This document shows, piece by piece, positions 1-64,000 of a DNA stretch of 64,000 nt (position 1 is its first letter; every line of letters starts with the position of its first letter). Below the pieces are notes generated by a model that searched no databases, was not told the origin of the DNA, and saw only the letters and a list, made by a program, of their open reading frames with translations. A program made the position numbers and the translations under genes. The DNA comes from Hydrogenophaga flava NBRC 102514 (GTDB lineage: Bacteria > Pseudomonadota > Gammaproteobacteria > Burkholderiales > Burkholderiaceae_C): assembly GCF_001571145.1 (NCBI RefSeq), contig NZ_BCTF01000001.1:186001-250000 (forward strand). The letters run 5' to 3'.

Positions 1-488
1 TCCGGCTCGGCGGCTCGCTCGGCCTGTCCGCGCTCACGCTGGGCACCCTGACCGACGGCGCCTCCGTGGTGCGCTCCCTGCTGGCCAGCGTGTCGGCGCC
101 GCTGCTGGACGGTGGTGCAGCGAAGGCGCAGATGCGCGCGCAGGAGGCGGCGCTGGAACAGGCGCGTGCCGGCTACGCCAGCACCGTGCTGACCGCGCTG
201 CAGGACGTGGAGGACGCGCTGGTCGCCATCCAGGGCGACCGCGAGCGCCTGGCCCGCCTGCAGACCGCCGCCGAGGCCGCCGTCAACGCCGAGCTGCTGG
301 CGCGCCAGCGCTACCAGAGCGGCCTGATCGATTTCCGCACCGTGCTCGACACCCAGCGCACCCTGCTGTCCGCGCAGGACAGCGTGGCCAGCGCCCAGGC
401 CTCGCTCGCCACCGGCCACGTCCGTCTCTACAAGGCCCTGGGCGGTGGCTGGACCCCGGACACCGCCGCACCGAGCGCCACCCGCTGA
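1..488 (+). CDS. TolC-family outer membrane efflux protein, C-terminal part
   Basis: This is the C-terminal 160 or so residues of an outer membrane channel of the TolC/NodT (RND/ABC efflux) family; the start lies outside the window. The visible part is a long alpha-helical hairpin rich in Ala, Gln and Leu (AQMRAQEAALEQARAGYAS), then QRYQSGLIDFRTVLDTQRTL, which is the typical second-repeat 'RY..G..(D/S)' motif of the family, then a short non-conserved tail. The adaptor gene starts 13 bases after the stop codon, so the gene heads a tolC-macA-macB tripartite efflux operon. The open frame continues upstream of the first possible start at 66 to the window edge. The exported substrate cannot be read from the sequence. 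Confidence 0.9.
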   Translation, partial: RLGGSLGLSALTLGTLTDGASVVRSLLASVSAPLLDGGAAKAQMRAQEAALEQARAGYASTVLTALQDVEDALVAIQGDRERLARLQTAAEAAVNAELLARQRYQSGLIDFRTVLDTQRTLLSAQDSVASAQASLATGHVRLYKALGGGWTPDTAAPSATR

Positions 489-501
489 CCGATTTCTCCC
501 G

Positions 502-1809
502 ATGACCATGAACGCCAAGAAGACCTCCACCCCCGCCGACGTCCAGAACCTGCTGGGCGAAGACCGTCCGCCCCGCTGGTGGCAGCGCGCCTCGACCTGG
601 ATCGCGGTCGCGGCGCTGGCGCTGGCCGGCGGCGGCCTCTACGTCTGGCAGTCGCAGAAGAACGCCAAGGCCGCGCCCGTCTACGTGACCGAACCGCTCA
701 AGGCCGGCGACATCACGCTCACCGTCGCGGCCAACGGCACGCTGCAGCCGACCCGCTCGGTGAACGTGGGCAGCGAACTCTCGGGCACGGTCAAGCGGGT
801 GCTGGTCGACGTCAACGACCGCGTCAAGGCGGGCCAGGTGCTGGTGGAGCTGGACACCGCCAAGCTGCAGGACCAGGTCACGCAGGTGCGCGCCGGCCTG
901 GCCTCGGCCCAGGCGCAGCTGGCCCAGGCAGTGGCCACGGCCCGCGAGGCCCGCGCCACGCTGGCGCGCTTCGAGGAGGTCGCGCGCCTGTCGGGTGGCA
1001 AGGTGCCCTCGGCCACCGAACTCGACAGCGCCAAGGCAGCCGTGGACCGCGCCGTGGCCGCCGAGGCGGCCGCCCAGGCATCGGTCAACGAGGCGCGCGC
1101 CGCGCTGTCGACCAACGAGACCAACCTGTCCAAGGCCTCGATCCGTTCGCCCATCAGTGGTGTGGTGCTCTCGCGCTCGGTCGATCCGGGCAACGCGGTG
1201 GCCGCCTCGCTGCAGGCGGTCACCCTGTTCACCCTGGCCGAGGACCTGGCCCAGCTCAAGCTGGACGTGGCGGTGGACGAGGCCGACGTCGGCAACGTCA
1301 AGGTCGACCAGAAGGCGACGTTCACCGTCAGCGCCTTCCCGGCGCGGCGCTACCCGGCCACCATCCAGCGCGTGGCCTTCGGCTCCACCAAGACCGACAA
1401 CGTCGTCACCTACACCACCACGCTCAACGTCGACAACGCCGACCTGAGCCTGCGCCCGGGCATGACCGCGGCGGCGACCATCGTGGCCAAGGAAGCCAAG
1501 GGCGTGCTGCTGGTGCCCAACACCGCGCTGCGCTTTTCGCCCGCGTCGTCCAACGGCGCCGCCCCAGCCAGTGGCGGCAGCATCCTCTCGAAGATGATGC
1601 CGCGCCCCCCGAACACGCGCCCCAAGACCGCCGGCATGGACCGCCGCGGTGGCGGCCCGCGCCAGATCTGGGTGCTGGAGAACGGCCAGCCCGTGGCCAA
1701 ACCGGTGAAGACCGGCATCAGCGACGGTCGCAACACCGAGGTCAGCGGCGAAGGCCTGACCGAAGGCATGGCGGTCATCACGGAACAACGCAGTGGGGCT
1801 ACGCCGTGA
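502..1809 (+). CDS. macA: MacA-type periplasmic adaptor (HlyD family)
   Basis: A 435-residue membrane fusion protein joins the inner membrane ABC exporter to the outer membrane channel. It has a short cytoplasmic N-terminus, one membrane anchor near residues 33-48 (WIAVAALALAGGGLYVW), a biotinyl-lipoyl half-motif (SGTVKRVLVDVNDRVKAGQ), an Ala/Gln-rich coiled-coil hairpin at about residues 120-220, the second lipoyl half (IRSPISGVVLSRSVDPGN) and beta-barrel domains. Near the C-terminus there is a Pro/Gly/Met-rich insert (about 350-390) that many MacA proteins lack. The start at 502 is chosen because the anchor follows it at the usual distance; a second ATG lies at 508. The stop overlaps the GTG of the ATPase gene by three bases, which suggests translational coupling. 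Confidence 0.93.
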   Translation: MTMNAKKTSTPADVQNLLGEDRPPRWWQRASTWIAVAALALAGGGLYVWQSQKNAKAAPVYVTEPLKAGDITLTVAANGTLQPTRSVNVGSELSGTVKRVLVDVNDRVKAGQVLVELDTAKLQDQVTQVRAGLASAQAQLAQAVATAREARATLARFEEVARLSGGKVPSATELDSAKAAVDRAVAAEAAAQASVNEARAALSTNETNLSKASIRSPISGVVLSRSVDPGNAVAASLQAVTLFTLAEDLAQLKLDVAVDEADVGNVKVDQKATFTVSAFPARRYPATIQRVAFGSTKTDNVVTYTTTLNVDNADLSLRPGMTAAATIVAKEAKGVLLVPNTALRFSPASSNGAAPASGGSILSKMMPRPPNTRPKTAGMDRRGGGPRQIWVLENGQPVAKPVKTGISDGRNTEVSGEGLTEGMAVITEQRSGATP

Positions 1810-2639
1810 GCCCCCACGCTCCACCGCTGCGCGGGTCGCTGCCCCCCGGGGGGGCTGATCCGGCTTGGGGCGGCCCGGCGCCGGATCGCCCGGTCAACGA
1901 CACCCCGCTGATCCGCCTGCGCGGCATCACCAAGACCTACGGCGAGGGCAACACCGCCTTCCAGGCGCTCAAGGGGGTCGACCTCGACATCCAGCAGGGC
2001 GACTTCGTGGCGATCATGGGCCCCAGCGGATCGGGCAAGTCGACCGCGATGAACACGCTGGGCTGCCTGGACGTGCCCACCAGTGGCGAATACCTGTTCC
2101 GCGGTGTGCACGTGGAGACGCTGTCGCGCGACCAGCGTGCGCGCCTGCGCCGACGCTACTTCGGCTTCGTGTTCCAGGGCTTCCACCTGCTGGCGCGCAC
2201 CTCGGCGCAGGAGAACGTCGAGTTGCCCCTGGTCTACCGCGGCGAACCCGCGGCCCTACGGCACTCGGCGGCGCACGCGGCGCTGGAGAAGGTCGGCCTC
2301 AAAGGTTGGGAGCACCACACGCCGGGCGAGCTCTCCGGTGGTCAGCAGCAGCGCGTGGCCATCGCGCGCGCCATCGTCACCGAGCCGCAGGTGCTGCTGG
2401 CCGACGAGCCGACCGGCAACCTCGACACGCAACGCAGCCACGAAATCATGGAACTGCTCTGGCGCCTGAACACCGAGCAGGGCATCACGGTGCTGATGGT
2501 CACGCACGAGCCCGACATGGCCGAGTACGCGCGCCGCATGGTGCGCTTCGTTGACGGCGTGGTCGCCAGCGACGTGCGCAACCCGGTGCCGCACATGCTG
2601 CGCGAACGCCAGTCAGAGGGAGACAGCCATGTGGCTTAA
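1806..2639 (+). CDS. macB: MacB-type ABC exporter ATP-binding protein
   Basis: This 277-residue ATPase would power a MacB/LolD-like exporter. It has Walker A GPSGSGKST, signature LSGGQQQR, Walker B VLLADEPTGNLD and switch histidine in MVTHEPDMAEY. In E. coli the MacB ATPase and permease are one polypeptide; here they are two genes overlapping by 11 bases. The start is taken as GTG 1806, overlapping the macA stop. The first 30 or so residues are then encoded by a GC-rich repeat-like stretch and resemble no ATPase; conserved sequence begins only at TPLIRLRGITKTYG. A start near that point is possible, but no better start codon is visible in frame. Confidence 0.9.
   Translation: MSPHAPPLRGSLPPGGADPAWGGPAPDRPVNDTPLIRLRGITKTYGEGNTAFQALKGVDLDIQQGDFVAIMGPSGSGKSTAMNTLGCLDVPTSGEYLFRGVHVETLSRDQRARLRRRYFGFVFQGFHLLARTSAQENVELPLVYRGEPAALRHSAAHAALEKVGLKGWEHHTPGELSGGQQQRVAIARAIVTEPQVLLADEPTGNLDTQRSHEIMELLWRLNTEQGITVLMVTHEPDMAEYARRMVRFVDGVVASDVRNPVPHMLRERQSEGDSHVA
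1813..1880 (+). repeat. GC-rich palindromic repeat-like element inside macB 5' end
   Basis: The stretch has the core GCCCCCCGGGGGGGC at 1841-1855 followed by a CTTGGGGCGGCCCGGCG tail. I recognise this layout (GCTGCCCCCC..GGGGGGC then TTGGGGCGGCCCGGCG) as a short interspersed motif common in Comamonadaceae intergenic regions. This is known from memory and not from a search. It lies between macA and the first conserved ATPase codon and is read in frame as part of the ATPase N-terminus. Confidence 0.45.
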
Positions 2640-3837
2640 CACCCTGATCCTGGCGCTGCGCTCGATCCGGCGCAACCTGCTGCGCTCCTTCCTCACCATC
2701 CTGGGCATCGTGATCGGTGTCAGCGCCGTGATCACCATGGTCACGGTCGGCAACGGCGCCACCGCGGCGGTGCAGAACCAGATCGCGGGCCTGGGCACCA
2801 ACCTGCTGCAGGTCCGGCCCGGCCAGCGCATGGGGCCGGGCGGCGGCGGCGGCGGTGCGCCCGCATTCAAGGAGAGCGACGGCGAGGCCATCATGGGTCA
2901 GGTCAGCGGCATCCTGGCGGTGGCGCCCGAAGCCCGCACCGGCACCACCCTGGTGGCCAATGGACGCAACTGGAATTCCAGCGTGATCGGCAGCACCAAC
3001 GACTGGCTGGTCACCGGCAACTGGAAGATCGCCGACGGCCGCAACTTCAGCGACGACGAGCTGCGCGCCGGTGGGGCGGTCTGCCTGATTGGCCAGACGG
3101 TGCAGCGCGAGCTGTTCGGCAGCACCAGCGCCGTGGGCGGCCAGCTGCGGGTCAAGGCCATGAGCTGCGAGGTCATCGGCACGCTCGAATCCAAGGGCCA
3201 GGGCGCCTTCGGCAACGACCAGGACGACATGGTGCTGATGCCCATCAAGACGCTGCAGCGCCGCATCGTCGGCCACACCCGCGTCAACACCCTGCTGGTG
3301 TCGATGAGCGATGGCGCCGACGCCTCGCGCGTGACCGCCTCGATCACGCAGCTGCTGCGCGAGCGCCGCAAACTGGCCGAGACCGACGAGGACAACTTCA
3401 ACGTGCTGGACACCAAGCAGCTGGCCGAAACGCTTTCGGGCACGACGAAGATCATGACCATGCTGCTCGGCGCGGTGGCCGCCGTGAGCCTGCTGGTGGG
3501 CGGCATCGGCATCATGAACATCATGCTGGTGAGCGTGACCGAGCGCACCCGCGAGATCGGCCTGCGCCTGGCCATCGGCGCGCTGGAGCGCGAGGTGCTG
3601 CTGCAGTTCCTGATCGAGGCCGTGGTGCTGGCCGCGCTCGGCGGCCTGGTGGGCATCGTTCTGGCCACCGGCGCCTCGGTGGCGCTGTCGGCGGTGATGG
3701 ACGTGCCCTACCAGTTCAACCTGGGGGTGAACCTGCTGAGCTTCCTGTTCTCGGCCGCCATCGGCGTGCTGTTCGGCTACTTCCCGGCACGGCGCGCGGC
3801 GCGGCTCAATCCGATCGACGCCCTGCGCCACGAGTGA
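2629..3837 (+). CDS. macB: MacB-type ABC exporter permease
   Basis: This 402-residue FtsX/MacB-family permease has one N-terminal membrane segment (about residues 20-42), a large periplasmic MacB_PCD domain with a Gly-rich loop, and three C-terminal membrane segments (about 285-310, 335-360, 370-392). The conserved MLVSVTERTREIGLRLAIGA stretch that couples to the ATPase is present. The ATG at 2629 follows AGAGGGAGA and overlaps the end of the ATPase gene in another frame. With the TolC-like channel and MacA it makes a complete tripartite exporter; macrolides, peptides and siderophores are known MacB-class substrates, and none can be chosen here. Confidence 0.93.
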   Translation: MWLNTLILALRSIRRNLLRSFLTILGIVIGVSAVITMVTVGNGATAAVQNQIAGLGTNLLQVRPGQRMGPGGGGGGAPAFKESDGEAIMGQVSGILAVAPEARTGTTLVANGRNWNSSVIGSTNDWLVTGNWKIADGRNFSDDELRAGGAVCLIGQTVQRELFGSTSAVGGQLRVKAMSCEVIGTLESKGQGAFGNDQDDMVLMPIKTLQRRIVGHTRVNTLLVSMSDGADASRVTASITQLLRERRKLAETDEDNFNVLDTKQLAETLSGTTKIMTMLLGAVAAVSLLVGGIGIMNIMLVSVTERTREIGLRLAIGALEREVLLQFLIEAVVLAALGGLVGIVLATGASVALSAVMDVPYQFNLGVNLLSFLFSAAIGVLFGYFPARRAARLNPIDALRHE

Positions 3838-3845
3838 GTCCGGCA

Positions 3846-3868
3846 CGGCGGATCGATATGATCCGCCG
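3846..3868 (+). promoter_or_regulatory. Stem-loop abutting a start codon
   Basis: A perfect 9-bp inverted repeat (CGGCGGATC, loop GATAT, GATCCGCCG) ends one base before the ATG at 3869. No Shine-Dalgarno sequence is visible between the hairpin and the start. It could end the mac transcript or hold back translation of the next gene. No U-tract follows, so a simple intrinsic terminator is unlikely. Confidence 0.5.
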
Positions 3869-4498
3869 ATGTCCTCCCCCACCCTCGACGCGCGCGGCCT
3901 GACGCTCTGGTCCATTGCCCTGATCGCCTTGCTGGGCCTGTCGGCCTGGCACCCTCTGGAACTGGACACCTGGGCGATGGAGGTGGCGCCGGTCGTCGTG
4001 GTGCTGCCGCTGTTGTGGCTGAGCCGGCGGCGTTTTCCGCTCACGCCCCTGCTCTACGGTCTGATCTTCGTGCACGCCCTGATCCTGATGCTCGGTGGCC
4101 ACTACACCTACGCCCAGGTGCCGCTGGGGTTCTGGAGGCAGGACTGGTTCGGGCTGGCACGCAACCCCTACGACGGTGTCGGTCACTTTGCGCAGGGCTT
4201 CGTGCCCGCGATGGTGGCGCGCGAACTGCTGCTGCGCCAGACGGCGCTCAGGCCAGGCAAGTGGCTGTTCGCGATCGTGGTGCTGGCCTGCGGCGGCATC
4301 AGCGCGCTCTATGAGTTGATCGAATGGGGCGCGGCGGTCGCGATGGGCGCGGGCGCCGATGCCTTCCTCGGCACCCAGGGCGACCCCTGGGACACACAGA
4401 AGGACATGGCGCTGGCCTTCGTCGGCGCTGTGGTGGCACAGCCGCTGCTGGCGCGCTGGCACGACGCCCAGCTGGCGCGGCTGGTGCAGCGCCCCTGA
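3869..4498 (+). CDS. YjdF-like inner membrane protein (DUF2238)
   Basis: A 209-residue integral membrane protein with about five or six hydrophobic helices matches the DUF2238/YjdF family, whose role is unknown. Family landmarks visible here are GGHYTYAQVPLG, RNPYDGVGHFAQGFVPAM and the acidic helix ALYELIEWGAA, ending in GTQGDPWDTQKDM. The length is normal for the family (about 200). The gene follows macB by 31 bases, all occupied by the stem-loop, and converges on purT with 10 bases between stops. Whether it belongs to the mac operon is unclear. Confidence 0.85.
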   Translation: MSSPTLDARGLTLWSIALIALLGLSAWHPLELDTWAMEVAPVVVVLPLLWLSRRRFPLTPLLYGLIFVHALILMLGGHYTYAQVPLGFWRQDWFGLARNPYDGVGHFAQGFVPAMVARELLLRQTALRPGKWLFAIVVLACGGISALYELIEWGAAVAMGAGADAFLGTQGDPWDTQKDMALAFVGAVVAQPLLARWHDAQLARLVQRP

Positions 4499-4508
4499 AA
4501 GAAGGAGC

Positions 4509-5711
4509 TCAGGCCTGGCGCGGCTTGACCTTGCCCGCCGCCAGCTTGGCGTTGGCGCGCGCGGTGTCGGTGTCGGCTGCCCGCGCCAGCGCCACGCCCA
4601 TGCGGCGCTTGGTGAAGCTCTCGGGCTTGCCGAACAGGCGCAGGTCGGTGCCGGGCACGCGCAGTGCGTCATCCACGCCGTCGAAGACGATGCCTTGCGC
4701 CTCGACGCCGCCGTAGATGACGGCGCTGGCGCCCGGGTTTCGCAGGCTGGTGTCCACCGGCAGACCCAGGATGGCGCGGGCGTGCAGTTCGAACTCGCTC
4801 TGGTGCTGCGTGCACAGGGTCACCAGGCCGGTGTCGTGCGGGCGCGGGCTGACCTCGCTGAACCAGACCTGCTCGCCCTTGACGAACAGCTCCACGCCGA
4901 ACAGGCCGAGGCCGCCCAGGTTGTCGGTCACGGCCTTGGCGATCTGGCGCGACTTCTCGATGGCGGCCGGCTTCATGGCCATGGGCTGCCAGCTTTCCAC
5001 GTAGTCGCCACTGACCTGCACGTGGCCGATGGGTTCGCAGAAGTGGGTGTCGGTCTCGCCGCTGGCGCCCTTGGCGCGCACGGTGAGTTGCGTGATCTCG
5101 TAGTCGAAATCGATGAAGCCTTCGACGATCACACGGCCATGGCTCACGCGGCCACCGGCCATCGCGTAGTCCCAGGCCTTCTGCACGTCGGCCGGGCCGT
5201 CGATCTTGCTCTGGCCCTTGCCGCTGGAGCTCATCACCGGCTTGACGATGCAGGGGTAGCCGATGCCGGCGTCAATGGCCGCCTGCAGCTCGGCCAGCGA
5301 GTCGCAGAACTTGTAGGGGCTGGTCGGCAGGCCCAGGGTCTCGGCCGCCAGGCGGCGGATGCCTTCATGGTCCATGGTCAGGCGGGCGGCGCGCGCGGTC
5401 GGGATCACCGTCACCGTGCCGGCGGCTTCCAGCTGCTCCAGCATGGGCGTGGCAATGGCCTCGATCTCGGGCACCACCAGGTGCGGGCGCTCGGCCTCGA
5501 TCAGCGCCTTGAGCTGCGCCGGATCGCTCATGGTGATGGTGCGCGCGTGGTGCGCCACCTGCTGGCCCGGCGCGTTCTGATAGCGGTCGACCGCGATGGT
5601 CTCCACGCCCAGGCGCTGCAGCGCGATCAGCACTTCCTTGCCGAGCTCGCCGCTGCCCAGCAGCATGACGCGGGTGGCGGAGGGCGAGAGGGGTGTACCA
5701 AGCGTCGTCAT
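4509..5711 (-). CDS. purT: Formate-dependent phosphoribosylglycinamide formyltransferase
   Basis: PurT makes formyl-GAR from GAR, formate and ATP, the folate-independent route for step three of purine synthesis. The 400-residue product matches the family length (392 in E. coli). It has the N-terminal dinucleotide-like loop [12 protein letters not shown], the substrate loop [17 protein letters not shown] and the ATP-grasp core ([41 protein letters not shown]). ATG 5711 is preferred over an upstream in-frame ATG at 5744 because GAGGA lies just ahead of it and family homology begins directly after. It is 19 bases downstream of psd on the same strand and probably shares its transcript. Confidence 0.95.
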
Positions 5712-5730
5712 GAGGGTCCTCGAAAAAACG

Positions 5731-6597
5731 TCAGGGGGCGGCAAGGCCCATGGCCTCGCCCATGCGCACTGGGCGGCCGGCCGACCAGCGCGGGTGGAAA
5801 TCGATGGTGTTCTTCGGCCAGAGCATCACGACCGTGGAACCCAGCAGGAAGCAGCCCATTTCCTCGCCGCGCTGCAGCAGGCAAGGCTCGTCGTCGTAGG
5901 TCCATTCGCGCACGTTGCGGGTGCGCGGCGGATTGACCACACCGTGCCAGACGGTGGCCATACTGCCGACGATGGTGGCGCCCACCAGCACCAGCGCAAA
6001 CGGACGGGTCTCGCCGTTGACACCGTGCGGCACATCGAACACGCAGACCACGCGCTCGTTGCGCGCGAACAGGCCGGGCACGTGCGCTGCCGTCACCGGG
6101 TTCACCGAGAACAGCTCGCCGGGCACGTAGATCATGCGCCGCAGCCGCGCGTTGCTGGGCATGTGGATGCGGTGGTAGTCCTTGGGGCTGAGGTAGATGG
6201 TGGCGAAGGAGCCGCCACGGAACTGCGCGGCCAGGCCGGCGTTGCCCCCCACGAGCGCGCGGGTGCTGTAGCGGTGGCCCTTGGCCTGGTAGATCTGGTC
6301 GTCCTTGATGTCGCCGAACTGGCTGATCGCGCCGTCGACCGGACACACAAAACCCTCGGGCGCCAGCGGGCGCACACCGGCGCGAAGCGGCCGGGTGAAG
6401 AACTCGTTGAAGGTGGCGTAGCTGCGCGGGTCGGAATTGGCGGCCTCGTCCATGTTGACGCCGTAGCGCTTGATGAACCAGGGAATCACGTTGTGCGTCC
6501 ACCAGGTGGCGCGCGAGTGGGCACACCAGCCGGCAAAGCGCGTGATCGCGGTTTTGGGCAGCAGGTATTGCAGGGCGACGGCGGGGGGAAGGGACAC
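5731..6597 (-). CDS. psd: Phosphatidylserine decarboxylase proenzyme
   Basis: Psd converts phosphatidylserine to phosphatidylethanolamine at the inner membrane. The protein self-cleaves at the LGST motif, seen here as [10 protein letters not shown], to give the pyruvoyl alpha chain. Other family marks are [21 protein letters not shown] and [13 protein letters not shown]. The GTG at 6597 gives [15 protein letters not shown], the usual N-terminus, and 288 residues; an upstream ATG at 6651 would add 18 residues unlike the family. Neither start has a good ribosome site, so the exact start is uncertain. Psd heads a minus-strand pair with purT and is divergent from the ABC exporter. Confidence 0.93.
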
Positions 6598-6721
6598 TTT
6601 GGAGCGCGCCGGACGCGGCGTCAGACGACCGTTCGGCCGGGAAGCCGGCATTGTAGGACGGCCGTTTTCACCCGCCATTTCCGCCCGCAAGGGCAAGGCG
6701 GGCACGGCACAATCGGCCGCC

Positions 6722-7657
6722 ATGAGTGAACTGCTGTTCGAGTGCCGGGACCTGGTCAAGCGCTATGGCGGCCAGACCGTCGTCGATGGTCTCTCGTTCG
6801 GCATCGCGCCGGGCGAGTGCCTGGGCGTGATCGGACCCAACGGTGCCGGCAAGACCACCACCATCCGCATGTGCCTGGGGCTGACGGCGCCGGATGCCGG
6901 CGAAGTGACGGCCTTCGGGCTGCCCATGCCGCAGGAGGCGCTGGCGGTCAAGCAGCGCCTGGGCGTGGTGAGCCAGATGGACACGCTGGACCCGGACTTC
7001 TCCTGCGCCGAGAACCTGCTGGTGTACGGCCGCTACTTCGGCCTGAAGGACGCGGCCGTTCGCGCGCGCATTCCGAGGCTGCTGGAGTTTGCGGCGCTGT
7101 CGCACAAGGCCGACGCCAAACCCGGCGAACTCTCGGGCGGCATGAAGCGGCGGCTGTCGCTGGCGCGCGCGCTGGTCAACGACCCGCAACTGCTGCTGCT
7201 CGACGAACCCACCACCGGGCTGGACCCGCAGGCGCGGCACCTGATGTGGGAGCGGCTGCAGTTGTTGCTGCAACAGGGCAAGAGCATCCTGCTCACGACG
7301 CATTTCATGGACGAAGCCGAGCGCCTGTGTTCGCGCCTGCTGGTGCTGGACCACGGCCGCAAGATCGCCGAGGGCCGGCCGCGCGAGCTGATCGCGCAGC
7401 ACCTGGAGCCCGAGGTGGTGGAGGTCTACGGCGCGGGTGCGTTGGCGCTGCACGACGCGCCGGCACACGCCGCCCTTCGTCAGCTGGCCGGGCGGGTCGA
7501 GGTGAGCGGCGAGACGGTGTTCTTCTACACCCAGGACGCGCGCTCGCTGCTGCAGGCGCTGGCGCCGTTGCACGATCTGCGCACCCTGCACCGGCCGGCG
7601 AACCTGGAAGACCTTTTCCTGAAGTTGACCGGACGACAGATCCGCGAGGACGGCTGA
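6722..7657 (+). CDS. NodI-type ABC exporter ATP-binding protein
   Basis: A 311-residue ABC-2-class ATPase of the NodI/DrrA group has Walker [11 protein letters not shown], signature [11 protein letters not shown], Walker [13 protein letters not shown] and switch histidine in [11 protein letters not shown], plus a C-terminal domain after residue 220. NodI/NodJ in rhizobia export lipochitooligosaccharides, but nearly all Burkholderiales carry this pair without nod genes, so the substrate is unknown. The start ATG 6722 is 124 bases from the divergent psd start. The stop overlaps the permease ATG (ATGA). Confidence 0.92.
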
Positions 7658-8469
7658 TGAGCAACCCATCCCATTGGTCCGCCCCACGCCTCTCGATGCG
7701 CTGGTGGCCCGTGTTCCAGCGCAACCTGCTGGTCTGGAAGAAGCTGGCGCTGCCCAGCCTGGTCGGCAACATCGCCGAGCCGCTGATGTGGCTGGTGGCC
7801 TTCGGCTACGGCATGGGCGCGCTGGTGGGCCAGGTGACCCTGTCCACGCCCCAGGGTGAACAGGCCGTGCCCTACATCCTGTTCCTGGCCAGCGGCAGCA
7901 TCTGCATGAGCGCGATGAACGCGGCCAGCTTCGAGGCGCTGTACTCCGCCTTCTCGCGCATGCATGTGCAGAAGACCTGGGACGGCATCATGAACGCCCC
8001 GGTGCGGCTGGACGACGTGGTGCTGGCCGAAATGCTGTGGGCGGCCTTCAAGGCCCTGTTCACGGTGCTGGCCATCCTGGGCGTGATGCTGGCGCTGGGC
8101 ATCAGCCATTCACCGAAGCTGTTGCTGGTGCTGCCGGTCCTGCTGGTGGCGGGCATCACCTTCTCGTGCATCGCCCTGGTGTTCAACGCGCTGGCCCAGG
8201 GCTACGACTTTTTCACCTACTACTTCACGCTGTTCCTGACACCCATGATGTTCCTCTCGGGTGTCTTCTTTCCCCGGGAACAGCTGCCGGGTCTGGTGCG
8301 CGCCATCTCCGAATGGCTGCCGCTGACCAATGCCGTCGCGCTGGTGCGCCCCCTGTTCATGGACCAGTGGCCCGATCGGCCCCTGGTGCACCTGGCGGTG
8401 CTGGCGGTCTACGCGGTCGGCGCGTTCTGGGTCGCGCTGGCGCTGACCCGCAAACGCTTTGCGAAGTGA
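7657..8469 (+). CDS. NodJ-type ABC-2 permease
   Basis: A 270-residue ABC-2 membrane protein is the partner of the ATPase upstream. It has six predicted hydrophobic segments, a charged N-terminal stretch (FQRNLLVWKKLALPSLVGN) typical of NodJ, and the late-family motif MMFLSGVFFPREQLP followed by a last helix and a short basic tail (TRKRFAK). ATGA overlap with the ATPase gene implies coupled translation. The stop codon directly abuts that of the convergent small gene. Confidence 0.92.
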   Translation: MSNPSHWSAPRLSMRWWPVFQRNLLVWKKLALPSLVGNIAEPLMWLVAFGYGMGALVGQVTLSTPQGEQAVPYILFLASGSICMSAMNAASFEALYSAFSRMHVQKTWDGIMNAPVRLDDVVLAEMLWAAFKALFTVLAILGVMLALGISHSPKLLLVLPVLLVAGITFSCIALVFNALAQGYDFFTYYFTLFLTPMMFLSGVFFPREQLPGLVRAISEWLPLTNAVALVRPLFMDQWPDRPLVHLAVLAVYAVGAFWVALALTRKRFAK

Positions 8470-8742
8470 TCAGTGCACGGCAAGCTGCAGGGCCGGCTGG
8501 GCCGCGGCGTAGAACTCGACGCCGGAGTCCATGAAGACTTCGTTGTCGATCGCAGCGTCGTAGGCGCGGATGGCCTTGCGCTGGGTGAGGGTGCGGTGGG
8601 TGATCGGGATCAGGGGCTTGTCCAGCGGGCGGCACACGCGGTGGCGCAGGCCACGCAGATCGCGGCTGCTTTCCATGGCCGTGATCACGGCTTCCGGATC
8701 GAGCATGAGGACGAAGGGGTTGAGGCTGGCGGTGGAGTTCAT
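8470..8742 (-). CDS. Small conserved protein of unknown function
   Basis: A 90-residue soluble protein starts MNSTASLNPFVLMLDPEAV and is otherwise charged, with RRVCRPLDK-like sequence (RHRVCRPLDKPLIPITHR) and no membrane segment or signal. I have seen similar short proteins beginning with the 'NPFVLMLDPE' stretch in Comamonadaceae, where they are annotated as hypothetical. Start 8742 is chosen over an in-frame ATG at 8775 because conservation seems to begin there; AGGAC lies about eight bases upstream. It may be a regulatory or structural small protein; nothing more can be said. Confidence 0.75.
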   Translation of the reverse strand: MNSTASLNPFVLMLDPEAVITAMESSRDLRGLRHRVCRPLDKPLIPITHRTLTQRKAIRAYDAAIDNEVFMDSGVEFYAAAQPALQLAVH

Positions 8743-8942
8743 GGCGATGTCCTGGAGAAAACGGGGTGAAAACAAGGCGTTTGTCGATGTGACAAACTGT
8801 ATTCATCCTGTTTCAAGCCGTTAAGTCGGCGCCTCGCCATTCGCGTTGTAGGAAATTGCCTGACAAGCCGTGAGATAAACGGAAATCACCTGTCAGTTTT
8901 CCGCCGAGCGGGGCCCCAGCCGGCCCCGCCTAACGACCCCTG
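8743..8942. other. Intergenic region with hairpin at 8908-8929
   Basis: These 200 bases lie between the end of the ybdK-like gene and the small-protein gene, both on the minus strand. The hairpin GCGGGGCC-N6-GGCCCCGC sits just past the ybdK stop and may end that transcript, though no U-tract follows. The AT-richer part (8770-8890) should hold the small gene's promoter; no clear -35/-10 pair can be named. Confidence 0.4.
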
Positions 8943-10061
8943 TCAGGCGCGCAGCGCGTCCACCGCCGCCGCCACCACCCCCTGCACGCTGCCGCTCTCG
9001 GCATAGCACTTGCGCAGCCAGGTGGCGTGGTTGCCGTCGCGCGCCGCCGTGCGTTCAACCTCGTCCAGCGCGGCCTGCGCCTCCAGCACATCGGCGTGGT
9101 GGCCGAGCTTGCGCAGCGTGGCCAGGATGTCCTCCCGGATGCTGATCTGCTCGCGCGTCTTGGGGTTGACCATCATGCCGTCAAGACCAAATCGGCAGGC
9201 CTGGAAGCGGTTGTAGGTGTAGACGAGGTAGTCGTCCTCGACCGGCGGTGGCTCGTCGCGCTGCAACAGGTGGCGGCACAGGCACTGCAGGTAACAGGCC
9301 AGCGCCGCGGCGCGCTCCACCGTCAGCGGCGTGTCGCAGACCCGCAGCTCGATGGTGCCGTACTCGGGCTTGGGCCGGATGTCCCAGTAAAAGTCCTTCA
9401 TGGACTTGACCACGCCCGTGCTCTCCATCTTGGTGAAGTACACGTTGGCGAACTCGTCCCAGCTGAGCGTGAAGGGCGCGCGGCCGCTGAGCGGAAACGC
9501 AAACACCGAGTTCAGGCGCGCCGAGTCGAACAGCGTGTCCACGCCCTGGAAGAACGGCGAGGACGCCGACAGCGCGATGAAGTGCGGCACATAGCGGTTG
9601 AGCGAGTGCAGCAGGAACAGCGCCTCGTCGGGCGAGCTGCAGCCCACGTGCACGTGCTGTCCGAACACCGTGAACTGCTTGGCCAGGTAGCCGTAGAGAC
9701 CCGAGAGCTGCTCGAAGCGCGGCTTGGAGAAGATGCGCTGCTCGAACCAGCGCTGGAACGGGTGCGTGCCGCCCCCGGCGAGCGCGATGTTGAGGCGGTC
9801 GCCCGCGTGCACCAGGGTGTCGCGGATCTCGCGCAGCTGCGCCAGCAGCGGACCGTGCAGGTGCTGCACGTCGGTGGCGATCTCGATCATGCTCTGCGTC
9901 ATCTCGGGCGTGACCACCCCCGGGAAGGGCTTGCGCCGCAGCAACTCCAGCAGGTCGTTGGCGCTGCTGGAGAGGTCCATGTCGTAGGTGTTGACCAGCT
10001 GCAGTTCGAGCTCGACGCCGAGCGTGAGAGATTCGGAGGCCTTGAAGGTTTCCAGCGGCAT
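8943..10061 (-). CDS. YbdK-family carboxylate-amine ligase (GCS2)
   Basis: A 372-residue member of the glutamate-cysteine ligase 2 family (YbdK) is of normal length. YbdK proteins have weak ATP-dependent gamma-glutamylcysteine ligase activity in vitro; the physiological substrate is unknown. Visible marks are [38 protein letters not shown], and [20 protein letters not shown], which hold the metal- and ATP-binding residues of the fold. It starts seven bases after the stop of the Kef-like antiporter gene and so is cotranscribed and translated with it. ATG 10061 is the only start that keeps the conserved N-terminus. Confidence 0.92.
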
Positions 10062-10068
10062 GTCTGCG

Positions 10069-11256
10069 TCACTCCCGGGTCACATGCGTTTCGCGCGCGG
10101 CCTGCAGGGCGCGCTGCGTCACCAGCGGACCGAACAGCTCCTGCAGCACCATCATGAAGGCCAGGGCCATCAGCACCTGGCGGGCGGGTTCGAAGCCGTA
10201 GAGACGGCTCTGCTCCAGCAGCAGGATCGCAAAGGCCGACATCGGCGTGAGCGCCAGGCCGGTCAGCAGGCCCTTGCGCTCGGTGCTGCCCGAGAGGCGT
10301 GCCGCGGCCACGTTGCACACCACCTTGGTGGCGATGCGCACGAAGATCAGCGCCAGCCCCAGCAGCACGCCGCCACCGATTTCGCTCCAGTCCAGCAGGG
10401 CGGCGATGTAGACGAACAGGAACAGGGTCAGCATGTCGCCCGCGGTGCCAAAGCCACGCTGCGCGTTGGTCAGGTGCACGCGGCGTTCGCGCGCCACGAT
10501 GCCGAAGGTCAGTGCGGCCAGCAGCGGCGAGAGCTTCAGGCCATAGGCCATGGTGGTCAGCAGCACCACCGCGAGCGCGAACACCAGGGTCACGTCGCGC
10601 TCCTGGATGCGCTGCGAGCGCAGCAGCGCGGGCATGCCCACACCCAGCAACGCCCCCACGGCGACCGAGGTGACCAGCACATGCACGCTGCCGAACGCCG
10701 CCAGCACCAGGTCGCCCGAGGTCGAGAGGTGCCAGTAACCGATGACCAGCTTGAGCGCCAGCACGGCCACCAGGCAGTTGATCGCGCACAGGTGCAGCAC
10801 GCGCTCGGTCACCTGGCCGGCGCTGCGCATCTCGTTGGCCACCCGCACGATGCCGGCCGGCGAGGCGGACACCGACAGCGCCGCGATGATCAACCGCGTG
10901 TCTGTGGGCAGCGCAAACAGCCCGGACACCCAGTACACCGTGGCGAAGGTCACCACCGACTCCACCAGCCCCAGCGCCAGCACCCAGGGGTTGTGGCGGA
11001 ACCAGCGCAGGTGGATACGGTAACCCAGTTCGAACAGGAGCAGCGACAGCGCCACGTTGGCTAGGAAGGGTAGGCCCGGCACCGCGTCGGTGAGACCCGG
11101 CAGGTTGATCAGGCTGGCCACCAGGCCCACCGCCACGTAGCTGGTCACCCGCGGCAGATTGGCCCATTCGTGCAGCCGCTCGCCCAGGTACCAGGCCAGC
11201 AGCAGCACCAGGGGCCAGGCCATGGACTGAAGAAGAAAGGGAAAGTCGGTCACCAT
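10069..11256 (-). CDS. Kef/CPA2-type cation:proton antiporter
   Basis: A 395-residue integral membrane protein of the monovalent cation:proton antiporter-2 family has about eleven hydrophobic helices and no C-terminal TrkA-N (NAD-binding) domain, unlike full-length KefB/KefC. It is marked by [49 protein letters not shown] and [14 protein letters not shown]. Start 11256 (MVTDFPF) fits the first helix; an ATG at 11325 would add sequence encoded by a GC-rich hairpin and is not preferred. It would exchange K+ or Na+ for H+ across the inner membrane. The ybdK-like gene follows at once, and the lipoprotein gene precedes it. Confidence 0.88.
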
Positions 11257-11291
11257 GCAGGAAAAGAATGGTTGGGGGGCGGCGCCCCGGC

Positions 11292-11312
11292 CCCCGGGTG
11301 TACCACCCCGGG
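11292..11312 (-). other. GC-rich hairpin in the antiporter leader
   Basis: CCCGGGGTG-GTA-CACCCGGGG on the minus strand pairs over nine positions with one mismatch and lies between the lipoprotein stop and the antiporter start. No U-tract follows. It could slow read-through or stabilise the downstream message. Confidence 0.4.
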
Positions 11313-11343
11313 AGGGTGCTGTCATGTAACAGGACGAAACCCC

Positions 11344-12825
11344 TCAGGGGGCGGCGGCCTCTTGACGCCAGTGAAAACGCTGTTCCAGCAGGTGCGGTTC
11401 GTCGAAATGGCGGCGACCGACAAAGGCCGTCGGATGCCGTCCCCACTGCCGCATCGCGCCGGGGCTCTCGATGCCCATGGGCCAGAACAGGGCCCGTTCG
11501 CCGCGCTCGGTGCCCGGCATGATGCCATTGGACCAGAACGCACTGCGGTGGCCGCCGCTGGCCGTGGGCAGGCTGCGCAGCCCGTCTTCGTGTTCCAGCG
11601 GGTAGACCGTCCCCGTCGCAGCCCCGTCGTCTGCGGCCACGCCGACCAGCTGGTGGTCCGATGCGCTCAGGTGCACCCGCAGGCGCTGGCCTGGCGCGAG
11701 CTCGGGCAGCTTGGCCGGCACGAACGCCCATTCGATGCGCGCCGACGGTGGCGGGCGCAGGTCCATGCCGCGCGCCGGCACGAACACGTGGTAGCAGCCG
11801 CAGCCGTGGATGCTGTCGAGCATCAGCGGCCGGCCGCGTTCGTCCAGGGTCAGGCGCAGCACCACCGCGTCCACCCGGCCGGCCAGCAGGTCCAGGCCAT
11901 TGCGCGCCGGCCGCTCGGGAAACCACAGGCTGTAGACCAGCTGCAGCAGCACCCGGTCGCCGTAACGCGTGTGGGCGATGCGCTGGTAGAGCACCGGCTG
12001 CGCCGTCCGGACCTCGGGCGCAGGGCCTTCTCCCCAGCGCAGCCGGCCGGGCCGGTCGGCGTCGGAGCGGGTCTCGATGTGCATCACCGGCGCATAGGCC
12101 TGCAGCAGGCTGCGGGCGGCGTCGGCGTCGGGCTTGGGAATGCCAAGGGCATCCACCGGCGGCGGCGTCCACGGGCCCGACGTTACGGCCCCGGTCGCGG
12201 GCAGGTAGCGCTCCCAGCCTGGCGCATCCGCGGGCGGCGCAGTCATCCAGCGGCCTTGCCAGTGCCGCAGCTCGCGCTCCACCCCCGAGAAGAACGGCCA
12301 CTGGCTCAGCGGGTAGAGGCCCAGCGTGCGCAGCGCGGCGCTGTAGTCGTCGGGCACCACGGCGGCATCGCGCAGCCGGCGCCGGGCGGTCTCGTCGGCC
12401 GACAGCGCCTCCCAGAGCTGCGAGCCGCAGGCCTTTGTGCGCGCCTGGAGGTCCCCTCGGTCCGCTGCGCCCAGCGCGTTCAGGGCAGCGGGCGGCAGGT
12501 TGCGTATCTCGGCACTGCGCGCTGTCTGGTCCAGCGCCACAAGGCGGTCGCCCCAGGCCTGCCAGCGCGCAGCGTCCTGCAAGGCCTCGTCGCGGAAGGA
12601 CGCCAGCAGGCGGTCGACGCGGACGAAGGGAAAGCCGGCGATGCGGGCCGCGCCGCCGTCGCGCACCGCGTGCGCATCGGTCTGTTCGTCGAGCTGTTGC
12701 AGCCACCGCTGGCAGGCGGCCACCGGGTCGCCCTCGTCGGCACCGCGGGGCAGCGGCGACGCGCACCCCGCCAGCACCACCGCAGCGGCAGCGAGCAGGC
12801 GCGAGATCAGGAACTTGCAGGCCAT
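11344..12825 (-). CDS. Unrecognised large lipoprotein
   Basis: A 493-residue protein begins with a lipoprotein signal: MACKFLISRLLAAAAVVLAGCASP, positive residues, a short hydrophobic core and a LAGC lipobox with Cys at about residue 21. The mature part has an early Trp/Gln-rich segment and a later conserved-looking core with DSIHGCGCYHVFVPARG, HLSASDHQLVGVA and FWSNGIMPGTERGE. I do not recognise the family; close homologues in Comamonadaceae are annotated as hypothetical. It heads a minus-strand run with the antiporter and ybdK and may act in the periplasm at the outer membrane. The start at 12825 is set by the signal; an upstream in-frame ATG at 12900 gives no signal peptide. Confidence 0.8.
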   Translation of the reverse strand: MACKFLISRLLAAAAVVLAGCASPLPRGADEGDPVAACQRWLQQLDEQTDAHAVRDGGAARIAGFPFVRVDRLLASFRDEALQDAARWQAWGDRLVALDQTARSAEIRNLPPAALNALGAADRGDLQARTKACGSQLWEALSADETARRRLRDAAVVPDDYSAALRTLGLYPLSQWPFFSGVERELRHWQGRWMTAPPADAPGWERYLPATGAVTSGPWTPPPVDALGIPKPDADAARSLLQAYAPVMHIETRSDADRPGRLRWGEGPAPEVRTAQPVLYQRIAHTRYGDRVLLQLVYSLWFPERPARNGLDLLAGRVDAVVLRLTLDERGRPLMLDSIHGCGCYHVFVPARGMDLRPPPSARIEWAFVPAKLPELAPGQRLRVHLSASDHQLVGVAADDGAATGTVYPLEHEDGLRSLPTASGGHRSAFWSNGIMPGTERGERALFWPMGIESPGAMRQWGRHPTAFVGRRHFDEPHLLEQRFHWRQEAAAP

Positions 12826-12905
12826 CGCGCCATGGTAGCGGCCGGCTGGGTCTGGGCCGAAGGTCTGGTTACACGCCCACGGGGGCGCAGGGGTTACCAT
12901 GCCGC

Positions 12906-13550
12906 ATGACCCAAACCCAACGCCTTTCCATCGCCCGTTCCGTCAGTGTGTCGCTGCTGCTGTCGCTGACCGCACTGGCCTCCCAAGCGCAGTCCACCCC
13001 CGCTGCAGCACCCGCGGCCGCCGCGGCGTCCAGCCCGGCCAAGAAGGAGCTGATCCAGCGCGTGCTCAAGCTGCAGCAAGGCGGCATCGATCGGCTGGCC
13101 ACGGCCATGACCGAAGAACCCGCACTGGTGCTCGCCGAACGGGCCTCCGAAATCATTGCCGCCAAGGTGCCCAAAGACCGGCAGGAGACCGTCGCCAAGG
13201 AAGTCCAGTCCGAGCTGCAGAAGTACCTCAAGGACACCGTGCCCCTGGTGCGCCGCAGCGCCCAGCAACTGGCCCCTGCCACCATCGGCGCGGTGCTGGA
13301 GAGCAAGTTCAACGAGGACGAACTGCGCGAGATCGTGGCGATGCTGGAATCCCCGGCTTACGGCAAGTACCAGCAACTCAGCGGGGAGATGCAGCAGTCG
13401 CTGCAGGCCAAGCTGGTCTCCGACACCCGGGCCACCGTCGAGCCCCGCGTACAGGCGCTGGAGAAGACCCTGGGCGAGCGTCTGACGGCGGCCACCTCCG
13501 CCGCGGGCGCCGCCCCCACCAAACCCGCGGGCAAGGCCGCCGCCAAGTAA
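12906..13550 (+). CDS. DUF2059 family periplasmic protein
   Basis: A 214-residue protein has an N-terminal signal peptide (hydrophobic SVSVSLLLSLTALASQAQS, cut after about residue 29), a low-complexity Ala/Pro linker, a helical body and an Ala/Lys-rich tail. The body carries the DUF2059-like segment ESKFNEDELREIVAMLESPA followed by YGKYQQLSGEMQQSLQAKL. The family is exported and of unknown role. It is divergent from the lipoprotein gene across 80 bases and is followed by a convergent methyltransferase gene 43 bases on. A monocistronic transcript is likely. Confidence 0.85.
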   Translation: MTQTQRLSIARSVSVSLLLSLTALASQAQSTPAAAPAAAAASSPAKKELIQRVLKLQQGGIDRLATAMTEEPALVLAERASEIIAAKVPKDRQETVAKEVQSELQKYLKDTVPLVRRSAQQLAPATIGAVLESKFNEDELREIVAMLESPAYGKYQQLSGEMQQSLQAKLVSDTRATVEPRVQALEKTLGERLTAATSAAGAAPTKPAGKAAAK

Positions 13551-13593
13551 ACCCCGGACCGGGCGCCGCACGCCGCAACCGGGGCGCCAGCCC

Positions 13594-14466
13594 TCAAACC
13601 GCGAAGCGCTCGCGCAGCGGCTGCAGCCCCAGCTCGTCGACGATCTGCAGCAGGCGCTCGCGGGCGCGCTGCCGCTGGCCCTGCGGCCCGTCGTGGCGGC
13701 GCGCCAGGATCAGCCCGTTCTTCATCGAGTGCTCCCAGCCCACCAGCTCGGTCACCGTGACCTGGTAGCCGTGGGCTTCGAGCTGCAGGCAGCGCAGCAC
13801 GTTGGTGATCTGGCTGCCGAATTCGCGCGTGTGCAGCGGGTGCCGCCAGAGTTCGGCCAGCGGCGTGCGGGCCAGCGACAGCGCCTTGTGCTGGCGCATC
13901 ACAGAGGCCACCTCGGCCTGGCAACAGGGCACCAGCACCATGAAGCGGGCCTGCTTCGCCAGGCCGAAGGCGATGGCGTCGTCGGTGGCCGTGTCGCAGG
14001 CGTGCAGCGCGGTCACCACGTCGATCTGCGCCGGCAACTCGGGATGGTCCAGCGCCTGATGCACCGTGGTCGCCAGAAAACCCATGCGCGCGAAGCCCAG
14101 CCGCTGCGCCAGCGCGCGCGACTTCTCCACCAGCTCGGCGCGCGTCTCGACCCCGTACACCCAGCCGACCGGCTTCGACTTGAAGAACAGGTCGTAGAGG
14201 ATGAAGCCGAGGTAGGACTTGCCCGCGCCGTGGTCGGCCAGGGTCACGTCGCCACGGTCCTTGAGCACCTCGGCCAGCAGCGGCTCGATGAACTGGACCA
14301 GGTGGTAGACCTGCTTGAGCTTGCGGCGGGTGTCCTGGTTGAGCTTGCCCTCGAGGGTGAGGATGTGCAGCTCCTTGAGCAGTTCGACGGACTGGCCCTC
14401 GCGCAATTCGGGCAACTGGGCCTGCAGGCTGGGGGCTTCGGGAGTGCGGCGGGCGGCTTTGGGCAT
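13594..14466 (-). CDS. Class I SAM-dependent methyltransferase (Methyltransf_32 type)
   Basis: A 290-residue Rossmann-fold methyltransferase has motif I as LADHGAGKSYLGF, an acidic loop GVETRAELVEKS, TALHACDTATDDAI, and VPCCQAEV, a combination typical of the METTL25-like Methyltransf_32 family found also in eukaryotes. Its substrate is unknown in bacteria; RNA or protein are both possible. The start ATG 14466 gives MPKAARRTPEAPSLQ and an N-terminal helical region (ELLKELHILTLEGKLNQDTR). It is divergent from the SrkA-like kinase gene with only 33 bases between start codons, so the promoters must overlap. Confidence 0.88.
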   Translation of the reverse strand: MPKAARRTPEAPSLQAQLPELREGQSVELLKELHILTLEGKLNQDTRRKLKQVYHLVQFIEPLLAEVLKDRGDVTLADHGAGKSYLGFILYDLFFKSKPVGWVYGVETRAELVEKSRALAQRLGFARMGFLATTVHQALDHPELPAQIDVVTALHACDTATDDAIAFGLAKQARFMVLVPCCQAEVASVMRQHKALSLARTPLAELWRHPLHTREFGSQITNVLRCLQLEAHGYQVTVTELVGWEHSMKNGLILARRHDGPQGQRQRARERLLQIVDELGLQPLRERFAV

Positions 14467-14499
14467 GGCTGGATTGTCGCAGGCGGTCACAATCGGCGC

Positions 14500-15540
14500 A
14501 TGCACGCCACCGACCCGCGACACCCCTACGAATCCCTCACACCCGATGTGGTGCAGGACGCGCTGGCCAGCCTCGGCCTGTGGGGTGACGGGCGACTGTC
14601 CGCGCTGAGCAGCTACGAGAACCGGGTCTACCAGGCGGCGCTGGAAACACCGCAGGACGGGCACTCGCAGGTGGTGCTCAAGTTCTACCGGCCAGACCGC
14701 TGGAGCGAGGCGCAGATCCTCGAAGAGCACGCCTTCGCGGCCGAGCTGGCCGCGGCCGATGTGCCGGTGGTGGCGCCGCTGGTCATTGAAGGCCGAACGC
14801 TGCACCGCCACGGCGGCTTCCTGTTCAGCGTGAGCCCGCGGCGCGGCGGACGCCGGCCCGAGCTGGAGGACTTCGACGTGCTGGAGTGGACCGGCCGCTT
14901 CCTCGCGCGGCTGCACACGGTGGGCGCCGCCCGGCCCTTTGCCCGCCGCCCTTCGCTGGACGCCGCCAGCTTCGGCCACGAGCCGCGCGACTGGCTGCTG
15001 ACGCACGAGGCTGTGGCGCCTGAGGTGCGCACCGCCTGGCGCCAGACGCTGGACGAAGCGCTGCAGATCATCGAATCGCACCCCGCCCTGCGCCCGGACT
15101 GGGCTTCGGCCGCCGAGGACGGCGCGGCCCTCATCCGCCTGCACGGCGACTGCCACCCCGGCAACATCCTGTGGACGCCCGAGGGCGCGCCCGGCGCCGG
15201 CCCGCACTTCGTGGACCTGGACGACGCACGCACGGGACCCGCCGTTCAAGACCTGTGGATGCTGCTCTCGGGCGAGCGGCGCCAGCAGACGCAGCAGCTC
15301 GGCGCCCTGCTCGACGGCTACGAACAGATGCGCGACTTCGACCGGCGCGAGCTGGCCCTGATCGAGCCACTGCGCACGCTGCGGCTGGTGCACTACAGCG
15401 CCTGGATCGCACGGCGCTGGCAAGACCCGGCCTTCCCGATCAACTTCCCCTGGTTCGGCAGCCGCGACTACTGGCAGGGCCAGGTGGACATGCTGGTCGA
15501 GCAGATCGAAGAAATGCAGAAGCCGCCGCTGGTGGTTTGA
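14500..15540 (+). CDS. srkA: Stress response kinase A (SrkA/YihE/RdoA family)
   Basis: A 346-residue bacterial Ser/Thr kinase of the APH/choline-kinase fold. SrkA/YihE in E. coli protects against oxidative and envelope-stress killing. The family signature is clear: SSYENRVYQ near the nucleotide loop, VVLKFYRPDRW with the ATP lysine, the catalytic loop LIRLHGDCHPGNILW, and the metal-binding HFVDLDDARTGPAVQDLWML. It lies just upstream of ohrR-ohr, which fits an oxidative stress context, but the 68-base gap holds the OhrR operator, so it is likely a separate unit. Confidence 0.92.
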   Translation: MHATDPRHPYESLTPDVVQDALASLGLWGDGRLSALSSYENRVYQAALETPQDGHSQVVLKFYRPDRWSEAQILEEHAFAAELAAADVPVVAPLVIEGRTLHRHGGFLFSVSPRRGGRRPELEDFDVLEWTGRFLARLHTVGAARPFARRPSLDAASFGHEPRDWLLTHEAVAPEVRTAWRQTLDEALQIIESHPALRPDWASAAEDGAALIRLHGDCHPGNILWTPEGAPGAGPHFVDLDDARTGPAVQDLWMLLSGERRQQTQQLGALLDGYEQMRDFDRRELALIEPLRTLRLVHYSAWIARRWQDPAFPINFPWFGSRDYWQGQVDMLVEQIEEMQKPPLVV

Positions 15541-15564
15541 CCCTTTGTGCAAAAAGGTTTCTGG

Positions 15565-15590
15565 CAATTAAATTGTGCGCAATTAAATTG
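15565..15590 (+). promoter_or_regulatory. OhrR operator (two tandem CAATTAAATTG boxes)
   Basis: CAATTAAATTG occurs twice, at 15565-15575 and 15580-15590, with centres 15 bases apart. Each box is palindromic around its central base. The same AT-rich box is the known OhrR-binding site in Bacillus and in proteobacteria. It sits 19 bases ahead of the ohrR start in an otherwise GC-rich region, so autoregulation of the ohrR-ohr unit by OhrR is well supported. Confidence 0.88.
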
Positions 15591-15608
15591 CCAGCTACAG
15601 TTCACGCC

Positions 15609-16058
15609 ATGCCATCCACAACGCCCCTCGACGAACGCGCCCTGCTGCTGGACAACCAGCTGTGTTTCGCGCTCTATTCGGCCTCGCTGGCCATGACCAA
15701 GCTGTACAAGCCGCTGCTGGAATCGATGGGCCTGACCTATCCCCAGTACCTGGTCATGCTGGCGCTGTGGGAGCGCGACGGCGAGACCGTCTCGGCGCTG
15801 GGCGAACGCCTGCACCTCGACTCGGGCACCCTGACCCCGCTGCTCAAACGGCTGGAAGCGGCCGAGCTGGTCTCGCGCCTGCGGGATGCCACCGACGAAC
15901 GCCGCGTGCTGATCCGCCTGACCGCGGCCGGCCGGCGGCTCAAGGCCCGGGCGGCCCGTCTGCCCGCCTGCGTGATGCAGGCCGCGCAGTGCAACCTCGA
16001 CGAGGTGACCGCCCTGACCCGACAGATCCAGACGCTGCGCGACCGGCTCAGCGCCTGA
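15609..16058 (+). CDS. ohrR: MarR-family organic peroxide sensor OhrR
   Basis: OhrR represses ohr until its N-terminal cysteine is oxidised by organic hydroperoxide. The 149-residue protein has the sensing Cys19 in LDNQLCFALYSAS, the winged helix (ALGERLHLDSGTLTPLLKRL with wing DATDERRVLIRLT), and two C-terminal cysteines, Cys121 and Cys128. A Cys near 120-130 marks the 2-Cys type (as in Xanthomonas), where the oxidised sensor cysteine forms a disulfide. Its operator lies just upstream and ohr just downstream. Confidence 0.95.
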   Translation: MPSTTPLDERALLLDNQLCFALYSASLAMTKLYKPLLESMGLTYPQYLVMLALWERDGETVSALGERLHLDSGTLTPLLKRLEAAELVSRLRDATDERRVLIRLTAAGRRLKARAARLPACVMQAAQCNLDEVTALTRQIQTLRDRLSA

Positions 16059-16073
16059 CCCCTTCATCCACCC

Positions 16074-16088
16074 GCTTGCAACGCAAGC
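16074..16088 (+). promoter_or_regulatory. Hairpin plus U-run between ohrR and ohr
   Basis: GCTTGC-AAC-GCAAGC is followed directly by TTTTC, ahead of the ohr start. This has the shape of a small intrinsic terminator or attenuator and could set the ratio of repressor to enzyme. The stem is only six bases, so its strength is doubtful. Confidence 0.45.
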
Positions 16089-16108
16089 TTTTCATGAAAG
16101 ACCCGACC

Positions 16109-16525
16109 ATGGCCTCTCTCGACAAAGTCCTGTACACCGCCCGCACCCACACCACCGGTGGCCGCGATGGCGCCTCGCGCTCCGACGACGGTCGTCTGGA
16201 CGTCAAGCACACGCCGCCCGGTGCGCCTGGCAACGGCACCAACCCCGAGCAGCTGTTTGCGGCCGGCTATTCGGCCTGTTTCATCGGCGCCATCAAGGCC
16301 GTGGCCGGCAAGATGAAGCTGGCCGTGCCGGCCGATGTGGCGGTGGACGCCGAGGTGGACCTCGGCCCCGTGGGCGAGGTCTATGGCATTGCGGCGCGCC
16401 TGACGGTGCACCTGCCAGGCATGGACCGCGCGCAGGCCCAGGCCCTGGTCGATGCCGCCCACCAGGTCTGCCCGTACTCGAACGCGACCCGCGGCAACAT
16501 CGACGTCACCCTGACGCTGGCCTGA
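16109..16525 (+). CDS. ohr: Organic hydroperoxide resistance protein Ohr
   Basis: Ohr is a thiol peroxidase that reduces organic and fatty acid hydroperoxides, using lipoylated proteins as electron donor. The 138-residue product has the family cysteines Cys57 (YSACFIGA) and Cys121 (HQVCPYSN), the catalytic Arg19 in GGRDGAS and the conserved Glu48 in NPEQLF. ATG 16109 (MASLDKVLYT) matches the usual N-terminus and has GAAAG ahead of it; an ATG at 16094 is in frame and possible. It is the second gene of the ohrR-ohr unit; its stop abuts that of the convergent oxygenase gene. Confidence 0.95.
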   Translation: MASLDKVLYTARTHTTGGRDGASRSDDGRLDVKHTPPGAPGNGTNPEQLFAAGYSACFIGAIKAVAGKMKLAVPADVAVDAEVDLGPVGEVYGIAARLTVHLPGMDRAQAQALVDAAHQVCPYSNATRGNIDVTLTLA

Positions 16526-17374
16526 TCAGCCGCGCTTCTGGATCGTTCCGGCCAGGTGCCGCTCGCGGAAGCGGCGCATGGCCCGGAACAGCACCGGCGG
16601 CATGTAGTCCTGCGACACGCGCCAGCGCAGGCCGCCGATGCGCTCGTTCGGGCGCTCGGCAAAGATCGTCGTGTGCGCACCGTTCTTCTCTTCGTCGGGC
16701 CGCCCGTTCGTGTAATAGAACAGCGCCAGCGACTTGCGCGAGTCGCCTTCCGGGCAGGTCAGCGGGCCCGGATGGCCGTGGAAGGTGTTGCTGGTCGGCG
16801 AGAAGATCGCCAGGCGGTTGAACACCGGCAGGATCTTGGCGCCGCAGTACGTCACCTCGCGGTCCCACAGCTCCAGGCTGCCGCCGTACTCTTCCTTCCA
16901 GTTCTTGTTCATGTAGAAGATGACGTTGATCCGGCGGTCCAGGAAGTTCTGGTCGTGCTTGTTGAAGTCGGCGTGCAGCTTGAGCAGGCCGCCGCGCGGC
17001 GTCTGGTGCAGACCGCCGCCCCGCATCGACGGGTCGGAAATCATGTTGTCGAGGCCCGTGACCTTTTCAAGGAAGCGCAGGAAGGGCGCCGAGTTGAACT
17101 GGTAGAGCATCTGGCGCGTCACCGGGCCGAACTTGGTCTCGTCCACGCACACCAGCTTGCGCTCGGCCGGCCGGTTGTAGTTGTGCCACTCGATGTCCTG
17201 CGCCTTGGGAAACTCCTGCCACATCGCCTCGGCGATGTCCTCGGGCAGGAAGTTGTCGAACGCCATGTGGTTGAACGGCGTGCCGAGCTTGTACTGGGCC
17301 TCGCCCTCGATGGCGAGTTGTTCGTAGCGGGGGTCGTCGAAGACGAAACGGTTGGACAGGTCGGGGCGGGACAC
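16526..17374 (-). CDS. 2OG-Fe(II) oxygenase family protein
   Basis: A 282-residue non-haem iron dioxygenase of the prolyl-4-hydroxylase-like superfamily. The iron ligands appear as HAD in LLKLHADFNKHD and a distal His in SNTFHGHPGPL, followed by SRKSLALFYYTNGR holding the 2-oxoglutarate arginine. The N-terminal part (FNHMAFDNFLPEDIAEAMW) is typical of this group, often found next to sugar and cell-surface genes. It would hydroxylate an unknown protein or small molecule using oxygen and 2-oxoglutarate. It appears monocistronic, downstream of the flippase-like gene on the same strand by 66 bases. Confidence 0.88.
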   Translation of the reverse strand: MSRPDLSNRFVFDDPRYEQLAIEGEAQYKLGTPFNHMAFDNFLPEDIAEAMWQEFPKAQDIEWHNYNRPAERKLVCVDETKFGPVTRQMLYQFNSAPFLRFLEKVTGLDNMISDPSMRGGGLHQTPRGGLLKLHADFNKHDQNFLDRRINVIFYMNKNWKEEYGGSLELWDREVTYCGAKILPVFNRLAIFSPTSNTFHGHPGPLTCPEGDSRKSLALFYYTNGRPDEEKNGAHTTIFAERPNERIGGLRWRVSQDYMPPVLFRAMRRFRERHLAGTIQKRG

Positions 17375-17440
17375 TGAAGACTCCTGAGGGTGCCGGGACG
17401 GTGGTCCCGTGATACATCCCTTCAGCGACCGGCCCCTTCT

Positions 17441-18400
17441 TCAGGGCGTGGCGGCAGGCGTCTTGTGCTGCTGCATGCGGCGTCCGAGAACGCCGAGCAG
17501 CACGGTCAGGGCATCTCCGAGCAGGGTGGTCAGGCGCATGCTCACGGCCAGTCCGGCGGCCACCGCAGCTCCGGTCAACGGAGTGAAGAGCACCACCATC
17601 ATCGCCTCGCGCACACCCAGACCACCGGGAGAGCCTGGCACCACATAGCCCACCACCCAGGCGCTGCTGTAGAGCAGCGCGATGCTGAACCAGTCAATGT
17701 CGGGACTTGCGAATAAGTATTCCGACTGCAATTTCACTACATACCCCTGCTGCATGAAGTTGATCAAGATCAACAGGGACACGAACAGCGCGGTGCGCAG
17801 TTGCGGCGGGCGCAACAGCTGGCCGCCGCCAATCTTTTTGCTGAGCCCGGGCAGCACGGTGTTGAGCACCTTGATGCCCAGCCAGGGCGCCACCAGGGCC
17901 AGCGGCAGGATCCACACCAGTTTCGAGGCGAAGGCGGGTGCGGCCCCGCCGGCGGTGTGCAGGTCCAACAGGACGACCGTGCCCAGCAAGGCGAGCGAGC
18001 AGCTGATCGCCAGGTTCCAGATGCCCTCGAACACCGCCGTGCCCACCGCCACGCCCACGGGAATGCCGGTGGACTTGGCCAGCACGCCACGGCCGATGAA
18101 CTGCCCCACATTGCCTGGCAGGTACTTGCCCAGCTGGGAAATGAAGAACACCTGCACCGCCAGCCGGGTGGGCACGCGATGGCCCTGGTCCGACATCAGC
18201 AGACGCCACACATGGGTGCCGAAGAAGTGGGTCACGACCACGCTGACCATGCTGAGCAGGCCGATGGCCACCGTGGTCAGGTTCAGAGGGATCGGCGGCA
18301 GCTTCTCCATGTGGATCATGAAGGCGCGCACGAAGAACACGATGGACGCCACGACGGCCGCATACATCAGCCACTTGAAAACGGTCTTGGCGTATTTCAT
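17441..18400 (-). CDS. UPF0104/LPG-synthase-like flippase-type membrane protein
   Basis: A 319-residue polytopic protein with about eight hydrophobic segments matches the lysylphosphatidylglycerol synthase TM/UPF0104 family, members of which are implicated in lipid flipping or transfer. Family marks are LAVQVFFISQLGKYLPGNVG, AVFEGIWNLAISC and GYVVPGSPGGLGVREAMMV. No catalytic aminoacyl domain is fused, so lysyl-lipid synthesis is unlikely. It lies 105 bases past the phcQ-like stop on the same strand, with a terminator-like hairpin in between, so it is probably a separate unit. Confidence 0.87.
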   Translation of the reverse strand: MKYAKTVFKWLMYAAVVASIVFFVRAFMIHMEKLPPIPLNLTTVAIGLLSMVSVVVTHFFGTHVWRLLMSDQGHRVPTRLAVQVFFISQLGKYLPGNVGQFIGRGVLAKSTGIPVGVAVGTAVFEGIWNLAISCSLALLGTVVLLDLHTAGGAAPAFASKLVWILPLALVAPWLGIKVLNTVLPGLSKKIGGGQLLRPPQLRTALFVSLLILINFMQQGYVVKLQSEYLFASPDIDWFSIALLYSSAWVVGYVVPGSPGGLGVREAMMVVLFTPLTGAAVAAGLAVSMRLTTLLGDALTVLLGVLGRRMQQHKTPAATP

Positions 18401-18420
18401 GGAAACCCGTGAGAAACAAA

Positions 18421-18445
18421 GCGAAGCGGCGCTACAAGGCGCCGC
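18421..18445 (-). terminator. Probable intrinsic terminator after phcQ-like gene
   Basis: On the minus strand GCGGCGC-CTTGTA-GCGCCGC is followed by TTCGCTTTGTTTC, a moderately U-rich run. It lies 61-85 bases past the stop of the last gene of the phc-like operon and before the flippase-like gene. Confidence 0.5.
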
Positions 18446-18505
18446 AGAACCCCACAAGTGTAGTCGCCGGGTGGCGGCGGGCCACCACCCGGACCCTGAC
18501 GCAGA

Positions 18506-19459
18506 TCAAGCCAGGCCGCCCAGGCGCTCCATCGCATCGGCCAGCCAGTCTTTGGGCAGGGGCTCGTCCGCGGCCGGTGCAACCACCCAGCCTTCGCCGG
18601 CCGACTGCAGGCCGAAACGCCCCCGGGTCCAGAGCTGCCAGGCCAGCCAGGCGCAGTCGTCGGCAGAGGCCGCATCCCCGGCCGGTGCGGTCAGCAGGGC
18701 CATGCAGGGCTCGGTGCGGGCCAGGTGCAGCACACCGCCCCGAACCTCTGTGCCCAGGACGGCCGCCAGCTGCGCCAGCGCGTGTGCATCGTCCTGACGG
18801 GCGCCGAACCGCTCCAGCCAGGAGCGGACCTGCAGCGCCACCCCGGCGCCCCGGCGCGCCTCGGCCTGTTGCAGGTCTGCGTGGTCCCAGCGGTTCCAGT
18901 CCACCGCCGGCTCCTGCACCCCCACCCACAGGGCCGCCTGCGCGAGGCGGAACACGGCCCGCTCGTACCCCGCCGGGTCGGCGCCGGCGCCGATCGTCAA
19001 CAGGGAGGCGAGGCGCCCCGACACCAGGCGCGACTGCTGGGCCAGCATCTTGTCGCGCACCAGTTCGTCGCGCTCACTGCGCAGGGCCGACAGCTCCAGT
19101 GCGTTCTTCAGGTCGGAACGCAGGCTCTCCAGCTCCCAGGGTTTGGCGATGTAGCGGTAGATCTCGCCGGTATTGATCGCGTCGATGGCCTCGCCGATCT
19201 CGGAATAGGCCGTGGTGAGCATGCGCACGATGTGCGGATAGTGGGTACGGGCATGGCGCAGCAGTTCGTTGCCACGTTCGCCGGGCATGCGCTGGTCGCA
19301 CACGAGCACGGCGATATCGGCACCGTGCACGCTGAGCACCGCCCGCCCCTCGTCGACCGAATTGGCGGTCAGCACCGGGGCCAGCGGCCCCACCAGCCGC
19401 TCGAAGTATTTGAGGGCGATGGCCTCGTCATCGACGTACAGGATCTTCTCGGGTTTCAT
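18506..19459 (-). CDS. phcQ: Receiver-domain response regulator, PhcQ-like
   Basis: A 317-residue protein with an N-terminal receiver domain and a C-terminal region of unknown fold, with no DNA-binding or GGDEF output visible. Receiver marks are VDDEAIALKYFERL, the phospho-acceptor Asp55 in VLVCDQRMPG, and Lys106 in YIAKPWELESL. The C-terminal 180 residues are helical, acidic and Trp-rich. It is the last gene of a four-gene overlapping operon (ATGA overlap with the gene before) in the order methyltransferase, histidine kinase, receiver-kinase, receiver, as in Ralstonia phcBSRQ. PhcQ there modulates phc quorum sensing. The name is given by operon position and architecture, not by an alignment. 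Confidence 0.8.
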   Translation of the reverse strand: MKPEKILYVDDEAIALKYFERLVGPLAPVLTANSVDEGRAVLSVHGADIAVLVCDQRMPGERGNELLRHARTHYPHIVRMLTTAYSEIGEAIDAINTGEIYRYIAKPWELESLRSDLKNALELSALRSERDELVRDKMLAQQSRLVSGRLASLLTIGAGADPAGYERAVFRLAQAALWVGVQEPAVDWNRWDHADLQQAEARRGAGVALQVRSWLERFGARQDDAHALAQLAAVLGTEVRGGVLHLARTEPCMALLTAPAGDAASADDCAWLAWQLWTRGRFGLQSAGEGWVVAPAADEPLPKDWLADAMERLGGLA

Positions 19460-20646
19460 CTGGATACCTCATGGTGTTGTTCTGTGTCCGGGACACCAAA
19501 GTGCAGGCGGATGGCGGCGCCGCCGCCGGCCGGTGACCGTACCTCGACCGACCCGCCCACGGATGCCATCACCCGCCGGCAGAAGACCAGGCCCATGCCG
19601 CTGCCACCACTGCCCGACCGGGTGGTGACAGGCTCCCGGGTCAGCCGGGTCAGCACCTCCGGCGCAATGCCCGGACCGTTGTCGCTGATTTCAATGACCG
19701 CGCGGTCCGGCGTTCCCGCGACCACAATGCGAATGCGGGGTTCGGCCGGCAGCGCCGAATGCAGGGCCAGCAAGGCATTTTTGACCACGGTGCACAGCAC
19801 CAGGTACAGCAGGTCGCGCTGACCGGGCAGGACGAAGTCCTGCAGCACATCACAGACCAGCCAGCGCGCCTCGTCGCCATCGAAAGGATAGCCCTCGCGC
19901 ACCGATCGCACCAGATCACTGGCGAGTTCGCTGGCGCTGCCGTCGGCGTGGTAGGCGTCGCGCGCGGTGCGCACGAAGGTCGCCACCAGGGACTGGGCGT
20001 AGTCGGTGCGGCGCAGGGCCGCGTCCAGCATCGCGTCGATCTCGCCGGGACGGCGCTGGGTGAGGCAGACCAGGTCGGTGTTGCCGCACTGGGGGGGCTG
20101 CTGGCGTTCGCGCATGGCGTGCAGGTAGCCGCTGACGGTGGCCAGCGGGGTGCCCACCTCGTGCGCCAGAAAACCCAAGGTCTCGCGCAGGGCCTCGTCC
20201 CGCCGCTGCAGCAGGGTCTGCTCGCGCAGCCGCTGCTGGCAGGCCGCCAGGGCCTCTCGCAGGGCCCGCCGGGTCAGCGGTTCGTCCAGCGGCTTTTCCA
20301 GGATCTGCCCCACATGGCCCAGGTTGACCGCGGCCATCGCGACATCCTTGTCGGCGTAGGCCGACATCAGCAGCCGCGACACCAAGGGGTGCCGCTGCCG
20401 CACCTCGGCCAGCAGGGCCACACCGTCGCGTTCGGGCATGCGGTAGTCGGTCAGCAAGACGGCGACCTCGTGCCCCTGCCGGTCCAGCAGTTCCAGTGCC
20501 TGCCGCACGCTGGCCGCGGTCCGCACGTCGAACTCGTCGCCGTAGGAGCGCGCAAACCACTTGAGCGCCTGCGGCTCGTCGTCGACCAGCAGCACGGCAT
20601 GGGCCAGAGGAGGTGCGGAGCCGGAACCCGGCAGGTCGGATTTCAT
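19456..20646 (-). CDS. phcR: Receiver domain plus histidine kinase, PhcR-like
   Basis: A 396-residue protein has an N-terminal receiver (VLLVDDEPQALKWF, Asp67 in AVLLTDYRMPERDG, Lys118 in GQILEKPLDE) followed by a histidine kinase core: His162 in LGFLAHEVGTPLA, N-box KNALLALHSAL, ISDNGPGIAPE and SGMGLVFCRRVM. A response regulator whose output is a kinase instead of a DNA-binding domain is the unusual hallmark of Ralstonia PhcR. Its start codon overlaps the stop of the PhcS-like gene (ATGA) and its stop overlaps the PhcQ-like start. It should take phosphate from the upstream sensor kinase. Confidence 0.83.
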   Translation of the reverse strand: MKSDLPGSGSAPPLAHAVLLVDDEPQALKWFARSYGDEFDVRTAASVRQALELLDRQGHEVAVLLTDYRMPERDGVALLAEVRQRHPLVSRLLMSAYADKDVAMAAVNLGHVGQILEKPLDEPLTRRALREALAACQQRLREQTLLQRRDEALRETLGFLAHEVGTPLATVSGYLHAMRERQQPPQCGNTDLVCLTQRRPGEIDAMLDAALRRTDYAQSLVATFVRTARDAYHADGSASELASDLVRSVREGYPFDGDEARWLVCDVLQDFVLPGQRDLLYLVLCTVVKNALLALHSALPAEPRIRIVVAGTPDRAVIEISDNGPGIAPEVLTRLTREPVTTRSGSGGSGMGLVFCRRVMASVGGSVEVRSPAGGGAAIRLHFGVPDTEQHHEVSR

Positions 20647-21971
20647 TGGGGCGGCCTCGGCAGGTCGAACGAGAATTCGGTCCATTCGCCGACCACGCTG
20701 TCGACAGACAGGATGCCTCCGTGCCGCTGCACGATGCCGTAGCTCACGCTGAGCCCCAGCCCCAGGCCGGCCCCGACGTCGCGGGTGGTGAAGAACGGCT
20801 CGAACACCCGGCCGATGTTGGCCGGATCGATGCCGTGTCCGTTGTCCCGCACCGAGATCCGCAGCCGCTCGCCCTCCGGCGCCACCCGCACATCAATGCG
20901 CGGCTGCGGCCGCTGCACGGACTGCATGGCATGGGCGGCGTTGCTCAGCAGGTTGATCAGCACACCGATGATCGCCGGCTCGTCGCCCATCACATGGGTG
21001 TCCTGGGGCAGGTCGAGCGCCAGCTCGATGCCCTTGAGCTCGTAGCCGGCCAGGCGGATGGCCGAGCGCACCGCGTGCTCCAGCAGGAAGGGGCGCTGGT
21101 TGTCATCCCCGGGCTTCTGGTAGGCGAAGGTCTTGAGGTCGGAGACGATGTTCTGCACCCGGGTCAGCCCCTCGCGCGCATCGTCCAGGCTTTCCTTGAG
21201 CATCGGATCGGTCTTGGCCGAGGGCACGCTCAGGCCCATGTTCACCGCCATCAGGGCGTAGTTCACCGGGTTGTTGAGTTCGTGCAGCAGCCCGGCCGAG
21301 AGAGTGCCGATGGCGGCCATCTTCTCGCGCTGGATCAGCTGGCCCTTGACCTCGGCCAGGGTGCGGTTGATCTCCTGCAGCTTGTCGTTGTTCATGGCCA
21401 CCTCGTGCTGCAGCTGGAACAGGCGCAGCCGCGCCCGCTCGTTGAACCAGGTGCAGACCGCGCTGGCAATGGCAGAGAACAGGATGAACAGGCTGTTGGT
21501 GTAGAGCTTGCCGGGCTCGGCCACACCGTCGGGGTGGAGCATGCAGGCCATCATGTAGAGCACCAGCGTGAGCACACCGAAACCGATGCCCTCGAACAGC
21601 GTGATCGGCAGGATGATGCCCACGGCATACATCGCCAGGTGCAGGCCGACAAAGTAGATCGACTCGACCCCACTGGTCAGCCAGATCATCCAGGCGATCA
21701 TCATCTGCGGCAGCACCAGCCAAGTCATGGTGAGCACCCGCACCTGCTGCGCCCCCACCCGGGTGTAGAGCAGCATCAGGATGCCCAGGGTCAAGGTGGC
21801 CACCAGCAGCCGCAGCAGGAAGAACTCGAGCAGTCGGTCCGGGTAGGAGAAATAGTCCAGGCCCACCCCCGCGAGCACCAGGCCGATGGAGGTGATGCTG
21901 CCGGCCTTGCTGTAGGCGAGCCGGAACGCCGACAGCTGACGCTCGTAGGACGCTGTGTCCCTGGCGATCAT
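20643..21971 (-). CDS. phcS: Six-TM sensor histidine kinase, PhcS-like
   Basis: A 442-residue membrane sensor kinase has six hydrophobic segments between residues 25 and 176, then a dimerisation/phosphotransfer helix and ATPase domain. The H-box is AGLLHELNNPVNYAL with the phospho-accepting His at residue 230; N-box INLLSNAAHAMQ, DNGHGIDP and GLGLGLSVSYG follow. From memory, His230 is also the phosphorylation site named for R. solanacearum PhcS. PhcS senses a 3-hydroxy fatty acid methyl ester made by PhcB. ATG 21971 overlaps the stop of the methyltransferase gene. An upstream in-frame ATG at 22115 lies within that gene and is rejected. Confidence 0.85.
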   Translation of the reverse strand: MIARDTASYERQLSAFRLAYSKAGSITSIGLVLAGVGLDYFSYPDRLLEFFLLRLLVATLTLGILMLLYTRVGAQQVRVLTMTWLVLPQMMIAWMIWLTSGVESIYFVGLHLAMYAVGIILPITLFEGIGFGVLTLVLYMMACMLHPDGVAEPGKLYTNSLFILFSAIASAVCTWFNERARLRLFQLQHEVAMNNDKLQEINRTLAEVKGQLIQREKMAAIGTLSAGLLHELNNPVNYALMAVNMGLSVPSAKTDPMLKESLDDAREGLTRVQNIVSDLKTFAYQKPGDDNQRPFLLEHAVRSAIRLAGYELKGIELALDLPQDTHVMGDEPAIIGVLINLLSNAAHAMQSVQRPQPRIDVRVAPEGERLRISVRDNGHGIDPANIGRVFEPFFTTRDVGAGLGLGLSVSYGIVQRHGGILSVDSVVGEWTEFSFDLPRPPQ

Positions 21972-23389
21972 GCAGTGTCCAGGGTGCTGCGCCCCGGCAG
22001 CGTGGTTTCCGCGAACACGTTGACCCCGGTCGGGTCGGTGTAGAGCTCGATCGCCGCTCCGACCTCGGACATCACGGACGTCATCTGCGCCTCGTCCCGG
22101 TAGATCAGGTGCCACTCCAGCAGGTGCTCCATGCCGTGACGCTCGGGGTTGCTCGAGTGCACGTTGGTCAGCAGCATGCGGGCACCCGGAGCGGAGCGGG
22201 ACATGAAATAGCGGATCAGCCGGGTGCAGACTTTGTCGGACAGGTAGTCGAACAGGCCCGCGCAGTAGATGAAGTCAAAACCCCGTCCACCCTCCAGCGC
22301 CTGCGACTGGGCCGGGCGCTTGAGCAGGTCGTGCACCGACTCCTGGACATAGTTCACCTCGACCCGCCGGCCGGTCTCGGCCATCACCGCGTCGATGCGC
22401 TCGCGCGTGTAGTCCAGGGTCTCGCGGCTGAAGTCCAGCAGGGTGAAGCTCAGGCGGCTGAGGTCCGCACCGGAGGCGATCAGCCGCTGCAGCTCGACCG
22501 CCGGGCCGCAGCCCCCGTTGAGGATGCGCACCTGGCGCCCTTCCTGCTCGCCCAGGGCCACGGCGCGCCGGAGGTAGTCGACCAGGATGTTGATGCGGTT
22601 GCGGTGCGCCTCGGCCACCGCCGCCCGCAGGAAGGTCGCGTTGACCAGCTGGATGTAGGTGCTGCCGCCCTGCCGCGGGTCTCCCAGCAGCTGGTTGACC
22701 ATCTCGTAGTCGCCGGCATAGCCCAGCGGCTTGGCAAAGGTGCGGTAGACGAAAGGCGCCCGCAGCACCAGCGGGTGCAGCGCCGCCTGGGCATAGCTGC
22801 GGTGCAGCAGGGCATCGTCCGCGGGCACGCTGGCGGCCTCGCTTTCCAGCCGCACCAGGAAGCTCTTGCCCTTGGTCATCAGGGGCTCGGCCATGGCCCA
22901 GAAGACGGCATCGGTCAGCCGGCCGTCCTCGCCCTTGGGCAGCGAGTCCAGCATGTCGGCCTGGTCGATCCAGCGCGCGGTCTCGGACAGGAAGGCCCGG
23001 AACTCACTCACCGCCACCTGGTAACTTTCCTTGACCCGGAAGCGCTGCTCCCAGTCCTCGACAAAACGGGCGGCCTCCATGCCGACCTCCCGCACATTGC
23101 CACGGGCCAGATTGAGGTCCGACCACTCGTCAATCAGGGCCAGCGAGACCACCGCCATCAGGCCGGTGTTGAGCAGGCTCACCACCACGGCCTTGCCCTG
23201 GTAAATGGCGCGCTCGCCGGAGCGGATCACCAAGTCGCTGAGCACCTCGCTGACCTGGACGATGGAATAAGGGTTGTAGATCTCCATCACCAGCGAGCGG
23301 CGCTGGAGACTGGTCAGCGTGCCGCGCGCGGCTTCGCCTTGGCTGTTTCTGAAGGTGACAACAGGATCAAAGGGGCGCTGGGGTTGCAC
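21968..23389 (-). CDS. phcB: SAM-dependent methyltransferase, PhcB-like signal synthase
   Basis: A 473-residue protein has an N-terminal beta-rich domain (about 1-90) that resembles a PilZ-like barrel but lacks a clear RxxxR motif, a helical middle and a C-terminal class I methyltransferase domain. Motif I is VRILNGGCGPAVEL (residues 288-300), followed by FTLLDFSRETLDYT and FDFIYCAGLFDYLSD. In Ralstonia, PhcB methylates a 3-hydroxy fatty acid to give the quorum signal 3-OH PAME or 3-OH MAME. Here it heads the four-gene phc-like operon, each gene overlapping the next by four bases. The chemical identity of the signal in this strain is not readable from sequence. Confidence 0.83.
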   Translation of the reverse strand: MQPQRPFDPVVTFRNSQGEAARGTLTSLQRRSLVMEIYNPYSIVQVSEVLSDLVIRSGERAIYQGKAVVVSLLNTGLMAVVSLALIDEWSDLNLARGNVREVGMEAARFVEDWEQRFRVKESYQVAVSEFRAFLSETARWIDQADMLDSLPKGEDGRLTDAVFWAMAEPLMTKGKSFLVRLESEAASVPADDALLHRSYAQAALHPLVLRAPFVYRTFAKPLGYAGDYEMVNQLLGDPRQGGSTYIQLVNATFLRAAVAEAHRNRINILVDYLRRAVALGEQEGRQVRILNGGCGPAVELQRLIASGADLSRLSFTLLDFSRETLDYTRERIDAVMAETGRRVEVNYVQESVHDLLKRPAQSQALEGGRGFDFIYCAGLFDYLSDKVCTRLIRYFMSRSAPGARMLLTNVHSSNPERHGMEHLLEWHLIYRDEAQMTSVMSEVGAAIELYTDPTGVNVFAETTLPGRSTLDTA

Positions 23390-23510
23390 GGCGGTTGGAT
23401 GTCAACGGTGGTGGGGCGAATCACCCCGATCGGAATCTCCCAATCTGCCAGTGTAGTCATCTGTGACCTGTTTCACGGTCGCAACTGTCGTCCAAACGCC
23501 GCTCGGGCGC

Positions 23511-23545
23511 AAAAAAACCCGGGCCGGATACCGGACCGGGTTTCA
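23511..23545 (-). terminator. Intrinsic terminator after htpG
   Basis: On the minus strand CCCGGTCCGG-TAT-CCGGCCCGGG is followed by TTTTTTTGCG, a long near-perfect stem with a seven-base U-run, 29 bases past the htpG stop. It separates htpG from the phc-like operon on the same strand. The remaining bases to 23390 should hold the phcB promoter; no clear -35/-10 pair stands out there. Confidence 0.93.
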
Positions 23546-23573
23546 GACCTTATGCACTCTATTTCCGTAGCAC

Positions 23574-25439
23574 TCAGGCCAGCAGCGCGTTGACCCGCCG
23601 GACGTAGGCGGCCGGATCGTCCGGCAGGCCACCTTCGGCCAGCAGGGCCTGGTCGAACAGGATGTGGGCCAGGTCGTCGAAGTGCGCGGAGCCGTCGAGC
23701 TTGCGCACCAGCGGGTGCGACGGATTGACCTCCAGCGTGGGTTTGGCGTCCGGCGCCTTCTGGCCCGCGGCCTTGAGCATGCGGGCCAGCTGGCTGGAGA
23801 GCTCGCCCTCGCCCACCACCAGGCAGGCGGCCGAGTCCACCAGGCGCGTTGTCACGCGCACGTCGCTGGCCTTGTCCTTGAGCGTGTCCTTGAGTTTGTC
23901 GAGCACCGGCTTGAAGCTCTCGGCCGCCTGCTCGGCAGCTTTCTTCTCTTCCTCGTCCTGCAGCTCTCCCAGGTCCACCGCGCCCTTGGCCACGCTCTGC
24001 AGCGGCGTGCCGTCGAACTCGGGCAGGAAGGACAGCGCCCACTCGTCCACGCGGTCGGTCATCAGCAGCACCTCGATACCCTTCTTGCGGAAGAGTTCGA
24101 GCTGCGGGCTGTTCCTGGCCGCCGCCAGCGTGTCGCCGGTGATGTAGTAGATGGCCTTCTGGCCTTCCTTCATGCGGGCCTTGTAGTCGGCCAGCGACAC
24201 CACCACCGCGTCGCTGGTGGTGCTGGCAAAGCGCAGCAGCTTGGCGAGCTTGTCGCGGTTGGAGAAGTCCTCGCCCAGGCCTTCCTTGAGCACGGCGCCG
24301 AACTCGGCGTAGAAGCTGGCGTACTTGTCGGCGTCCTTGGACAGGTCGTCCAGCATGGCCAGCACGCGGCGAGTGTTGCCCTCGCGGATGGCCTTCACGT
24401 CGCGGCTTTCCTGCAGCAGTTCGCGGCTCACGTTCAGCGGCAGATCGGCCGAATCAACCACGCCCTTGACCCAGCGCAGGTAGGCGGGCATGAGGCTCTC
24501 GGCCTCGTCCATGATGAAGACGCGCCGCACGTAGAGCTTGATGCCGGCCTTGCGGTCGCGGTTCCACAGGTCCATCGGGGCCTTGGACGGGATGTAGAGC
24601 AGCTGCGTGTATTCGGTGCTGCCCTCGACGCGGTTGTGGCTCCAGGCCAGCGGGTCGGCCTGGTCGTAGCTGATGTTCTTGTAGAACTCGGCGTACTGCT
24701 CGTCGCTGATGTCCTTCTTGCTGCGCGCCCACAGGGCGTTGGCGGAGTTGGCGGGCTCCCACTCGTCGCGGGTGATGTACTCGCTTTTCTCGGCGTCCCA
24801 CTCTTCCTTCTGCATCAGGATGGGCAGGCTGATGTGGTCGGAGTACTTGGTGATGAGCGACTTGAGCTTCCAGTGGCTGAGGAACTCGGTCTTGTCCTCG
24901 CGCACGTGCAGCGTAATGGTGGTGCCGCGCGCGGCCCGTTCGATGGTCTCGACCTCGAAATCGCCCGTGCCGCCGCTGGTCCAGCGCACACCCTCGGCCG
25001 CCGGCAGGCCGGCGCGGCGCGACTCGACCACGATCTTGTCGGCCACGATGAAGCCCGAATAGAAGCCCACGCCGAACTGGCCGATCAGCTGCGCGTCCTT
25101 CTTCTGGTCACCGCTGAGGTGGCTCATGAAGTCGCGGGTGCCACTCTTGGCGATGGTGCCCAGGTGCTCCACCGCCTCGGCCTGGCTCATGCCGATGCCG
25201 TTGTCGGTGATGGTGATGGTTTTGGCGTCCTTGTCGAAGGCCACCCGCACGTCGAGGTTGGGCGCGTCCTCGAACAGCGCGGCGTTGTTCAGCGCCTCGA
25301 AGCGCAGCTTGTCGCAGGCGTCCGAGGCGTTGGAGACCAGCTCGCGCAGGAAGATCTCGGGGTTGGAATACAGCGAATGGGTGACCAGGTGCAGCAGCTG
25401 GGCCACCTCGGCCTGGAAGGAGAGGGTCTGTTTGCTCAT
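23574..25439 (-). CDS. htpG: Chaperone HtpG (Hsp90)
   Basis: HtpG is the bacterial Hsp90, an ATP-dependent chaperone dimer that works with DnaK. The 621-residue product has the GHKL ATP site ([35 protein letters not shown]), the middle domain and a shorter C-terminal dimerisation domain, as expected for the bacterial type. The start at 25439 gives [19 protein letters not shown], the usual N-terminus. It is flanked by its own terminator. A sigma-32 type promoter is expected upstream in the short gap to the hydrolase gene, but I cannot point to one with confidence. Confidence 0.97.
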
Positions 25440-25538
25440 GCTTTGTGGATCGTCAGAAGGAATGAGGGGCCATGCCACCCGCGCCAGACCGGGCGGGAGG
25501 CACTCGCGAGGGCGCAATTATGGGCAGGCCGCGCGATT

Positions 25539-26801
25539 TCAAGCCGGCGTGGCCAGCCAGGTCTGCAGCTGAGCGGCCACCTTCGGGCTGGACAGCAGGT
25601 CCAGGTGCCCGGTCCGGAACACCGTGCACTGGTGATCGGGCGCCAGCGCCAGCCGCATCGACGGGTCTTCGTGGCGGCCCAGTGCGCTGTCCAGCGGCAC
25701 CAGGCCGTCGCCGGTCAGGCGCTCGACCAGCCGGCTGCGCTGCCCGGCCAGCGTGGCCGCCACCGCATAGCAGGCCACCCCCTCGGGCAGCGGCAAGGGC
25801 TGGCGGTGGTCTGCGCCCGAGGCGAAGCGGTCGCGCCCCTGCCAGTCGGCGTCCTGCACATGGCCATGCCGCAGGTCGGTGATGCCCGCGCTGCGGAGCT
25901 TGCCCAGCCGCGCGAACGGCGCGGTGAAGGGGTTGGAGGCCAGCAGCCAGTCGGCCCCGTGGCCGGCGCGCTCCAGCGGCGCACCGTGGTGCGGCGTGCC
26001 CAGAAAAACCAGTGCGCGCAGGCGCTCTGTCCACGACAGGCCCGCCGCCTGGCCCACCGCCACCGCCGAACGGGCCACCAGACCGCCCATGCTGTGGCCG
26101 ACGATCGTGATGCGCTCCGGCGGCACGGGCCACGCGGCCACCAGCTGCTCCAGCAGCAGCGCCAGCGCGCGCCCGTTGACCGAAATGTGCAGGCCGCTGT
26201 TGTAGCGCAGGTAGATGGGCGTGGCGCCCAGCGCCTGCGCCAGGAACTCGCCGTGATCGTGCCCGCTGCGGCGCCATTGCGTGTCGTTCATGCACAGGCC
26301 ATGAACGAGCAGCAGGATGTGCGGGCCGGCGCCGGGCAGCTCTTCTTTCAGCGGACCAGGCGACAACGACAGCGGCACGCCGCCAGCGCGCAGCTCCATC
26401 GCCTGCGCCAGCGGGTTGCCGATGGCCTGCAGCCGGTCGCCCAGCACGCCGTTGAGCGCGGCCAGCACCGCCTCGCGCTGCGGCGAGGCCTCGGGGTGGG
26501 ACGCCGGGTCGTCCAGCAGCGGCAGCAGCACGCCCAGCGCCGCGTCCGTGCCCCAGCCCGCCAGCCGCGCCACGCCGCGCACGGCCTGGTAGATCTGGCC
26601 CGTCAGGCCGCCGGTCTGTTCACCCGACGCGCCACCGGACAGCCCCAGCCTTCGGCGCACCGCCTGGTGCACGCCTTCGGCGATGTTGATGACGCCGTGG
26701 GTGCCCTGCACCGCCAGCTGAGCCGCCGCCTGCAGGTCGGTGGGGCGAACGTGGCGCAGCAGGGACTGGCGCAGTGGTTGGGTCGGGGTGGGCTTGGTCA
26801 T
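25539..26801 (-). CDS. Alpha/beta hydrolase (PGAP1/lipase-like)
   Basis: A 420-residue serine hydrolase has the nucleophile elbow IVGHSMGGLVARSA, an oxyanion loop LLLVHGLCMNDTQW and FLGTPHHGAPLERAG, which is typical of PGAP1-like and triacylglycerol lipase-like hydrolases. The acid and His are plausibly in GDGLVPLDSAL and FRTGHLDLL. The N-terminal 140 residues form a helical region (VQGTHGVINIAEGVHQAV) seen in proteobacterial homologues. No signal peptide is evident, so it is probably cytoplasmic. The likely substrates are lipid or polyhydroxyalkanoate-type esters; none can be chosen. It precedes htpG by 99 bases on the same strand. Confidence 0.87.
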   Translation of the reverse strand: MTKPTPTQPLRQSLLRHVRPTDLQAAAQLAVQGTHGVINIAEGVHQAVRRRLGLSGGASGEQTGGLTGQIYQAVRGVARLAGWGTDAALGVLLPLLDDPASHPEASPQREAVLAALNGVLGDRLQAIGNPLAQAMELRAGGVPLSLSPGPLKEELPGAGPHILLLVHGLCMNDTQWRRSGHDHGEFLAQALGATPIYLRYNSGLHISVNGRALALLLEQLVAAWPVPPERITIVGHSMGGLVARSAVAVGQAAGLSWTERLRALVFLGTPHHGAPLERAGHGADWLLASNPFTAPFARLGKLRSAGITDLRHGHVQDADWQGRDRFASGADHRQPLPLPEGVACYAVAATLAGQRSRLVERLTGDGLVPLDSALGRHEDPSMRLALAPDHQCTVFRTGHLDLLSSPKVAAQLQTWLATPA

Positions 26802-26866
26802 GGGGCATTGTGGGTGCCGGTGAGCAACGCCAATGGATGCGCACCCCTAAACGCCCACCGCCGGAC

Positions 26867-28027
26867 TCAAAACCCTTCGCCTGCCCCCAGGTAGCGCCAC
26901 TGCCCCACCGGCAGGTTGCCCAGCACCACGCGGCCGATGCGGATGCGCTTGAGGCCGACCACATGCAGCCCCACCTGCTCGCACATGCGACGGATCTGGC
27001 GCTTCTTGCCCTCCTTCAGCACGAAGCGCAGCTGTTCGGGGTTCTGCCAGTCGACCTGGGCCGGCTTGAGAGGCTGATCGTCCAGGTTCAGGCCGTGGCG
27101 CAGCAGGGCTAGGCGCTCGGCCGGGAAGGCGGCCTGCACGTCCTGCGTCACCACGCCCGCACCCTTGGGGCCGTTCGGCGCCCAGTGCACGCGCACCAGG
27201 TACTCCTTCTCGACCCCCGAGTCCTCGCCAATCAGGGTTCGCGCGACGCGGCCGTCCTGCGTGAGCACCAGCAGGCCGGTGGAGTCGATGTCCAGCCGGC
27301 CGGCGGGCGCCAGACCGCGGGTATGCACCGCCTCGAAGCGGCGACCGCTGCGGTCCTCGCGCCAGTGGCTCTGGGGCTTGATGAGCACCGCCGCGCTCTC
27401 GTGGCCGTCCTCGGGCAGGCCGCTGACATAGCCCACCGGCTTGTGCAGCAGGATCGTGACCTGCCCCGCCTGCTGGTGGCGCGCCTGCGGCAGCACCTCG
27501 ACCTGCGCGTCGGGCGGCACCGGCTGACCCATGATGGCGGGCTGGCCGTTGACCAGCACCCAGCCGCGCGCGATCCATTCGTCGGCCTCTCGGCGCGAGC
27601 ACAGGCCCAGCTCGGCCATGCGCTTGTTCAGGCGAATTTCGCCATTGGCGTTACCCACGCGGGCCAGGTCGGGCCGGGTGTCGCGCGGTGGGCGGGACGG
27701 CCGGGGCGCCTCCGGCGGGCGGCGGGGTGCGGCCTCGCGCGCACCCTCCGGGCGCTGCCGCGAGACGGGCCGTTCGGGGCGCGCGCCAGGGCCGCCGGGG
27801 CCGTCCGGACGGGCGGCGCGGCGGTCGGTGTCCGTGCGGGGCCGGCGGTCATCGCCCTGCGGGCCCTGCGCCGCCCAGGCGGCATCGCGCGCCGCACGTT
27901 CGGCCTTCACTTCAGAGAGGGGTCTGGCCCGGGCCGGGCCGCGCGGGCGCACCGGGGCTCGTGGCGCAGCGGGCTTCCCGGCCGGGGCTTTGGCCTTGAG
28001 CTGCAAGGTCTTGGGTTTGTCGGTCAT
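26867..28027 (-). CDS. RluF-type 23S rRNA pseudouridine synthase with disordered N-terminus
   Basis: A 386-residue RsuA/RluB/E/F-family enzyme has an S4 RNA-binding domain ([20 protein letters not shown]), the catalytic loop [15 protein letters not shown] with its Asp, and [17 protein letters not shown], which fits RluF (U2604) best. The first 130 or so residues are an Arg/Pro/Ala-rich low-complexity extension ([19 protein letters not shown] and similar runs) without defined fold, longer than in E. coli RluF (290 residues). Such basic tails occur in several Burkholderiales pseudouridine synthases. The gene is 31 bases downstream of the Crp/Fnr-type regulator on the same strand. Confidence 0.9.
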
Positions 28028-28058
28028 GCCCCGATGATCCCATGGCCATGCCGGCCGG

Positions 28059-28784
28059 CTACAGCACCCCTGATCGCAGCGACGGAAGGTCCAGCACCCG
28101 CAAGCCCCCGTACTCCACCCGGATCCAGCCCTTGTCGGCCAGCGCCGTCAGCGCCTCGTTCACCCGCTGGCGCGACAGGCCCACGAGGTAGGCCAGCTCC
28201 TGCTGGGTGATGCGCAGCACGCCGCCGACGTTGGGCGAGAGCAGCGGGTGAAACAGCGCCGCCAGGTTGCGCGCCACCCGCAGGTCGGGGCTGGAGATGC
28301 GGTCGATCTCGCGCGCGGCGATGAACTGGCCCAGCCGCTCGTTGAGCTGGTTCATCACGAAGCGGTTGAAACCGATCGAGTGGTCCAGCAGCCAGTGGAA
28401 GGTGTCCACGGGCAGGCCGGCCACCCGGCTCCTGCGCAGGGACTGGATGTTGTAGCGGTAGGCCTCGCGCTTGAGCACCGTGCCCTCGCCGAACCAGCCG
28501 CCCGGCGCGACGCCGGTGAAGGTGATCACCGCGCCCTGCGAGTCGTCGTTGCTCATCTTGAGCAGGCCATCGAGCAGGCCGAACCAGTAGGTCGCGGGCC
28601 GGCCGATGCGGCAGATGTACTCGCCCACCTGCACCTCGTTGACCACCAGCGCACCGAGCGCACGCTCGCGCTCGTCGGGCATCAGCTCCTTGAGCCAGGG
28701 GATTTCCAACAGCTCGCTCTCGGACGCAGGCCGCGCGCTGGCGCGCAGCGCGGAGCCGGAACGGGGGTGCTTGGCGGAGACCAT
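28059..28784 (-). CDS. Crp/Fnr-family transcription regulator
   Basis: A 241-residue regulator has an N-terminal cyclic-nucleotide-binding-type barrel ([31 protein letters not shown]), a dimerisation helix ([17 protein letters not shown]) and a C-terminal winged helix with recognition segment [20 protein letters not shown]. There is no Fnr-type N-terminal cysteine cluster, so an iron-sulfur oxygen sensor is unlikely. The phosphate-binding residues of true CRP are not clearly conserved, so the effector is unknown. It is divergent from the acyl-CoA ligase/liv operon, with an 18-base palindrome between them that suits a Crp-type site. Confidence 0.9.
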
Positions 28785-28798
28785 GGGGCGGCGTTCGA

Positions 28799-28814
28799 CT
28801 AGGGAAAGTCCTAG
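28799..28814. promoter_or_regulatory. Inverted repeat CTAGG-N6-CCTAG
   Basis: A short perfect inverted repeat lies 15 bases ahead of the Crp/Fnr gene start. It could be a second operator or part of the leader; there is no further support. Confidence 0.3.
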
Positions 28815-28831
28815 CAGGGTTGATCCCTCAA

Positions 28832-28849
28832 TTGTCGTCGCACCGACAA
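28832..28849. promoter_or_regulatory. Crp/Fnr-type palindrome TTGTCG-N6-CGACAA
   Basis: A perfect 6+6 inverted repeat with six-base spacer, the spacing of Crp/Fnr operators, sits between the divergent regulator and acyl-CoA ligase genes. It is 48 bases from the regulator start and 97 from the ligase start. The likely role is autoregulation and control of the liv-type operon by the adjacent regulator. The match to a binding site is inferred from symmetry and position. Confidence 0.6.
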
Positions 28850-28945
28850 CATAACGTCAAACATCGGCCTACTATCCGCCCCATTGGCAACCGACCGTCA
28901 CCGTCTTCCAGCCCCGTTCGGCGGACGACCCCAGGAGACAAGCAC

Positions 28946-30892
28946 ATGCAAACCACCTTCCCCCGGCTGCTGCTGGACCACGCGAAGCAGCGCCCCGATG
29001 CGCCGGCCATGCGTGAGAAGGAATACGGCATCTGGCAGACCACCAGCTGGTCGGACATGGCCCAGCTGGTCGAGGCCATCGCCTGCGGCCTGCACCAGGC
29101 CGGACTGACCCGCGGCGAGCACCTGGTGGTGATCGGCGCCAACCGCCCCCGCCTGTACGCCACCATGCTGGCCGCGCAGTCGCTGGGAGCGATCCCGGTG
29201 CCGCTGTACCAGGACGCGGTGGCCAACGAGTGCGTGTTCCCGATCAACAACGCCGAGGTGCGCTTCGCGGTGGTGGAGGACCAGGAGCAGGTCGACAAGA
29301 TGCTGGAGATCCAGCCCCAGTGCCCGCAGCTGGCGCACATCTTCTACGACGACCCGCGCGGCCTGCGCAACTACGACCAGCCCGGACTTGGCGGGCTGGA
29401 AGAGCTGGTCGGCGCAGGCCAGGCCTTTGCCAAGGCGCATCCCGGCTTCTTCAGCGAGGAGATCGAGAAAGCGCAGCCTGGCGACGTGGCCGCCATGTTC
29501 TTCACCTCCGGCACCACCGGCAACCCCAAGGGCGTGGTGCACACGCACAGCACCCTGATCGACCGCGCGGCTGTCGGCGCCCGCTTCGACAAGCTGACCG
29601 AAAAGGACGAGGTGCTGGCCTACCTGCCGCCGGCCTGGATCGGCCAGAACATCTTCAGCTACGCCCAGTGGCTGGTGGCCGGCTACGTGGTGAACTGCCC
29701 CGAGTCCGGTGCCACCGTCACCATCGACCTGAAGGAAGTCGGCCCCACCTACTACTTCGCGCCGCCGCGAGTGTTCGAAGGGCTGCTGACCACCGTGATG
29801 ATCCGCATGGAAGACGCGGGCGCGCTCAAGCGAAAGATGTTCCACGCCTTCATGGACGTGGCGCGCCGCGTCGGTCCGGCCAAGATGGACGGCAAGTCCG
29901 TCGGCTTCATGGACAACCTGAAGTACGCGCTGGGCAACCTCTTCGTCTACGGCCCGCTGCGCAACAGCCTGGGCATGAGCCGGGTGCGCGTGGCCTACAC
30001 CGCCGGCGAGGCCATCGGCCCCGACCTGTTCAGCTTCTACCGCAGCATCGGCATCAACCTCAAGCAGCTCTACGGCTCCACCGAAACGGCCGTGTTCGTC
30101 TGCCTGCAGCCGGACCACGAAGCGCGCGCCGACACCGTGGGCGTGCCCTGCGAGGGCGTGGAGATCAAGCTGAGCGAGACCGGCGAGATCCTGGTGAAGT
30201 CGCCCGGCCTGCTCAAGGAGTACTACAAGAACCCCAAGGCCACCGAAGAGGTGCTGACCGCCGACGGCTGGTACCACACCAGCGACGCCGGCTTCATCGA
30301 CGCCTCGGGCCACCTCAAGATCATCGACCGCGTCAAGGACGTGGGCCGCATCAAGGGCGGCGCCAACGACGGCGCCATGTTCGCGCCCAAGTACGTGGAG
30401 AACAAGCTCAAGTTCTTCTCGCAGATCAAGGAAGTGGTGGCCTACGGCGACCAGCGCGAGAAGGTCTGCGTGATGGTCAACATCGACTTCGAGGCCGTGG
30501 GCAACTGGGCCGAGCGCCGCAACCTGCCCTACGCCGGCTACACCGACCTGGCACAGAAGCCCGAGGTGTACGAGCTGATCCGCGAGTGCGTGGAAAAGGT
30601 CAACGCCGACCTCAGCCGCGACACCCTGCTGGCCGGCAGCCAGATCAGCCGCTTCCTGGTGCTGCACAAGGAGCTGGACGCCGACGACGGCGAGCTCACC
30701 CGCACCAACAAGGTCCGCCGCGGCTTCATCGCCGAGAAGTACAGCGTGCTCGTGGACGCGCTCTACAGCGGCATGGCCGAGCAGTACATCGAAACCCAGG
30801 TCAAGTTCGAGGACGGTCGCACCGGCAGCGTGAGCGCCACGCTCAAGATCGGCGACGCCAAGACGTTTGCACCCGTGAAAGCAGCAGCATGA
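28946..30892 (+). CDS. Long-chain acyl-CoA synthetase-type AMP-binding ligase
   Basis: A 648-residue ANL-superfamily ligase activates a carboxylic acid to its CoA thioester with ATP. It has P-loop FFTSGTTGNPKGVVHTH, A5-type YGSTETAVFV, A7/A8 DGWYHTSDAGF and IDRVKDVGRIKGG, and the A10-like end ELTRTNKVRRGF with its lysine. The FAA1-like insert near residues 500-560 (KYVENKLKFFSQIKEVVAYG) points to the long-chain/aryl group. The ATG follows CAGGAGAC. It is the first gene of the liv-type operon, overlapping livG (ATGA). A ligase coupled to a branched-chain-type importer is common in Burkholderiales; the imported acid is unknown, with fatty or aromatic acids both plausible. Confidence 0.92.
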   Translation: MQTTFPRLLLDHAKQRPDAPAMREKEYGIWQTTSWSDMAQLVEAIACGLHQAGLTRGEHLVVIGANRPRLYATMLAAQSLGAIPVPLYQDAVANECVFPINNAEVRFAVVEDQEQVDKMLEIQPQCPQLAHIFYDDPRGLRNYDQPGLGGLEELVGAGQAFAKAHPGFFSEEIEKAQPGDVAAMFFTSGTTGNPKGVVHTHSTLIDRAAVGARFDKLTEKDEVLAYLPPAWIGQNIFSYAQWLVAGYVVNCPESGATVTIDLKEVGPTYYFAPPRVFEGLLTTVMIRMEDAGALKRKMFHAFMDVARRVGPAKMDGKSVGFMDNLKYALGNLFVYGPLRNSLGMSRVRVAYTAGEAIGPDLFSFYRSIGINLKQLYGSTETAVFVCLQPDHEARADTVGVPCEGVEIKLSETGEILVKSPGLLKEYYKNPKATEEVLTADGWYHTSDAGFIDASGHLKIIDRVKDVGRIKGGANDGAMFAPKYVENKLKFFSQIKEVVAYGDQREKVCVMVNIDFEAVGNWAERRNLPYAGYTDLAQKPEVYELIRECVEKVNADLSRDTLLAGSQISRFLVLHKELDADDGELTRTNKVRRGFIAEKYSVLVDALYSGMAEQYIETQVKFEDGRTGSVSATLKIGDAKTFAPVKAAA

Positions 30893-31671
30893 GCAAGAAA
30901 ATCGGCGACGTCATCCTCGACGTCCAGAACATCAGCCTGCGCTTCGGTGGCGTGAAGGCGCTCACCGACATCTCGTTCAACGTGAAGGAACACGAGATCC
31001 GCGCCATCATCGGTCCCAACGGCGCCGGCAAGAGCTCGATGCTCAACTGCATCAACGGCGTCTACCAGCCGCAGGAAGGCCAGATCACGTTCCGAGGCCA
31101 GCACTTCAAGCACATGAACAGCCGCCAGGTGGCGGAGATGGGCATCGCGCGCACCTTCCAGAACCTGGCGCTGTTCAAGGGCATGAGCGTGATCGACAAC
31201 ATCATGACCGGCCGCAACCTGCGCATGAAGAGCAACCTGTTCCTGCAGGCGCTGCGCATCGGCCCGGCCCAGAAGGAAGAAGAGAAGCACCGCGAGTTCG
31301 TCGAGCACATCATCGACTTCCTCGAAATCCAGGCCTTCCGCAAGACCCCCGTGGGCCAGCTGCCCTACGGCCTGCAAAAGCGCGTCGACCTGGGCCGCGC
31401 CCTGGCCATGGAGCCGCAGGTGCTGCTGCTGGACGAACCCATGGCCGGCATGAACCTGGAAGAGAAGCAGGACATGAGCCGCTTCATCCTGGACGTGAAC
31501 GACGAGTTCGGCACCACCATCGTGCTGATCGAGCACGACATGGGCGTGGTGATGGACATCTCAGACCGCGTGGTGGTGCTGGACTACGGCAAGAAGATCG
31601 GTGACGGCACCCCGGACGAGGTGCGCAACAACGAAGAAGTCATCAGCGCGTACCTCGGTACGAGCCACTGA
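30889..31671 (+). CDS. LivG-type ABC ATP-binding protein
   Basis: A 260-residue ATPase of a branched-chain amino acid-type (HAAT) importer. It has Walker A GPNGAGKSS, Walker B VLLLDEPMAGMN and switch histidine in LIEHDMGVVMD. The signature motif is degenerate: LPYGLQKRVDL in place of LSGGQ. It overlaps the ligase stop (ATGA) and is 15 bases before livH. It probably pairs with the LivF-type subunit encoded after the receptor. Confidence 0.93.
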   Translation: MSKKIGDVILDVQNISLRFGGVKALTDISFNVKEHEIRAIIGPNGAGKSSMLNCINGVYQPQEGQITFRGQHFKHMNSRQVAEMGIARTFQNLALFKGMSVIDNIMTGRNLRMKSNLFLQALRIGPAQKEEEKHREFVEHIIDFLEIQAFRKTPVGQLPYGLQKRVDLGRALAMEPQVLLLDEPMAGMNLEEKQDMSRFILDVNDEFGTTIVLIEHDMGVVMDISDRVVVLDYGKKIGDGTPDEVRNNEEVISAYLGTSH

Positions 31672-31686
31672 ACGGAGACACACACC

Positions 31687-32616
31687 ATGGCATTCTTTCT
31701 TGAAACACTGCTCGGCGGCCTCATGGCCGGCATGCTGTATTCGCTGGTGGCGCTGGGCTTCGTGCTGATCTTCAAGGCCTCGGGCGTCTTCAACTTCGCG
31801 CAGGGCGCGATGGTGCTGTTCGCCGCGCTGGCCATGGCCCGCTTCTCGGAATGGATTCCGCAGTGGCTGGGTCTGGAGAGCAAGCTGCTGGGCAACGTGC
31901 TGGCCTTCATCGTGGCCGCCGGCTGCATGTTCGTGCTGGCCTGGCTGATCGAGCGCCTGGTGCTGCGCCACCTGGTGAACCAGGAAGGCGTGACGCTGCT
32001 GATGGCCACGCTGGGCATCACCTACTTCCTCGACGGCTTCGGCCAGACCATCTTCGGCTCGGACATCTACCCGATCGACGTCGGCATGCCCAAGGACCCG
32101 CTGTTCCTGTTCGAGAGCGTGTTCGAAGGCGGCGTGCTGGTGAACCAGGAAGACATCATCGCAGCCGTGATCGCGGCCTGCCTGGTCGCCGTGCTGTCGC
32201 TGTTCTTCCAGAAGACCAGCACCGGCCGCGCCCTGCGCGCGGTGGCCGACGACCACCAGGCGGCGCAGTCCATCGGCATCCCGCTCAACCGCATCTGGGT
32301 CATCGTCTGGTGCGTGGCCGGCATCACCGCCCTGGTGGCCGGCGTCATCTGGGGCTCCAAGCTGGGCGTGCAGTTCTCGCTGACCACCGTGGCCCTGCGC
32401 GCCCTGCCCGTGATCATCCTGGGCGGCCTCACCTCGGTGCCCGGCGCCATCATCGGCGGCCTGATCATCGGCGTGGGCGAGAAGCTCTCGGAGGTCTACC
32501 TCGGCCCCATGGTCGGCGGCGGCATCGAGATCTGGTTTGCGTATGTGCTGGCGCTCGTGTTCCTGCTGTTCCGCCCGCAGGGTCTGTTCGGCGAAAAGAT
32601 CATCGACCGCGTGTAA
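31687..32616 (+). CDS. LivH-type ABC permease
   Basis: A 309-residue permease of the branched-chain amino acid-type importer has about eight hydrophobic helices. Family marks are GLMAGMLYSLVALGFVLIFK, GVFNFAQGAMVL, RALRAVADDHQAAQSIGI and the cytoplasmic loop near GGLTSVPGAIIGGLIIGVGE that meets the ATPase. ATG 31687 follows ACGGAGACA. It forms the membrane channel together with the LivM-type protein twelve bases downstream. Confidence 0.94.
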   Translation: MAFFLETLLGGLMAGMLYSLVALGFVLIFKASGVFNFAQGAMVLFAALAMARFSEWIPQWLGLESKLLGNVLAFIVAAGCMFVLAWLIERLVLRHLVNQEGVTLLMATLGITYFLDGFGQTIFGSDIYPIDVGMPKDPLFLFESVFEGGVLVNQEDIIAAVIAACLVAVLSLFFQKTSTGRALRAVADDHQAAQSIGIPLNRIWVIVWCVAGITALVAGVIWGSKLGVQFSLTTVALRALPVIILGGLTSVPGAIIGGLIIGVGEKLSEVYLGPMVGGGIEIWFAYVLALVFLLFRPQGLFGEKIIDRV

Positions 32617-32628
32617 GGAGACAAGAAC

Positions 32629-33687
32629 ATGTTCTACAGAGAAAACGGTCAGTTCAAGACCTCCTACCGCGCCGACCAGCAGATCTTCCCGATCGCGCAG
32701 GACCGCTGGGCCATCCTCGCCCTCATCGCGTTCGCCTTCGTCGGCGTACCGATGCTGGTGGACGAGTACATGTTCCGCGCCATCCTGATCCCGTTCCTGA
32801 TCCTGTCGCTGGCCGCACTGGGCGTGAACATCCTGGTGGGTTACTGCGGCCAGATCTCGCTGGGCTCGGGCGCCTTCATGGCGGTGGGCGCCTACATGGC
32901 CTACAACACCTACATCCGCATCGACGGCATGCCACTGATCGTGGCGCTGCTCTCGGGCGGCTTCTTCGCCACCCTGGTGGGCATGTTCTTCGGCATCCCC
33001 AGCCTGCGCGTCAAGGGCCTGTACCTGGCGGTGGCCACGCTGGCGGCGCAGTTCTTTTGCGACTGGGCCTTCCTGCGCATCGGCTGGTTCACCAACAACA
33101 ACGCCTCGGGCTCGGTGTCGGTGTCCAACCTGCAGGTGTTCGGCATGTCCATCAACACACCGCTGGAGAAGTACCTGTTCTGCCTGGGCTTCCTGGTGGT
33201 GTTCGCCCTGCTGGCCAAGAACCTGGTGCGCAGCGCCATCGGCCGCGAGTGGATGGCCATCCGCGACATGGACGTGGCCGCCGCCGTGATCGGCATCCGC
33301 CCGATGTACGCCAAGCTGTCGGCCTTCGCGGTCAGCTCCTTCATCATCGGTGTGGCCGGTGGCCTGTGGGGCTTCATCCACCTGGGCTCCTGGGAGCCGG
33401 CCGCCTTCTCGATCGACCGCTCCTTCCAGCTGCTGTTCATGGTGATCATCGGCGGCATGGGCTCGATCATGGGCAGCTTCTTCGGCGCGGCCTTCATCGT
33501 GCTGCTGCCCATCTTCATCGAGCGCTTCAGCCTGCTGGTGGGGTTCTCCACCGCCGCGGCCGCCCACATCACCTTCATGGTCTTCGGCGCGCTCATCGTC
33601 TGGTTCCTGATCGTGGAACCTCACGGGCTGGCCAAGCTCTGGAGCATTGGCAAGCAGAAGCTTCGCCTCTGGCCTTTCCCCCATTGA
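32629..33687 (+). CDS. LivM-type ABC permease
   Basis: A 352-residue second permease of the same importer has about ten hydrophobic helices, the characteristic LIPFLILSLAALGVNILVGY and GQISLGSGAFMAVGAYMAY, and the ATPase-contact loop AIRDMDVAAAVIGIRPMYAK. The start follows AAGGAGACAAGAAC, a strong ribosome site. It lies between livH and the receptor gene, as is usual for this operon type. Confidence 0.94.
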   Translation: MFYRENGQFKTSYRADQQIFPIAQDRWAILALIAFAFVGVPMLVDEYMFRAILIPFLILSLAALGVNILVGYCGQISLGSGAFMAVGAYMAYNTYIRIDGMPLIVALLSGGFFATLVGMFFGIPSLRVKGLYLAVATLAAQFFCDWAFLRIGWFTNNNASGSVSVSNLQVFGMSINTPLEKYLFCLGFLVVFALLAKNLVRSAIGREWMAIRDMDVAAAVIGIRPMYAKLSAFAVSSFIIGVAGGLWGFIHLGSWEPAAFSIDRSFQLLFMVIIGGMGSIMGSFFGAAFIVLLPIFIERFSLLVGFSTAAAAHITFMVFGALIVWFLIVEPHGLAKLWSIGKQKLRLWPFPH

Positions 33688-33745
33688 TTCCCTGTTGAAC
33701 GTCAGTTTTTGTGTGAGCCCGACCTGTCCTTAAGGAGACAAAGCG

Positions 33746-35077
33746 ATGAAAGTACGTAACCTGGTTCTCTCCGTGTCGCTGGCCTGTGCCGCCCTCTCGG
33801 GTGCGGTGGTCCCGACGGCTGCCATGGCCCAGGCCAAGGAGCAGTTCTTCCCGGTGCTGGTCTACCGCACCGGCGCCTACGCCCCCAACGGCGTGCCGTT
33901 CGCCAACGGCTATGTCGACTACCTCAAGCTGGTCAATGCGCGCGGCGGCATCAACGGCGTGAAGGTGTCGTTCGAAGAGTGCGAAACCGGCTACGCCACC
34001 GACAAGGGCGTGGAGTGCTACGAACGCCTCAAGGGCAAGGGCGCCACCGTGTTCCAGCCGCTGTCCACCGGCATCACCTTCGCGCTGACCGAGAAGGCCC
34101 CCGTCGACAAGATCCCGCTGATCACCGCCGGCTATGGCCGCAGCGAGTCCGCCGACGGCGGCGTGTTCAAGTGGAACTTCCCGCTGGCGGGCACCTACTG
34201 GGTGGCCGGGGACGTGATCATCCAGGACATTGCCAAGAAGCTGGGCGGCGCCGCCAACCTCAAGGGCAAGCACATCGCGCTGGTCTACCACGACAGCCCC
34301 TTCGGCAAGGAAGCCATCCCCATCCTGCAGGAACGCGCCGAGATGCACGGCTTCAAACTGAGCCTGCTGCCCGTGACCCACCCGGGCGTGGAACAGAAGT
34401 CCACCTGGCTGCAGATCCGCCGCGACCGGCCCGACTACGTCATCAACTGGGGCTGGGGCGTGATGAACTCCACCCTGCTCAAGGAAGCCCAGGCCACCGG
34501 CTACCCGCGCGAGAAGATCTACGGCGTGTGGTGGGCCGGTGCCGAGCCGGACGTCAAGGACGTGGGCATGGGCGCCAAGGGCTACAACGCCATCACCATG
34601 CAGCACGGCCAGGAAAAGGGTGCCGACGTGGTCAAGGAAGTGCTGGAGAAGCTGCACGCCAAGGGCCAGGGCACCGGACCGAAGGAAGAAGTGGGCGACG
34701 TGCTGTACATGCGCGGCCTGTTCAGCGCCATGTTCGCCGTCGAAGGTGTGCGCCAGGCCCAGGAGAAGTTCGGCAAGGGCAAGGTCGTGACCGCCGAGCA
34801 GGCCCGCTGGGGTTACGAGAACCTGAACCTGACGCAGGCCAAGCTGGACGCGCTGGGCTTCAAGGGCGTGCTGCGCCCGATCTCCACCAGCTGCCAGGAC
34901 CACATGGGCGCCAACTGGGCCCGCATCCACACCTGGGACGGCAGCAAGTGGCAGTTCTCCAGCGACTGGTACCAGGCCGATGAACAGATCATCAAGCCGA
35001 TGGTCAAGGCCGCTGCCGACAAGTACGCCGCCGAGAAGAAGCTGACCCGCCGCGCCGCGGCCGACTGCAGCAGCTGA
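33746..35077 (+). CDS. LivK-type periplasmic substrate-binding protein
   Basis: A 443-residue periplasmic receptor is larger than LivK proper (about 370) and closer to the amide/aromatic-acid group of the family. It has a signal peptide (basic N-terminus, hydrophobic core, cut after AMA near residue 28), then EQFFPVLVYRTGAYAPNGVP, the hinge segment KIPLITAGYGRSE and a second lobe with HIALVYHDSPFGKEAIP. Two cysteines in the FEECETG and VECYERL region may form a disulfide. It follows livM by 58 bases with AAGGAGACAAAG before the ATG, which suggests high expression. Confidence 0.93.
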   Translation: MKVRNLVLSVSLACAALSGAVVPTAAMAQAKEQFFPVLVYRTGAYAPNGVPFANGYVDYLKLVNARGGINGVKVSFEECETGYATDKGVECYERLKGKGATVFQPLSTGITFALTEKAPVDKIPLITAGYGRSESADGGVFKWNFPLAGTYWVAGDVIIQDIAKKLGGAANLKGKHIALVYHDSPFGKEAIPILQERAEMHGFKLSLLPVTHPGVEQKSTWLQIRRDRPDYVINWGWGVMNSTLLKEAQATGYPREKIYGVWWAGAEPDVKDVGMGAKGYNAITMQHGQEKGADVVKEVLEKLHAKGQGTGPKEEVGDVLYMRGLFSAMFAVEGVRQAQEKFGKGKVVTAEQARWGYENLNLTQAKLDALGFKGVLRPISTSCQDHMGANWARIHTWDGSKWQFSSDWYQADEQIIKPMVKAAADKYAAEKKLTRRAAADCSS

Positions 35078-35090
35078 TCGGTTTCGCCCC

Positions 35091-35143
35091 TGGTCGCTGG
35101 TTCGCCAGCGACCATCTGCAAGGCCGGTGCGCCGAGCCTTGCA
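35091..35143 (+). other. Tandem RNA hairpins between receptor and livF genes
   Basis: Hairpin one, at 35091-35114, is TGGTCGCTGG-TTCG-CCAGCGACCA, a perfect 10-bp stem with a UUCG-type tetraloop. Hairpin two, at 35117-35143, is TGCAAGGC-N11-GCCTTGCA and can be extended by pairing ACCAT with ATGGT, which would break hairpin one. Neither has a U-tract. They fit the role of 3' stabilisers that keep receptor mRNA more abundant than the membrane genes. Confidence 0.75.
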
Positions 35144-35164
35144 AATGGTCCCGAAGGAAACACC

Positions 35165-35977
35165 ATGAGCACCACACCCAACATCGTTCTCAACGTCAAC
35201 GGCATCGAGGTCATCTACAACCACGTGATCCTCGTGCTCAAGGGCGTGTCGCTGAACGTGCCCGAAGGCAAGATCGCGGCCATCCTGGGCGGCAACGGCG
35301 CCGGCAAGACGACCACGCTGCGCGCCATCTCCAACCTGCTCAAGGGCGAGCGCGGCGAGGTCACCAAGGGCAGCATCGAACTGCGTGGCGAGCGCATCGA
35401 AAACCTCTCGCCGGCCGACCTGGTGCAAAAGGGGGTGGTTCAGGTGATGGAGGGGCGCCACTGCTTCGCGCACCTGACCATCGAGGAGAACCTGATGACC
35501 GGGTCCTACACGCGCACCGACAAGGCCGAGGTCGCGCGCAACCTGGAGAAGGTCTACAACTACTTCCCGCGCCTGAAGACGCGCCGCACCTCGCAGGCGG
35601 CCTACACCTCGGGCGGCGAGCAGCAGATGTGCGCCATCGGCCGCGCGCTGATGGCCAACCCCAGCGTGGTGCTGCTGGACGAACCCTCGATGGGCCTGGC
35701 GCCGCAGATCGTGGAAGAGGTGTTCGAGATCGTGAAGGACCTCAACACCAAGGAGAAGGTCACCTTCCTGATCGCCGAGCAGAACACCAACATGGCCCTG
35801 AAGTACGCCGACTACGGCTACATCATGGAAAGCGGCCGCATCGTGATGGACGGCGCCGCCAGCGACCTGCGCAACAACGAGGACGTCAAGGAGTTCTACC
35901 TGGGCATGGGCGGCGGCGAGCGCAAGAGCTTCAAGGATGTCAAGAGCTACAAGCGCCGCAAGCGCTGGCTGGCCTGA
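35165..35977 (+). CDS. LivF-type ABC ATP-binding protein
   Basis: A 270-residue ATPase is the second nucleotide-binding subunit of the importer. It has Walker [12 protein letters not shown], a near-canonical signature TSGGEQQMCAIG and Walker B VLLDEPSMGLAP; the switch histidine is replaced by Gln in LIAEQNTNMALK, as in other LivF proteins. It has a C-terminal basic extension (ERKSFKDVKSYKRRKRWLA) of about 20 residues beyond E. coli LivF (237). It is separated from the other transport genes by the receptor gene and the tandem hairpins and is 31 bases before the PaaK-like gene. Confidence 0.93.
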   Translation: MSTTPNIVLNVNGIEVIYNHVILVLKGVSLNVPEGKIAAILGGNGAGKTTTLRAISNLLKGERGEVTKGSIELRGERIENLSPADLVQKGVVQVMEGRHCFAHLTIEENLMTGSYTRTDKAEVARNLEKVYNYFPRLKTRRTSQAAYTSGGEQQMCAIGRALMANPSVVLLDEPSMGLAPQIVEEVFEIVKDLNTKEKVTFLIAEQNTNMALKYADYGYIMESGRIVMDGAASDLRNNEDVKEFYLGMGGGERKSFKDVKSYKRRKRWLA

Positions 35978-36008
35978 CCCACCTCACCTCAACCATTTGG
36001 CTTGCACC

Positions 36009-37256
36009 ATGAGCGAACACTTCGACGCCCTGGAAACCCGATCGCCCGCCGAACGCGAGGCGGCGCAGATGGCGGCCCTGCCGGGCCAGCTGGCCCACGC
36101 CAAGCAGAACAGCGCGGCGTATGCCGACATCCTGCGCGACATCGACGTGGCGGGCATCAACAGCCGCACCGCGCTGACCCGCATCCCGGTCACGCGCAAG
36201 AGCGAGCTGCTGGAGCGCCAGAAGGCCAAGCGGCAGCACGATGCCTTCGGTGGCTTCTCTGCCCTGGTGCGCGGCCCGGCCATGTCGCGGATCTTCGCCA
36301 GCCCGGGTCCCATCTACGAACCCGAGGGCACGGGCAAGGACTACTGGCGCGCTGGCCGTGCGCTGTTCGCTGCAGGTTTCCGCGCCGGCGACCTGGTTCA
36401 CAACAGCTTCAGCTACCACATGACCCCGGGCGCCTTCATCCTGGAGTCGGGCGCACATGCGGTGGGCTGCACCGTGTTCCCCGGTGGCATCGGGCAGACG
36501 GAGCAGCAGCTCGAAGCCATGGTCGACCTCAAGCCCAATGCGTACACCGGCACGCCCAGCTTCCTGCGCATCCTGCTGGAGAAAGCAGCCGAATCGGGCA
36601 TCGCCCTGCCCAGCCTGAACAAGGCGTCAGTCGGTGGCGAGGCCTGCCCGCCCAGCCTGACGGCCTGGTTCAAGGAGCGCGGCGTCGACGTCTACCAGAC
36701 CTACGCCACCGCCGACCTGGGCCTGGTGGCCTACGAGACCGCGGCGCGCGAAGGCCTGGTGCTGGACGAGAGCGTGATCGTCGAGATCGTGCGCCCCGGC
36801 ACCGGCACACCGGTGGACGAAGGCGAGGTCGGCGAACTGGTGGTGACCACGCTCAACACCGCCTACCCGCTGATCCGCTTCGGCACTGGAGATCTTTCGG
36901 CCATCCTGCCCGGTACCTGTCCGACCGGCCGCACCGCACCGCGCATCAAGGGCTGGATGGGCCGCGCCGACCAGACCACCAAGATCAAGGGCATGTTCGT
37001 GCACCCCTCGCAGGTGGCCGAGATCACCCGTCGCTTCCCCGAGGTGAAGAAGGCCCGGCTGGTGGTGAGCGGCGAGATGGCCAGCGACGCCATGTGCCTG
37101 CAGGTGGAGGCCACCGAGGTTGGCGACGGCCTGCGCGAGCGCATCGAGACCGCCATCCGGGAGGTGACCAAGCTGCGCGGCGACGTGCAGGTGGTGCGCC
37201 CCGGCAGCCTGCCCAACGACGGCAAGGTGATCGAAGACGCGCGCAGCTACAAGTGA
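36009..37256 (+). CDS. PaaK-like AMP-binding protein with degenerate P-loop
   Basis: A 415-residue relative of phenylacetate-CoA ligase is the last gene of the liv-type operon. PaaK-like features are ITRRFPEVKKARLVVSG, GWMGRADQTTKIKGMFVHP and a C-terminal SLPNDGKVIEDAR with the catalytic lysine region. The P-loop, SSGTTG in PaaK, reads ASPGPIYEPEG here (residues 97-107), so ATP binding may be altered. It may activate an aromatic acid taken up by the importer, or it may be an adenylation relative with a changed role. The start ATG 36009 is 31 bases past livF; an upstream frame reaching 35937 runs into livF and is not used. Confidence 0.85.
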   Translation: MSEHFDALETRSPAEREAAQMAALPGQLAHAKQNSAAYADILRDIDVAGINSRTALTRIPVTRKSELLERQKAKRQHDAFGGFSALVRGPAMSRIFASPGPIYEPEGTGKDYWRAGRALFAAGFRAGDLVHNSFSYHMTPGAFILESGAHAVGCTVFPGGIGQTEQQLEAMVDLKPNAYTGTPSFLRILLEKAAESGIALPSLNKASVGGEACPPSLTAWFKERGVDVYQTYATADLGLVAYETAAREGLVLDESVIVEIVRPGTGTPVDEGEVGELVVTTLNTAYPLIRFGTGDLSAILPGTCPTGRTAPRIKGWMGRADQTTKIKGMFVHPSQVAEITRRFPEVKKARLVVSGEMASDAMCLQVEATEVGDGLRERIETAIREVTKLRGDVQVVRPGSLPNDGKVIEDARSYK

Positions 37257-37375
37257 GCACAAGCCCCTCGGGCAAAGGGTTTCCCCCGAGTCCCGGCTAA
37301 GTAATTTCCGCCATTTCCTGCGAGGTGTTGCGCACTACCATGCGTCTCTGAACATCCCCCCATAGGAGCACCCGC

Positions 37376-38359
37376 ATGAAGAAAATTCTGGCCTTTGCCG
37401 TGACCGCCGCCATTTCGGCTGGCGCCTTCGCCCAAGGTTTCCCCAGTAAGCCCATCACCCTGGTGGTGCCCTTTGCCGCCGGTGGCCCCACCGACCTCGT
37501 GGCCCGCCAACTCGCCGAAGCCATGCGCAAGCCGCTGGGCGGTGCTTCTGTCGTGGTGGAGAACGCCGCCGGTGCTGGCGGCACCATCGGTGCTGCCAAG
37601 GTGGCCCGCGCCGCTCCGGACGGCCACACCCTGCTGGTCTGGCACATCGGCATGGCCGCCACCGCCAGCCTCTACCGCAAGCTGCCCTACAAGCCGCTGG
37701 AGGACTTCGAGTACCTGGGCATGATCAACGACGTGCCGATGACGCTGCTGGGCTCCCCCAAGCTGCCCGCCGCCACCTACCGCGACTTCGAAAACTACAT
37801 CCGCGCCAACGGTGGCAAGCTGAACCTGGCCCACGCCGGCCTGGGTTCCGCCTCGCACCTGTGCGGCCTGATGTGGCAATCCGCGGTCAAGCTGGACAAG
37901 GCCATGACCACCATCGCCTACCGCGGCACGGGCCCGGCCATGAACGACCTGATCGGCGGCCAGGTGGACGTGATGTGTGACCAGACCACCAACACCACCG
38001 CACAGATCGAAGGCGGTCGCGTCAAGGCCTTCGCCGTCACCACGGCCAAGCCGCTGTCCAGCCACAAGCTGCTCAAGGACTACCCCTCGCTGCAGGAAAT
38101 GGGCCTCAAGGGCTTCAACCTGACCATCTGGCACGCCATGTACGCACCGAAGGGCACGCCGGCCGATGTGCAGAAGAAGCTCAACGACGCCCTGCAGGTC
38201 GCACTGAAGGACCCGGACTTCATCAAGAAGCAGAACGAACTGGGCGCCATCGTCGTCACCGACAACCGCGTGACCCCGGCTGGTCACAAGGCCTTCGTCG
38301 CCAGCGAGATCACCAAGCTCAAGACCGCGATCGACGCCGCTGGCGAATTCGCCGACTGA
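37376..38359 (+). CDS. Bug/TctC-family periplasmic solute-binding protein
   Basis: A 327-residue extracytoplasmic receptor of the tripartite tricarboxylate transporter type, of which Burkholderiales carry very many. It has a signal peptide (MKKILAFAVTAAISAGAFA, cut before QGFPSKP), the conserved ITLVVPFAAGGPTDLVAR, VENAAGAGGTIGAAKVA and GTPADVQKKLNDAL. Ligands are usually carboxylates bound between two lobes. No TctA or TctB membrane genes are in the window, so it is an orphan receptor here. Its stop overlaps the start of the next small gene by one base (TGATG), which suggests coupling. Confidence 0.92.
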   Translation: MKKILAFAVTAAISAGAFAQGFPSKPITLVVPFAAGGPTDLVARQLAEAMRKPLGGASVVVENAAGAGGTIGAAKVARAAPDGHTLLVWHIGMAATASLYRKLPYKPLEDFEYLGMINDVPMTLLGSPKLPAATYRDFENYIRANGGKLNLAHAGLGSASHLCGLMWQSAVKLDKAMTTIAYRGTGPAMNDLIGGQVDVMCDQTTNTTAQIEGGRVKAFAVTTAKPLSSHKLLKDYPSLQEMGLKGFNLTIWHAMYAPKGTPADVQKKLNDALQVALKDPDFIKKQNELGAIVVTDNRVTPAGHKAFVASEITKLKTAIDAAGEFAD

Positions 38360-38736
38360 TGATCCCGGTCCGGGTCGTCGACTCGATCACCGAACTGCAG
38401 CCCGCCGATGCGGGCTGCATTGCTTTGAGCGGCTCACATGGTGGACTGAGTTCGGCCCGCTATGCCCTGGCCGCCCGGCCACTGCTGGCGGTATTCAACG
38501 ACGCCGGGGTGGGCAAGGACGGTGCGGGCATCGCCGGTCTCGCGCTGCTGCAGCAGCACGGCATCGCCGCCTGCACCGTCTCGCACACCAGCGCCTGCAT
38601 CGGGCAGGCGGCATCCACACTCGCCGACGGGCTGCTCAGCCACTCCAACCCTGCGGCGCTGGCCCTGGGTCTGCACACCAACCTGCCGCTGGCACCCCAG
38701 ATAGAGGCCCTGGCCACACGGCGTGGCCGCAGCTGA
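38359..38736 (+). CDS. Small unrecognised protein coupled to a Bug receptor
   Basis: A 125-residue soluble protein has no signal or membrane segment. It carries CIALSGSHGGLSSARYALA and AVFNDAGVGKDGAGIAGLAL with a later HTSACIGQAASTLADGLLSH; the Gly-rich loops and His/Asp/Lys residues suggest a small enzyme fold. I have a recollection of similar proteins next to TctC-type receptors in Burkholderiales, annotated as hypothetical, but cannot name a family. Its ATG overlaps the stop of the receptor gene. The stop abuts the stop of the convergent DUF1840 gene. Confidence 0.75.
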   Translation: MIPVRVVDSITELQPADAGCIALSGSHGGLSSARYALAARPLLAVFNDAGVGKDGAGIAGLALLQQHGIAACTVSHTSACIGQAASTLADGLLSHSNPAALALGLHTNLPLAPQIEALATRRGRS

Positions 38737-39063
38737 TCAGACGCCCCAGACGATCTCGACCTCGGCCTTGGCGCAGCGCTGGAGCATCTCGATGAATGGC
38801 GCGCTGCGCATGCGCAGGCTGACCGCCTCGAACTGCGGCACCGGTTCGCCCTTGGCCAGCGCGTCGTCCTTCATCTGCTGCTGCGCCGCCTCTTCCGCCT
38901 GAACCGCCGCGCGCAGGGCGGCGATGGCGCCAGGCATCTCTTCGGGCCGGATGATGCCGGAGGTGGAAGCGTCCTTGCCCAGGATGTCCAGGATGTGCTT
39001 GCCGCTGGGCGCCAGCATCACCAGATCGCCGGTTTCGCGGGACTTGAATCGGTACAGGGACAT
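38737..39063 (-). CDS. DUF1840 family protein
   Basis: A 108-residue soluble protein of the proteobacterial DUF1840 family. The N-terminus MSLYRFKSRETGDLVMLAPS is characteristic, followed by GKHILDILGKDASTSGII, an Ala-rich helix, and SAPFIEMLQRCAKAEVEIVWGV at the end. Function is unknown. Start 39063 is chosen over ATG 39105 by family homology. It is divergent from the aminobenzoyl-CoA operon across 127 bases that hold a MarR-type operator. Confidence 0.88.
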   Translation of the reverse strand: MSLYRFKSRETGDLVMLAPSGKHILDILGKDASTSGIIRPEEMPGAIAALRAAVQAEEAAQQQMKDDALAKGEPVPQFEAVSLRMRSAPFIEMLQRCAKAEVEIVWGV

Positions 39064-39160
39064 TCGGGGCTCCTCCTCTGAGATCACTGCACAGCATTCT
39101 TGCACCGTTCGGCGGGAAGCCCGCCCGCCCCTTCCCCCCTGCGGGTTAACCCGGTTGCCC

Positions 39161-39188
39161 TTGATTAGTTCAAGCCTAAACTAATCAA
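39161..39188. promoter_or_regulatory. MarR-type operator, perfect 10-bp inverted repeat
   Basis: TTGATTAGTT-CAAGCCTA-AACTAATCAA ends two bases ahead of the first codon of the operon. The AT-rich symmetric site in a GC-rich context is typical for a MarR-family repressor, and the second gene of the operon encodes one. Binding here would block transcription or translation start directly. No separate Shine-Dalgarno is visible, so the transcript may have a very short leader. Confidence 0.8.
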
Positions 39189-39190
39189 GC

Positions 39191-41572
39191 ATGAACACAC
39201 CCACTCCAGCGCTGCGGCGCATCCTGTGCATCGGTGGTGGCCCGGCGGGCCTCTATTTCGGTCTGCTGATGAAGCGGCGCTTCCCGGCGCTGGAGGTGAC
39301 GGTGGTCGAGCGCAACCGGCCGTACGACACCTTCGGCTGGGGCGTGGTGTTCTCCGACCAGACCCTGGTCAACCTGCGCCGGGCCGCCCCCGAGACCGCA
39401 CAGGCCATGCAGGATGCGTTCAACCACTGGGACGACATCGAGGTGTTCTACAAGGGCGCCAGCGTGCGCTCCGGTGGCCACGGCTTCATCGGCATCGGCC
39501 GCAAACGCCTGCTCAACATCCTGCAGGAACGCTGCGAAGCCCTGGGCGTGAAGCTGGTGTTCGAGACCGATGTCACCGACGACCAGGCGCTCGCGCAACA
39601 GTACAACGCCGACCTGGTGATCGCCAGCGACGGCCTGAACAGCCGCATCCGCACGCGCTACGAAAACACCTTTCAGCCCGACATCGACACCCGCCTGTGC
39701 CGCTTCGTCTGGCTGGGCACGAAGAAGACCTTCGACGCCTTCACCTTCGCCTTCGAGCAGACCGAGCACGGCTGGTTCCAGGCCCACGCCTACAAGTTCG
39801 ACGACGAGACCTCGACCTTCATCGTCGAGACGCCCGAGCCGGTGTGGAAGGCGCACGGGCTCGAAGGCATGAGCCAGGAGGAAGGCGTCGCCTTCTGCGA
39901 GAAGCTGTTCGCGAAGTACCTCGACGGCAACGCCCTGATCAGCAACGCCAAGCACCTGCGCGGCTCGGCCAACTGGATCCGCTTCCCGCGCGTGATCTGC
40001 AACACCTGGGTGCACTGGCAGGACATTGCAGGCAAACAGACACCCATCGTGCTGATGGGCGACGCGGCCCACACGGCGCACTTCTCCATCGGCAGCGGGA
40101 CCAAGCTGGCGCTGGAAGACGCGATCGACCTGGCCGACGAGTTCACGAACAACGCCGGCGCCGACATGACCACCGTGCTGCAGGGCTACGAAGCCCGCCG
40201 CAGCGTCGAGGTGCTCAAGATCCAGAACGCCGCACGCAACTCCACCGAGTGGTTCGAACACGTGGACCGCTACACCGGCATGGAGATACAGCAGTTCGCC
40301 TACTCGCTGCTCACGCGCAGCCAGCGCATCAGCCACGAGAACCTGCGCCTGCGCGATGCGAAATGGCTCGAAGGATATGAGTCGTGGCTACAGCAGCGTT
40401 CGGGCGGCCGCAGCGTCGGCGGCAAGCCCACGCTACCGATGCTGCTGCCGCTCAAGGTGCGCAGCGTTGAACTCAAGAACCGCATCGTCGTCTCGCCCAT
40501 GGCGCAGTACAAAGCCCAGGACGGCGTGGTCGGCGACTGGCATTTGATGCACCTGGGCGCGCGCGCCGTGGGCGGCGCGGCGCTGGTGATGGTGGAGATG
40601 ACCAGCCCCACCCCCGAGGGCCGCATCACCCCAGGCTGCCCAGGCCTGTGGAACGACGCCCAGCAGGCCGCGCTGGCCCGCATTGTCGACTTCGCGCGCC
40701 AGAACAGCGGCGCCCGGATGGGCCTGCAGCTCGGCCACAGCGGCCCCAAGGGTTCGACGCAGCTCGGCTGGGAGGCGATGGACGAGCCCCTGGCCACAGG
40801 CAACTGGCCGCTGCTGTCGGCCAGCGCCCTGCCCTACGGCGAACAGAACCAGGTGCCCAAGGCCATGACGCGCGCCGACATGGATGCGGTGCGCGACGCC
40901 TTCGTCGCGTCGACGAAACGCGCCGCGGCCGCGGGCTTCGACTGGCTCGAACTGCACTGCGCCCACGGCTACCTGCTCTCCGCCTTCATCTGTCCGCTGA
41001 CCAACCAGCGCACGGACGAGTACGGCGGTTCGCTGGACAACCGCTGCCGCTACCCGCTCGAAGTCTTTGCCGCCATGCGCGCCGCCTGGCCGGCCGACAA
41101 GCCCATGAGCGTTCGCATCTCGGCGCACGACTGGGCGCCCGGCGGCAACACGCCCGATGACGCGGTCGCCATCGCGCGCCTGTTCAAGGCCGCGGGCTGC
41201 GACGTGATCGACGTCTCTTCCGGCCAGACCACGCGCGCCGCGAAACCGGTTTACGGCCGCATGTACCAGACCCCGTTTGCCGACCGCATCCGCAACGAAG
41301 TCGACATCCTCACCATGGCGGTCGGGGCGATCAGCGAGGCCGACCACGCCAACAGCATCATCGGTGCCGGCCGAGCCGACCTCTGCGCCGTGGCCCGCCC
41401 GCACCTGGCCGACCCGGCCTGGACGCTGCACGAGGCGGCCAAGCTGCAGAGCCGTGCGGTGCAATGGCCGCGGCCGTATGAAAGCGGCCGCGACCAGCTC
41501 TACCGCGAAATCGCGCGCCAGCAGGCACTGCAAAGCGCTGTCGTGACCCAGGACCCGGCCGAAGCCTCATGA
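39191..41572 (+). CDS. abmA: 2-aminobenzoyl-CoA monooxygenase/reductase (FAD hydroxylase-OYE fusion)
   Basis: A 793-residue flavoprotein is made of two parts. Residues 1-390 are a PHBH-type FAD monooxygenase ([48 protein letters not shown]). Residues 410-790 are an old-yellow-enzyme domain ([48 protein letters not shown]). Such fusions are 2-aminobenzoyl-CoA monooxygenase/reductase of Azoarcus evansii, which hydroxylates and reduces the ring, and salicylyl-CoA 5-hydroxylase-like proteins. The operon contains a CoA ligase, hydratase, dehydrogenase and RidA, which favours aminobenzoyl-CoA. It is the first gene after the MarR-type operator. The ATGA overlap couples it to the regulator gene. Confidence 0.85.
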
Positions 41573-42051
41573 CCACCACCGACACCCTCGACCTCGAAGC
41601 CCGCGCGCACAGCGAACACGCGCAAGAGCTGCGGCTGTGGCTGCGCCTGCTGGCCTGCTCGCAGCTGATCGAGAAGCGCGTACGCAGCGGCCTGCGCGAG
41701 CAGTTCGACACCACGCTGCCGCGCTTCGACCTCATGGCCCAGCTGGAACGCCACCCCGAAGGCCTGAAGATGAAGGAGCTGTCGCAGCGCCTCATGGTAA
41801 CGGGCGGCAACGTGACCGGCATCACCGACCAGCTGGTGGCCGAGGGCCTGGTCGAACGCGTGGGCGTCGAGGGCGACCGCCGCGCCTTTCTCGTGCGCCT
41901 CACGCCCGAGGGGCGCAGCGCGTTCGAACGCATGGCGGTGCAGCACGAGCAATGGATCGTGCAGGCCTTCGAAGGCCTCAGCCCCAAAGACCTGGACCAC
42001 CTGCACAAGCTGCTGGGCAAAGTCAAACAGCACCAACTGGACCTCGAATGA
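41569..42051 (+). CDS. MarR-family regulator of the aminobenzoyl-CoA operon
   Basis: A 160-residue winged-helix regulator with MarR features: [18 protein letters not shown] dimer helices, DNA-recognition [20 protein letters not shown], and wing [16 protein letters not shown]. It overlaps both neighbours by four bases. It probably represses the operon through the inverted repeat at 39161-39188 and is released by an aryl-CoA intermediate, as known for BadR- and PaaR-like regulators of CoA-dependent aromatic routes. The inducer is inferred. Confidence 0.9.
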
Positions 42052-42902
42052 AACACCCCATCCCCGACCACAACCCGATGCGCGGCCAGTACAGCGCCGT
42101 GGGCGAGCACACGCCGCAGCACTTCGCGCTCAGCGTAGCCGACGGCGTCGCCACCGTCACGCTCAACCGGCCCGAGCGCAAGAACCCGCTGACCTTCGAC
42201 TCCTACGCCGAGCTGCGCGACTGGTTCCTGGGCCTGCAGCGCGCCACCGACATCAAGGCGGTGGTGGTCACCGGCGCGGGCGGCAACTTCTGCTCGGGTG
42301 GCGACGTGCACGAGATCATCGGCCCGCTCACGAAGATGACCATGCCCGAGCTGCTGGCCTTCACCCGCATGACGGGCGCGCTGGTCAGTGCCATGCGCGC
42401 CTGCCCGCAGCCCATCGTGGCCGCGCTGGATGGCGTGTGCGCCGGCGCCGGCGCGATGATGGCGCTGGCCTCCGACCTGCGCCTGGGCACACCGTTGGCC
42501 ACGGTCGCCTTCCTGTTCACCCGCGTCGGCCTGGCCGGCGCAGACATGGGCGCCTGCGCCCTGCTGCCGCGCATGATCGGCCAGGGCCGTGCCAGCGAAC
42601 TGCTGTTCACCGGCCGCGCCATGAGCGCGCAGGAGGGCCACGCCTGGGGCTTCTTCAACGCGCTGCACGAGAGCGAGGCCCTGCGGCCTGCGGCGCACAA
42701 ACTCGCGGCGCAACTGGCGCAGGGTCCGACCTTCGCCCACGGTATGACCAAGACCATGCTGCACCAGGAATGGGCCATGACGCTGGACCAGGCCATCGAA
42801 GCCGAGGCCCAGGCCCAAGCCATCTGCATGCAGACGCAGGATTTCCGCCGCGCCTACGAGGCGTTCGCCGCCAAGCAGCGCCCGCAGTTCGAGGGGGATT
42901 GA
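42048..42902 (+). CDS. Enoyl-CoA hydratase/isomerase family protein
   Basis: A 284-residue crotonase-fold enzyme has the CoA/oxyanion motif [15 protein letters not shown] and the second loop [19 protein letters not shown]. The usual catalytic Glu loop reads [18 protein letters not shown], so the second acidic residue appears to be Asp. In the pathway it would hydrate or hydrolyse the reduced ring-CoA intermediate before beta-oxidation; the step is not shown by sequence. The ATG overlaps the marR stop, and it is followed one base on by the dehydrogenase gene. Confidence 0.9.
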
Positions 42903-42903
42903 A

Positions 42904-44109
42904 GTGGTCGCCTTTGAACACCCCCATCCGCACGGCCCGCTGGCGCCGACCGCGCACCTGGAACTGCCGTTCTTCGATGATGCGCACCGCGCGCTGGCCA
43001 ACGGCCTGGTGGCCTGGGCGCGCAAGCAGCGCGTCGATGAAACCGACGACCGCGCCGCCTGCCGCGAATGGGTGCAGCGACTGGGTGCGGCCGGCTGGCT
43101 GCGCTACTGCGTGCCCGAAGCGCACGGCGGCGCCCTGCCGGCGCTCGATTCGCGCGCGCTGGTGATCCTGCGCGAGACCCTGGCCTTCCACTCGCCGCTG
43201 GCCGACTTTGCGTTCGCCATGCAGGGCCTGGGCAGCGGCGCCATCACGCTGGCCGGCACGCCCGCACAGAAGGCCGCCTACCTGCCCGCCGTCGCCGCGG
43301 GCGAGAAGATCGCCGCCTTCGCCCTGAGTGAGCCCGAAGCCGGCTCCGACGTGGCTGCCATGGCCTTGCGCGCCACGCCTTCCGCCACCGGCTGGGAACT
43401 GAACGGCCAGAAGACCTGGATCAGCAACGGCGGCATGGCCGACTTCTATGTCACCTTCGCCAAGACCGAGCCCGACGCGGGCGCGCGCGGCATCAGCGCC
43501 TTTATCGTCGACGCCGACGCTGCGGGTCTGGACAGCAGCGCCCACATCCAGGTGATGGCACCCCACCCGCTGGCCACACTCAGCTTCAACGGCTGCACCC
43601 TCGGCCGGGACGCGCTGGTGGGCACGATCAACGGCGGCTTCAAGCTCGCCATGCAGACGCTGGACATCTTCCGCGCCTCGGTCGCTGCAGCCGCGCTGGG
43701 CATGGCGCGCCGCGCTTTCACCGAAGCGGTGGCGCACGCCAAGAGCCGCAAGATGTTCGGTCAGACCCTGGCCGACTTCCAGCTCACGCAGGCCCGGCTG
43801 GGCGAGATGGGCGCCCTCATCGACGCCGCCGCGATGCTCACCTACCGCGCCGCCTGGATGCGCGACCGCAGCACGTCCAGCGGCGCAGGTACGCCCGCAT
43901 ACACCGCAGCGGCGGCTGCGGCCAAGCTCACGGCCACCGAGAACGCGCAGAAGGTCATCGACATGGCGCTGCAGATGTTCGGCGGCCGCGGCGTGCAGGT
44001 GGGCAACATGGTCGAACACCTCTACCGCGACATCCGCTCGCTGCGCATCTACGAGGGCGCGAGCGAGGTGCAACTGCTCATTCTCGGCAAACACGCCCTG
44101 AAGGCCTGA
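42904..44109 (+). CDS. Acyl-CoA dehydrogenase
   Basis: A 401-residue flavin-dependent acyl-CoA dehydrogenase has the FAD/substrate loop [52 protein letters not shown], and the C-terminal [20 protein letters not shown] and [12 protein letters not shown] with the catalytic Glu. The GTG start at 42904 is one base after the hydratase stop, and the family N-terminus begins directly after; no ATG is near. It would oxidise a cyclohexane- or pimeloyl-type CoA intermediate of the aminobenzoate route. Confidence 0.92.
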
Positions 44110-44122
44110 CCCGGAGACCCGC

Positions 44123-45781
44123 ATGGCCCAACACCCTTCCGCCCAGACCGACCGCTTCGTGCACGATCACTTGCCGCCGGCCGATCAGTGGCCTGAACTG
44201 CGCTACGACCTGCCCGAACTCCAGGCACTGCCGGCTCAGCTCAACGTGGTGCAAGCGCTGTTCGACCGCGCCTTTGCCGCCGGTCACGCAGACCGGCCGC
44301 TGTTCCGCAGCGACGAGCGCACGCTGAGCTACGCCCAGGCCCGCGCCGAGGTGAACCGCTTCGCCAACGTGCTGGCCGACCTCGGTCTGCAGCCCGGCAA
44401 CCGCGTGCTGCTGCGCGGTGGCAACTCGGTGGCTATGGCACTGGCCTGGCTGGCGGTGGTGCAGAGCGGGCTGATCGCGGTGGCCACCATGCCGCTGCTG
44501 CGCGCCACCGAGCTCAAGGCGATCATCGACAAGGCCCAACCATCTGCCGCGCTGTGCGATGTGAAGCTGCAGGACGAACTCAAGGCCGCGCTGGCGCAGA
44601 GTCCGGACACGGCCGCCCTTCCGCTGCGCCTGTTCAACACGGGCGACGCCGCGGTGGTGCTGGAGCATTCTCTCGAAGCTTTGGCGCGACACGCCAGCGA
44701 CCAGGCCACTCCCTGCCCCACCAGCGCCGACGACATCGCGTTGCTGGCCTTCACCTCTGGCACCACCGGCAGCCCGAAGGCCGCGGTGCACACGCACCGC
44801 GACGTGCTGGCCGCCTGCGAGACCTGGCCGCGCCACGTGTTGCGCGCCTCGCCCGACGACATCGTCATGGGCTCGCCACCGCTGGCCTTCACCTTTGGCC
44901 TGGGCGGCCTGCTGGTGTTCCCCATGTGGGCGGGCGCCTCGGTGTACTTCCCGTCGATTCCCTACACCCCGGAAGCGATGGTGAAGCTGATCGGCCTGGT
45001 CGGAGCCACCATCTGCTACACCGCGCCCACGTTCTACCGGCAGATGGCCGCGTTCGCGAAGCAGCACGGCATCGGGCAACTTCGTATCAGCGTCAGCGCC
45101 GGCGAGGGCCTGCCCGACGCCACGCGCCAGCTGTGGAAGGAAGCGAGCGGACTGGAGATGCTCGACGGCATCGGCGCCACCGAGATGTTCCACATCTTCA
45201 TCTCCGCTGCTCCTGAGGATGTGAAACGGGGCGCCATCGGACGGGTGGTGCCCGGCTACAAAGCAAAGATCGTCGACGAACAAGGCAAGGACCTGCCTTG
45301 CGGCCAGGTCGGCCGCCTGGCGGTCCGTGGTCCGACCGGCTGCCGCTATCTGGGAGATGCGCGCCAGGCGAACTACGTCCAAGGCGGCTGGAACTTCCCC
45401 GGCGACGCCTTTCTGCAGGACGAAGACGGCTACTTCATCTACCAGGCGCGCACCGACGACATGATCATCACCGCCGGGTACAACGTGGCGGGCCCCGAAG
45501 TGGAGGCCGCGCTGCTCCAGCACCCGGCGGTGGCCGAGTGCGGAGTCGTTGGCAAGGCCGACGACGAGCGCGGCATGATCATCCTCGCCTACGTCGTACT
45601 CAAGCCCGGTCAATCCGCCGATGCCACCCAGGTCAAGGCCCTGCAGGACCACGTCAAGCACACGCTGGCGCCCTACAAGTACCCCCGTGAGGTGCGCTTC
45701 GTCAACGCCTTGCCTCGCACCGAAACCGGCAAACTGCAGCGGTTCGCGCTGCGCAAGATGGCCGCCGAGGCCGTCGCCTGA
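44123..45781 (+). CDS. abmG: 2-aminobenzoate/benzoate-CoA ligase
   Basis: A 552-residue ANL ligase of the benzoate-CoA ligase family starts DRFVHDHLPPADQWPELRYD, an N-terminus I associate with aminobenzoate-CoA ligases. It has P-loop FTSGTTGSPKAAVHTH, DGIGATEMFHIF, YFIYQARTDDMIITAGYN, and RTETGKLQRFALR with the catalytic lysine. It makes the aryl-CoA substrate for the first enzyme of the operon. Specificity for 2-aminobenzoate is inferred from the operon. CCGGAGACC precedes the ATG. Confidence 0.87.
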   Translation: MAQHPSAQTDRFVHDHLPPADQWPELRYDLPELQALPAQLNVVQALFDRAFAAGHADRPLFRSDERTLSYAQARAEVNRFANVLADLGLQPGNRVLLRGGNSVAMALAWLAVVQSGLIAVATMPLLRATELKAIIDKAQPSAALCDVKLQDELKAALAQSPDTAALPLRLFNTGDAAVVLEHSLEALARHASDQATPCPTSADDIALLAFTSGTTGSPKAAVHTHRDVLAACETWPRHVLRASPDDIVMGSPPLAFTFGLGGLLVFPMWAGASVYFPSIPYTPEAMVKLIGLVGATICYTAPTFYRQMAAFAKQHGIGQLRISVSAGEGLPDATRQLWKEASGLEMLDGIGATEMFHIFISAAPEDVKRGAIGRVVPGYKAKIVDEQGKDLPCGQVGRLAVRGPTGCRYLGDARQANYVQGGWNFPGDAFLQDEDGYFIYQARTDDMIITAGYNVAGPEVEAALLQHPAVAECGVVGKADDERGMIILAYVVLKPGQSADATQVKALQDHVKHTLAPYKYPREVRFVNALPRTETGKLQRFALRKMAAEAVA

Positions 45782-45803
45782 ACTTCAAGAAAGACCCGTT
45801 CCC

Positions 45804-46196
45804 ATGCAATTCCTGCAACCGCCCGGCTGGGCCATTCCCAAGGGCTACGCCAACGGCGTGGCCGCCCGAGGCACCCTCGTATTCGTCGGAGGCCAGATCG
45901 GATGGAACGGTGAACAGCAGTTCGAAAGCGACGACTTCATTGAGCAGACCAGGCAGGCCCTGCAGAACATCCACGCGGTCCTTGCGTGCGCAGGCGCAGG
46001 TCCGGAGCACATGGTCCGCATGACCTGGTACATCACCGACCGCGACGAGTACAACAATCGCCTGCGCGAACTGGGCGCAGCGTACCGCGATGTGATGGGC
46101 AAGTGCTTCCCTGCCATGACGTGTGTGGAAGTCAGCCGGCTTGTAGAAGCGCGCGCCAAGGTGGAGATCGAGGTCACTGCGGTCGTGCCCGACTGA
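45804..46196 (+). CDS. RidA-family enamine/imine deaminase
   Basis: A 130-residue member of the YjgF/RidA family has the core GTLVFVGGQIGWNG, the conserved Arg in CVEVSRLVE and Glu in AKVEIEVTAVV, which form the ligand pocket. RidA proteins hydrolyse reactive enamines and imines and release ammonia. In this operon it could deaminate the enamine formed when aminobenzoyl-CoA is hydroxylated and reduced. It is the last gene of the operon, 22 bases after the ligase, and is followed by a bidirectional terminator. Confidence 0.9.
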   Translation: MQFLQPPGWAIPKGYANGVAARGTLVFVGGQIGWNGEQQFESDDFIEQTRQALQNIHAVLACAGAGPEHMVRMTWYITDRDEYNNRLRELGAAYRDVMGKCFPAMTCVEVSRLVEARAKVEIEVTAVVPD

Positions 46197-46254
46197 ACGC
46201 ACAAGGCCTCAATTTGCGCGCACCACACGGGCACGCAGCCAAGAACGGCACTAA

Positions 46255-46284
46255 CAAAAAAGCCCGCTGTTGCGGGCTTTTTTG
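46255..46284. terminator. Bidirectional intrinsic terminator
   Basis: AAAAAAGCCCGC-TGTT-GCGGGCTTTTTT has a 6-bp GC stem with U-runs on both strands. It ends the plus-strand aminobenzoyl-CoA operon and the minus-strand ribosomal superoperon with its tRNA. Confidence 0.95.
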
Positions 46285-46307
46285 AGGAACTCTGGTCAGT
46301 TCCGGAT

Positions 46308-46384
<77 letters not shown>

Positions 46385-46401
46385 TCAAGCCTTATATTCT
46401 A

Positions 46402-46797
46402 TCACGCTTTTGCGTCGTCTGCAGCGGGAGCTGCATCTTCAGCACGATCCACCAGTTCGACCAGGGCCATCGGGGCGTTGTCGCCCACGCGGAAGCCCAT
46501 CTTCAGGATGCGGGTGTAACCACCGGGACGGGCCTTGAAGCGCGGGCCCAGTTCGTCGAACAGCTTGACGACCACATCACGGTCGCGCAGGCGGTCAAAC
46601 GCCAGACGGCGGTTGGCCACCGTGGCTTCCTTGGCCAGGGTGATCATGGGCTCGACCACACGGCGCAGTTCCTTGGCCTTGGGCAAGGTGGTTTTGATGA
46701 CCTCGTGCGTGAGCAGCGAATTCATCATGTTGCGGAGCATCGCTTGGCGGTGCTCGCTGGTGCGGTTGAGTTTGCGAAGTCCGTGTCCGTGACGCAT
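46402..46797 (-). CDS. rplQ: 50S ribosomal protein L17
   Basis: A 131-residue L17 has the typical start [20 protein letters not shown] and [20 protein letters not shown]. It binds near the peptide exit region of 23S rRNA. The last protein gene of the alpha operon, 73 bases after rpoA, it has a short Ala/Asp-rich C-terminal tail ([11 protein letters not shown]). The initiator tRNA follows directly. Confidence 0.98.
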
Positions 46798-46870
46798 GGT
46801 GATTTCCTTTCAGTGTTTTGCCCCCAGCCGGATCAGGTACTGGGGGTTCGTCAGACGTTGATTGACGGGA

Positions 46871-47857
46871 TCAGTGCTTGTCGAGACCAGCCGGCGGCCA
46901 GTTTTCGAGCTTCATACCCAAGGTCAGGCCGCGCGAGGCAAGCACTTCCTTGATTTCGTTGAGCGACTTGCGACCCAGGTTGGGGGTCTTGAGCAGCTCG
47001 TTTTCGGTGCGCTGGATCAGGTCACCGATGTAGTAGATGTTTTCGGCCTTGAGGCAATTGGCCGAACGAACGGTGAGTTCGAGCTCGTCCACCGGACGCA
47101 GCAGGATCGGGTCGAACTGCTGCGAGCTGCGCTGGGCAGGCTGATCGAATGCCGACAGCTCGACACCTTCCAGCTGGGCGAACACCGCCAGCTGCTCGAC
47201 CAGGATCTTGGCGGAAGCACGCACGGCTTCTTCAGGGCCGATCGAGCCATTGGTCTCGATCTCCAGCACCAGCTTGTCAAGGTCGGTGCGTTGCTCCACA
47301 CGGGCACTTTCCACCGTATAGCTCACGCGCTTGACGGGCGAGAAGGATGCATCCAGCACGATGCGACCCAGCGAACGCGAGGCGTCGTCGTTGCGGCGCA
47401 GGCTGCCCGGCACATAACCGCGGCCCTTTTCAACCTTGATCTGCATGTCCAGCTTGGCGCCTGCGGACAGCGTGGCAATCGCATGGCTGGGGTTGACGAT
47501 CTCGACGTCGTGCGGGGTCTGGATGTCGGCGGCGGTGACCACACCTTCACCGTCCTTGCGCAGGCTCAGGGTGACTTCGTCACGGTTATGCAGCTTGAAG
47601 ACCACACCCTTGAGGTTCAGGAGCATGTTGACGACGTCCTCTTGGACGCCGTCGATGGAGGAGTACTCGTGCACCACACCAGCGATCGTCACTTCGGTTG
47701 GCGCGTGGCCCACCATCGACGACAACAGCACACGGCGAAGGGCGTTGCCCAGTGTGTGGCCGTAGCCGCGCTCGAAAGGCTCAAGAGTCACCTTGGCGCG
47801 GTTCGTCGAGACTTGCTCGACATTGATGGTTTTGGGCTTGAGCAGATTGTTCAGCAT
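46871..47857 (-). CDS. rpoA: RNA polymerase alpha subunit
   Basis: A 328-residue alpha subunit, standard length. The N-terminal domain for assembly includes [17 protein letters not shown] and [19 protein letters not shown]; the C-terminal DNA- and activator-binding domain includes [20 protein letters not shown] and [19 protein letters not shown]. It lies between rpsD and rplQ in the alpha operon. The 94-base gap to rpsD contains a GC-rich inverted stretch without clear function. Confidence 0.98.
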
Positions 47858-47951
47858 TCAAACTTCCTTCAGTTCCCTCGGCTCGTTACACCGATAAGGC
47901 AGACGGAGCATGGCCCGGCCTCGCCAGAAACGGCGATGACCGGGAACGAAA

Positions 47952-48575
47952 TTAACGCGAGTACAGTTCGACGATCAGCGATTCATTGATCTCTGCGCCG
48001 AATTCGTCACGGTCAGGGGTCTTCTTGAAAACACCTTCGACCTTGTCGGCCGAGACCTCCACCCATGCGGGGAAGCCGATCTGCTTGGCCAACTCCAGGG
48101 CCTCGATCACGCGGGCCTGCTTCTTCGACTTCTCGCGCACGGCGACCACATCACCGGGCTTGACCGAGTAGGAAGGAATGTTCACCGGACTGCCATTGAC
48201 GGTGATGGCTTTGTGCGAAACGATCTGGCGGGCTTCGGCACGGGTCGACGCAAACCCCATGCGGAACACCACGTTGTCCAGGCGCGATTCCAACAGGAAC
48301 AGCAGGTTGGCGCCCGTGTTGCCACGACGGCGGTCTGCCTCAGCAAAGTAGCGGCGGAACTGGCGCTCCAGCACGCCATAGGTGCGCTTGACCTTCTGCT
48401 TTTCACGCAGCTGTAGACCGAAGTCGGAAGTGCGTTGGCCAGAGGTACGGCCATGCTGGCCGGGCTTGGAGTCGAACTTGGCCTTGTCACTGATGGAGCG
48501 GCGGGCGCTCTTGAGCAACAGGTCAGCGCCTTCACGGCGGGAAAGTTTGGCCTTGGGGCCGAGGTAACGTGCCAC
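47952..48575 (-). CDS. rpsD: 30S ribosomal protein S4
   Basis: A 207-residue S4 matches the family length. The GTG at 48575 gives [19 protein letters not shown], the conserved N-terminus, with AAGGAA five bases ahead; an in-frame ATG at 48605 adds ten non-conserved residues and is rejected. S4 nucleates the 30S body and in E. coli represses the alpha operon through the rpsM leader. The S4 RNA-binding domain is at [18 protein letters not shown] 185-base gap with a hairpin separates it from rpsK. Confidence 0.97.
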
Positions 48576-48672
48576 GTTGAATTCCTTGTTGATGATCTGC
48601 CGCAACCCACACCACGAGGTGTCATTGCGGGAGCTTTACCCTGACGGGAGAAGCGGTGGGCTTAGCAAAAAT

Positions 48673-48696
48673 GCCACCGCAGGCGACTGCGGTGGC
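48673..48696 (-). terminator. Hairpin with U-run between rpsK and rpsD
   Basis: GCCACCGCAG-TCGC-CTGCGGTGGC on the minus strand is a perfect 10-bp stem followed by ATTTTTGC, which is terminator-like, inside the alpha operon. It may be an attenuator that sets lower expression of rpsD-rpoA-rplQ relative to rpsM-rpsK, or a processing site. The rest of the 185-base gap (48576-48760) holds the rpsD ribosome site and no other clear signal. Confidence 0.7.
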
Positions 48697-48760
48697 GCTC
48701 AAAAAAAGCTTTTGATTGTAGCGCCTTCCTTTCCTCCATCACAGAGGCAGGAAGCGCCCC

Positions 48761-49165
48761 TCAGATGCGGCGGCGCTTCTGAGGGCGGCAGCCGTTGTGC
48801 GGCACGGGCGTCACGTCGGAGATCGAAGTGATGCGGATACCCAAGGCGCCCAAAGCACGCACGGACGATTCACGGCCAGGACCCGGGCCCTTGATCTCGA
48901 CGTCCAGGTTCTTGATGCCTTGCTCAATGGCGGCGCGACCAGCCACTTCCGAGGCCACCTGAGCAGCGAACGGTGTGGATTTGCGCGAGCCCTTGAAGCC
49001 CTGACCACCCGACGAAGCCCACGACAGTGCATTGCCCTGACGGTCGGTGATGGTGATGATGGTGTTGTTGAAGGACGCGTGCACGTGCGCAATTCCGTCC
49101 GCTACGTTCTTGCGGACTTTCTTGCGGACGCGGGCCGCTGCCGAACTGTTGGGAGCTTTAGCCAT
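48761..49165 (-). CDS. rpsK: 30S ribosomal protein S11
   Basis: A 134-residue S11 with [37 protein letters not shown] and the conserved end [16 protein letters not shown]. It forms part of the 30S platform next to the E site. It follows rpsM by 17 bases. Confidence 0.98.
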
Positions 49166-49182
49166 GTTTCTCTTTCAACCGA

Positions 49183-49548
49183 TTATTTCTTGAGCGACTG
49201 GGCGGCCTTGCGGGGACCCTTGCGCGTGCGGGCGTTGGTCTTGGTGCGTTGACCACGAACCGGCAGACCGCGGCGATGGCGGAAGCCACGGTAGCAACCG
49301 ATGTCCATCAGACGCTTGATGTTCATCGTGGTCTCGCGACGCAGGTCACCTTCAATGGTGAAGGTGCCGACCTGATCGCGCACCTTTTCAAGTTCCGCGT
49401 CGGTCAGGTCCTTGATCTTCTTGCTGTAGTCGATGCCACAAGCTTCGCAGATCTTGCGAGCGCGGGTGCGACCGATACCGAAGATTGCCGTCAGGCCGAT
49501 CTCGGCGTGTTTGTGCGGCGGGATGTTGATGCCTGCAATACGAGCCAT
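49183..49548 (-). CDS. rpsM: 30S ribosomal protein S13
   Basis: A 121-residue S13 starts [19 protein letters not shown] and ends in the basic tail [20 protein letters not shown] that contacts the P-site tRNA. The first ribosomal gene of the alpha operon, where S4 repression acts in E. coli; the short 23-base gap to rpmJ leaves little room for the E. coli-type pseudoknot. Confidence 0.98.
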
Positions 49549-49571
49549 GTTGGTTCCTCTGAACTTCCGAA

Positions 49572-49685
49572 TCAGCCTTGACGCTGCTTGTGGCGCGGGT
49601 CGGTGCAGATGACTCGCACGACACCCTTGCGCTTGATGATCTTACAGTTGCGGCACATTTTCTTGACCGAAGCCGAAACTCGCAT
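49572..49685 (-). CDS. rpmJ: 50S ribosomal protein L36
   Basis: A 37-residue protein starts [19 protein letters not shown] and ends [12 protein letters not shown]. The zinc ligands Cys11, Cys14, Cys27 and His32 are all present, so this is the zinc-binding (C+) form. It lies between infA and rpsM, the usual place in betaproteobacteria. Confidence 0.97.
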
Positions 49686-49726
49686 AGTCTTCTCCTAAAT
49701 ATTCCAAAACATTCAATGTCGACTGG

Positions 49727-49945
49727 TCACTTCGCCCGGAACACGATTCGTGCTCTGGTCAGGTCATAGGGAGTCAGCTCCACCTTGACCTTGTCGCCGG
49801 GGAGGATCCGGATGTAGTGCATCCGCATCTTGCCGGAGATGTGCCCGAGCACCACATGTCCGTTTTCCAGTTTGACCCGGAAGGTTGCGTTCGGGAGGTT
49901 TTCAACCACCTCCCCCTGCATTTCAATCACATCGTCTTTGGCCAT
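49727..49945 (-). CDS. infA: Translation initiation factor IF-1
   Basis: A 72-residue S1/OB-fold protein with [20 protein letters not shown], the RNA-binding [20 protein letters not shown] and the end [15 protein letters not shown]. It binds the A site of the 30S subunit during initiation. It lies between secY and rpmJ in the ribosomal superoperon, which also ends with the initiator tRNA. Confidence 0.97.
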
Positions 49946-49960
49946 ACGACAGCGCCGACA

Positions 49961-51268
49961 TCAGGATTTGAAGTTGGCCTTTTTCAACAGTGATTCGTAC
50001 TGCTGGGACATCATGTAGTTCTGCACCTGGGCCATAAAGTCCATGGTGACCACCACAATGATCAGCAATGAAGTACCACCGAAGTAGAACGGCACGTTGT
50101 ACTTCAGGATCAGGAATTCCGGCAGCAGGCAGACCGCAGTGATGTAGATAGCGCCAGCCAGTGTCAAACGAAGCAGAATCTTGTCGATGTAGCGGGCCGT
50201 CTGGTCACCGGGACGAATCCCGGGAATGAACGCACCACTCTTCTTCAGGTTGTCGGCTGTTTCGCGGCTGTTGAACACGAGCGCCGTATAGAAGAAGCAG
50301 AAGAACACAATCGCTGCAGCGTACAGGGCCACATAGATCGGCTGTCCTGGCGACAGGGCAGACGCAATGTCACGCAGCCAGCGCGTGGAGTCACCCGTGC
50401 TGATCCAGCTCACCACCGTCGTCGGCAGCAGAATGATGGAAGACGCAAAGATGGGCGGAATCACACCTGCCATGTTCAGCTTCAGGGGCAGGTGGGAGGA
50501 CTGTCCGCCATACACCTTGTTGCCGACCTGCCGCCGCGCATAGTTCACCAGAATCTTCCGCTGGCCGCGCTCGACAAACACCACGAAGTAGGTGACCAGA
50601 ATCACCAGCGCGATGATGAAGATCGACACCAGGATGTTCATGGCGCCAGTGCGCACAAGCTCGAGAAGCCCACCGATCGCATTGGGGAGACCCGCCGCAA
50701 TGCCGGCAAAGATGAGAATCGAAATGCCGTTGCCCAATCCGCGCTCGGTGATCTGCTCGCCCAGCCACATCAGGAACATGGTCCCGGCCACCAGACTCAC
50801 CACAGCCGTCAGGCGAAACGCCATGCCCGGATCAATCACCAGTCCCGCCTGTCCTTCCAGCGCCAGAGCAATGCCCATGGCCTGGAAGATGGCCAGACCC
50901 AGAGTTCCGTATCGGGTGTAGGCGGTGATCTTGCGACGACCGGCCTCGCCTTCTTTCTTCAGCTGCTCGAACGCGGGAACCACGTAGGTCATCAGCTGCA
51001 TGATGATCGATGCCGAGATGTACGGCATGATCCCCAGTGCAAACACCGTGAAACGCGACAGCGCGCCGCCCGAGAACATGTTGAACAGGCTGAGGATGCC
51101 GCCCTGCTGCCCCTTGAACAGCTGTTCCAGTTGGGCAGGGTCGATCCCGGGCACAGGGATATGTGCACCGATCCGGTAAACCACCAAGGCCAGCAACAGG
51201 AACACCAGCCGGCGACGCAGGTCGCCGAACTTGCCTGTTTTGGCCAGGGTCGTGGAGCCAGTAGCCAC
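49961..51268 (-). CDS. secY: Protein translocase subunit SecY
   Basis: A 435-residue SecY is the channel of the Sec translocon, with ten membrane helices. Family marks are [39 protein letters not shown] (plug and early helices), [16 protein letters not shown] and the basic cytoplasmic loop [19 protein letters not shown]. It lies after rplO in the spc operon, as in E. coli, with infA 15 bases on. Confidence 0.98.
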
Positions 51269-51294
51269 AGATTGCCTTTTGCTTGCGATCTGAA

Positions 51295-51726
51295 TCAGGC
51301 CAGCGAGCCGCCAGCGGCCTCGATGGCAGCCTTGGCACCGGCGGTGGCGCCGATGTCCTTGAGCTTGACCGCGCGGGTGATTTCACCGGTCTTGATGACC
51401 TTGACGCGCTTGGCCAGCTGGGCCACCAGGCCAGCTTGCTTGAGCACCAGAAGGTCGATCTCGGCGGCATCCACCGTGTTCAGGTCTGCCAGGGTCACTT
51501 CAGCATTGAACTGAAGCTGGGCAGACTTGAAGCCGCGCTTGGGCAGGCGGCGCTGCAGCGGCATCTGACCGCCTTCAAAGCCGACCTTGTGGTAGCCACC
51601 AGAGCGCGACTTCTGACCTTTGTGGCCGCGACCGGCCGTCTTGCCCAGGCCGGAGCCGATGCCACGGCCGACGCGACGTTTGGCGTGCTTGGCACCCGCG
51701 GCGGGTTGAATGGTGTTGAGTTCCAT
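51295..51726 (-). CDS. rplO: 50S ribosomal protein L15
   Basis: A 143-residue L15 with the basic Gly-rich start region [20 protein letters not shown] and the globular part with [20 protein letters not shown]. It is a late assembly protein of the 50S subunit. Located between rpmD and secY. Confidence 0.98.
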
Positions 51727-51754
51727 GACGAATGAGTCCTCTTCGGTCGGGTGC

Positions 51755-51937
51755 TTAGAGCACCTTCACCAGGTAGGCGATCTTGTTGATCATGCCGCGC
51801 ACGGCGGGCGTGTCCTGCAGTTCGCTGACGCTGTTGAGCTTGCGCAGACCCAGGCCACGCACGGTGTCGCGGTGCGATTGCTTGGTGCCGATCGGGCTGC
51901 GCACCAGTTGAACCTTGACGGTGTTTTGAGTGGTCAT
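51755..51937 (-). CDS. rpmD: 50S ribosomal protein L30
   Basis: A 60-residue L30 with [20 protein letters not shown] and the end [15 protein letters not shown]. The length is normal. It starts 11 bases after rpsE and is followed by rplO after 28 bases. Confidence 0.97.
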
Positions 51938-51948
51938 GATCGTTCCAA

Positions 51949-52467
51949 TCAGCCCAGGATCTCTTCCACCGACTTGCCGCGCTTGGCGGCCACATCGGCA
52001 GGAGTCGTGGAATTCTTCAGTGCGTCCAGCGTGGCACGCACCAGGTTGTAGGGGTTGCTCGAGCCATGGCTCTTGGCCACGACGTCGGTGATGCCCAGCA
52101 CCTCGAACACGGCACGCATAGGGCCGCCGGCGATGATGCCGGTACCCTTGGCTGCCGGCAGCATCATGACGTTGGAGGCGCCGTGCTCGCCATGCACTGC
52201 ATGATGCAGGGAGCCGCTCTTGAGCGACACCTTGATCATGTTGCGGCGGGCCTGTTCCATGGCCTTCTGCACAGCCACAGGCACTTCGCGGGCCTTGCCC
52301 TTGCCCATGCCGACGCGGCCATCGCCGTCACCAACCACGGTCAGCGCAGCGAAACCGAGGATACGACCACCCTTGACCACCTTGGTCACACGGTTGATCG
52401 CGATCATCTTCTCGCGCAGGCCGTCGTCGTTCGCTTCGTTTTTTACATTAGCCGTAAATTTAGCCAT
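51949..52467 (-). CDS. rpsE: 30S ribosomal protein S5
   Basis: A 172-residue S5 with the double-stranded RNA-binding domain ([40 protein letters not shown]) and the C-terminal domain ([20 protein letters not shown]). It takes part in decoding fidelity with S4. Located between rplR and rpmD. Confidence 0.98.
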
Positions 52468-52485
52468 TTTGTGTATCCCGCTTGA

Positions 52486-52851
52486 TCAGAACTGCAGACC
52501 GGCTTCACGAGCCGCATCAGCAAGGGCTTTCACACGGCCGTGGTAGGCAAAACCGGAGCGGTCAAAGGCGACCTTCTCGATGCCGGCGGCCTTGGCCTTT
52601 TCAGCAATGCGCTTGCCGATCAGGGCAGCAGCGGCTGCATTGCCGCCTTTGCCGGCCGCACCCAGCTGGGCGCGCACTTCGGCCTCTGCCGTCGAAGCGG
52701 AAGCCAGCACCTTGGCGCCGTCGCCGGAAATGACATTGGCGTAGATGTGCAGGTTGGTGCGGTTCACGGTCAGGCGAACAGCGCCTTGCTGCGCGATGCG
52801 GATGCGCGTCTGACGGGCCCGACGGAGACGTTGCTCTTTTTTGGTCAACAT
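52486..52851 (-). CDS. rplR: 50S ribosomal protein L18
   Basis: A 121-residue L18 with the basic N-terminus [20 protein letters not shown] and [20 protein letters not shown] near the end. It binds 5S rRNA together with L5. Follows rplF by 11 bases. Confidence 0.98.
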
Positions 52852-52862
52852 GATCCTGGTCC

Positions 52863-53396
52863 TTATTTCTTCTTGGTTTCCTTGATCACGACCTTTTCAT
52901 CCGCATAGCGGATGCCCTTGCCCTTGTAGGGCTCGGGCGGGCGCACGGCGCGCACTTCGGAAGCGATCTGGCCCACGCGCTGACGGTCAGCGCCTTTGAT
53001 GACGACTTCGGTCGGCGTCGGCGTCTCAACCTTGATGCCAGCAGGCATTTCGATCTCGACCGGATGCGAGTAACCGACGTTCAGGTTGAGCTTGGCACCC
53101 TGGGCCTGGGCCTTGTAACCCACACCGATCAGGGACAGCTTTTTCTCGAAGCCCTTGCTCACACCGAGCACCATGTTATTCACCAGCTGACGCATGGTGC
53201 CCGACATGGCGCTGGCTTCGCGCGAGTCGTTCACAGGCGTGAACGACAGCGAGCCAGCATTGTTCTCGACCTTGACCAGCGCGTTTTGCGCCAGAGCCAG
53301 AGCACCAAGGGCACCCTTGACGTTGATCAGGTCGTCTTTGACGGCCACTTCGACCCCTGCGGGGACGGAGACTGGCTGTTTACCAATACGCGACAT
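52863..53396 (-). CDS. rplF: 50S ribosomal protein L6
   Basis: A 177-residue L6 starts [20 protein letters not shown] and has [20 protein letters not shown] and the rRNA-binding end [20 protein letters not shown]. It sits at the base of the L7/L12 stalk. Between rpsH and rplR. Confidence 0.98.
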
Positions 53397-53420
53397 TTCA
53401 GTTGCTCCTCAATGCCCGCA

Positions 53421-53816
53421 TCAGGCGACGTAACACAGGACTTCACCACCGACACCGGTGGCGCGGGCCTTGCGATCGGTCATCACACCCTTGGGGGTGG
53501 TGACGATGGCGACGCCCAGACCGTTCTGCACCTGGGGCAGAGCGTCACGGCCGCGGTAGATGCGCAGGCCAGGCTTGCTCACGCGCTCGATGCGCTCGAT
53601 CACCGGACGACCGGCGTAGTACTTCAGGGCGATTTCGAGTTCGCTCTTGCCACCTTCGGTCTTCACCTGGAAGCCGTCGATGTAACCCTCATCCTTCAGG
53701 ACCTGGGCGATGGCCGCCTTGACTTTGGATGCCGGCATCGACACGGTGGTCTTTTCGACCATCTGCGCGTTGCGGATGCGGGTCAACATGTCAGCGATAG
53801 GATCACTCATGCTCAT
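53421..53816 (-). CDS. rpsH: 30S ribosomal protein S8
   Basis: A 131-residue S8 starts [20 protein letters not shown] and ends [12 protein letters not shown] with the RNA-binding [19 protein letters not shown]. In E. coli S8 represses the spc operon by binding mRNA at rplE. Between rpsN and rplF. Confidence 0.98.
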
Positions 53817-53834
53817 TTGTGGTTCTCCTAGGGC

Positions 53835-54140
53835 TTACCAGCTGGCTTTGGTGATGCCGGGGATCTCGCCGGCAAAGGCCATCTCGCGGACCTTGGCACG
53901 GGCCAGGCCGAAGTAGGCAAACGTGCCACGCGGACGACCGGTGATCTCGCAGCGGTTGCGCTGACGGGTCGGATTGGCGTTGCGGGGCAGCTTCTGCAGC
54001 GCCAGACGGGCGGCATCGCGCGCTTCGTCGCTTTGCTTGGCGTCGTTGGCGGTCGCCTTCAGTTCGGCGTATTTCTTGGCGAACTTGGCTGCGAGCTTTT
54101 CGCGCTTGAGTTCACGTTGGAGTAGTGCTTGTTTAGCCAC
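53835..54140 (-). CDS. rpsN: 30S ribosomal protein S14
   Basis: A 101-residue S14 of the long zinc-free type (no CXXC pairs), with [20 protein letters not shown] and [20 protein letters not shown]. The start is GTG at 54140, giving [11 protein letters not shown], with GAGGTGG just ahead; an upstream in-frame ATG at 54194 is within rplE and is rejected. Eight bases separate it from rplE. Confidence 0.97.
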
Positions 54141-54148
54141 GCGCCACC

Positions 54149-54694
54149 TCAGTTCTTGAACGGGAAACGGAAACCAGCCAGCAGTGCCTTGCACTCTTCG
54201 TCGGTCTTGGCGGTTGTCGTGATGCTGATGTTCAGGCCGCGCAGGGCATCGACCTTGTCGTACTCGATCTCGGGGAAGATGATCTGCTCTTTGACACCGA
54301 TGTTGTAGTTGCCACGGCCGTCAAATGCCTTGCCCGAAATACCGCGGAAGTCGCGCACGCGCGGCAGGGCCACAGTGACGAAACGGTCCAGGAATTCGTA
54401 CATGCGGGCGCCGCGCAGGGTCACCATGCAACCGATGGGCTGCTGCTCGCGGATCTTGAAGCCAGCAATGGCTTTCTTGGCCTTGGTCACCACAGGCTTC
54501 TGGCCAGCGATCTTAGTCAGGTCGCCAACGGCGTTGTCCATGATCTTCTTGTCGGCCACCGCCTCGCTCACGCCCATGTTCAGGGTGATCTTGGTGATGC
54601 GGGGAACCTGCATCGGAGACTTGTAGCCGAACTTCTGGGTCAGCTCGGGCGCAACCTTGTCGCGGTAGATTTCTTGAAAGCGTGTCATGCTCAT
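54149..54694 (-). CDS. rplE: 50S ribosomal protein L5
   Basis: A 181-residue L5 with [40 protein letters not shown] and the end [20 protein letters not shown]. It binds 5S rRNA and contacts P-site tRNA. ATG 54694 overlaps the rplX stop (ATGA); a second ATG at 54688 would also serve. In E. coli the S8 repressor site lies at this start. Confidence 0.98.
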
Positions 54695-55011
54695 GCCACC
54701 TTGATTTCTTCGCCGCTGGACTTGAAGACGCGCACCTTGTTGCCGTCTGCCAGTTGCTTGATGCCCACGCGGTCAGCCTTGCCCGTAGCGCCATTGAAAA
54801 TGGCCACATTGGACTGGTGGATGGACATGGTCTTGTCGACAATGCCGCCCGTCACACCCTTCATGGGGTTGGGCTTGGCATGCTTCTTGACGATGTTGAC
54901 GCCCTCAACGACCACGCGGTCGTCGGAAGCGCGCTCAAGCACCTTGCCGCGCTTGCCCTTGTCGCGCCCGGCGATGACGATGACTTCGTCGCCCTTACGA
55001 ATCTTGTTCAT
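54691..55011 (-). CDS. rplX: 50S ribosomal protein L24
   Basis: A 106-residue L24 with the KOW motif [20 protein letters not shown] and [19 protein letters not shown]. It initiates 50S assembly. Nine bases follow rplN; the stop overlaps the rplE start. Confidence 0.98.
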
Positions 55012-55020
55012 GGTGAATCC

Positions 55021-55389
55021 TCAGAGAACCTCGGGGGCCAGGGACACGATCTTCATGAACTTCTCGGTACGCAGTTCACGCGTGACCGGGCCGAAGATGC
55101 GGGTGCCGATCGGCTCCAGCTTGGCGTTGAGCAGCACGGCGGCGTTGCCGTCGAATTTGATCAGGGCGCCATCCTGGCGACGGATGCCCTTGGCGGTGCG
55201 AACCACCACAGCGTTGTAAACCTCGCCTTTTTTGACGCGGCCACGGGGCGCTGCTTCCTTGATGCTGACTTTGATGACATCGCCCACGCTGGCGTACCGG
55301 CGCTTGGAACCACCGAGCACCTTGATGCACATCACGGACTTGGCACCCGTGTTGTCAGCAACATCGAGTCGAGATTGCGTTTGGATCAT
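55021..55389 (-). CDS. rplN: 50S ribosomal protein L14
   Basis: A 122-residue L14 starts [20 protein letters not shown] and contains [20 protein letters not shown] and [20 protein letters not shown]. It is the first gene of the spc operon, and here the first of the whole ribosomal run: upstream lies glpD, not rpsQ of the S10 operon. A strong promoter is 141-169 bases ahead. Confidence 0.98.
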
Positions 55390-55502
55390 TTGATTTAAGT
55401 CCCAACTTGAATCCTTCCGGCCACCACGGCTGGAAGTGATCAGTCTTGGGCCCGTCGTAGCCAACCACCCCAGAAGGATGGCCTGCGTCGCTGGGCAGAA
55501 AG

Positions 55503-55524
55503 CTTCGCCTTTTACAGCGAAGCC
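55503..55524 (-). other. Leader hairpin of the spc operon
   Basis: GCTTCGC-N8-GCGAAGC followed by TTTC on the minus strand lies at the expected transcription start of the spc promoter. It would form a stem-loop at the 5' end of the message, or a weak terminator for glpD read-through. Confidence 0.5.
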
Positions 55525-55529
55525 GCGGA

Positions 55530-55558
55530 TTATTGCACTACCAAATCAGCCTGTCAAC
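55530..55558 (-). promoter_or_regulatory. Sigma-70 promoter of the spc-alpha superoperon
   Basis: On the minus strand TTGACA (55558-55553), a 17-base spacer and AATAAT (55535-55530) give a consensus -35 and a 5/6 -10 box. The start would be near 55523, leaving a leader of about 130 bases before rplN. It lies 22 bases past the glpD stop. Confidence 0.85.
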
Positions 55559-55580
55559 TGTTCTTCAGTCAAAACTGACC

Positions 55581-57152
55581 TCAGGCCACCAAGGCTGGAG
55601 GCAAGTAGCTGGCGCAAAGTGACTCGAAGTCCGCCAGCGAGGGCCGGTCACAGCCCTCCTCTGCCAGGATCTCTGCCACACGCGGCGCCATGGCGGCGGC
55701 GGCGCGGGCATCCAGGAACAAGGCTCGCCATCGGCGGGCAAGCACATCTTCAACAGTGTGCGCATACTCACTTCTGACGGCATACCGCACCATGGCCTCG
55801 GTGAGCCCCAACCCCAGGACTTGATCCGCACCGGAGCAGGCTTGCACCTCATCGGCATGTCGGCCGTACAGGTGCAGACCGGGGCCAGCGTGCAGCGGTA
55901 CCACCGCGTGGTTCGCGGGGGGCGCACCGTCCAGCGTTTGGCGCTCGGTTTGACCTCCTTGCTTCCGAGGCAATAGACCCGCAGCAAAACAGCGCTCCAT
56001 GACATCCTCCGCCATGGCCCGGTAGGTGGTCCATTTGCCGCCGGTGACCGTCAGCAGCCCGCTGGACTCCACCACGATGGTGTGTTCCCGCGACAGCACC
56101 TTGGTCCCACCTCCGTCGTCCTTGGGTGGCGCCACCAGAGGGCGCAGCCCGACCCAGACACTGCGGATGTCGTGCCGTTGCACCGGACGGCGAAGCACAT
56201 GGGCCGCTTCGCCCAGGATGAAGTCCAGCTCTTCGGCAAACGGCTGCGGTTCGCGCGGCAGGTCCTGGCGGGGGGTGTCGGTCGTGCCCAGCACCAGCTT
56301 GCCCAGCCAGGGCACGGCGAACAGCACCCGGCCATCGCGCGTTTTGGGCACCAGCAGGGCGTGATGGCCGTTCAGGAATTCGCGGTCCACGACCACGTGC
56401 ACCCCCTGGCTGGGGCTGACCATGCGGTCGGTGCCCGTGCCACCCGGTGCCCCGGCGCGAGCCCGCAGGGCGTCGACCCAGACCCCGGTGGCGTTGATCA
56501 CGCACCCCGCCTCGACCCGCCGGGAGTGCCCGGACAGGCGGTCGCGGACGGTCACGGAGAAACCGGACTCCGTCCGCTCCAGTGCCTCCACCTCGGCGTA
56601 GTTAAACAGCTGCGCCCCGGCGTTCTGGGCGGTTCGTGCCAGCGCCAGCGCCAGCCGGGCGTCGTCAAACTGGCCGTCCCAGTACTGCACACCGCCCTTG
56701 AGCCCTTCGGGATTGACGCCGGGCAGAGCCTGCAGGGTCTGCGCCCGGCTGAGGAATTCCGTGCGCCCGAGGCCGGCGCGGCCTGCCATCAGGTCGTACA
56801 GCTTGAGTCCGGCGCCGTAGAAGGGCGTCTGCCACCAGGCGTATGAAGGCATCACGAACGGCAGCGGCTGCGCCAGGTGCGGCGCGATGCGCAGCACCGT
56901 GGCCCGCTCCGCCAGCGCCTCGCGCACCAGGGCCACGTTGCCCTGCGCGAGGTAGCGCACGCCGCCATGCAGCAGCTTGGTGGAGCGCGACGATGTGCCG
57001 CCTGCGAAGTCGTGCGACTCGAACAGGGCGACGGAGAAACCGCGCAGCGCCGCGTCCAGCGCCACACCCAGACCGGTGCCCCCCCCGCCCACCACCACCA
57101 GGTCAAACCGGGGTTGTCGGGCCAGGGACTGAAGACGTTCTGCGGGATTCAT
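55581..57152 (-). CDS. glpD: Aerobic glycerol-3-phosphate dehydrogenase
   Basis: GlpD is a membrane-bound FAD enzyme that oxidises glycerol-3-phosphate to dihydroxyacetone phosphate and feeds the respiratory quinone pool. The 523-residue product has the FAD loop LVVVGGGGTGLGVALDAA, GGTSSRSTKLLHGGVRYL, INATGVWVDALRA, FAVPWLGKLVLGTTDTPR and LLTVTGGKWTTYR, all typical. It is the last gene of the glycerol operon, 76 bases after glpV, with a hairpin between them. Confidence 0.96.
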   Translation of the reverse strand: MNPAERLQSLARQPRFDLVVVGGGGTGLGVALDAALRGFSVALFESHDFAGGTSSRSTKLLHGGVRYLAQGNVALVREALAERATVLRIAPHLAQPLPFVMPSYAWWQTPFYGAGLKLYDLMAGRAGLGRTEFLSRAQTLQALPGVNPEGLKGGVQYWDGQFDDARLALALARTAQNAGAQLFNYAEVEALERTESGFSVTVRDRLSGHSRRVEAGCVINATGVWVDALRARAGAPGGTGTDRMVSPSQGVHVVVDREFLNGHHALLVPKTRDGRVLFAVPWLGKLVLGTTDTPRQDLPREPQPFAEELDFILGEAAHVLRRPVQRHDIRSVWVGLRPLVAPPKDDGGGTKVLSREHTIVVESSGLLTVTGGKWTTYRAMAEDVMERCFAAGLLPRKQGGQTERQTLDGAPPANHAVVPLHAGPGLHLYGRHADEVQACSGADQVLGLGLTEAMVRYAVRSEYAHTVEDVLARRWRALFLDARAAAAMAPRVAEILAEEGCDRPSLADFESLCASYLPPALVA

Positions 57153-57166
57153 GAATCAGTTGGTGA

Positions 57167-57195
57167 CCGCACACACCCGCAAGGGGTGCGTGCGG
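57167..57195 (-). other. Intercistronic hairpin between glpV and glpD
   Basis: CCGCACGCACCC-loop-GGGTGTGTGCGG (minus strand) pairs over 12 positions with one mismatch. There is no U-tract. It probably protects the 3' end of the abundant glpV message, so that glpD is expressed less. Confidence 0.6.
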
Positions 57196-57228
57196 AGGTT
57201 TCACATCAGACCGGAAGACAACAGCCGA

Positions 57229-58962
<1,734 letters not shown>

Positions 58963-58991
58963 CGTGTCTCCTTCTCTCGGGTTGATATGAA

Positions 58992-59035
58992 CGCTGCCCC
59001 TCATGGCTCTGGGTGACCACGGCCCCGGGGCAGCG
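58992..59035 (-). other. Hairpin ahead of glpV
   Basis: CGCTGCCCC and GGGGCAGCG, 26 bases apart, form a perfect 9-bp stem between glpU and glpV, 30 bases before the glpV start. It may shield the glpV message after cleavage from the membrane-protein part. Confidence 0.6.
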
Positions 59036-59060
59036 CCGGGCCGTATTCCCTCGAAACGGT

Positions 59061-59369
59061 TCAGCCCTTGCGCATCACCAGCGCCAGGGCCAGCATGGAC
59101 AGCACGAAGCTGATCCACACACTGGGCTCCTCCTCCAGCGACATCAGCTCGGCCATCCACTCGGCCGCGCCGACGAAGACCAGGTTGATGTAGGCCGCCA
59201 GCAGCAGGCCGATGAAGAGCCGGTCGCCGCGCGTGGTGGCCATCGGCAGGAAGCCCTTGCGCATCGTCGTGGGTGACTTGATCTCCCACACGGTCATGCC
59301 GATCAGCATCAGCACGATGCAGGTAAAAAAGACGGCCACCGGCGTGGTCCATGCCATCCACTCGAACAT
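59061..59369 (-). CDS. glpU: Small membrane protein GlpU (DUF2160)
   Basis: A 102-residue protein with three hydrophobic segments (TPVAVFFTCIVLMLIGMTVW, FIGLLLAAYINLVFVGAAEW, SVWISFVLSMLALALVM) and MFEWMAWTTP at the start. This DUF2160 protein is a fixed member of glycerol ABC operons; its precise role is unknown. The start overlaps the glpQ stop by one base (TGATG). Confidence 0.92.
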   Translation of the reverse strand: MFEWMAWTTPVAVFFTCIVLMLIGMTVWEIKSPTTMRKGFLPMATTRGDRLFIGLLLAAYINLVFVGAAEWMAELMSLEEEPSVWISFVLSMLALALVMRKG

Positions 59370-60177
59370 CACACCCTCCCCATGGCGAAGCCCTTGGCGA
59401 TGTAGTGCCGGACGAACCAGATCACGATCGCCCCCGGCACGATGGTCAGCACACCCGCCGCGGCCAGCGTGGCCCAGTCCATGCCGCTGGCACTGACCGT
59501 GCGCGTCATGGTGGCCACGATGGGCTTGGCGTTGACGCTGGTCAGCGTGCGCGCCATCAGCAATTCCACCCAGCTGAACATGAAGCAGAAGAACGCCGCC
59601 ACGCCCACACCCGCCTTGATCAGCGGCAGGAAGATGGTGATGAAAAAGCGCGGGAAGCTGTAGCCGTCGATGTAGGCGGTCTCGTCGATCTCGCGCGGGA
59701 TGCCCGACATGAAGCCTTCGAGAATCCACACCGCCAGCGGCACGTTGAACAGCAGGTGCGCCAGCGCCACCGCGATGTGCGTGTCCATCAGCCCCACCGT
59801 GGTGTAGAGCTGGAAGAAGGGCAGCAGGAACACCGCCGGCGGCGTCATGCGGTTGGTCAGCAGCCAGAAGAAGACGTGCTTGTCGCCCAGGAAGCTGTAG
59901 CGGCTGAACGCGTAGGCCGCCGGCAGCGCCACGGTCAGCGAGATCACGGTGTTGATGCACACATAGATCAGGCTGTTGATGTAGCCCGAGTACCAGCTCT
60001 CGTCGGTGAAGATGAGCTTGTAGTTGTCCCAGGTGAACGCCTGCGGCCAGAGGCTGAAGCTGCTGAGGATTTCCTGGTTGGTCTTGAAGCTCATGTTGAC
60101 CATCCAGTAGATGGGCAACAGCGCGAACACCAGGTAGGCAATGAGGAACAGCGTCCTCTTCTTGAATCGACGCTCGT

Positions 60178-60181
<4 letters not shown>
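59369..60181 (-). CDS. glpQ: Glycerol ABC transporter permease GlpQ
   Basis: A 270-residue permease of the MalG type with six helices and the EAA loop IPREIDETAYIDGYSFPRFF that contacts the ATPase. The GTG start at 60181 overlaps the glpP stop (GTGA) and gives VNERRFKKRTLFLIAYLVFA; an ATG farther upstream lies inside glpP. The name is as in Rhizobium and is not the E. coli phosphodiesterase glpQ. Confidence 0.92.
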
Positions 60182-61064
<883 letters not shown>

Positions 61065-61068
<4 letters not shown>

Positions 61069-62135
61069 GCCACCAGCTCCTCGTTTTTGTAGAAACAGGT
61101 GTGTTCACCCAGCACCTGCACGCCGACCTGATCGCCCACAGCTGGCAGGGTCGCATCCGGCGCCAGGCGGGCCTTGAGGGTCTGACCGGCCGCGTCCAGC
61201 GTGACCAGGAAGTAGGTGCCGATGTCCTGCACTTTCTGCACCGTCGCGGGCAGCGTGGCCGCGGCCCCAGCGGGTGCCAGCGCCAGGTACTCGGGGCGGA
61301 TGCCCAGGCGCAGCGCGCCCTCGGGCAGTGCCTGCGGCGCCGCCAGCTGCCGGCCGCCGAGCTGCAGCTGCCCGCCCGCAGCCTGCGCGTCCAGGAAGTT
61401 CATGCCAGGCGAGCCGATGAAGTGGCCGACGAAGGTGTGCGCGGGGCGCTCGAACAGCGCGTCGGGCGTGCCCAGCTGCACCACCTTGCCGCGCGTCATC
61501 ACCACCACCTGGTCGGCGAAGGTCAGGGCCTCCACCTGGTCGTGGGTGACGTAGATCAGCGTGAGCTTGAGTTCGTGGTGGATCTGCTTGAGCTTGCGCC
61601 GCAGCTGCCACTTCAGGTGCGGGTCGATCACTGTCAGCGGCTCGTCGAACAGCACCGCCGACACGTCGGGCCGGACCAGGCCGCGGCCGAGCGAGATCTT
61701 CTGCTTCTGGTCGGCAGAAAGGCCGGCCGCGCGCATGTCCAGCTGGTGGCTCATCTCCAGCATCTCGGCGATCTGGCCGACACGGGTCTTGATCTGGTCG
61801 GCCGGCACCTTGCGGTTCTTCAGCGGAAAGGCCAGGTTCTCCGCCACGGTCATGGTGTCGTAGATGACCGGGAGCTGGAACACCTGGGCGATGTTGCGCT
61901 CCTGCGGCGTGGCGCGCGTCATGTCCTGGCCGTCAAACTTGACTGTGCCGTGAGACGGCACCAGCAGGCCCGAAATGATGTTGAGCATGGTCGTCTTGCC
62001 GCAGCCCGAGGGACCGAGCAGCGCGTAGGCGCCGCCGTCCTCGAAGCTCATCTTCAGCGGCAGCAGCGCGTAGTCGCTGTCTTCCTTCGGGTTCGGCCGG
62101 TAGGAGTGGGCGAGGTCGAGGTCGATGCGGGCCAT
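61065..62135 (-). CDS. glpT: Glycerol ABC transporter ATPase GlpT
   Basis: A 356-residue ATPase of the sugar-importer (MalK/UgpC) class with a C-terminal TOBE-like domain. Walker A is GPSGCGKTTM (residues 41-50), Walker B VLFDEPLTVID and the switch histidine is in VTHDQVEAL; the signature motif reads LSADQKQ, not LSGGQ. It should form a heterodimer with GlpS, which has the opposite pattern. This GlpT is unrelated to the E. coli glycerol-3-phosphate antiporter of the same name. One base separates its start codon from the glpS stop. Confidence 0.93.
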
Positions 62136-62136
62136 C

Positions 62137-63216
<1,080 letters not shown>

Positions 63217-63252
63217 TCGATGTCCAGAAGGAGGCCCGCAGGCCTGTTGTTT

Positions 63253-63346
63253 TATTTTCGTTTGGCGGATTCTATTGTTCGTTTTTGTTCTTCTTGATTC
63301 GGTATTTACCCTTAACGGCCGAATATCCTTTTCCGTTATGTTCGGA
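63253..63346. promoter_or_regulatory. GlpR operator region (three half-site matches)
   Basis: The E. coli GlpR half-site consensus WATKYTCGWW is met by TATTTTCGTT at 63253-63262 (10/10), ATTGTTCGTT at 63274-63283 (9/10) and TATGTTCGGA at 63337-63346 (9/10). The first two are 21 bases apart. The stretch is AT-rich compared with its surroundings and lies between glpS and glpR, so both promoters probably are here. Confidence 0.7.
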
Positions 63347-63375
63347 GCACCACGATCCCCGACCGCACGCTGTCC

Positions 63376-64000
63376 ATGAACCTGGCCCCCCCGACACACC
63401 CACCTGCTGGACGTGGTGCGCACCCACGGCCCGCAGACCATCGAAGCCCTGGCCGAGCGCTTTGGCGTCACCCTGCAGACCGTGCGCCGCGACGTGCAGC
63501 GACTGGCCGAAGCCGGCCTGCTCTCGCGCTTTCACGGCGGCGTGCGCCTGCCCGGCTCGACCACCGAAAACATCGCCTACCGGCAGCGCCAGGCCATGGA
63601 GTCCGAGGCCAAGACCCGCATCGCCAGGTCCATCGCCCAGCGCGTGCCCAACGGCTGCTCGCTGATCCTGAACATCGGCACCACCATCGAGGCCGTGGCG
63701 CGCGAACTAATGCAGCACCAGGGCCTGCGTGTGATCACCAACAACCTGCACGTGGCAGGCCTGCTGAGCGCCAACCCCAGCTGCGAGGTGATCGTGGCCG
63801 GCGGCCAGGTGCGCGGCGCCGACCAGGGCATCGTGGGCGAGGCCACGGTGGACTTCATGCGCCAGTTCAAGGTCGACATCGGCCTGATCGGCATCAGCGG
63901 CATCGAGGCCGACGGCACGCTGCGCGACTTCGACTACCGCGAGGTGAAGGTCGCGCGCACCATCATTGGCCAGTCGCGCGAGGTCTGGCTGGCGGCCGAC
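63376..64000 (+). CDS. glpR: GlpR-type DeoR repressor, frameshifted near its start, partial
   Basis: The DeoR-family glycerol repressor has the winged helix TIEALAERFGVTLQTVRRDV, LSRFHGGVRLPGSTTENIAY, and the effector domain NIGTTIEAVARELM and LIGISGIEADGTLRDFDYRE, and runs off the window end. The natural start is ATG 63376 (MNLAP), but a tract of seven C at 63386-63392 puts it out of frame; six C would give MNLAPRHTHLLDVVRTHG in the main frame. A TGA at 63377 blocks upstream starts in the main frame. As written, translation could begin only at GTG 63413 or 63416, without a ribosome site. It is either a real frameshift, a phase-variable tract or a sequencing error. Confidence 0.85.
   Translation, partial: MNLAPPTHPPAGRGAHPRPADHRSPGRALWRHPADRAPRRAATGRSRPALALSRRRAPARLDHRKHRLPAAPGHGVRGQDPHRQVHRPARAQRLLADPEHRHHHRGRGARTNAAPGPACDHQQPARGRPAERQPQLRGDRGRRPGARRRPGHRGRGHGGLHAPVQGRHRPDRHQRHRGRRHAARLRLPRGEGRAHHHWPVARGLAGGR

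What the first reader, a model, noticed from the sequence alone, without database searches (positions are those of the whole stretch)
18506..23389. A complete phcBSRQ-like quorum-sensing operon outside Ralstonia
Four genes with four-base overlaps encode, in order, a SAM methyltransferase, a six-TM histidine kinase with phospho-His at residue 230, a receiver fused to a histidine kinase, and a receiver protein without DNA-binding domain. This is the order and the unusual architecture of R. solanacearum PhcB-PhcS-PhcR-PhcQ, which makes and senses 3-hydroxy fatty acid methyl esters. The host looks like Comamonadaceae, where this signalling is little studied. The signal and the regulated genes are unknown; no phcA (LysR-type) gene is in the window.
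Basis: partly seen in the sequence, partly recalled or inferred. Interest (0 to 1): 0.85.

Follow-up and report, generated by a model that had tools for sequence, protein, structure and literature searches.

The report
Phc quorum-sensing operon lacking its regulator
This environmental bacterium carries the same four-gene cell-to-cell signalling operon that a notorious plant pathogen uses, but not the master switch the pathogen connects it to, so the signal must control something else here.

Summary
Its spread in Betaproteobacteria is published (PMC10653808). "Complete" is wrong where it matters. PhcA has no ortholog in this genome, in the 36 genomes searched of its genus, or in 18 of 18 tested phcB-bearing genomes outside Ralstonia/Cupriavidus; 7 of 7 Ralstonia/Cupriavidus genomes (one the query's source) have it at 74-100 %. 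The host's best candidate fails a reciprocal test. The likeliest reading is a working 3-hydroxy-fatty-acid methyl-ester system whose output partner is not PhcA and is unidentified. Host LpxA has Phe at the chain-length ruler position (Gly in R. pickettii), which hints at a shorter signal (C8-C10) than Ralstonia's C14/C16. An alpha-hydroxyketone-type (Lqs) cluster lies about 43 kb from the operon. Signal, sensing and output are untested.

The parts
21968..23389 (-). phcB: SAM-dependent methyltransferase (473 aa, GTG start), predicted 3-hydroxy-fatty-acid methyl ester synthase; N-terminal beta-rich domain of no recognised family
   Evidence: 56 % identity to R. pickettii L085 PhcB
20643..21971 (-). 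phcS: membrane sensor histidine kinase (442 aa), phospho-acceptor His230
   Evidence: 54 % identity to R. pickettii L085 PhcS
19456..20646 (-). phcR: receiver (D67) plus histidine kinase (H162), 396 aa
   Evidence: 43 % identity to Ralstonia sp. L087 PhcR
18506..19459 (-). phcQ: receiver (D55) plus C-terminal region of no recognised family, 317 aa
   Evidence: 43-44 % identity to L085/L087 PhcQ (receiver 62 %, C-part 31-32 %)
23450..23459 (-). TGACTACACT, conserved promoter-like element ending 60 nt before the phcB start codon
   Evidence: in 22 of 28 host-genus loci L001-L028 (L028 lacks the 5' end of phcB); 2 copies in the whole genome, as many as the reversed control pattern; upstream alignment

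Best explanation
The operon is a PhcBSRQ-type quorum-sensing module. PhcB methylates a (3-hydroxy) fatty acid to a diffusible methyl ester (inferred from orthology). PhcS senses it, autophosphorylates on His230 and passes phosphate to the receivers of PhcR and PhcQ (inferred; residues shown present). PhcQ and PhcR then act by protein contact on a partner (inferred). In Ralstonia that partner is PhcA; here no PhcA ortholog exists (shown at sequence level), so the output is another, unidentified protein. The signal is probably shorter-chained (C8-C10) than in Ralstonia, because the host's 3-hydroxyacyl pool appears short (inferred).
For: Four-gene orthology and order. His230 is the residue required in R. 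pseudosolanacearum PhcS (PMC11960443, passages). PhcQ binds PhcA directly there (PMC13320629, passages). PhcA: a LysR gene 10 kb from phcQ in R. pickettii; 74-100 % matches in 7 of 7 Ralstonia/Cupriavidus genomes (one the query's source), none in 18 of 18 other phcB-bearing genomes; best score among 60 relatives, host included, is 131 bits at 32 %; 2 of 399 genomes of the order, both in the genus of Cupriavidus sp. 2SB; the host's best candidate has six better matches in R. pickettii and nine in a Cupriavidus than their PhcA. phcB is kept in 28 of 36 genus members without PhcA. LpxA ruler residue is Phe, against Gly in R. pickettii (rule from PMC6408518 passage).
Against: No chemical, genetic or expression evidence. 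PhcB could methylate another acid. The output partner was not found: no DNA-binding regulator adjoins the operon, though a MarR gene beside ohr and a Crp/Fnr-type gene about 4.7 kb upstream are conserved neighbours and untested. The PhcB substrate pool need not follow LpxA; no specificity residue of PhcB or PhcS was tested. LysR paralogs at about 30 % cannot be excluded as stand-ins for PhcA. PhcQ's C-part is no more diverged from PhcA-lacking (34, 37 %) than from PhcA-bearing genomes (31, 35 %), so it shows no trace of a partner change.
Confidence: 0.75

Rival explanations
1. The Phc operon feeds into the alpha-hydroxyketone (Lqs) circuit of the same genome: PhcQ/PhcR converge on the LqsR-like response regulator encoded about 43 kb away, a counterpart of the PhcX link in Ralstonia.
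For: Host has lqsA (NF005526, 510 bits, cut-off 428), a histidine kinase and an LqsR-like protein in one cluster. Among 35 other genus members lqsA (E<=1e-60; two of the 28 matches are fragments under the cut-off) is in 24 of 27 with phcB and 4 of 8 without (Fisher p 0.03, not corrected for phylogeny or draft assemblies). In the 14 genomes (host included) where phcB and lqsA lie on one contig they start 36-63 kb apart (my reading).
Against: Three phcB-bearing genomes, two of them single-contig (G005, G022), lack lqsA; four lqsA genomes lack phcB. The linkage may be plain synteny. No evidence of contact.
Confidence: 0.15
2. A PhcA ortholog exists but was missed (diverged past recognition or in an assembly gap).
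For: Host assembly has 82 contigs; LysR paralogs at 29-32 % exist; in large genomes only part of the first-look candidates was scored (for example 35 of 46 in the host).
Against: Host is 100 % complete by the tool's estimate; five single-contig genus members (G005, G007, G022, G024, G025) also lack it. R. pickettii to Cupriavidus PhcA is 74-77 % identical and PhcB from R. pickettii to host is still 56 %, so an ortholog should be visible. Reciprocal test fails.
Confidence: 0.06
3. PhcB makes no secreted signal: the operon is an internal sensor of membrane or 3-hydroxy fatty acids (a relay with a lipid-modifying enzyme).
For: No signal has been measured; the sensor part of PhcS is its less conserved half (45 % against 62 %).
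Against: Orthologous PhcB/PhcS make and sense diffusible methyl esters in Ralstonia (PMC8578825, PMC11960443, passages); same gene order over distant genera.
Confidence: 0.12
4. Degenerate remnant of a Phc system after loss of PhcA.
For: PhcA absent; phcR is short or absent in 20 of 80 named loci.
Against: All four window ORFs intact with key residues; phcB kept in 28 of 36 genus members down to 59 % identity; promoter-like element conserved.
Confidence: 0.03

Closest known systems
[quoted passage not shown]
   Same: Four genes, order, domain architecture, PhcS His230, receiver proteins without DNA-binding domain
   Different: No PhcA ortholog; no adjacent phcX (upstream gene is htpG); 43-56 % identity to the Ralstonia proteins compared (R. 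pickettii and a Ralstonia sp., not R. solanacearum itself); signal untested and probably shorter
phc operons of Cupriavidus
   Same: Same four genes and order
   Different: The 5 Cupriavidus genomes tested keep phcA at 74-77 % identity to R. pickettii PhcA; the host does not
PhcA-less phc operons of Paraburkholderia, Massilia, Janthinobacterium and host-genus relatives
   Same: phcB-phcS-phcQ kept, phcA absent in all genomes tested
   Different: 17 of 80 named loci, all labelled Paraburkholderia, have a short phcR and 3 have none; the host keeps a full PhcR
Lqs (alpha-hydroxyketone) system of Legionella and many Proteobacteria
   Same: Two-component quorum sensing ending in a receiver protein; a copy is in the same genome
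   Different: Synthase is a PLP-dependent LqsA, not a methyltransferase; separate cluster about 43 kb from the operon

Membership tests
PhcBSRQ operon | Four genes B-S-R-Q adjacent in this order | tested here: met
PhcBSRQ operon | Orthology of each protein to Ralstonia/Cupriavidus Phc proteins over full length | tested here: met
   PhcB 56 %, PhcS 54 %, PhcR 43 %, PhcQ 43-44 % to Ralstonia loci L085/L087; alignments
PhcBSRQ operon | PhcS phospho-acceptor His230 in a membrane kinase | tested here: met
   role of H230 from PMC11960443
PhcBSRQ operon | PhcB makes a 3-hydroxy fatty acid methyl ester | not testable with these tools
   needs GC-MS; methyltransferase fold only
PhcBSRQ operon | PhcS senses that ester | not testable with these tools
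   needs an expression assay
Phc quorum-sensing system including its output regulator | LysR regulator PhcA present in the genome | tested here: not met
Phc quorum-sensing system of Ralstonia | phcX (LqsR family) next to phcB | tested here: not met
   upstream gene is htpG (HSP90); the only PhcX-like match in the genome at E<=1e-20, 34 % over about 150 residues, is more than 40 kb away
Lqs system (second cluster in genome) | alpha-hydroxyketone synthase LqsA above curated cut-off, with kinase and LqsR-like regulator | tested here: met
   NF005526 510 bits

The most novel reading that the evidence does not exclude
PhcBSRQ is an older, mobile signalling module that works without PhcA over most of its range, and PhcA is an add-on confined to Ralstonia/Cupriavidus. 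In this genus the module signals with a short-chain (C8-C10) 3-hydroxy methyl ester to an unknown partner of PhcQ.
Probability: 0.45. Interest if true: 0.7.

Novelty: new variant of a known kind. Interest (0 to 1): 0.5.

Why it matters
The Phc system is studied mainly as the trigger of PhcA and of bacterial wilt virulence. If carriers outside Ralstonia/Cupriavidus lack PhcA, the module's basic job is not virulence control through PhcA, and PhcQ must have other partners. That makes the open question of what PhcQ does testable in environmental bacteria, and gives a specific chemical prediction (C8-C10 rather than C14-C16 methyl esters).

Tried and rejected
Output regulator beside the operon: a comparison of gene families shared by 26 loci and the window puts htpG (8 of 11) and ohr/OsmC (8 of 11; MarR in 7) around the operon in the host-family loci L119-L129, and a Crp/Fnr-type gene 3-8 kb away in 5 of those 11 and in the window. 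A LysR family occurs near 5 loci, not the window; its members are only 31-34 % alike where compared and are not PhcA. No regulator adjoins the operon in the window. The method sees only families shared between loci.

PhcB promoter motif as a regulon box: 2 copies genome-wide, no more than its control, rejected. PhcQ C-part as a degenerate kinase related to PhcR: hhalign aligned only the receiver and the start of the following helix; the 50 Foldseek rows shown align mainly over the receiver, with the longest alignments (PorX, RssB, 3bre, LvrB) at rmsd 10 A or more; Pfam gave nothing over a cut-off; not supported. PhcB N-terminal domain as PilZ-like: no Pfam support, low model confidence there; left open. 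Low-GC stretch 46-56 kb as an island: it holds rpoA and secY (by eye), ordinary.

Tree of PhcB+PhcS (42 rows; L083, L095, L097, L107 dropped because one of the two proteins was not extracted; rooting on the host family is arbitrary, and that family did not come out as one clade): five Paraburkholderia group with Cupriavidus basilensis L058 (95) inside a Cupriavidus clade of 11 (100), and PhcA-bearing genomes are not one clade. This suggests the operon moves without phcA; it is support, not proof.

The literature search gave nothing relevant. A first count of phcR forms (70/7/3) used a looser rule and was replaced (60/17/3).
Full report
OBSERVATION. The four ORFs are at the stated coordinates on the minus strand: phcB 23389..21968, phcS 21971..20643, phcR 20646..19456, phcQ 19459..18506, each pair overlapping by ATGA. 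Domain scans give HisKA+HATPase_c for PhcS, receiver+HATPase_c with a HisKA match just under its cut-off for PhcR, and a receiver only for PhcQ; the methyltransferase is sub-threshold in Pfam. None of the NCBIfam families shown is a Phc family (best 25 per protein shown). The AlphaFold2 model of PhcB (16 sequences, mean pLDDT 72, poor in the N-terminal quarter) has a class I methyltransferase C-terminal part (best PDB hit 3ocj, E 1.2e-10). PhcQ (20 sequences, pLDDT 87) is a receiver, a long helix and a C-terminal region without a recognised family.

RELATIVES. PhcB is single-copy in the host genome. Of 60 relatives searched (host included), 29 match at E<=0.001: the host, 27 of 35 others of the genus at 59-77 % identity (one of them a fragment), and one weak hit of 25 % in another family. 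Of 399 genomes of the order, 12 match, two of them weak (25 and 27 %). Its query alignment was headed by a Cupriavidus-type sequence, so the list favours Burkholderiaceae; it does not name the host and holds no record titled R. solanacearum. 78 of 80 loci give hits to the four proteins in order. By the phcS-phcQ gap, 60 of 80 have room for a full phcR, 17 a short one, 3 none. Identity of window proteins to Ralstonia (L085 R. pickettii; PhcR to L087 Ralstonia sp.): PhcB 56, PhcS 54, PhcR 43, PhcQ 43 %. PhcQ receiver 62 % against C-part 31 %; PhcS kinase 62 % against sensor part 45 %.

PHCA. In the R. pickettii genome a LysR gene lies about 10 kb downstream of phcQ on the same contig. I take it as PhcA from its position and from recalled sequence; no tool labels it. 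With it as query, 7 of 7 Ralstonia/Cupriavidus genomes match at 74-100 % (one is the query's own genome; in another the match is split over two frames). 18 of 18 other phcB-bearing genomes (6 Paraburkholderia, 2 Janthinobacterium, 1 Massilia, 6 MAGs, 3 unnamed) have nothing above 36 % identity or about 119 bits; second-best LysRs in Ralstonia/Cupriavidus reach 125 bits, so this is the level of other paralogs (in large genomes 84 candidates were scored). Across 60 relatives, host included, the best score is 131 bits at 32 %; one partial match reaches 36 %. In 399 genomes of the order, 2 match at E<=1e-50, both in one genus; one is Cupriavidus sp. 2SB, also counted under another handle (only 5 candidates per genome were scored). 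The host's best candidate (G000:C1:261075, beside what looks like a ring-hydroxylating oxygenase gene) has six better matches in R. pickettii, and nine in a Cupriavidus, than the PhcA there. So PhcA is absent by sequence.

LITERATURE. Passages unless said otherwise. PMC10653808 (section 17 whole) maps phc and lqs clusters over Proteobacteria, calls phc restricted within Betaproteobacteria, names Hydrogenophaga, Cupriavidus and Ralstonia as genera with phcX beside phc, and sought PhcA orthologs; its figure and tables were not seen, and the passages do not discuss PhcA absence. PMC6989110 mentions Cupriavidus and Paraburkholderia homologues. PMC8578825 describes the operon. PMC11960443 gives the H230 requirement. 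PMC13320629 shows PhcQ binding PhcA. In the full-text searches (12 of 12 listed; 30 of 61; 20 of 27; 15 of 50; 20 of 29; 8 of 28), no listed title or abstract start is about phc operons without PhcA; this covers only the held library and those lists.

SIGNAL. Host LpxA has Phe where E. coli has Gly173, P. aeruginosa Met169, and B. thailandensis and R. pickettii Gly (the organisms of the PDB chains are recalled; two of the six LpxA found were compared). G173M in E. coli shifts LpxA from C14 to C10 (PMC6408518; see also PMC6286764). Five Rhodoferax strains list 3-OH C8:0 and/or C10:0, one of them also 3-OH C9:0 and C17:0, and no 3-OH C14 or C16 (PMC7074706 table); Limnohabitans strains list 3-OH C8:0, with C10:0 or C12:0 in some (PMC3031073). 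The host is not shown to be either genus. If PhcB draws on this pool, its product would be shorter than Ralstonia's.

SECOND SYSTEM. At about G000:C1:158-162 kb lie an lqsA (510 bits, cut-off 428), a histidine kinase and an LqsR-like protein, about 43 kb from the operon. lqsA is in 24 of 27 phcB-bearing and 4 of 8 phcB-lacking genus members, host excluded (Fisher p 0.03, not corrected for relatedness). In the 14 genomes with phcB and lqsA on one contig they start 36-63 kb apart.

MECHANISM AND VERDICT. Shown: gene content, order, residues, PhcA absence. Inferred: ester synthesis, sensing, phosphotransfer, non-PhcA output, chain length. The operon is a member of the PhcBSRQ family; it is not a member of the full Phc-PhcA system. 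I rate it a new variant of a known kind.

Noticed in passing
G000:C1:158-162 kb (L200, L202), outside the window, about 43 kb from the operon: Second quorum-sensing cluster: lqsA (alpha-hydroxyketone autoinducer synthase), histidine kinase and LqsR-like regulator; phcB and lqsA start 36-63 kb apart in the 14 genomes that have both on one contig.
   Followed up: partly
L094, L115 and 15 other loci; L097, L098, L106: phcR is short in 17 of 80 named loci (all Paraburkholderia; 140-144 aa receivers in those extracted) and absent in 3, so the PhcR kinase can be lost.
   Followed up: partly
L075 and L111 (one contig of Paraburkholderia translucens): Two different phc operons about 12 kb apart in one genome.
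   Followed up: no
window 28059-28784 (-): Crp/Fnr-type regulator, conserved about 3-8 kb upstream of the operon in 5 of the 11 host-family loci L119-L129; untested candidate for a link.
   Followed up: partly
window 18457-18465 (-): The 9-mer GACTACACT of the phcB promoter recurs just upstream of the next gene (LPG_synthase_TM family); 2 in the window against 0.05 expected.
   Followed up: partly
G435:C26:39987-41029: phcA of one Ralstonia genome is read in two overlapping frames in this assembly; left untouched.
   Followed up: no
window 46-56 kb: GC falls to about 60 %; the stretch holds rpoA and secY (by eye), an ordinary core-gene region, not an island.
   Followed up: partly
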